DNA of 23,128 bases, taken from positions 1 to 23,128 of the IMG/VR virus record IMGVR_UViG_3300009526_001064; one strand, written 5' to 3'. The stretch is from a virus. The notes under the pieces are model-generated. The model worked only from the letters and a program-made list of their open reading frames with translations. It had not been told where the DNA came from and did not search any database. Position numbers and translations under genes: made by a program. This document shows positions 1 through 23,128 of the stretch, one piece after another (position 1 is the stretch's first letter; each line of letters starts with the position of its first letter).

Positions 1-1
1 A

Positions 2-580
2 AACGTGCATAACAACGAAGGTGTTCAATACGCAGAACCCAAACTCAAGATGATGGGCATTGAGGCTATCAAGTCTTCGACACCTGAGGTTGTTCGTAAT
101 AAGTTCAAAGAGATCTTTCGTGTGATCATAGAAGGAACCGAACTGGATGTTCAGAAGTTCATAAGGGATTTCAGAACAGAGTTTAAGTCTCTACCACCAG
201 AGTCTGTAGCATTTCCTAGAGGTGTGAGTGATGTGGGTAAGTGGGAGTCTAAACAAGATATATACTTAAAAGGAACACCAATACACGTGCGTGGGTCTTT
301 ACTATACAACAAAGCTATCAAAGACAACTCACTTGAACGCAAGTACGAAACTATCAAGAACGGTGAGAAGATTAAGTTTATCTACTTACGCAAGCCAAAC
401 CCTATTAAGGAAAATATAATATCCTTTCCAGCGGTTTTACCTACAGAAATGCACTTGCATAAGTATGTAGATTATGATATAATGTTTGGGAAGACATTCG
501 TAGAACCCTTAAAGTTTATTCTAGACGCTATAGGGTGGAGTGTAGAACCAAGAGCAACGCTAGAAGACTTCTTTGGATGA
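2..580 (+). CDS. 43: DNA polymerase, family B, T4 gp43-like (C-terminal part)
   Basis: This is the 3' end of a replicative family-B DNA polymerase; the reading frame is open to the left edge, so about 190 C-terminal residues are visible and the true start lies outside the window. The segment runs through the thumb region: near the start it reads [20 protein letters not shown], a stretch typical of T4-like gp43, and it ends with a region around [20 protein letters not shown], a C-terminal tail shared by gp43 proteins of marine T4-like phages (in T4-type systems this tail contacts the sliding clamp). The polymerase and exonuclease catalytic motifs would lie upstream and cannot be checked. The GTG at position 5 is an internal Val codon, not a start. 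The stop overlaps the start of the next gene, suggesting translational coupling. Confidence 0.88.
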
Positions 581-1527
581 TGTATTCAGTAACTATATTT
601 GAGAGTCAATATGATAATCAGACTCATCGTACATTAGATTTCGATGAGTGGGATAAGTTTGAGAAGTTTCTATATAAACTATCAGAAAGACCTCTGGAAG
701 GAAAGAAAAATGCTGAACTTATTTCACCCGCTATATATCAGGATGGCACGACTAGATCCAATAAAAATGTATTGCGGTGGGCAAGTTGGTGTGCTGTTGA
801 CGTTGATGATCACACATTTGAAGGGGATCTAAAAGATGAACTTATTAGGCTTTATGGTGACTACTATTTTGTTTGCTATTCTACTGCAAGCAGTAAGCAT
901 GGTTTACCAAAGTTTAGGTTATGCTTCCCAACTAGAACGCCTATCGAAAAAGAGTCTATCAAACATTTCTGGTTTGCACTCAACTCCGAACTCAATTCGA
1001 TTGGAGATAAACAAACTAAAGACTTATCTAGAATGTATTATGTCCCTGCTACGTACAATGGTGCTTTCAACTTTATTTTTACTAATACTGGCGGTAGCCA
1101 CATAAATCCTACAGAGCTAATGTCCAAGTGGGAGTATAGCGAAAAGAAAGATAGCAAGAACTTCATGGATCGTCTACCTGAGGAATGGCAGAGACAGATC
1201 CTAGACTATCGTAAAGATAAAATGACTAACACTAATGTTGTCTGGTCAGGGTATGAGGATTGTCCATTCGTTAACAAGAGACTTGTAAAAGACTTTAAGA
1301 ACATTGCCCATATTGACAATAGCGGTAGATATGCTATGATCTATAAGATAATGGTATCGATAGCAAGCAACGCTGTTGGTAAACAGTATGCTATTACTGC
1401 CAATGAAATCGAAACATTGTGTAGGCAGTTAGATTCTGAAACTGGTAATCGATATGAGAGTCGGCCTCTTCATGTAGAGGCTAATAACGCTTTAGAGTAT
1501 GCGTATAAGAATGGAGTTATATCATGA
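577..1527 (+). CDS. Primase-polymerase (AEP)-like protein
   Basis: A 316-residue protein if started at the ATG at 577, which overlaps the polymerase stop (ATGA); the frame stays open up to 535 but that extension runs inside the polymerase gene. Visible motifs fit the archaeo-eukaryotic primase superfamily: a hydrophobic strand ending in D75-V-D77-D (metal-binding motif I), S106-K-H108 followed by P111 and R114 (motif II), and D149-L-S-R152 before a Y-x-P (motif III-like). The C-terminal half (about 190-316) is unassigned and may be a helical accessory domain. Position directly after the replicative polymerase supports a role in priming. T4 itself uses a TOPRIM-type primase (gp61), so if the reading is right this is a different solution. 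Family assignment rests on motif spacing by eye; alternatives are a plasmid-type replication protein or an inactive relative. Confidence 0.55.
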
Positions 1528-1793
1528 GCACTTTACTTGAGTTCTTGGACTCAGACAATGATAAGGTAGGAAACTTTCCAGAAAAGGAATGGGTCAATAT
1601 GCCTGAGTTCGTATCTGAAAAGGTAGAGCCATATGCGAAGGTCATTGTTCGTTTTGATAATGAACAGGACTTGAAAGAGTTTTCTGAAATGATTGGTCAG
1701 AAGGTTAATGTTAAAACAAAAAGTATCTGGCACCCACAACTAGATCGTGGTAAGAACGGTGGCTTACGTTGGGTAGAAAATGACAAGTCTTAA
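1524..1793 (+). CDS. Small conserved phage protein, unknown function
   Basis: An 89-residue acidic protein starting with an ATGA overlap on the preceding stop and preceded by a good ribosome binding site (GGAG at 1513-1516, 7 bases before ATG). The central part, about residues 37-70, has a pattern seen in many phage proteins: a beta-strand AKVIVRFDNEQDLKEF, then a helix, then TKSIWHPQLD. I recognise this as a recurring small phage domain, commonly found near DNA methyltransferases or ParB-like proteins, but know no assigned function. Here it sits directly before an adenine methyltransferase and overlaps it by 14 bases, so the two are probably co-translated. Confidence 0.75.
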   Translation: MSTLLEFLDSDNDKVGNFPEKEWVNMPEFVSEKVEPYAKVIVRFDNEQDLKEFSEMIGQKVNVKTKSIWHPQLDRGKNGGLRWVENDKS

Positions 1794-2286
1794 CATACTT
1801 AAACAACTTAGCAATACCGCTGAGAGTGATGAGTGTTATACCCCGTCTGATCAGGTCCACCCTTTGTTGGAATACTTGGACAAGGATAAGACTTACTACG
1901 AAGCAACCAGTGGAAAGAGTTCTAACATACTTGACGGTTTCAACAAATACGGTTATAATATAGTTGGATCGGATGAGAAAGACTTCTTTGATTGTACGGT
2001 AACCGATGTATACGATGGCATCATAACAAATCCACCATACAGTTTGAAAGACAAGTTCATCAAGCACTGCTATGATCTAGGTAAGCCATTCGCATTGTTC
2101 TTACCTGTTGCGTCATTCCAAGGTAAAAGACGTGGACAAATGTTTATGGAGCATGGTATGTCTGCACTGGTTTATAATAATCGTGTGGACTTTACTGGTG
2201 GTGGTTCTCCTATGTTTGGTAACGCTTGGTTTATACATGGGTTCCTACCACCGAATACAATCTATTGGGTAAATAATCCGAAATGA
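1780..2286 (+). CDS. DNA N6-adenine methyltransferase-like protein
   Basis: A 168-residue protein with the two landmarks of amino-methyltransferases: an S-adenosylmethionine-binding motif I region (Y-E-A-T-S-G at about 40-45, followed by GSDEKDFF at 63-70) and a catalytic NPPY at 84-87 followed by SLKDKFIKH. The order (SAM site before NPPY) fits gamma/beta-like adenine methyltransferases of small phage type. No obvious target recognition domain is present; at this length it is close to a bare catalytic core. It could protect phage DNA from host restriction or act in regulation. It overlaps both neighbours (14 bases upstream, ATGA downstream), placing it in the polymerase-proximal operon. An RNA or protein substrate cannot be excluded. 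Confidence 0.75.
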   Translation: MTSLNILKQLSNTAESDECYTPSDQVHPLLEYLDKDKTYYEATSGKSSNILDGFNKYGYNIVGSDEKDFFDCTVTDVYDGIITNPPYSLKDKFIKHCYDLGKPFALFLPVASFQGKRRGQMFMEHGMSALVYNNRVDFTGGGSPMFGNAWFIHGFLPPNTIYWVNNPK

Positions 2287-2918
2287 GTTCCCTACAAAAA
2301 CATCACATAGTTCCCATATACAAGTGTAAAGAACTAGGACTGACAACCAGTTATAAGATTGGTTGGAAAGAGTTTTATTTCAAAGAAAACATGGTAGAAG
2401 TATCAATACTAGATCATGCTTACATACATAATGGATATGGAAATAGTGACCTAGAACCATTGCTAAAAGTATGTAATCCACCACAATGGGTAATAGACAT
2501 GATACCACTAGGGGATAAGAGAGATCGGCTAGCCGCAGTAATCCTTGCAAAAGGAGAGATGGATGGAATAGATATATCTGGTGAGAATAATCCAAGGTGG
2601 AAGGGTGGTGTATGGGCTAATGATCCAGTGGCATGGAGAAAGGCATATAGAAAAACACCAGAGCAAAAAGCACAACAGAAGGTATATAAGCAAACACCAA
2701 AGTATAAAGCACAACAGAAAGCATATAATGATGCACGTAGAGAAACACCAGAATATAAAGCACGACAGAAAGCATATATGAGGGTTTATGATAAGAAACG
2801 TAGAGAAACACCAGAGTATAAAGCACGAAAGAAAGCATATCAAAAGGCATATAAGCTTAGAAAGAAGTTAGAGAAAGAAAAAGGGACAGGTGATTTGTCG
2901 GCGTTTTATGAAAAATAA
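2283..2918 (+). CDS. HNH/NUMOD-type endonuclease with basic C-terminal repeats
   Basis: A 211-residue protein. The N-terminus carries a double-histidine KHHIVPIYK (H7, H8) with further histidines at 45 and 49 in ILDHAYIH, an arrangement found in phage HNH endonucleases where a D-H-A-x-x-H helix completes the metal site. Residues 99-109 (SGENNPRWKGG) match the NUMOD3 DNA-binding motif of homing endonucleases. The C-terminal half (124-186) is four copies of a 12-residue basic unit of the form xTPEYKARQKAY, followed by a K/R-rich tail. This is probably a free-standing homing endonuclease that nicks or cuts related phage genomes. Its last codons (from 2856) share sequence with the end of the methyltransferase gene at 4447-4494, so the 3' end was involved in the rearrangement described under the direct repeats. 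Starts with ATGA overlap on the methyltransferase stop. Confidence 0.72.
   Translation: MSSLQKHHIVPIYKCKELGLTTSYKIGWKEFYFKENMVEVSILDHAYIHNGYGNSDLEPLLKVCNPPQWVIDMIPLGDKRDRLAAVILAKGEMDGIDISGENNPRWKGGVWANDPVAWRKAYRKTPEQKAQQKVYKQTPKYKAQQKAYNDARRETPEYKARQKAYMRVYDKKRRETPEYKARKKAYQKAYKLRKKLEKEKGTGDLSAFYEK
2652..2840 (+). repeat. Degenerate tandem repeat inside the HNH gene
   Basis: Four diverged copies of a 36-base unit coding for a 12-residue Lys/Arg-rich peptide (x-T-P-E-Y-K-A-x-Q-K-A-Y), with spacers of 1, 5 and 9 residues between copies. At DNA level the motif 'ccagartataaagcac' recurs. The predicted product is a basic, probably helical, DNA-contacting arm. Confidence 0.8.
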
Positions 2919-2953
2919 ATATCCCATATATGTGGTCTCAAAGAATCGTTGGG
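2856..2953 (+). repeat. Direct repeat, left copy (bracketing the R-M module)
   Basis: This block matches 4447-4536 in the same orientation. The first 18 bases (2856-2873) are identical to 4447-4464, the middle diverges in sequence and length, and the last 46 bases (2908-2953) match 4491-4536 with one mismatch. The 46-base part is a copy of the first codons of the glycosyltransferase gene at 4491. It places the nuclease-methyltransferase pair between two copies of the same site. Confidence 0.92.
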
Positions 2954-2970
2954 GGTTGACATCAAGTTAA
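2908..2970 (+). pseudogene. Orphan 5' fragment of the glycosyltransferase gene
   Basis: Twenty codons from ATG at 2908: the first 15 encode the same residues (MKNKYPIYVVSKNRW) as the start of the glycosyltransferase at 4491; the frame then leaves homology and stops at 2968-2970, in the -35/spacer region of the promoter at 2956. It overlaps the last codons of the HNH gene in another frame. It looks like a vestige left when the module to its right was inserted. Confidence 0.85.
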
Positions 2971-2984
2971 ACTTATGATATCTT
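2956..2984 (+). promoter_or_regulatory. Sigma70-like (early-type) promoter of the R-M module
   Basis: A perfect -35 box TTGACA (2956-2961), 17-base spacer and TATCTT (2979-2984). The 14 bases after the -10 (ATAAGAATAACAAG, 2985-2998) are identical to those after the promoter at 17679, and all three promoters of this type in the window (2956, 17679, 18721) begin TTGACATnA and lead to an A(A/T)TCGT just before the start region. It lies 34 bases before the nuclease start. Confidence 0.82.
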
Positions 2985-3017
2985 ATAAGAATAACAAGAC
3001 AGAAAGCGAATCGTATT

Positions 3018-3533
3018 ATGAATAGTATCGAAAAAATTATTACTCCACTGTTGGAAAAACTTGCTGGAAGAGTTGAAGACAAATGGTATGGATCTAAATA
3101 TGAGGTAGTTAAAGCGGCGGCAATGACACCTAAAGGTGATTTTGGAGAAGAGGTTACTGCTACATTGATAAAAGAACTCATTGGTATGAGTGCTAAAATC
3201 ATCAACGGTGGTAAAGGAGAATTTGATATCATCACTAATTCTGGTATTAAATTTGAGAACAAACTTGCTACTGAAGATACTAGTGGTGGGTTTCAGTTCA
3301 ATGGAATAAAAAAAGATGTAGTATATGATTATGTATTTGGTCTTGGTGTTTCTCCAAATGATTTATGGTTTGGTATTTGGAGTAAAAAAGAGACAGAAAA
3401 TTTAACCGTTTCTATGACCAAAGATGGTTCTGATAGCTTTAAACTATCTGCAAGAAAAGCTTCTGGTGCTAAATATCCTTTACTTCCTTTAACACCAGAA
3501 AACTTTAAAAGAGAGGTATCAAAAATTGTCTAG
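3018..3533 (+). CDS. PD-(D/E)XK-type nuclease, probable restriction endonuclease
   Basis: A 171-residue protein, unrecognised by name. It shows an N-terminal GDFGEE (40-45) on a helix, then D70 in GEFDII, then E80-N-K82 in KFENK; this D-x(9)-E-x-K spacing is the PD-(D/E)XK nuclease signature. The gene directly precedes and overlaps by 8 bases an adenine methyltransferase, the classic arrangement of a type II restriction-modification pair, which is the main reason to call it a restriction enzyme. It is transcribed from its own promoter. By hand count all 21 Lys codons are AAA, against 17 AAG to 7 AAA in the glycosyltransferase gene downstream, a sign that the module has a different history. 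It could also be a replication/repair nuclease or a homing-type nuclease. Confidence 0.68.
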   Translation: MNSIEKIITPLLEKLAGRVEDKWYGSKYEVVKAAAMTPKGDFGEEVTATLIKELIGMSAKIINGGKGEFDIITNSGIKFENKLATEDTSGGFQFNGIKKDVVYDYVFGLGVSPNDLWFGIWSKKETENLTVSMTKDGSDSFKLSARKASGAKYPLLPLTPENFKREVSKIV

Positions 3534-4494
3534 TGCATGGGATGGATTGGTAAATAACAAACAAAAAACTGAGTTACCACATTATGCAATAAATAAAAGT
3601 TTACCCGCTGATAGTTATTTCACTTCATCGAAAACGGCTAAAAGATGCATTGATATTGCAAATTTGGTAATACCAGATAATACTTTTACCTATATCGAAC
3701 CATCTGCTGGCGAAGGATCGTTCTATAACCTATTACCAAATAGTTCTCGTATAGGTATAGAATTGTATGATCGTAAAAGACCAGAATATATACAAGCAGA
3801 TTACTTAACATGGTATCCCAAAGAAAATAATAATTATGTTGTTATAGGTAATCCACCTTTTGGTGTTAGGGGCGCAACGGCTCTCGCATTTATTAATCGT
3901 TCTCTATTATTTGCAGACTATGTAGCATTTATTCTACCCATGTCGTTTCATAGTAATGGTAAAGGTAGTAACATGAAACGAGTCACAAATGGTCATTTGA
4001 TTCATTCAGAAGTCCTTTATGGCGAATCATTCTTTTCCCCAGACAATAATAAAGAAATTAAAGTCAACACGCTATTTCAAGTATGGAAAAAGGGAGAAGG
4101 GGAAGGGATATTCCCAGATTATGATATATCAGAGTATGCCGATATATATACTGTCTGTTCGTCACCAAATAGGTTATGCGGATTAGAAAAAATAGGGACA
4201 TATGATTTTTATGTTTCATCATCATATTTTGGCGAAACTCTTCCAACAGTATATGATTTTACAGATGTAAAATATGGTTCTGGTTATGGTGTTATCTTAA
4301 AAAAGAGTAAAAAAGATATTATTAATAAATTAAAAGATATGGAATGGAATAAGTATGCTTCATTAGCAACTAACAGTTGCAAACATATTCGTAAATATTC
4401 TATAGAGAAATGTTTACATGATCTTGGATATGGTAGCATTAGAATACTTAGAAAGAAGTTAGAGCGACAAGGTAATCTGAATGCGTTTTTATGA
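3526..4494 (+). CDS. DNA N6-adenine methyltransferase (type II R-M-like)
   Basis: A 322-residue protein beginning at TTG 3526 (no ATG or GTG in frame nearby; GAGAGG about 9 bases upstream). Motif I is EPSAGEG (58-64), the catalytic motif is NPPF (109-112) and is followed by a hydrophobic strand, YVAFILPMSF. The remaining roughly 190 residues probably hold target recognition. With the preceding nuclease this reads as a type II restriction-modification pair. Lys codons are almost all AAA until the last codons: 'cttagaaagaagttagag' at 4447-4464, with two AAG codons, is shared with the end of the HNH gene. So the C-terminal tail (LRKKLE...NLNAF) is probably native phage sequence joined to the imported body. 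The stop overlaps the glycosyltransferase start (ATGA). Confidence 0.8.
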   Translation: MSSAWDGLVNNKQKTELPHYAINKSLPADSYFTSSKTAKRCIDIANLVIPDNTFTYIEPSAGEGSFYNLLPNSSRIGIELYDRKRPEYIQADYLTWYPKENNNYVVIGNPPFGVRGATALAFINRSLLFADYVAFILPMSFHSNGKGSNMKRVTNGHLIHSEVLYGESFFSPDNNKEIKVNTLFQVWKKGEGEGIFPDYDISEYADIYTVCSSPNRLCGLEKIGTYDFYVSSSYFGETLPTVYDFTDVKYGSGYGVILKKSKKDIINKLKDMEWNKYASLATNSCKHIRKYSIEKCLHDLGYGSIRILRKKLERQGNLNAFL

Positions 4495-4536
4495 AAAATA
4501 AGTATCCCATATATGTGGTCTCAAAGAATCGTTGGG
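4447..4536 (+). repeat. Direct repeat, right copy (bracketing the R-M module)
   Basis: Counterpart of 2856-2953: 18 identical bases at the left end, a diverged middle, then a 46-base segment with a single mismatch. The right copy lies in functional context, spanning the methyltransferase 3' end and the first codons of the intact glycosyltransferase, so it is the likely original locus. Confidence 0.92.
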
Positions 4537-5396
4537 ATCAATGTAAGACCGCTGAACTTCTTGACAGACTTTCGGTGGACTATCATATTGTGGTTGAGGA
4601 AGATCAACTAGATAAGTATGCTGAATACCATGACAGAGACAAACTCCTAACCCTTGATGGAAGTTACTTAGACTATTACGATACGTGTGATGATCTGGGT
4701 CAGAGTAAGAGTAAGGGTCCGGGAGCGGCTAGAAACTTTGCGTGGGAGCATTCTACTACAACGTATGGTGCCAAGTGTCATTGGGTTATGGATGATAACA
4801 TCTACGACTTTCACAGACTAAACAATAATGTAAAGGCCGCTGTAAGAACTATGGCATGGTTCAGAGCCATGGAAGACTTCTGTGACAGATACTCCAACGT
4901 AGCAATCGCTGGTCCTAACTATAGTAAGTTCTGTAAGGCAACCGATAAGGTTCCACCACTTATCTTCAATACAAGAATATACTCATGTCTCCTAATCCGT
5001 AATGATATTCCTTACAGATGGCGTGGACGATATAATGAAGATACCGATTTATCTTTAAGAGCATTGAAAGATGGTTGGTGTACAATACAGTTCAATGCAT
5101 TCCTAGCAGACAAGGGAACAACCCAACGAACTATTGGTGGTAATGATAAAGAGTTTTATGCTGAAGAAGGCACACTACCTAAGTCAGAGATGCTAAAAGA
5201 AATGCACCCTGATGTTACTGAGGTTGTTTGGAAGTTTAATAGATGGCACCACCATGTGGACTATAGACCATTTAAGAAGAACTATTTAAAAGAAGTTGAT
5301 AATGTCTTGTATGCTAAAGATCCAGAGTATGGAATGAAGCTTATAGATATTGGCAGAGAGAACATTGGTAGACGTGCTATTGATGATAGAATATAG
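4491..5396 (+). CDS. TET-associated-type glycosyltransferase (phage DNA base glycosylation family)
   Basis: A 301-residue GT-A-like glycosyltransferase. Visible landmarks are the N-terminal strand YPIYVVSKNRW (5-15), G-A-A-R81-N-F-A-W with the following helix, HWVMDDN (97-103) as the DxD-like nucleotide-sugar/metal site, GPNY (141-144), RIYSCLLI (162-169), and YNEDTDLSLR (181-190), with R-W-H-H-H near 247-254. This set matches what I know as the TET/JBP-associated glycosyltransferase family of phages, proposed and in some cases shown to glycosylate hydroxymethylated pyrimidines in phage DNA. Donor sugar and base cannot be read from sequence. No clear TET/JBP oxygenase is in the window, although several other 2OG-Fe(II) oxygenases are. 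The start of this gene is duplicated at 2908. Followed after 11 bases by a phosphoribosyltransferase. Confidence 0.78.
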   Translation: MKNKYPIYVVSKNRWDQCKTAELLDRLSVDYHIVVEEDQLDKYAEYHDRDKLLTLDGSYLDYYDTCDDLGQSKSKGPGAARNFAWEHSTTTYGAKCHWVMDDNIYDFHRLNNNVKAAVRTMAWFRAMEDFCDRYSNVAIAGPNYSKFCKATDKVPPLIFNTRIYSCLLIRNDIPYRWRGRYNEDTDLSLRALKDGWCTIQFNAFLADKGTTQRTIGGNDKEFYAEEGTLPKSEMLKEMHPDVTEVVWKFNRWHHHVDYRPFKKNYLKEVDNVLYAKDPEYGMKLIDIGRENIGRRAIDDRI

Positions 5397-5407
5397 GGAA
5401 AACAATA

Positions 5408-5857
5408 ATGCCGTATGATCCAGATGCTAGTTTATTTCAAATGGGAGATTTTACTAGCCACGCAGGGCTACCACTCAAATGGAAACTAGAGTGTGATGCT
5501 ATTACAGACGAAGAGTGGCGGTGCCTAGCAAAGATGATTATGGATTATCAGGATCATCCATTTAGTAAGGCAGTCGGCATACCACGTGGTGGAGTTAAAC
5601 TAGCAGAGGCACTGAACGAATATGCTTCTGGTGATGATACCGACTTCCCATTAATATGTGATGATGTGTTCACTACTGGAACTAGTATGATAGATTTCAT
5701 TAAAGAAAAATTTCCTACTTTTACTCAAGGTATGGGTTATAGGTGGGTAGTGTTTGCACGTAAACCTAGTAACGTTCAACCTTTTTATACACGTGCTTTA
5801 TTCACGATGCCTGAGATTACGGCAGAAAGATATAAGATAGTTGATAAGAAGAAGTAG
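5408..5857 (+). CDS. Phosphoribosyltransferase-fold protein
   Basis: A 149-residue type I phosphoribosyltransferase-like protein with a strong ribosome binding site (AGGGAAAA) before ATG. The PRPP-binding loop is ICDDVFTTGTSM (83-94) and an upstream GIPRGG (57-62) matches the pyrophosphate-loop region of the family. The N-terminal part (FQMGDFTSHAGLPLKWKLEC) is typical of a phage group of such proteins. The substrate is unknown: orotate, a nucleobase or a hypermodification intermediate are possible. Lying between a probable DNA glycosyltransferase and KDO synthase, it may serve nucleotide salvage or base modification, but this is only context. Confidence 0.8.
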   Translation: MPYDPDASLFQMGDFTSHAGLPLKWKLECDAITDEEWRCLAKMIMDYQDHPFSKAVGIPRGGVKLAEALNEYASGDDTDFPLICDDVFTTGTSMIDFIKEKFPTFTQGMGYRWVVFARKPSNVQPFYTRALFTMPEITAERYKIVDKKK

Positions 5858-5858
5858 C

Positions 5859-6053
5859 TTGACTAAACTGAAAAAACGTGTTACACTATTTAAAGGACAT
5901 TACCTTCAGTTAAGAAAAGAAGGTGTTAGATTATACGGCAGAGACCAATCGCACTTAGCATACTATTCAAAGTATAGTAAGTTTAACTGCTTTTGGTGGG
6001 CCGTTTCAAACTCTCGTACTCACGAGTTAGATGGAAGATATAGACAATGGTAA
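5859..6053 (+). CDS. Small basic protein, unknown function
   Basis: A 64-residue protein if started at TTG 5859 just after the preceding stop (an in-frame TTG at 5841 would overlap that gene). It is rich in Lys/Arg and aromatic residues (KFNCFWWAVSNSR in the middle). It ends seven bases inside the KDO-8-phosphate synthase gene, and the tight packing supports it being real. No family recognised; it might be a small nucleic-acid-binding protein. The uncommon TTG start lowers confidence. Confidence 0.5.
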   Translation: MTKLKKRVTLFKGHYLQLRKEGVRLYGRDQSHLAYYSKYSKFNCFWWAVSNSRTHELDGRYRQW

Positions 6054-6820
6054 GGATTATTGCTGGCCCATGCCAACACGAATCTCTTGAACAATCTTTA
6101 GAGATAGCAAGACACTGTGCTGATGTGTGCTACAAGTATAGCGTAGACTATGTATTCAAGGCTAGTTATGATAAGGCTAACAGAACTCATATTTCTGGAG
6201 AGCGTGGATGGGGTATTTGTGATACTCTTATAGATTTCTTTACTATGAAAAAAGAAATGCATGATCTTAAGATACTCACTGATGTTCATGACAAACTAGA
6301 CATAGATCAAATCAGTGATGAGAAGTGTGTTGATATCTTACAGATACCAGCATTTCTAAGTAGACAGACAGATCTTATTCAAAGAGCGTGTGAGACTGAT
6401 ATGATTGTCAATATTAAGAAAGGTCAGTTCATGGCTCCTTGGGATATTCAAGGTATTCTTAGTAAGACAGAGGGAGCCAAAGAAGTTTGGATAACTGAGA
6501 GGGGTACAAGTTTTGGGTATGGACGTTTGGTTAATGATTTCACTGGGATGCTTGATAATCTCAGTGCGCTTGGTGATAGATTTGTATACGATGTTACGCA
6601 CTCAGTCCAACTCCCAAGCTCAGAAGGAACCTCATCTGGGGGGAACCGTTCTTATGTTCCTTCTCTTTGCAGGGCTGGCTCTGCTCTTGGGGTTCAAAGC
6701 TTTTTTTTAGAAGTGCATCCAGACCCTGACAACGCACCATCAGATGGACCGAATATGTTAAAACTAGAAGATTTTGAAGGAGTCGTAGATGACATTATCA
6801 GCTATTCTTATACCCGCTAG
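6047..6820 (+). CDS. kdsA: 3-deoxy-8-phosphooctulonate (KDO-8-phosphate) synthase
   Basis: Condenses phosphoenolpyruvate with D-arabinose 5-phosphate to KDO-8-phosphate, the first committed step of KDO synthesis for the inner core of lipopolysaccharide. The 257-residue TIM-barrel protein has the family motifs IAGPC (5-9), FKASYDKANR (37-46), TDVH (78-81), QIPAFLSRQTDL (99-110), VNIKKGQF (121-128), TERG, DVTHSVQ (182-188) and HPDPDNAPSDGPN (224-236). Cys9, His185, Glu222 and Asp233 are all present, which are the ligands of the metal-dependent class of the enzyme; the non-metal class (E. coli) has Asn in place of this Cys. Overlaps the preceding small gene and, by 32 bases, the CMP-KDO synthetase gene. 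All signature motifs are intact, so it is likely active. Confidence 0.95.
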   Translation: MVRIIAGPCQHESLEQSLEIARHCADVCYKYSVDYVFKASYDKANRTHISGERGWGICDTLIDFFTMKKEMHDLKILTDVHDKLDIDQISDEKCVDILQIPAFLSRQTDLIQRACETDMIVNIKKGQFMAPWDIQGILSKTEGAKEVWITERGTSFGYGRLVNDFTGMLDNLSALGDRFVYDVTHSVQLPSSEGTSSGGNRSYVPSLCRAGSALGVQSFFLEVHPDPDNAPSDGPNMLKLEDFEGVVDDIISYSYTR

Positions 6821-7472
6821 ATGGGGATCTAAAAGATTTGAAGGTAAACCATTATGTGATTTAGATGGGTTACCTATGATCAGAAGAGTGCATGATATAT
6901 GTGCGGCTTCTAAAATACCTACATTTGTTCTTACAGATGATGTTAGGGTTGCTAATGCAGTCAACGATAAGTGTACAGTTATTATAGATAAAAGAGAGTT
7001 TAACAATGGCACAGAGAGATGTGCTGGGGCAATTCAAACAGACTTCTTAAAGAAGTTTGATACCTTTATTAACGTGCAAGGCGATATGCCTGATGTTACT
7101 GGAAAAATGATAAACGAAATAAATGACATGAGTAGAGGTGTCTATTATAGTGGGGGTGTATCTACACTCTATGCTAAAATGGAAAAGCACTTGCAATCAG
7201 AACCAAATTGTGTTAAGATGGTTCATAACGATACAGAAGCACATTGGTTTGGTAGAGGTATAACCATGGGGTCTCATCACTTAGGTATCTATGGATACTC
7301 TAGAAATATGCTTGAGAAGTATGGGACTGTTCAAGATAAGTATGAAGAGCACGAAGGCTTGGAACAACTTAGATGGATAGCAATGGGCGAGGAGATCTGT
7401 ATTAGAAAGGTGGAGTTCGATGGTATTGAAATCAACACACCAGAAGATGCTGAGTGCTGGAATATAAGGTAG
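6789..7472 (+). CDS. kdsB: CMP-KDO synthetase (3-deoxy-manno-octulosonate cytidylyltransferase)
   Basis: Activates KDO as CMP-KDO for transfer by KDO transferases. The 227-residue protein, somewhat shorter than the usual ~250, has IPARWGSKRFEGKPL (8-22), PMIRRV, the TDD-x-RV strand at about 49-53, GTERC (73-77), FINVQGDMP (92-100) and HHLGIYGYSRNML (163-175), ending with GLEQLRW and INTPEDAE, all characteristic of KdsB. The ATG at 6789 overlaps kdsA by 32 bases, so the pair is translationally linked and probably functions together. Intermediate removal of the 8-phosphate would need KdsC, which is not obvious here; the small HAD protein at 7664 is a candidate or the host enzyme may serve. Confidence 0.92.
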   Translation: MTLSAILIPARWGSKRFEGKPLCDLDGLPMIRRVHDICAASKIPTFVLTDDVRVANAVNDKCTVIIDKREFNNGTERCAGAIQTDFLKKFDTFINVQGDMPDVTGKMINEINDMSRGVYYSGGVSTLYAKMEKHLQSEPNCVKMVHNDTEAHWFGRGITMGSHHLGIYGYSRNMLEKYGTVQDKYEEHEGLEQLRWIAMGEEICIRKVEFDGIEINTPEDAECWNIR

Positions 7473-7482
7473 AGGAAATATT

Positions 7483-7662
7483 ATGACAGAAGGACCATTT
7501 AAGGCCGCATTTGAAGCAGACACAGATGGAGTTCTGCGTAGAGAGATCATCACTTATAGAAAGAAAGATGGTCGCATAGTAAAAGAAATCGCATTCCGAA
7601 GTTACTATAAAAATGGTGATTACCATGACACTTCAGAATCAGTTCCGTTAGCGGAGAGATAG
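7483..7662 (+). CDS. Small hypothetical protein
   Basis: A 59-residue protein between kdsB and the HAD gene, preceded by AGAGGAAA seven bases before ATG, a clear ribosome binding site. The sequence is charged (ITYRKKDGRIVKEIAFRSYY in the middle), compatible with a small beta-sheet fold. No family recognised. Spacing of 10 bases upstream and one base downstream places it in the same operon. Confidence 0.72.
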   Translation: MTEGPFKAAFEADTDGVLRREIITYRKKDGRIVKEIAFRSYYKNGDYHDTSESVPLAER

Positions 7663-7663
7663 T

Positions 7664-7996
7664 ATGAAATATGTAATTGATATTGATGGCACCATTTGTA
7701 ATGAAGTTAAGAACTCAGATGGCACTAAAGATTATGCGGCACATGAACCTATGATGGATCGTATCGCAAAAGTCAACGCATTGTATGATGCTGGTCATAC
7801 TATTAAATATATGACTGCACGTGGGGTCGTAAGTGGTATTGATTACTATAGGCTAACCAACAATCAACTTATTCAATGGGGTGCGAGATTCCACGAACTG
7901 AGTGTGGGTAAGAAAGAACACTACGATATTTGGATTGATGATAAAGCCTTTTGGAGTGAAGACTTCTTTCGCAACACTGGTGAAACTTATGAGTAG
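7664..7996 (+). CDS. Small HAD-superfamily phosphatase-like protein
   Basis: A 110-residue protein beginning YVIDIDGTIC, with the HAD motif I D-x-D-G-T (Asp6, Asp8), a motif II Thr in YMTARG (49-54), Lys at about 84 and a late D-I-W-I-D-D (88-93) acidic motif. The compact size with no cap domain resembles phosphatase-like proteins annotated in capsule and lipopolysaccharide gene clusters. It lies shortly after kdsA-kdsB, so it could remove the 8-phosphate of KDO-8-phosphate in place of KdsC, although KdsC proteins are longer (about 180 residues). It may equally act on another sugar phosphate. Confidence 0.8.
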   Translation: MKYVIDIDGTICNEVKNSDGTKDYAAHEPMMDRIAKVNALYDAGHTIKYMTARGVVSGIDYYRLTNNQLIQWGARFHELSVGKKEHYDIWIDDKAFWSEDFFRNTGETYE

Positions 7997-8005
7997 GAAA
8001 GTGAC

Positions 8006-8353
8006 ATGATTGCTGGTAAAGTATGGGGATCTACAGAACTTGTAGAGGCCAATGGAGCATTAGAGTTCCATCGTATTGAAATGAATAAAGGTGGCATTTG
8101 TTCAAAACATCTACATGAGTTTAAGTGGAATGGCTTCTATGTGGAATCTGGACGTATGCTTATTCGTGTATGGCAAAATGATTATGACTTGGTTGATGAA
8201 ACTATACTTGAACTTGGGATGTATACTAAGGTCAAGCCGGGGGTGTATCATCAGTTTGAATGCCTTGAAGATGGTGTAGCGTTTGAGTTATATTGGGCAG
8301 AGTTTAATCATAATGATATTATAAGAGAGACGGTAGGAACCAATGCTGATTAG
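8006..8353 (+). CDS. Cupin-fold protein (sugar isomerase/epimerase-like)
   Basis: A 115-residue single-domain cupin. It starts with KVWGSTELVEANG, similar to the C-terminal cupin of type II mannose-6-phosphate isomerases and GDP-mannose pyrophosphorylase fusions. It has the first cupin motif H-L-H (35-37) ... GFYVESGRMLI and the second PGVYHQFE (77-84), giving plausible metal ligands. The ribosome binding site AGGAAAG precedes ATG. In this sugar-enzyme neighbourhood a sugar-phosphate isomerase role is possible, notably mannose/fructose 6-phosphate given the phosphomannomutase-like gene at 9382. Cupins are functionally diverse, so the activity stays open. Overlaps guaC by 11 bases. Confidence 0.78.
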   Translation: MIAGKVWGSTELVEANGALEFHRIEMNKGGICSKHLHEFKWNGFYVESGRMLIRVWQNDYDLVDETILELGMYTKVKPGVYHQFECLEDGVAFELYWAEFNHNDIIRETVGTNAD

Positions 8354-9389
8354 TGACGATATAAAACTAGACTACTCCGATGTTCTTATTAGACCAAAGA
8401 GGTCTACTTTAAAATCTCGTAAAGAGGTTGATCTATTAAGACCCATGAAGTTTAGAAATAGTGAACGCATATATCAAGGTGTTCCTATCATGGCGGCTAA
8501 TATGGATGGTGTCGGCACGTTTGAAATGGCAGATGCACTTTCTAAATTAGATATCTTCACTTGTCTGGTAAAGACATATAGCGCAGAAGACCTAGCAAAG
8601 TTCTTTAACCAATCTGATATAGAGAATACTATACATCGTCAACAGAATGTTGCCATGTCTATTGGCACATCAGATAGTGATTTAGAAAAGTTTAAAAAGG
8701 TATACAAACTTACTGATGGTATACTTAAATACCTATGCGTAGATGTAGCAAATGGTTACACAGAGATGTTCAGTAACTTTATATACGATTTACGTTCTAA
8801 CTATCCTGATCTAGTTATCATAGCGGGTAATGTTGTGACAGGAGATATGACACAGGAGTTAATCTTAAATGGTGCGGATATTGTTAAATGCGGTATTGGG
8901 CCGGGCAGTGTATGTACGACTCGTATACAAACAGGTGTTGGTTATCCTCAACTCTCAGCGGTTATTGAATGTGCTGATGCTTCTCACGGTCTCTCAGGCC
9001 ATATTATTGCTGATGGAGGTTGTACTACGTCTGGTGACATAGCCAAAGCTTTTGGTGCTGGTTCAGACTTTGTGATGCTTGGCGGTATGTTGGCTGGACA
9101 TGATGAAGGTGGTGGAGAAGTAGTGGACAACAAGATCAGTTTCTATGGTATGAGTTCAGAGACTGCCAACGACAAACACTTTGGTGGACTGAAAGACTAT
9201 AGAGCCTCAGAAGGTAAAGAGGTTAGTTTACCATATAAAGGACAAGTCGGAACTACTATACAAGCCATTCTTGGTGGAATAAGATCAGCTTCTACATATG
9301 TTGGAGCCGCTAAGATAAAAGACTTACCTAAGTGTACTACATTCGTTAGAGTGAACAATACTCACAACAGAGTATACGGAGATGGCTGA
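8343..9389 (+). CDS. guaC: GMP reductase
   Basis: Converts GMP to IMP with NADPH and release of ammonia, moving guanine nucleotides back to the IMP branch point and so toward adenine nucleotides. The 348-residue protein matches E. coli GuaC (347 residues) along its whole length: KLDYSDVLIRPKRSTLKSR near the start, PIMAANMDGVGTF, CVDVANGY, IAGNVVTGDMTQELILNGAD, the catalytic-Cys loop GIGPGSVCTTR, GVGYPQLSAVIECADA, DGGCTTSGDIAKAFGAGSDF, and the C-terminal FYGMSSETA...YRASEGKEV plus GGIRSASTYVGAAKIKDL. No CBS insert, as expected for GMP reductase rather than IMP dehydrogenase. All motifs look intact. It overlaps both neighbours, so it is part of the same operon as the sugar enzymes. Confidence 0.95.
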   Translation: MLISDDIKLDYSDVLIRPKRSTLKSRKEVDLLRPMKFRNSERIYQGVPIMAANMDGVGTFEMADALSKLDIFTCLVKTYSAEDLAKFFNQSDIENTIHRQQNVAMSIGTSDSDLEKFKKVYKLTDGILKYLCVDVANGYTEMFSNFIYDLRSNYPDLVIIAGNVVTGDMTQELILNGADIVKCGIGPGSVCTTRIQTGVGYPQLSAVIECADASHGLSGHIIADGGCTTSGDIAKAFGAGSDFVMLGGMLAGHDEGGGEVVDNKISFYGMSSETANDKHFGGLKDYRASEGKEVSLPYKGQVGTTIQAILGGIRSASTYVGAAKIKDLPKCTTFVRVNNTHNRVYGDG

Positions 9390-10092
9390 TAAGTTTATCT
9401 TTGATGTAGATGGAACCTTAACTCCTAGTAGAGGTAAAATAGACAAGAAATTTGGTACGTGGTTTCACAAATTCTGTGAATGGGCTGATCACGATGTGTA
9501 TCTAGTTACGGGAAGCGATAGACCTAAGACTGTAGAACAGATAGGCGAACCAATATATCACGTATGTGAACGTGTCTATAACTGTTCTGGTTGTGATGTG
9601 TATGAAGGTGATCGTAATATAAGAAGTAGTTCATGGGTCTTACCTGACATGGCAAGAGACTTTCTTGATCAATGCCTATATGAATCTGATTGGCCTACAT
9701 TAACGGGGTTGCATATTGAAGAAAGATGTGGTATGATAAACTTCAGTGTTGTAGGGCGTAATGCTGATAGCATTGATCGTAAAGCATATTACGAATATGA
9801 TAAGATATATTCAGAACGAGTTAAGATAGCAAAGGCTTTTAATACTATGTTTCCAGATTTACTTGCCAGTGTTGCTGGTGAAACTGGAATGGATATATCC
9901 GCTAAAGGAAATGACAAGTCACAGATCTTAAAAGACTTTGATGATAAAGACAGAATATATTTCTTTGGCGATAAAGTAGGTGTTGGTGGGAATGATTTCT
10001 TACTGGCTCAAGCATTAGAAGAATACGAATATGGGGCTACGCTCCATGTCAGAGATTGGAAAGATACATGGAAAGCACTGAAAGGGTTGTAG
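9382..10092 (+). CDS. Phosphomannomutase-like HAD enzyme (eukaryotic PMM type)
   Basis: A 236-residue HAD protein with the features of the eukaryotic-type phosphomannomutase family: FDVDGTLTPSRGKID (7-21), VTGSD in the motif II strand, a cap domain with GMINFSVVGRNA (about 117-128), then MDISAKGNDKSQILKDF and the final FFGDKVGVGGNDFLL. These enzymes interconvert mannose 6-phosphate and mannose 1-phosphate, feeding GDP-mannose. Phage versions may use other sugar phosphates. Begins by overlapping the guaC stop and overlaps the following cytidylyltransferase by 25 bases. Together with the cupin (8006) and the dehydrogenase (10510) it would fit a mannose/mannuronate route, but no GDP-mannose pyrophosphorylase is seen here. 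Confidence 0.8.
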   Translation: MADKFIFDVDGTLTPSRGKIDKKFGTWFHKFCEWADHDVYLVTGSDRPKTVEQIGEPIYHVCERVYNCSGCDVYEGDRNIRSSSWVLPDMARDFLDQCLYESDWPTLTGLHIEERCGMINFSVVGRNADSIDRKAYYEYDKIYSERVKIAKAFNTMFPDLLASVAGETGMDISAKGNDKSQILKDFDDKDRIYFFGDKVGVGGNDFLLAQALEEYEYGATLHVRDWKDTWKALKGL

Positions 10093-10517
10093 GGATAACC
10101 TTTAGCACTTTTGATCTACTACACGCAGGGCATATTGCTATGCTGAGAGAAGCAAAGACTAAATGTGATCACCTTATATGTGGTCTACAAGTAAATCCAT
10201 CTATAGATCGTAAAGACAAGAAAGCACCTGTGCAATCTCTGGTTGAGAGATGGACACAACTACAAGGTGTAAGTTATGTAGATGAAATAATTCCCTATGA
10301 AAACGAAAAAGATGTAGAAGACATCTTGCAATTATTTGAGATTCATGTTAGAATAATAGGTGAAGAGTATAAGCATACTACATTCACAGGAAGAAAGATC
10401 TGTGCCAAAAGAGGTATAGAGATTCGTTACAATAAGAGAGATCATAGATTCTCGTCTAGCGACTTGCGAGAAAGAGTGTATGATATAGAAGCAGAAAAGG
10501 ACACTTCAAATGATTGA
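10068..10517 (+). CDS. Nucleotidyltransferase, glycerol-3-phosphate cytidylyltransferase-like
   Basis: A 149-residue member of the HxGH nucleotidyltransferase superfamily, taking ATG 10068 as start (GGA at a good distance; the upstream TTG at 10056 is also possible). ITFSTFDLLHAGHIAMLREA carries the H19-A-G-H22 nucleotide-binding motif, YVDEIIPYE the conserved middle strand, and FSSSDLRERV the C-terminal S-S-x-x-[LI]-R motif. This size and set resemble TagD-type or ADP-heptose/FAD synthase-like cytidylyl- or adenylyltransferases. Substrate unknown: a polyol phosphate or heptose phosphate is plausible given the sugar genes. Overlaps its neighbours on both sides. Confidence 0.85.
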   Translation: MESTERVVGITFSTFDLLHAGHIAMLREAKTKCDHLICGLQVNPSIDRKDKKAPVQSLVERWTQLQGVSYVDEIIPYENEKDVEDILQLFEIHVRIIGEEYKHTTFTGRKICAKRGIEIRYNKRDHRFSSSDLRERVYDIEAEKDTSND

Positions 10518-11448
10518 AGAAGCGGCACTAAACCCCGTAGTTAAACGTAGGGAAAAGAACTTTAAGCTAGGGATCATTGGTCATGGTTTTGTTGGTAAGG
10601 CAGTGGACTATTGTTTTTCTGCTCAAGGTGTGGACAAGTTTATAATTGATCCTAAAGAAAATGACAATACACTACAAGACCTTTGTGATTGGGAACCTCA
10701 GTGTGTATTCATCTGTCTCCCAACTCCAGCAAAAGATGATGGCGGTGTGGATACTAAAGACATTGATGATGCAGTTATGCGGTTGGTTAACCTGACGGAA
10801 TCTTTTATTGTTATCAAGTCAACTGTTCCACCTGATGCTATTGATCGTCTCTCTCGTATAGATGGTCGTATTGTATACGAACCTGAGTTTCTACAAGAAA
10901 GTAATTCCAAACAGGATATGATAGAAGCACGTTTTAGGGTTTTTGGTGTACATCAACAAGAAGCCGCTCAACATCTAGAAGGATTGTATAACTTTTTTTC
11001 TTTGGCGAACCCTGCACAGGTTCTAACTATGTCTCCTGTTGAAGCATCCTTCTTTAAGTATACGGTAAATAACTACCTTTCTATGAAGGTAACCTTTATG
11101 AACCAACTTAAGAAAGTTATGGATGACTTTGGTGGTAGTTATAACCAGTTGTCACGTGCTCTAATGGTTGAACCTCGTATGGGGCATAGTCATATGAAGA
11201 TCCCCGGACCTGATGGTAAAGATGGATTTGGTGGGGCTTGCTTTCCAAAAGACTTATCCGCATTTATAAACTTTGTGGATACCAAGACAGATCAGTCTTC
11301 AGAGATATGGAAGACTGTGGAATTACTTAATAATGAAATTAGAAGTGAATACGATTTAAACGATAGAGAAAGAGAACAAAATGTCAACTTCGATAATGGA
11401 CAAACTGAAACAAAACAGCAAGATAAAGACAACGGAAGTCCTGATTGA
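10510..11448 (+). CDS. UDP-glucose/GDP-mannose-type sugar nucleotide dehydrogenase
   Basis: A 312-residue NAD-dependent enzyme that would oxidise a nucleotide sugar to its uronic acid. The dinucleotide motif is G24-H-G-F-V-G29 after a basic N-terminus; CLPTP (69-73), IKSTVPP (102-108) and YEPEFLQE (123-130) follow. The catalytic Lys is K183 in EASFFKYTVNN and the catalytic Cys is C244 in GFGGACFPKD. The family is usually 390 or more residues; here the C-terminal UDP-sugar-binding domain is missing or very short and is replaced by an acidic, Gln/Asn-rich tail. This short form recurs in phages. Substrate (UDP-glucose versus GDP-mannose) cannot be decided. The 3' end overlaps the uvsX gene by 68 bases. 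Confidence 0.85.
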   Translation: MIEEAALNPVVKRREKNFKLGIIGHGFVGKAVDYCFSAQGVDKFIIDPKENDNTLQDLCDWEPQCVFICLPTPAKDDGGVDTKDIDDAVMRLVNLTESFIVIKSTVPPDAIDRLSRIDGRIVYEPEFLQESNSKQDMIEARFRVFGVHQQEAAQHLEGLYNFFSLANPAQVLTMSPVEASFFKYTVNNYLSMKVTFMNQLKKVMDDFGGSYNQLSRALMVEPRMGHSHMKIPGPDGKDGFGGACFPKDLSAFINFVDTKTDQSSEIWKTVELLNNEIRSEYDLNDREREQNVNFDNGQTETKQQDKDNGSPD

Positions 11449-12439
11449 TTCCAAGTATTTTAATGATAAGGAGATGACTCCTACAGATGTGCCTATGATG
11501 AATGTGGCACTATCTGGTGATGTGGATGGTGGTTTCCAAGAAGGACTAACAGTTCTTGCTGGGCCATCAAAGCATTTCAAAACATCTTTTGCTTTAATGA
11601 TGGCTTCAGCATGGCTAAAGGCAAAACCTGATGCTGTAGTTATCTTTTACGATTCAGAGTTTGGGTCACCTCAGGCATACTTTGATCAGTTTGAAGTTGA
11701 TACAAGTCGAGTACTACATACTCCTATTACTAATGTAGAAGAGTTAAAGTTTGATCTTATTTCTCAGTTAGAGGCTATGGATGAAAAAGATAACGTTATG
11801 ATTATCATCGACTCTATAGGTAATCTAGCATCCAAGAAAGAACTAGAAGATGCGAAGGACGAAAAGTCTGTGGCAGATATGTCTCGTGCCAAAGCATTTA
11901 AGAGTCTGTTCCGTATGGTAACACCATACTTAAGCATGAAGAATATACCTATGATTGCAGTTAATCATACTTACAAAGAAATCGGATTATTCCCTAAAGA
12001 TATAGTCGGCGGTGGCACTGGTATAACCTATTCAGCCGATACTGTTTGGATTGTCGGAAGGCAACAAGATAAAAAGGGGACCGAAATACAAGGATATCAT
12101 TTTGTTATTAATGTTGAAAAAAGTAGATTTGTTAAAGAGAAGTCGAAAATACCTATTACTGTATCTTGGGATGGTGGTGTCAAGCATTACTCTGGCCTTC
12201 TCGATTGCGCTCTTGCTGGCGGTTATGTTACTAAGCCTTCCAATGGCTGGTATGCTGTGGTCGATCAAGACACTGGAGAAGTTGGATCTAAAGTACGGCA
12301 CGATGCCACTCTTGATGAATCCTTCTGGAATCCAATCTTTTCTGGCACAGATTTTAAAGAATTCTTAAAGAAGCAGTATCAGATAGGACATAGGTCTGTG
12401 GTTGACATGGATGCTATAGTCGAAGCAGTTGAAGACTGA
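11381..12439 (+). CDS. uvsX: UvsX RecA-like recombinase
   Basis: T4-type strand-exchange protein for recombination-dependent replication and repair. The 352-residue protein has the marine T4-like N-terminus (M-D-K-L-K-Q-N-S-K-I), then NVALSGDVDGG, Walker A GPSKHFKTS (61-69), a YDSEFGSP strand, Walker B VMIIIDSIG and NHTYKEIG, followed by the GGTGITYSADTVW loop-2 region. The ATG at 11381 gives a 68-base overlap with the dehydrogenase gene; an in-frame ATG at 11396 is an alternative, but the longer start fits the family. It is followed, as in T4 where uvsX lies upstream of gene 41, by the helicase, with two extra genes in between. Confidence 0.95.
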   Translation: MSTSIMDKLKQNSKIKTTEVLIDSKYFNDKEMTPTDVPMMNVALSGDVDGGFQEGLTVLAGPSKHFKTSFALMMASAWLKAKPDAVVIFYDSEFGSPQAYFDQFEVDTSRVLHTPITNVEELKFDLISQLEAMDEKDNVMIIIDSIGNLASKKELEDAKDEKSVADMSRAKAFKSLFRMVTPYLSMKNIPMIAVNHTYKEIGLFPKDIVGGGTGITYSADTVWIVGRQQDKKGTEIQGYHFVINVEKSRFVKEKSKIPITVSWDGGVKHYSGLLDCALAGGYVTKPSNGWYAVVDQDTGEVGSKVRHDATLDESFWNPIFSGTDFKEFLKKQYQIGHRSVVDMDAIVEAVED

Positions 12440-12950
12440 CCCTTGGCCCCACTTTATAGTAGATAACTTTTTTTCAGATAGAGACTTTGAAAATCTGGTA
12501 ACTGTATCTAAATCAATCTATGAAGATATATTGCCTAAAGAAAAAGTGATCAAAACTATACGCTCACTAGATGACTACTGGTCCAATACTTATGGATCAG
12601 TAGCACTAGAGTATCTCCATATACTTAATAGTGAAAAGACTGAATACTATGATAGGTTTCAGTTAGATATACAAGCAGTGCATGATGATGAGCCTTCTTC
12701 AGAGTTTGTTCATGTTGATCGTAAAGACAAAATACTTTCTATTGTAGTTTATGGTTGTCCTGATAATCATGTAGGAACTTTTATAGGCAATACCAAACAT
12801 AGTCTTAGTCCAGTTGAATGGAAACCTAACAGAGCCTTAATATTCTCAAGAGGTGAGAATACGTGGCATAAGTTTCCAACTACTGGACTTGGACCTAGAG
12901 TTACTTTTAATATAAATTTATATACGGATTATTTCAATGAAACAAAATGA
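12429..12950 (+). CDS. 2OG-Fe(II) oxygenase-like protein (short, prolyl-hydroxylase type)
   Basis: A 173-residue double-stranded beta-helix protein starting at TTG 12429, overlapping the uvsX stop by 11 bases; no ATG lies close. Iron ligands are H95-V-D97 (in EFVHVDRKDK) and H147 (NTWHKFP), with R157 (GPRVTFN) as the 2-oxoglutarate anchor, an intact 2-His-1-carboxylate set. The N-terminal PWPHFIVDNFFSD is typical of small phage and bacterial oxygenases of this kind. Substrate unknown; protein side chains or nucleic-acid bases are possible. Its place between uvsX and the helicase suggests a link to replication, but small oxygenases are scattered widely in marine phages. Confidence 0.82.
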   Translation: MKTDPWPHFIVDNFFSDRDFENLVTVSKSIYEDILPKEKVIKTIRSLDDYWSNTYGSVALEYLHILNSEKTEYYDRFQLDIQAVHDDEPSSEFVHVDRKDKILSIVVYGCPDNHVGTFIGNTKHSLSPVEWKPNRALIFSRGENTWHKFPTTGLGPRVTFNINLYTDYFNETK

Positions 12951-13233
12951 CGATTATGAACTAACCCCCGGTGATAATGATCACTGGAATATTAGAATCA
13001 AAACAGGAAAATATGTGGAAACTGTTTTTAACTTTGGTGAACTAAGGGTTGCAGAAGATGGCGAGACTATAAAGTTTACATCTACAGTAATATCAGGGGG
13101 GCTTGGTGATGATTGGATTGCACATGATGATCTTGATTGGCATCATACTACTGGAGATATCTTGTATGATATCCTAGAACAACAAGCTGAACGAGTAGAA
13201 AAAGACGCTGAAGGGGTTGTGTCTCCTAAATGA
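12937..13233 (+). CDS. Conserved small phage protein, unknown function
   Basis: A 98-residue acidic protein overlapping the oxygenase by 14 bases. The N-terminal half (YELTPGDNDHWNIRIKTGKY and the following GELRV strand) matches a domain I recognise as common in marine T4-like phages next to replication genes; it looks beta-rich. No function is known to me. It ends 18 bases before the helicase ATG, leaving a very short gap that holds a promoter-like sequence. Confidence 0.78.
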   Translation: MKQNDDYELTPGDNDHWNIRIKTGKYVETVFNFGELRVAEDGETIKFTSTVISGGLGDDWIAHDDLDWHHTTGDILYDILEQQAERVEKDAEGVVSPK

Positions 13234-13245
13234 TTATGGTATAAT
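13217..13245 (+). promoter_or_regulatory. Possible promoter immediately before the helicase gene
   Basis: TTGTGT (13217-13222), a 17-base spacer and a perfect TATAAT (13240-13245). The expected transcription start falls on or next to the A of the helicase ATG at 13252, and no Shine-Dalgarno sequence is visible, so a transcript from here would be leaderless. AT-rich chance occurrence is possible. Confidence 0.4.
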
Positions 13246-13251
13246 AATAAA

Positions 13252-14625
13252 ATGAGCAATGTAGAACAAGTCATATTACGACACCTATTAATCGATGAAC
13301 CTTATATGCGTAAGGTTCTTCCCTTTGTGAAACCAGAATACTTTCAAGGAGTCTACAATCAAATATTTAATCAGATTGCGAAGTATGTAGCCAAGTATAA
13401 TAAGCTACCAACTCAAGAGGCTTTTAAGATTGAGATAGATCTGAGTGAAAAGTTCACAGACGATCAATATACAGCCGTACTTGAGATACTTCCAAACATA
13501 TTCGATAAAGAAACTGTCAAGGCAAATGACAAGTGGTTAGAGGACACTACTGAGAAGTGGTGTCAAGATAGAGCAATACATAATGCTATTATGGAGTCTA
13601 TCTCCATTATTGATGGTAAGCACAGAGATCTTACTAAGAACGCTCTCCCTGATCTATTGACCAAAGCCTTGGCAGTTTCTTTTGATGCGAATATTGGTCA
13701 CGACTATGTTGAAAATGTGTCAGAACGTTACGACTTCTATCATGCTCAAGAAGAGCGCATACCATTTGATCTAGATTATATGAACAGGATTACTAAAGGT
13801 GGCCTACCTAACAAAACACTGAACGTGGCACTTGCTGGCACTGGTGTAGGTAAATCATTATTCATGTGTCATGTTGCGGCTAATGCTATGACCCAAGGTA
13901 GGAATGTGCTATATATTACAATGGAAATGGCAGAGGAACGTATTGCTGAACGTATAGACGCAAACCTTTTAGATGTGCCACTAGATCAACTAGAGACATT
14001 ATCTAAAGAAATGTTAATTGATAAGGTCCATAACATTGCGGGTAAGAATAATGGTAAACTTATTGTTAAGGAATACCCAACTGGTTCAGCACATACGGGA
14101 CACTTTAGAGCATTACTGAATGAGCTTAAACTAAAGAAAGACTTTATACCTGAGATGATCTTTATAGACTATCTCAACATATGTGCATCTAGTCGAATGA
14201 AAGGCATGGGGGGATCAATCAATTCGTACACTTATATCAAATCTATTGCGGAAGAACTACGTGGACTCGCAGTCGAGTTCGAAGTTCCGATTGTCACTGC
14301 AACGCAAACGACTCGTAGTGGTTATGGTAACTCAGATGTTGGGCTTGAAGATACGAGTGAGTCTTTTGGATTACCCGCTACAGCCGACTTGATGTTTGCT
14401 TTGATTTCAAGTGAAGAACTAGAAGCACTTGGACAGATTATGATCAAACAACTTAAGAATAGATATAACGATCCTAGTGCTAACAAGAGGTTTGTGGTTG
14501 GTGTCGATAGATCTAGAATGAAACTGTTTGATATAGAAGATGCCACAGGTGGACTGATGGATGATACAGCAACCTTTGATAAAACAAATACGGCAGAACG
14601 ATTTAAAGATTTTAAAATGGAGTAA
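13252..14625 (+). CDS. 41: Replicative DNA helicase, T4 gp41 (DnaB)-like
   Basis: Hexameric 5'-3' helicase of the replication fork. The 457-residue protein has an N-terminal helical domain starting VEQVILRHLLID, typical of gp41/DnaB, and a RecA-like C-terminal domain with Walker A AGTGVGKS (195-202), MEMAEERIAERID, Walker B-type MIFIDYLNI, and VPIVTATQTTRSGYGN (the H4/sensor region). The tail DVGLEDTSESFGLPATADL also fits gp41. Length is close to T4 gp41 (475). No strong ribosome binding site precedes ATG 13252. Followed immediately by a 40-residue gene and thyX. Confidence 0.93.
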   Translation: MSNVEQVILRHLLIDEPYMRKVLPFVKPEYFQGVYNQIFNQIAKYVAKYNKLPTQEAFKIEIDLSEKFTDDQYTAVLEILPNIFDKETVKANDKWLEDTTEKWCQDRAIHNAIMESISIIDGKHRDLTKNALPDLLTKALAVSFDANIGHDYVENVSERYDFYHAQEERIPFDLDYMNRITKGGLPNKTLNVALAGTGVGKSLFMCHVAANAMTQGRNVLYITMEMAEERIAERIDANLLDVPLDQLETLSKEMLIDKVHNIAGKNNGKLIVKEYPTGSAHTGHFRALLNELKLKKDFIPEMIFIDYLNICASSRMKGMGGSINSYTYIKSIAEELRGLAVEFEVPIVTATQTTRSGYGNSDVGLEDTSESFGLPATADLMFALISSEELEALGQIMIKQLKNRYNDPSANKRFVVGVDRSRMKLFDIEDATGGLMDDTATFDKTNTAERFKDFKME

Positions 14626-14748
14626 ATGATGGCAGTTAAAGGCATAACAAATAAGAAGAAGACGTGTGTTGGCAAACGTAATGTTAAAACCTCTTCTATG
14701 AACAAAGACAAGAGACGCAACTATAAAAAGTATAGAGGCCAAGGGTAA
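14626..14748 (+). CDS. Small very basic protein, conserved phage type
   Basis: A 40-residue protein starting directly after the helicase stop (ATG 14626, or the adjacent in-frame ATG 14629), with its stop overlapping the thyX start (TAATG). It is dominated by Lys and Arg (NKKKTCVGKR near the start, KDKRRNYKKYRGQG at the end). I recognise the terminal R-x-Y-K-x-Y-R-G-Q-G as recurring in short basic proteins of marine T4-like phages. Function unknown; nucleic-acid binding is plausible from charge. Confidence 0.75.
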   Translation: MMAVKGITNKKKTCVGKRNVKTSSMNKDKRRNYKKYRGQG

Positions 14749-15452
14749 TGAAAGTTAAGTTACTATCTCACTCTCAGCCAGTGCGTCATGTTCATGCTGG
14801 AGAATCAGGTGTAAGAGGCTTGGAGAATATCCAAGATCTTATAGCATACTGTGCTAGGGTATCTAACCCTAGTAACCAAGCAAACACAAAAACCACACAG
14901 AAACTATTAGGTTATCTGATGAAGCACAAGCATTGGTCTCCATTCGAAATGGCCTCTGCTTGTCTTGAAGTTGAAACAACACGTGACATTGCCAGACAGT
15001 TTCTAAGGCATCGTTCATTCTCATTTCAAGAGTTCTCACAACGTTACGCAGATCCTAGTGATATGGATAGTGCGTTTGTTGTTCGTGAGGCACGTCTACA
15101 AGACGAAACCAATAGACAGAATAGTATTCCAAATGATGATGTAGCACTAGATGCTTGGTGGGATGCTCAACAGAAGTTTATTATTGAACACGTTGGTAGG
15201 ATATATAAAGAAGCAAGAGACAGAGGTATTGCCAAGGAGCAAGCAAGGGTAATCTTACCAGAAGGTAATACCGTCTCTAAGATGTATGTGAATGGAACTA
15301 TTCGTAGTTGGATACATTATATCGAACTAAGATCTGCTAATGGCACACAGCAAGAGCATCAAGATATTGCTGTTGAGATTGCCAAAGCCTTATCTAAAAT
15401 ATACCCACAAATCTTGGAGTTTAGTAATGACAGAACTGATACTAAGAAATAA
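14748..15452 (+). CDS. thyX: Flavin-dependent thymidylate synthase
   Basis: Makes dTMP from dUMP with methylenetetrahydrofolate, FAD and NADPH. The 234-residue protein holds the ThyX signature R87-H-R-S-F-S-F-Q-E-F-S-Q-R99 (RHRxxSxxxxSxR form), an upstream LIAYCARVSNP and HKHWSPFEMAS, and the C-terminal half with EQARVILPEGNTV and IHYIELRSANGTQQEHQDIA, all conserved in the family. It starts on the preceding stop and ends 26 bases inside the next oxygenase gene. It supports thymidine supply for phage replication and is common in marine phages; whether it makes dTMP or a modified pyrimidine precursor cannot be told. Confidence 0.96.
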   Translation: MKVKLLSHSQPVRHVHAGESGVRGLENIQDLIAYCARVSNPSNQANTKTTQKLLGYLMKHKHWSPFEMASACLEVETTRDIARQFLRHRSFSFQEFSQRYADPSDMDSAFVVREARLQDETNRQNSIPNDDVALDAWWDAQQKFIIEHVGRIYKEARDRGIAKEQARVILPEGNTVSKMYVNGTIRSWIHYIELRSANGTQQEHQDIAVEIAKALSKIYPQILEFSNDRTDTKK

Positions 15453-16068
15453 AGATATCTTGGCTGACTTAGAGAAAGTTAGAAAAGCAATACTGCCTAA
15501 TCTACATCTATTAATGGATCGGTATCTGAAGCCAAGCCATAAAGATTTTGACGAAAGGTTTATGAGTGAGGAATATCTTAAAAAGCATATGAGTGACTCC
15601 GAACATCTAGGGTATCCTACGGAATTTTTTTCGTATACTATGAGCGACCAAGGCAACTTTAAAGAAATTGATAAGTTTGTCAGAACAGATTTTATAACAA
15701 ACTTGGGTGCAAACTCAGATGCAGTTTTTCTATATTATCCTAAAGGTGGTGGTGTTGGCTGGCATACTAATCAGAATAACTCAGGCTACCAGTTTATCTT
15801 TTCTTGGTCTGAAAAAGGTGATGGATATTTTCAATATTATGATAAGAAAAAAGAAGAGATAGTTAAGATACCTGATGTTGCTGGTTGGCAAGCCAGATGC
15901 TATCACTTTGGTGTGGAAGAGGAAGACCAATGTTGGCACTCTGCATACACTAACGTACCCCGTATAACTGTTTGCGCTCTGTTTAGATGGTGGGATAAAC
16001 CACATATGAAAGAGCAAGTTTTGGCTATGAAAGATCAACTCATAGAAGACATAGAATCGGAGATTTAA
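15427..16068 (+). CDS. 2OG-Fe(II) oxygenase-like protein with an HxN metal motif
   Basis: A 213-residue protein. ATG 15427 was chosen because GGAG lies 6 bases upstream; an open extension to 15340 lies inside thyX. The C-terminal half has the double-stranded beta-helix pattern: GGGVGWHTNQNNSGYQFIFS with H113-T-N115 in place of the usual H-x-D/E, then CWHSAY with H171 and VPRITV with R179. The Asn in place of the acidic ligand is unusual for a classical 2OG oxygenase; I recall similar H-T-N forms in other marine phage proteins, so it may be a genuine subfamily, possibly with changed metal chemistry. The substrate is unknown. Directly followed by a gene starting one base after its stop. Confidence 0.72.
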   Translation: MTELILRNKDILADLEKVRKAILPNLHLLMDRYLKPSHKDFDERFMSEEYLKKHMSDSEHLGYPTEFFSYTMSDQGNFKEIDKFVRTDFITNLGANSDAVFLYYPKGGGVGWHTNQNNSGYQFIFSWSEKGDGYFQYYDKKKEEIVKIPDVAGWQARCYHFGVEEEDQCWHSAYTNVPRITVCALFRWWDKPHMKEQVLAMKDQLIEDIESEI

Positions 16069-16314
16069 ATGGGCAAAAAACTTTCAACATACTACTGTGG
16101 AGATACTACAGATGGAGATTATTGCGAAGTACATATTGACATGAAAGAAGAATTGTTGTATATTAAGTACTATAGGGCCGAATCATCTGCGTACTTCCAC
16201 CTTGAAGAATTTAGAAACAAAGCACTAAGATATGTTGAAGATGCCGCAGAGAACTGGACTATGGGAATAAAGAAACTAGATGATAATATAATGTATGAAA
16301 GAACCTTATTATGA
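16069..16314 (+). CDS. Small conserved hypothetical protein
   Basis: An 81-residue acidic protein starting immediately after the preceding stop and ending with an ATGA overlap on the DUF3310 gene. The C-terminal half reads RYVEDAAENWTMGIKKLDDN, a helix I have seen in small proteins of marine phages. No function can be assigned. It has one Cys pair (10, 19), too few to argue for a metal site. Confidence 0.7.
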   Translation: MGKKLSTYYCGDTTDGDYCEVHIDMKEELLYIKYYRAESSAYFHLEEFRNKALRYVEDAAENWTMGIKKLDDNIMYERTLL

Positions 16315-16538
16315 CAGACATGGTAAACTCACCTATTCATTATGCCACAGGTGACATTGAGTGTATTGATGCGATGGAAGCTATGACAAAGACTATGAAC
16401 GGAGCCATTGCTCCTCATGCCGCTAATGTATTAAAATATATGTGGCGATGCGAGAGAAAGAATGGTCTTGAAGATATTGATAAGGCTATCTGGTATTTGA
16501 ATAGAATGAAAGAACGATGGAAAGAGACGCACCGATGA
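16311..16538 (+). CDS. DUF3310 protein (nucleotide kinase-like phage protein)
   Basis: A 75-residue protein fitting the DUF3310 pattern: MVNSPIHYATGDIECIDAME at the N-terminus, VLKYMWRCERKNGLEDIDKA in the middle and IWYLNRMKERW at the end. Family members are often annotated as nucleotide kinase-like but have no well-established activity that I know. It frequently lies close to MazG-like genes in phages, as here, where it overlaps the MazG-like start (ATGA). Confidence 0.87.
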   Translation: MTDMVNSPIHYATGDIECIDAMEAMTKTMNGAIAPHAANVLKYMWRCERKNGLEDIDKAIWYLNRMKERWKETHR

Positions 16539-16900
16539 GTAATGTGTTTAAAGATATAGATGTATTCCAAACTGCTTGTGATCAAACACCTAGCATTGCA
16601 AACTATGATATGTATCTTGGTCTTATTGATGAAGAGTATGGTGAACTTGTAGAAGCAATAATAGCAGAAGATCCTATAGAACAACTAGATGCTCTTGTCG
16701 ATATTCTTGTTGTTACTATTGGTGCTATTCGTGCTGGTAACATGGACGGTCAAGGTGCTTGGAAAGAAGTCATGGATACTAACTTTGCTAAGATAGATCC
16801 TGATACTGGAAAGGTTCGTAAGCGTGAAGATGGTAAAGTTCTTAAGCCTGATGGTTGGAGACCACCAGACTTGAAAGCCTTCATTGATTTGAGACTATAA
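16535..16900 (+). CDS. MazG-like nucleotide pyrophosphohydrolase
   Basis: A 121-residue all-alpha NTP-PPase. ATG 16535 overlaps the DUF3310 stop. The metal-binding helices are IDEEYGELVEAI (E-E-x-x-E) and LDALVDILVVTIGA (D-x-x-V-D), the MazG/phosphoribosyl-ATP-pyrophosphohydrolase pattern. The C-terminal part (NFAKIDPDTGKVRKREDGKVLKP.., then GWRPPDL) is the tail typical of phage versions. It hydrolyses nucleotides such as non-canonical dNTPs or, as proposed for cyanophages, affects (p)ppGpp; the actual substrate is not readable. It is one of the genes marine T4-like phages commonly carry. Confidence 0.88.
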   Translation: MSNVFKDIDVFQTACDQTPSIANYDMYLGLIDEEYGELVEAIIAEDPIEQLDALVDILVVTIGAIRAGNMDGQGAWKEVMDTNFAKIDPDTGKVRKREDGKVLKPDGWRPPDLKAFIDLRL

Positions 16901-16901
16901 T

Positions 16902-17177
16902 ATGTTTACCATAGAGTTTGATGATGATGAGACTTGTATCACCTTGTTAGATAACACGGGTGAACTTGAAGACGTGAATATCTTACTCTATGATGATTAC
17001 TGTCACATAAGACAATGGAACCAAAGTATAAACTATTGGGAGATTGTCACGTTAACTTCAGAGATGTATCTTGCTTTAATGAAAGCATGGCAGTTACCAG
17101 AAGGTTCTTATGTGATAGACAAGAGAACTGATAGGACAAAAGTAATGACTCCGAAACGTCCTACCACTTCCCGTTAA
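16902..17177 (+). CDS. Conserved small phage protein, unknown function
   Basis: A 91-residue acidic protein two bases after the MazG-like gene. The pattern MFTIEFDDDETCITLLDNTG, then ILLYDDYCHIRQWNQ and a helix LALMKAW, matches a beta-rich family seen repeatedly in T4-like marine phages. No known function. Its 3' end overlaps by 17 bases the 3' end of the convergent minus-strand gene, so this is where the long plus-strand block meets a late gene. Confidence 0.8.
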   Translation: MFTIEFDDDETCITLLDNTGELEDVNILLYDDYCHIRQWNQSINYWEIVTLTSEMYLALMKAWQLPEGSYVIDKRTDRTKVMTPKRPTTSR

Positions 17178-17637
17178 TTGATCCGACATACCAGATACCG
17201 CCTGATGCCATACCTATCGCAATCAGAACTATAGCCCCAATGATTATAGCGTTAATCATTGCTTCTCTTCTTTCTATAGCGGCTTGTACTGTGGCTTTTT
17301 GGTGCTTCCTCATCTCTTTTTCAGTATGCACGATTTCACGCCAAGCCGATGGTCCGTAATATAGCGATATATATTCCCGGAGTTCCTCACGCATATCGTC
17401 TGCCTTTTTCTTATGCATGAAAACTTCTAATGCATTGGCTTCCACACCACCACCCATCTTTTTCCACCAAGGCGGCTTCTCTGCTTTTTGCCCAGCAAAA
17501 TCTAAATCACTTATAGCCTTTCCCCACTGCCCAAGTTGAGAAGTCATATCTTGCAAATCTTTCCCAGCATCTATAGCAGACTTTATTCCCTTAAATGCTG
17601 AAGTGGCTAAACCGATAGCTGTAAATGGATCTATCAT
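17161..17637 (-). CDS. Late membrane-anchored phage protein, unknown function
   Basis: A 158-residue minus-strand protein with AAAAGGA eight bases before ATG. It starts MIDPFTAIGLATSAFKGIKS, followed by GKDLQDMTSQLGQWGKAISD, then a charged helical region with ALEVFMHKKKADDMREELRE, and one C-terminal membrane span (about 130-152, MINAIIIGAIVLIAIGMASG). I recognise this arrangement in many T4-like marine phages, where it remains uncharacterised. It is preceded by a perfect T4-type late promoter, so it is expected to be made with structural or lysis proteins. A role in the virion or lysis is an inference. Confidence 0.82.
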   Translation of the reverse strand: MIDPFTAIGLATSAFKGIKSAIDAGKDLQDMTSQLGQWGKAISDLDFAGQKAEKPPWWKKMGGGVEANALEVFMHKKKADDMREELREYISLYYGPSAWREIVHTEKEMRKHQKATVQAAIERREAMINAIIIGAIVLIAIGMASGGIWYVGSINGKW

Positions 17638-17659
17638 TTATTATTCCTTTTATTACTAT

Positions 17660-17667
17660 TATTTATA
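17660..17667 (-). promoter_or_regulatory. T4-type late promoter (TATAAATA)
   Basis: On the minus strand the sequence reads exactly TATAAATA, the T4 late-promoter -10 element used by the gp55 sigma factor, with 22 bases between it and the ATG of the minus-strand gene ending at 17637. The same element with similar spacing precedes the other minus-strand gene (18702-18709). It implies that the phage encodes gp55/gp33-like factors elsewhere. Confidence 0.85.
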
Positions 17668-17678
17668 AAAAAAGGCAC

Positions 17679-17707
17679 TTGACATGAAGATAAACTTGTG
17701 CTAATCT
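17679..17707 (+). promoter_or_regulatory. Sigma70-like (early-type) promoter
   Basis: TTGACA (17679-17684), 17-base spacer, TAATCT (17702-17707). The discriminator ATAAGAATAACAAG (17708-17721) is identical to that of the promoter at 2956. It leads to AAGGAG and ATG 17733. The three-fold recurrence makes this a convincing promoter family of the phage. Confidence 0.85.
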
Positions 17708-17732
17708 ATAAGAATAACAAGGAGTGATTCGT

Positions 17733-17936
17733 ATGTCATGGACATTAAGTTCAACACAAAGTGAGTATACTTGGGAAAGTACAACAGAACTGCACACTAA
17801 TGGTATGACTGTTGATACTTGGGCTGAAGCAGAGTCTTGGTGGGAGTGCTGGTCTTTGGCTAGGAATGTTAATAGAACAGTTGATACTTTGACAGACAAT
17901 AGTACTAATACTGTTGTTAGAGTTAGGTTGCAGTAA
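17733..17936 (+). CDS. Small hypothetical protein, Trp/Thr-rich
   Basis: A 67-residue protein; ATG 17733 is 8 bases after AAGGAG, better than the GTG at 17724 that lies within the ribosome binding site. It is unusually rich in Trp and Thr (TWAEAESWWECWS in the middle) and short on Lys. No family recognised. As the first gene behind an early-type promoter it may be an early host-takeover protein, a class that is typically small and unconserved; this is inference. Confidence 0.7.
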   Translation: MSWTLSSTQSEYTWESTTELHTNGMTVDTWAEAESWWECWSLARNVNRTVDTLTDNSTNTVVRVRLQ

Positions 17937-18032
17937 ATGAGAAGTAGGAGTGTAGGAATGGCTGAAGCATTATATAACTTGCGGATAAAGAGAGCAAAAG
18001 AAATAAATGAATGGTTGAGGTTGATGCAATGA
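17937..18032 (+). CDS. Very small hypothetical protein
   Basis: A 31-residue frame starting directly after the preceding stop (ATG 17937). An in-frame ATG at 17958, closely preceded by GTAGGA, gives a 24-residue MAEALYNLRIKRAKEINEWL product, perhaps the real one. It is a single basic amphipathic helix by appearance. The stop overlaps the next start (ATGA), which supports translation. Confidence 0.45.
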   Translation: MRSRSVGMAEALYNLRIKRAKEINEWLRLMQ

Positions 18033-18244
18033 GCAATCAAAGATCAGGTAAGTGGAAACCAGCGGCTATGCCCGATGGCAACACAGATATGAAACTACGC
18101 AACTTCTTCCGCACAGCCGCAAGTGTTGTTGATGAAGATAGTGACGCACAGTTTTACTTTGAACAAATCGTTGAGCATATCAACAATGGCGGCAATCTAT
18201 ATTCAGATGATCCTATTGCTATTCGTAGGATCTTAGGAACCTAG
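18029..18244 (+). CDS. Small hypothetical protein
   Basis: A 71-residue protein; ATG 18029 overlaps the preceding stop, while the longer frame from 18011 lacks a better ribosome binding site. The sequence (QRSGKWKPAAMP.., LRNFFRTAASVVDEDSDAQF, then a helical tail ending RRILGT) is not recognised. Its last base abuts the last base of the convergent minus-strand gene at 18245, leaving no intergenic space. Confidence 0.68.
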   Translation: MSNQRSGKWKPAAMPDGNTDMKLRNFFRTAASVVDEDSDAQFYFEQIVEHINNGGNLYSDDPIAIRRILGT

Positions 18245-18676
18245 TTATTTTTTTGGAGTATCATTTTTACCTTTAGAGTAAGCTTGTGCTCCAAAGAACG
18301 CCGCCACCAAACCAGCAATAGCGACAAAGTACGTAGGAGCAATGTCTCCTATTATTTTTGCGGCACCTTCCATCTTTAAAAGAGATGTGATCATTATTAG
18401 TCCGGGGTATAGAAGCATTCCCCAGAGCGCAAACCATGCCATGGCTCTGATCTGATCCTCTTTAGCATCTTCATTTTCATGACGTTTCTTAGTGTGTTCA
18501 AACTCTGCTATTTCTTTGGCACGTGCCATTTCTTCATCAGTGATAATCCCATCACCATCTGCATCTAAATGAGCGAAAACACTTTCTGGTTGAAGCGTGA
18601 GGCTTCCCCCCTTATCTTTAGATTCTTTAGTTGACATTTCTACTCCAAATGAATTTTTATTATCATCATCAGACAT
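18245..18676 (-). CDS. EF-hand, two-span membrane protein, late gene
   Basis: A 143-residue minus-strand protein. Residues 38-49 form a textbook EF-hand loop (D38, D40, D42, T46, E49; DADGDGIITDEE), followed by a charged coiled region and two predicted membrane spans (about 82-98 WFALWGMLLYPGLIMI and 114-131 YFVAIAGLVAAFFGAQA). The Ser/Lys-rich N-terminus lies before the EF-hand. Similar EF-hand/two-span proteins occur in T4-like marine phages as hypothetical genes. Behind a TATAAATA late box, it would be made late; a calcium-responsive holin-like or virion membrane role is possible but not shown. With one EF-hand only, calcium binding would need pairing or dimerisation. Confidence 0.82.
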   Translation of the reverse strand: MSDDDNKNSFGVEMSTKESKDKGGSLTLQPESVFAHLDADGDGIITDEEMARAKEIAEFEHTKKRHENEDAKEDQIRAMAWFALWGMLLYPGLIMITSLLKMEGAAKIIGDIAPTYFVAIAGLVAAFFGAQAYSKGKNDTPKK

Positions 18677-18701
18677 CTCAATAACCCTATATATTTACAA
18701 G

Positions 18702-18709
18702 TATTTATA
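18702..18709 (-). promoter_or_regulatory. T4-type late promoter (TATAAATA)
   Basis: Exact TATAAATA on the minus strand, 25 bases before the ATG of the EF-hand gene (start at 18676). It mirrors the late box at 17660-17667 and lies in the second copy of the same bidirectional intergenic cassette. Confidence 0.85.
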
Positions 18710-18720
18710 AAAAAAGGCTA

Positions 18721-18749
18721 TTGACATCATGATAAATGTGGGGTATATT
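18721..18749 (+). promoter_or_regulatory. Sigma70-like (early-type) promoter of the accessory operon
   Basis: TTGACA (18721-18726), 17-base spacer, TATATT (18744-18749), followed by AGGA and GTG 18775. It is the only strong promoter seen before the hydrolase, BMP and dioxygenase genes, so it may drive the whole run to about 22957. Confidence 0.83.
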
Positions 18750-18774
18750 TGTATAGAGTAATTAGGAATGATTC

Positions 18775-19290
18775 GTGTACAATTTCTTCAAAAAAAATGT
18801 AGTAAATATAGCGAGTGGTGGCATAACAATGGGTATAGTAGGTATGGTATTGGTAGGGGCATCTATGATGGCTCCACCTGAGTTAGTTTCAAAAGACCAT
18901 GAATGTCTATCCATGAATATTTATCATGAGAGTCGTGGCGAGAGAGCGGAAGGTCAAATTGCAGTAGCCTTTACCACAATAAATCGAGTAAAACATACTC
19001 AGTGGCCTTCTACTATATGTGATGTAGTATATCAACCTTATCAGTTTAGTTGGACGCACCTTATAAAAAATCAATCCCCCAAAGAAACAAAAGCTTGGAA
19101 GAGAGCGCAAGTCATAGCAAGAGATGTTCTGATTGGTAATGTAGTAGATCCTACAAATGGCGCTGTATTCTACCATGCCAACTGGATTAAAAATCCTTAT
19201 TGGGCAAAAGAAATGACCTTATCAAAGGTTATTGGAAACCACTTATTTTATACATGGGACGGAGTTTGGGATGATGATAAATCAAAGTGA
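18775..19290 (+). CDS. SleB-type cell-wall hydrolase with N-terminal membrane anchor
   Basis: A 171-residue protein starting at GTG 18775 (AGGA 7 bases upstream). A basic N-terminus is followed by one hydrophobic span (about 13-33), which may be a membrane anchor or a signal-arrest-release segment. The rest matches the Hydrolase_2/SleB domain: CLSMNIYHESRGERAEGQIAV (44-64) with the catalytic-type Glu in YHESRGE, INRVKHTQWPSTICDVVYQ, QFSWT and a C-terminal GAVFYHANW...PYWAKEM. The family cleaves peptidoglycan. It may be the endolysin or an accessory lysis protein; its early-type promoter is unexpected for a lysis gene. Confidence 0.88.
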   Translation: MYNFFKKNVVNIASGGITMGIVGMVLVGASMMAPPELVSKDHECLSMNIYHESRGERAEGQIAVAFTTINRVKHTQWPSTICDVVYQPYQFSWTHLIKNQSPKETKAWKRAQVIARDVLIGNVVDPTNGAVFYHANWIKNPYWAKEMTLSKVIGNHLFYTWDGVWDDDKSK

Positions 19291-19468
19291 GATACCGATT
19301 GAACTAGAGTGTTGGATGTTAAAGAATGGTGTCATGTCAAGTGAGCATAGACCAGCCAATCCAGATATTGTTTGGCCTAAAGAAGAAACTGAACACGCAC
19401 GAGCATTACGCACTGGTATTTCTAGTTCGTGGAAACCAGCCCTAGATAATGAACAACCACCCTTCTAA
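19271..19468 (+). CDS. Small hypothetical protein
   Basis: A 65-residue acidic protein; start at ATG 19271 (GGAG 6 bases upstream), rather than the in-frame ATG upstream at 19232, which lies within the hydrolase gene. It overlaps the hydrolase end by 20 bases and its stop overlaps the next ATG. The sequence has three Trp and is Pro/Glu-rich (IVWPKEETEHARALRTG). No family recognised. Confidence 0.62.
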   Translation: MMINQSEIPIELECWMLKNGVMSSEHRPANPDIVWPKEETEHARALRTGISSSWKPALDNEQPPF

Positions 19469-19650
19469 TGTATATAACACCATGCGTACAGATATGTAGG
19501 ATAGATCCTTTTTCTGAGGTTTGTATAGGGTGTGGAAGAACAGGAAAAGAAATTTCTAAATGGTCTAAAATGTCTTATTATGAAAGACAGAAAGTAATGA
19601 AGAGATTAGGTTATGGTAAAAGAACTTCGAGAAAAGAAGTTAGGAAGTGA
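19468..19650 (+). CDS. DUF1289 protein, Cys-rich
   Basis: A 60-residue protein with TPCVQICRIDPFSEVCIGCG (Cys 6, 10, 19, 22), RTGKEISKWSKMSYYERQKV and a basic tail; this is the DUF1289 pattern, a small probably metal-binding family widespread in proteobacteria. Its function is unknown to me. Finding it in a phage accessory operon suggests acquisition from a proteobacterial host. The ATG overlaps the preceding stop by one base. Confidence 0.88.
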   Translation: MYITPCVQICRIDPFSEVCIGCGRTGKEISKWSKMSYYERQKVMKRLGYGKRTSRKEVRK

Positions 19651-19781
19651 AACTCTTAAAAGAGAATAGAAAATATATTCTTTATGGAGATGATGGTATG
19701 GTAATAATTATAACCTCTCAAAAATCTGTGATATATAGTATTCAGAATACTTTAAAAAAAATAAGAAGAAAAACAAAATGA
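19647..19781 (+). CDS. Small hypothetical protein
   Basis: A 44-residue basic frame that starts with GTG overlapping the DUF1289 stop (GTGA), with TAGGA just upstream, and ends overlapping the next ATG. It contains a hydrophobic strand (GMVIIITSQKSVIYSI) and a K/R tail. Continuous overlaps at both ends are the main evidence; composition is AT-rich and no family is recognised. Confidence 0.5.
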   Translation: MKLLKENRKYILYGDDGMVIIITSQKSVIYSIQNTLKKIRRKTK

Positions 19782-20023
19782 GTGTAGAATGGGATGCGGA
19801 AAAACACCGTAGAGCACACTGGTTATATTGGATAACCAAAGGTCACCTAGATACTACAGAAGAACAAATACTATCATCACACGATAGTTATTTAAGAAGA
19901 GCATGGGGCAATATTGAAAACTATGTCCATGAAGAAGGCTTCAAGGAAGCCTACGCCAAAAAAGAAACCTCAAACGGCAGAGTCGACCCTGCCTTAACAC
20001 CCTCGAAAAGGAATATAAATTGA
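19778..20023 (+). CDS. Small hypothetical protein
   Basis: An 81-residue hydrophilic protein starting in an ATGA overlap with the previous gene and ending 4 bases into the BMP gene. The N-terminal half (EKHRRAHWLYWITKGHLDTT) is aromatic and probably helical. No family recognised. It may simply be part of the translational relay that leads to the TTG start of the binding-protein gene. Confidence 0.62.
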   Translation: MSVEWDAEKHRRAHWLYWITKGHLDTTEEQILSSHDSYLRRAWGNIENYVHEEGFKEAYAKKETSNGRVDPALTPSKRNIN

Positions 20024-21090
20024 AACTATTTACAACAGTGCTAACTGCACTATTACTGATGGTAGGTCTTACTACTTCATCAGTAGCAAAGGATAAAGTT
20101 AAAGTTGGCTTTATATACGTTGGACCCACAGGAGATCATGGCTGGACATACCGTCACGACATTGGACGCCAGCAAGTTGAAGAAGCTTATGGAGACAGAG
20201 TTGAAACAGTCTTTGTTGAGAGCGTACCAGAAGGTCCAGACTCAGAACGTGTAATGACTGCTATGGCTCTTAAAGGTGCAGACATTATCTTTGCAACCTC
20301 TTTTGGCTACATGGACTCAGTTCTATCAGTGGCTAAAAAGTTTCCTAACGTAAAGTTTGAACACGCTACTGGATACAAGCAGTCTGAGAATGCGGCGAAC
20401 TATGGATTGAAGTTATATCAATCACGCCACGTTCAAGGTATCATTGCTGGGTTGATGACAAAAACAAATAAGATTTGTTACGTTGCTTCCTTCCCAATCC
20501 CAGAAGTTATGCGTGAAATTAACACATATTACTTGGGCGCAAAGAAGATGAACCCTGATGTAGAGTTAAGTATCGTATGGGTTTATACTTGGTATGATCC
20601 AGCCAAAGAAGGTGATGCCGCTAAATCTATGATGGAACAAGGTTGTGATGTTGTAGCACAGCATACAGACTCACCAGCACCACTGATTGCCGCTGAAGAG
20701 GCTGGTAAGGTTGGTTTTGGTCAGGCATCAGATCAACTTAAGTTTGCTCCTAAAGCACAGTTGACCGCTACTATTGATAATTGGGGTCCATACTATATTG
20801 ACAAAGTTGGTCAAGTATTAGATGGCACATGGAAGACAGGTGATTACTTTGGTCACATGAATACGGGTGCTGTTCAAATGGCACCGTTTACTAATATGCC
20901 AGCAAATGTAGCATTAGAAGCACAGATAGTAAAGGATGCTATTTCGGCTGGAACGTTACATGGATTTACGGGACCAATCAATAAGCAAGATGGTTCAGTA
21001 TTCTTAGAAGTTGGTGAAGTCGCAACACGTATGCAACTTGACACAATGGACTTCTATGTCGAAGGCATTACGGCTACACCACCGTCATGA
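20020..21090 (+). CDS. BMP-family (PnrA/Med-like) periplasmic substrate-binding protein
   Basis: A 356-residue ABC-transporter solute-binding protein of the basic membrane protein family, whose characterised members bind purine nucleosides or related bases. It starts at TTG 20020 (AAAAGGAA 6 bases upstream). A signal peptide (hydrophobic 4-17, cleavage likely after SVA at 21-23) without a lipobox Cys predicts a soluble periplasmic protein. The mature start KVKVGFIYVGPTGDHGWTYRHD, VFVESVPEGPDSERVMTAMA, GADIIFATSFGYM, HATGYKQSENAANY, and the hinge region CDVVAQHTDSPAPLIAAEE are family features. No permease or ATPase gene is nearby, so it would work with the host transporter. The stop overlaps the dioxygenase start (ATGA). 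Confidence 0.92.
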   Translation: MKLFTTVLTALLLMVGLTTSSVAKDKVKVGFIYVGPTGDHGWTYRHDIGRQQVEEAYGDRVETVFVESVPEGPDSERVMTAMALKGADIIFATSFGYMDSVLSVAKKFPNVKFEHATGYKQSENAANYGLKLYQSRHVQGIIAGLMTKTNKICYVASFPIPEVMREINTYYLGAKKMNPDVELSIVWVYTWYDPAKEGDAAKSMMEQGCDVVAQHTDSPAPLIAAEEAGKVGFGQASDQLKFAPKAQLTATIDNWGPYYIDKVGQVLDGTWKTGDYFGHMNTGAVQMAPFTNMPANVALEAQIVKDAISAGTLHGFTGPINKQDGSVFLEVGEVATRMQLDTMDFYVEGITATPPS

Positions 21091-21962
21091 TACCAGTAAT
21101 CGATTTAAATAAACATCCGTATGATGTTTTAGATCAAGTTCGCAAAGCCTACACAACAGTGGGCTTTGCGGTCTTCACGAACAGTTTAACTTCAAAAGAA
21201 CAGGGCGATATGAATTGCTGGTTCGATGAAATGAAATCGTTCTTTGATTTAGATCTCAATACTAAAATGAAATACCCCTATGAAGGAGATACTAACTTGG
21301 GGTACAGTGTTGTGGGGGATGAGAATGTAGATCCGACTGCACCTAAGGACATGAAAGAAAGTTTTAACTACAACAACACTCGTATGAATGAAAAGTTGTG
21401 GCCCACAGAGTTACCCAAGTTTAAGCAAAGTGCTTTACGAAGCATTGACATTGCTGATAAACTAACATTACGTATCTTAAAAATGTTTGACGATATACTT
21501 GACACTGGCACTACTCTTGTCGATGCTCATATGAAACCATACAACACTACCAGAGTCATTCATTATCCATCAGTTTTTGAATTAGAAGAGGAATTTGAAG
21601 AGCGACAATTAAGAATTGGAGAGCATAGTGACTATGGAACTATCACACTTCTTTGGCAGATTAACGATGTTCCGGGATTACAAGTTCAAGATCTTAAAGG
21701 TGTTTGGCATCCTGTGCCTTATGCTGACAATGGTGTTGTTGTTAATATAGGTGATTTACTACAACGTTGGACCAACGATTATTTTAAAAGCACAAAGCAT
21801 AGAGTGGTGAATAGTCATATGCATCTAAACAGATATTCTATGCCCCACTTTGTAGATCCGACTCCGGGGACGATAGTAAGCAACCTAACAGAAGAAAAGG
21901 CTAAGTATGAACCGATAGAGAGTAAAGAATATTTGATGTGGCGTTTGGCACAGAGTTACTAG
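21087..21962 (+). CDS. Isopenicillin-N-synthase-like 2OG-Fe(II) dioxygenase, copy 1
   Basis: A 291-residue oxygenase of the isopenicillin N synthase/plant-type family, with an N-terminal DIOX_N-like domain (MIPVIDL, YTTVGFAVFTN) and a C-terminal double-stranded beta-helix. Ligands H180-S-D182 and H238, plus R249-Y-S251 for 2-oxoglutarate, are all present, so it should be active. Bacterial relatives act on small molecules, including nucleobase-like compounds in some clusters, but substrate cannot be predicted. The start overlaps the BMP stop, so it is translationally linked to the binding protein. It lacks the ~13-residue C-terminal extension of copy 2. It is closely similar to copy 2 across the catalytic half. 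Confidence 0.93.
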   Translation: MIPVIDLNKHPYDVLDQVRKAYTTVGFAVFTNSLTSKEQGDMNCWFDEMKSFFDLDLNTKMKYPYEGDTNLGYSVVGDENVDPTAPKDMKESFNYNNTRMNEKLWPTELPKFKQSALRSIDIADKLTLRILKMFDDILDTGTTLVDAHMKPYNTTRVIHYPSVFELEEEFEERQLRIGEHSDYGTITLLWQINDVPGLQVQDLKGVWHPVPYADNGVVVNIGDLLQRWTNDYFKSTKHRVVNSHMHLNRYSMPHFVDPTPGTIVSNLTEEKAKYEPIESKEYLMWRLAQSY

Positions 21963-21963
21963 C

Positions 21964-22860
21964 ATGATACCAGTAATAGACTTTAAAGCAAGAGACGCAT
22001 TCGGTCAGATACGCAGAGCCTACACAACAGTGGGCTTTGCGGTCTTTACGAATTGTTTGAGTTCAAACGAACAGAGTGACATGAGTTGCTGGTTTGATGA
22101 AATGAAGTTATTCTTTGACTTAGACCTAGAGACAAAAATGAAATATCCATATGAAGCTGACGAGTTAGGGCCGATGGGTTTTCGAGTAAATAAAGATTCA
22201 ACAGAAAAATTTGACTATAATAATGCTAGAATGGGTAATCATCTTTGGCCTAAAGATCTTCCTAACTTTAAAGCAAGTGCTCTTCAAAGTATAGACATTG
22301 CTGATAAATTGACATTACGTATTTTGGGAATGTTTGACGATATACTTGGCACTGGTAATACTCTTGTCGATGCTCATATAAAATCAAACAACAGTACCAG
22401 AGTTATTCACTACCCATCTATTTTTGATTTCGACATAGAATATCTAGAAGAAAAACAGATGCGTATGGGAGAACATAGTGATTTCGGAACTATCACACTT
22501 CTTTGGCAAGTTAATGACGTTCCGGGGTTACAAGTTCAAGATCTTGGTGGTGCTTGGCATTCAGTTCCTTGTGTTCAAGATAGTGTTGTTGTTAATATTG
22601 GCGATTTACTTCAACGCTGGACTAATGATTATTTTAAAAGCACAAAGCATAGGGTGATAAATAGCCATTTACATTTAAATAGATATTCTATGCCACACTT
22701 TGTAGCTCCAATCCCCGGAACCATAGTAAGCAACCTAATAGAAGCAAAGGATAAATATGAACCAATAGAGGTCAAAGAATTTTTAATGCGGCGTCTTGCC
22801 CAAGGTTTCTATGGGGTAGAAGCGCACAAAATGTGGCAACGATCCCAAGGATTTAATTAA
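21964..22860 (+). CDS. Isopenicillin-N-synthase-like 2OG-Fe(II) dioxygenase, copy 2
   Basis: A 298-residue paralogue of the preceding protein, starting one base after its stop. Metal ligands H171-S-D173 and H229 and the R240-Y-S242 pair are intact. The region after GEHSD, including LQRWTNDYFKSTKHRV, is nearly identical to copy 1, whereas the central loop (about 65-90) is shorter and different, the part that usually shapes the active-site entrance. It carries an extra C-terminal segment with VEAHKMWQRSQ. Two intact copies imply either two related substrates or a dose effect. Confidence 0.93.
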   Translation: MIPVIDFKARDAFGQIRRAYTTVGFAVFTNCLSSNEQSDMSCWFDEMKLFFDLDLETKMKYPYEADELGPMGFRVNKDSTEKFDYNNARMGNHLWPKDLPNFKASALQSIDIADKLTLRILGMFDDILGTGNTLVDAHIKSNNSTRVIHYPSIFDFDIEYLEEKQMRMGEHSDFGTITLLWQVNDVPGLQVQDLGGAWHSVPCVQDSVVVNIGDLLQRWTNDYFKSTKHRVINSHLHLNRYSMPHFVAPIPGTIVSNLIEAKDKYEPIEVKEFLMRRLAQGFYGVEAHKMWQRSQGFN

Positions 22861-22873
22861 TTAGGAGAAGACA

Positions 22874-22957
22874 ATGATTAAATGGATTATAACTTCATAT
22901 AATAATTGGATAGCTAAGAAAGAAGCAGACGTGCCAAAATATCTGCAAGGTAAGTAA
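22874..22957 (+). CDS. 27-residue hypothetical protein
   Basis: Starts 13 bases after the dioxygenase stop behind a strong TAGGAGAAG, ATG 22874, and ends 7 bases before the tmRNA. The product is a short basic/aromatic helix (KWIITSYNNWIAKKEADVPK). The good ribosome binding site and position support it, but 27 codons could be open by chance. Confidence 0.5.
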   Translation: MIKWIITSYNNWIAKKEADVPKYLQGK

Positions 22958-22964
22958 TTTTGAT

Positions 22965-23128
22965 GGGGCTGAATTGGGAATCGACTGGCAGGGTAGAAAA
23001 GTGGAGAATCCGGGTACGAGCTCCGTTAACGCAAGTAACTAAAGTAAACGCAAACGATAATTTTGCTCCTGTAGACTACGCCCTAGCGGCATAGTTGTAC
23101 GGGGTCCGCCAGTACCTGTCAACAGAAA
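22965..23128 (+). ncRNA. ssrA: tmRNA (transfer-messenger RNA), 5' part
   Basis: Begins with GGGGCTGA, the conserved 5' acceptor-stem strand of tmRNA, followed by a GAATCGAC segment as in the tRNA-like D region. The tag reading frame starts with the resume codon GCA at 23050 and reads ANDNFAPVDYALAA before TAG at 23092-23094; it starts ANDN, like alphaproteobacterial tags, and ends LAA, the degradation signal. GGAG...CTCC around 22998-23032 could form a pseudoknot stem. The 3' acceptor half (T arm, CCA) is not in the window, nor is it upstream, where a circularly permuted gene would have it. The RNA would rescue stalled ribosomes and tag truncated proteins in the infected cell. Confidence 0.93.

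What the first reader, a model, noticed from the sequence alone, without database searches (positions are those of the whole stretch)
20020..22860. Phage operon joining a periplasmic BMP solute-binding protein to two IPNS-type dioxygenases
Seen: TTG-started BMP protein with a clean signal peptide, coupled by ATGA to dioxygenase 1, with dioxygenase 2 one base downstream; all iron and 2-oxoglutarate residues are intact. Known: BMP/PnrA proteins feed ABC importers for purine nucleosides or bases, and phage-encoded binding proteins for host importers are known for phosphate (PstS). Inferred: the phage boosts host uptake of a nucleobase or similar compound and then oxidises it, a two-step scavenging module that I do not know to be described in phages. 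GMP reductase, ThyX and MazG in the same genome fit a nucleotide-supply theme.
Basis: partly seen in the sequence, partly recalled or inferred. Interest (0 to 1): 0.78.

Follow-up and report, generated by a model that had tools for sequence, protein, structure and literature searches.

The report
Phage purine-uptake and oxidation gene pair
Many marine viruses of bacteria carry a two-gene kit, a periplasmic protein built to catch purine bases plus an iron enzyme that probably oxidises them, so an infected cell may be made to import and process building blocks for viral DNA; some bacteria have taken the kit from viruses and kept it.

Summary
In detail: a secreted BMP protein (20020-21090) is overlapped by a 2OG/Fe dioxygenase (21087-21962), and a diverged tandem copy follows (21964-22860) on a T4-like phage fragment. 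The unit is real and widespread. In 81 dereplicated IMG/VR loci with room downstream, BMP is directly followed by the oxygenase in 69, separated by 1-5 genes in 9, and without it in 3. The second oxygenase is peculiar to this genome.

BMP is not PnrA-like. Its closest solved relatives are AtzT (guanine, 0.11 uM) and 3s99 (purine), with contact positions kept or conservatively changed. In bacteria its relatives sit in xanthine-dehydrogenase/ABC-importer operons, and one such operon carries a phage-clade BMP. The oxygenase is closest to thymine-7-hydroxylase. Phage pairs are often followed by phosphoribosyltransferases.

Five SAR116-family genomes hold the pair with phage leader sequence and a decayed upstream phage gene: phage-to-host transfer, then purifying selection.

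Best reading: a phage purine-base uptake and oxidation/salvage module that docks onto a host ABC importer. The ligand class is well supported; the oxygenase reaction is inferred. Two undescribed structured leaders precede the phage binding-protein genes. I found no earlier description in the open-access papers searched.

The parts
19976..20012 (+). Type A structured leader: hairpin GGCAG(19976-19980)/CTGCC(19989-19993), then AACACCCTCGAAAAGGA, in which CCT/AGG can form a small hairpin over the ribosome-binding site; overlaps the 3' end of the upstream ORF
   Evidence: 13 distinct copies, three stem pairs with double changes, 0/500 shuffles reach the covariation score; every IMG/VR copy with the GG..-AGT hairpin precedes a BMP gene; fold
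19778..20023 (+). 81-aa ORF overlapping the BMP start by 4 nt; function unknown
   Evidence: no Pfam or PHROG hit; looks similar to cluster 45, which recurs near other phage pairs (11 loci)
20020..20088 (+). signal peptide of BMP (predicted cleavage after SVA)
   Evidence: sequence inspection; signal region variable but present in the aligned phage BMPs
20020..21090 (+). BMP: periplasmic purine-base-type solute-binding protein (PF02608, AtzT/3s99 branch)
   Evidence: dN/dS 0.03-0.09
21087..21962 (+). OX1: IPNS-type 2OG/Fe(II) dioxygenase, nearest solved relative thymine-7-hydroxylase; the general partner of BMP
21964..22860 (+). OX2: diverged tandem copy; Fe and 2OG residues kept, loop NLGYSVVGDENVDPTAPK shortened, predicted base-contact positions changed (N70->P, N94->D, Y183->F, D257->A)
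   Evidence: absent from the 153 other phage loci fetched first
5408..5857 (+). small protein with a PRPP-type motif (ICDDVFTTGTS), putative phosphoribosyltransferase; its family directly follows OX in 14 other phage loci
   Evidence: no Pfam match and no credible PDB match, so assignment by motif only
8343..9389 (+). IMP dehydrogenase / GMP reductase domain protein (probable GuaC)
   Evidence: Pfam PF00478 2e-71

Best explanation
The pair is a phage-borne purine-base acquisition module. During infection of an alphaproteobacterial host the phage makes extra binding protein (BMP), secreted by Sec, which captures a purine base or close analogue in the periplasm and delivers it to a host BMP-type ABC importer (the window and most phage loci carry no permease or ATPase). 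In the cytoplasm the 2OG/Fe(II) dioxygenase oxidises the imported purine, most likely by ring hydroxylation of the hypoxanthine-to-xanthine kind or oxidative removal of an N-methyl group, giving a base that phosphoribosyltransferases turn into nucleotides for phage DNA. Shown by sequence: the pair, its conservation under purifying selection, its linkage to phosphoribosyltransferases, phage-to-host transfer, and a phage-clade BMP sitting in a host purine-importer operon. Inferred from relatives: purine-base ligand (about 0.85). Inferred more weakly: the oxygenase acts on that purine (about 0.6) and the product serves salvage rather than catabolism (about 0.55). OX2 is probably a recent tandem copy with shifted specificity.
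For: Pairing: 69/81 adjacent plus 9 in the same gene run. Ligand: closest solved proteins are 3s99 (E 5e-143, purine modelled in the site) and AtzT (E 4e-117; PMC6834077: guanine Kd 0.11 uM, adenine 2.5, thymine 620, uracil 1600); AtzT contacts map to W42 (Tyr45), S94 (Ser97), F95 (Phe98), E162 (Glu165), W191 (Trp194), H215 and D217 (Asn218/Asn220; same His/Asp in 3s99), all invariant in 25 phage BMPs; model Z 43 to AtzT against 31 to PnrA. Host context: 49 of 68 bacterial relatives with 9 kb upstream lie beside xdhA/xdhB and an ABC core; the Rhodobacteraceae SB2 BMP nested in the phage clade is the binding protein of an xdhABC-ATPase-permease-permease operon. Oxygenase: best solved relative thymine-7-hydroxylase (E 2e-37); Fe and 2OG residues and substrate contacts Asn87, Arg190, Tyr217, Phe292, Tyr324, Arg328 kept, two contacts changed; IPNS-type dioxygenases, NMT1 proteins and guanine deaminases are the gene set under the xanthine riboswitch (PMC7373994). 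Salvage: a putative phosphoribosyltransferase follows OX directly in 14 loci and an APRT in 8; xanthine PRTase lies beside the host pair in two genomes. Transfer: five SAR116-family genomes carry the pair with a Type B phage leader and a broken remnant of the amidinotransferase that precedes BMP in phages, while BMP and OX are intact with dN/dS 0.03-0.34; each genome has one BMP-type ATPase, in another operon.
Against: No ligand or reaction was measured. None of 79 other bacterial BMP loci has this oxygenase within 10 kb, so the pairing itself is known only from phages and phage-derived host copies. The oxygenase's nearest solved relative uses a pyrimidine, and the residue matches to it are partly general to the subfamily. 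The host copies lie next to xanthine PRTase in two genomes but next to hydantoinase-like genes in two others, which would suit catabolism. In L109 the oxygenase follows an NMT1-type ABC transporter without BMP, so its substrate need not be the BMP ligand.
Confidence: 0.66

Rival explanations
1. Pyrimidine reading: the oxygenase is a true thymine-7-hydroxylase and the module imports and oxidises thymine or a methylated pyrimidine, for pyrimidine salvage or to feed a modified DNA base.
For: Thymine-7-hydroxylase is the best solved relative, with most substrate contacts kept; ThyX in the window.
Against: The BMP branch binds purines far better than thymine or uracil; relatives lie in xanthine-dehydrogenase operons; linked PRTases are adenine and xanthine type; T7H contacts Glu122 and Asn294 are changed (N94, D257).
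Confidence: 0.13
2. Catabolic reading: the same purine import and oxidation, but the aim is nitrogen or one-carbon supply through urate/allantoin-type breakdown, as in the host xdh operons, not nucleotide salvage.
For: Host BMP operons are degradative; two SAR116 copies lie beside hydantoinase-like genes.
Against: I noticed no uricase or allantoinase in the annotated phage neighbourhoods, while phosphoribosyltransferases recur next to OX.
Confidence: 0.14
3. The oxygenase makes or trims a modified base or cofactor and BMP only supplies purine for a GTP-derived pathway (7-deazaguanine or pterin).
For: FolE (GTP cyclohydrolase I) lies just upstream of BMP in 13 loci and an amidinotransferase-like gene in others.
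Against: FolE is missing from most loci, whereas OX follows BMP in nearly all; the transferred host copies keep BMP and OX but no intact FolE or amidinotransferase next to them.
Confidence: 0.07

Closest known systems
Cyanophage PstS (phage-encoded phosphate-binding protein feeding a host ABC importer; PMC10976474)
   Same: Phage-borne periplasmic binding protein without its own permease, presumed to keep or boost host uptake during infection
   Different: Different fold family and ligand class; here the binding protein is operonically tied to an oxygenase, and the pair has moved back into host genomes
AtzT (Pseudomonas sp. ADP) and 3s99 (Brucella BMP)
   Same: 45% and 52% identity over about 330 residues; same purine-sandwiching aromatic positions and Glu/Ser contacts
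   Different: Bacterial proteins; not known to be coupled to a 2OG dioxygenase; AtzT has Asn/Asn where phage BMP and 3s99 have His/Asp
Fungal thymine-7-hydroxylase (5c3p-5c3s)
   Same: Closest solved relative of OX1 by sequence; Fe, 2OG and most base contacts conserved, C-terminal Tyr/Arg helix conserved
   Different: About 30% identity; two contact residues differ; phage and alphaproteobacterial; linked to a purine-type binding protein
Genes under the bacterial xanthine (NMT1-motif) riboswitch (PMC7373994)
   Same: IPNS-type dioxygenases, NMT1-type binding proteins, Rieske enzymes and guanine deaminases together, proposed to oxidise purines
   Different: Cellular, no BMP reported there; the phage leaders found here do not match any Rfam family in the cases scanned
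Rhodobacteraceae xdhABC-ABC-BMP operons
   Same: Same BMP family; SB2 even has a phage-clade BMP in that operon
   Different: Complete importer and a Mo-enzyme; no 2OG oxygenase

Membership tests
BMP solute-binding proteins (PF02608), purine-base branch (AtzT/3s99) | Pfam Bmp domain over most of the protein, secreted | tested here: met
   E 1.2e-48, residues 26-294, signal peptide by inspection
BMP solute-binding proteins (PF02608), purine-base branch (AtzT/3s99) | Closest solved relatives are purine-base binders; stacking aromatics and Ser/Glu contacts kept | tested here: met
   3s99 5e-143, AtzT 4e-117; W42, S94, F95, E162, W191 invariant
BMP solute-binding proteins (PF02608), purine-base branch (AtzT/3s99) | Measured purine binding | not testable with these tools
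   needs binding assay
PnrA-type nucleoside-binding proteins | Closest relatives are PnrA/BmpD nucleoside binders | tested here: not met
   Z 30.8 and 15% identity to PnrA against Z 43 and 45% to AtzT; S. pneumoniae PnrA reached only about E 8e-07 in the profile search
IPNS-type 2OG/Fe(II) dioxygenases (DIOX_N + PF03171) | Both domains, HxD...H and RxS | tested here: met
   OX2 also
Thymine-7-hydroxylase | Full set of thymine contacts | tested here: not met
   Asn87, Arg190, Tyr217, Phe292, Tyr324, Arg328 kept, but Glu122->N94 and Asn294->D257; in T7H the E122A mutant lost mainly 5hmU/5fU activity and N294A had no effect
Thymine-7-hydroxylase | Activity on free thymine | not testable with these tools
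   needs enzyme assay
Phage auxiliary metabolic gene of the PstS kind | Binding protein on a phage genome, host-derived family, no own permease | tested here: met
   T4-like gp41 and UvsX in the window; sister bacterial BMPs; no BMP-type permease or ATPase noticed among window ORFs
Xanthine (NMT1-motif) riboswitch | Match to the Rfam models in the leader | tested here: inconclusive
   No Rfam match at gathering score in the window, and none at E<=5-10 that fits in three leader stretches; the consensus figure could not be compared directly

The most novel reading that the evidence does not exclude
Phage binding-protein genes are controlled by two undescribed phage regulatory RNAs. Type A (in this window) and Type B are covarying hairpins a few tens of bases before the start codon. 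In an unbiased scan of all IMG/VR plus the loci held, Type B was found before 34 BMP genes, 6 NMT1-type binding-protein genes, one Clp-protease-like gene downstream of BMP, and one site without a readable ORF. They would sense a metabolite, possibly an oxidised purine, or time translation, so the phage switches purine import on when the host pool is low; one type has been carried into host chromosomes with the pair.
Probability: 0.35. Interest if true: 0.87.

Novelty: new variant of a known kind. Interest (0 to 1): 0.74.

Why it matters
Phage manipulation of host nutrient uptake is documented mainly for phosphate (PstS). Here a very common marine phage cassette appears to target organic purine bases and couples capture to an oxidation step, linking viral infection to dissolved organic nitrogen and giving a candidate substrate class to a dioxygenase family that lacks one. 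The phage-to-host transfer with retention suggests that the pair is useful to cells outside infection. The leaders offer a new candidate class of phage regulatory RNA. All of it is testable with two small soluble proteins.

Tried and rejected
Phage-isolate search for BMP: only unannotated faecal 'Bacteriophage sp.' fragments below 40% identity, not convincing phage relatives; PHROGs has no matching BMP family. Chance or misbinned host DNA: rejected, since the pair sits beside T4-type genes (gp41, UvsX here; gp44, ribonucleotide reductase, PhoH in other loci) on contigs up to 316 kb. BMP as a pyridoxine transporter protein (NCBIfam ABC_BMP_B6): 55 bits against a cut-off of 400. Oxygenase function from fold alone: many subfamilies tie within one Z unit. 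Bacterial IPNS-type paralogues at E 1e-39 gave no purine or pyrimidine context. Host relatives of the NMT1-type binding protein at E<=1e-50: none in 142 genomes. Strict Type B pattern in 385 + 198 alphaproteobacterial genomes: no hit, but the SAR116 copies carry close variants that the strict pattern misses, so absence from bacteria is not shown. Simple recombinational deletion of OX1/OX2 as the source of the single OX in L002: the mosaic runs the wrong way (5' like OX2, 3' like OX1). Literature: no paper found on phage BMP or on a BMP-oxygenase pair, open-access library only.
Full report
OBSERVATION. The three ORFs are at the stated coordinates with the stated coupling. Pfam gives Bmp for the first and DIOX_N plus 2OG-FeII_Oxy for the other two. 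The window is a phage fragment: its replicative helicase and UvsX are 66% and 72% identical to those of the T4-like Phage C48C1.

HOW COMMON IS THE PAIR. IMG/VR holds at least 261 stretches encoding close BMP relatives and 199 encoding OX1 relatives; the best 80 of each were fetched. After removing duplicates, 81 BMP loci have at least 900 bases downstream. OX follows directly in 69 (most often overlapping or within 4 bases), is separated by 1-5 genes in 9, and is missing in 3. OX2 was not seen elsewhere. The single OX of the nearest relatives (L002, L082; BMP dS 0.10) is a mosaic, 98-99% like OX2 in its first 150 bases and 91-98% like OX1 in its central and 3' part, so OX1 and OX2 arose with recombination; all copies are under purifying selection (BMP dN/dS 0.03-0.09, OX 0.06-0.22).

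WHAT BMP BINDS. The profile's best solved relatives are 3s99 and AtzT. The AtzT paper reports guanine retained through purification and purine preference (PMC6834077). Its contacts map to residues that do not vary in 25 phage BMPs, with His/Asp in place of Asn/Asn as in 3s99. The predicted structure (pLDDT 82) aligns to AtzT and 3s99 at Z about 43, and to PnrA at Z 31. Bacterial relatives found by a genome scan lie next to an ABC core in nearly all cases and next to xanthine dehydrogenase in 49 of 68. The tree puts the Rhodobacteraceae SB2 protein (L155) inside the phage clade with modest to good support (95 and 86), and that protein is the binding protein of an xdhABC-ATPase-permease-permease operon. 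A phage-type BMP therefore probably works with a cellular purine importer.

WHAT THE OXYGENASE DOES. The best solved relative is thymine-7-hydroxylase. Using the residue roles in PMC4787775, Fe and 2OG ligands and Asn87, Arg190, Tyr217, Phe292, Tyr324 and Arg328 are kept; Glu122 and Asn294 are N94 and D257. As a control, 3oox and 3on7, which are less similar, lack Tyr217 and Asn87 but keep Phe292, so only part of the match is specific. Yu and Breaker (PMC7373994) found IPNS-type dioxygenases, NMT1-type binding proteins, Rieske enzymes and guanine deaminases under a xanthine-sensing riboswitch and predicted purine substrates. The phage neighbourhoods draw on the same families: NMT1-type ABC transporters next to the pair (L035, L073), next to OX without BMP (L109), or with another IPNS-type oxygenase and adenylosuccinate synthetase (L317), and Rieske genes in 12 loci. 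Directly after OX come a PRPP-motif protein in 14 loci and an adenine phosphoribosyltransferase in 8.

PHAGE TO HOST TRANSFER. The oxygenase profile finds the phage type in 5 of 58 genomes of the SAR116 family (E about 1e-167) and then drops to 1e-39. In all five it stands with BMP, and the stretch upstream of BMP contains a Type B leader and a remnant of the amidinotransferase gene that precedes BMP in some phages (L035, L056), broken by stops and frameshifts in several copies. BMP and OX are full length, with dN/dS 0.03-0.20 and 0.24-0.34 among the five. Neighbours are xanthine phosphoribosyltransferase in two genomes and hydantoinase-like genes in two. Each genome has one BMP-type ATPase, in a separate operon with its own BMP, so the acquired BMP has no dedicated permease nearby and would have to share that importer. 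In the tree the SAR116 copies form one clade within the larger phage-type clade.

LEADERS. Two structured elements precede phage BMP genes. Type A (this window, 19976-20012; 11 of 88 dereplicated loci) has three stem pairs with double changes and a conserved tail that can fold over the ribosome-binding site. Type B (21 of 88) has a stem whose middle pair occurs as GC, AU, CG and UA, with 98% of cells paired against 34-53% when slid. A scan of all IMG/VR for the Type B core gave 39 stretches. With the loci already held there are 42 unique sites: 34 before BMP, 6 before the NMT1-type binding protein, 1 before a Clp-protease-like gene downstream of BMP, 1 without a readable ORF. The BMP and NMT1 genes also share similar signal-peptide starts (MKLFK), so exchange of a leader-plus-signal cassette is an alternative to metabolite sensing. 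No Rfam family fits the stretches scanned. I count conservation and structure as shown, regulation as likely, ligand sensing as speculative.

LIMITS. No binding or enzyme data. Loci come from the best 80 of each search, so the sample leans to close relatives. Pocket mapping is by sequence alignment, not by docking. The OX model is of moderate quality (pLDDT 72.5). The literature check covers open-access papers only.

Noticed in passing
22965-23128 (runs off the window): Phage-encoded tmRNA of the alphaproteobacterial (permuted) type with apparent tag ANDNFAPVDYALAA; Rfam alpha_tmRNA E 2.8e-09 but below its gathering score, cut by the window end. A tmRNA-like 3' end lies within 200 bases upstream of BMP in 32 phage loci (for L069).
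   Followed up: partly
L035:7120-9534, L073:7182-9610, L109:2583-4991, L317:472-2879: Phage contigs with a complete ABC importer (NMT1-type binding protein, ATPase, permease), sometimes beside BMP-OX, sometimes replacing BMP.
   Followed up: partly
L317:2880-6621: Phage run of a second IPNS-type oxygenase, ASST-like protein, adenylosuccinate synthetase (close to E. coli PurA) and a Vut_1 (vitamin or queuosine-precursor type) transporter.
   Followed up: partly
L155:11260-13499: In Rhodobacteraceae SB2 the purine operon carrying a phage-clade BMP is followed by split Rieske oxygenase genes (distant similarity to methylxanthine demethylases NdmA/NdmB) and a GST-like gene.
   Followed up: partly
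L121:3571-4413 and 31 dereplicated phage loci: A stand-alone class II aminoacyl-tRNA-synthetase-like (AsnA/AsxRS-type) gene recurs beside BMP-OX.
   Followed up: no
6047-7472: Window carries a DAHP/KDO8P-synthase-family gene and a cytidylyltransferase (probable kdsA-kdsB), a sugar-acid pathway on a phage.
   Followed up: no
L065:7999-9006: A second, diverged BMP-type protein (26% identity) shortly after the BMP-OX pair in a phage with ribonucleotide reductase and PhoH genes.
   Followed up: no
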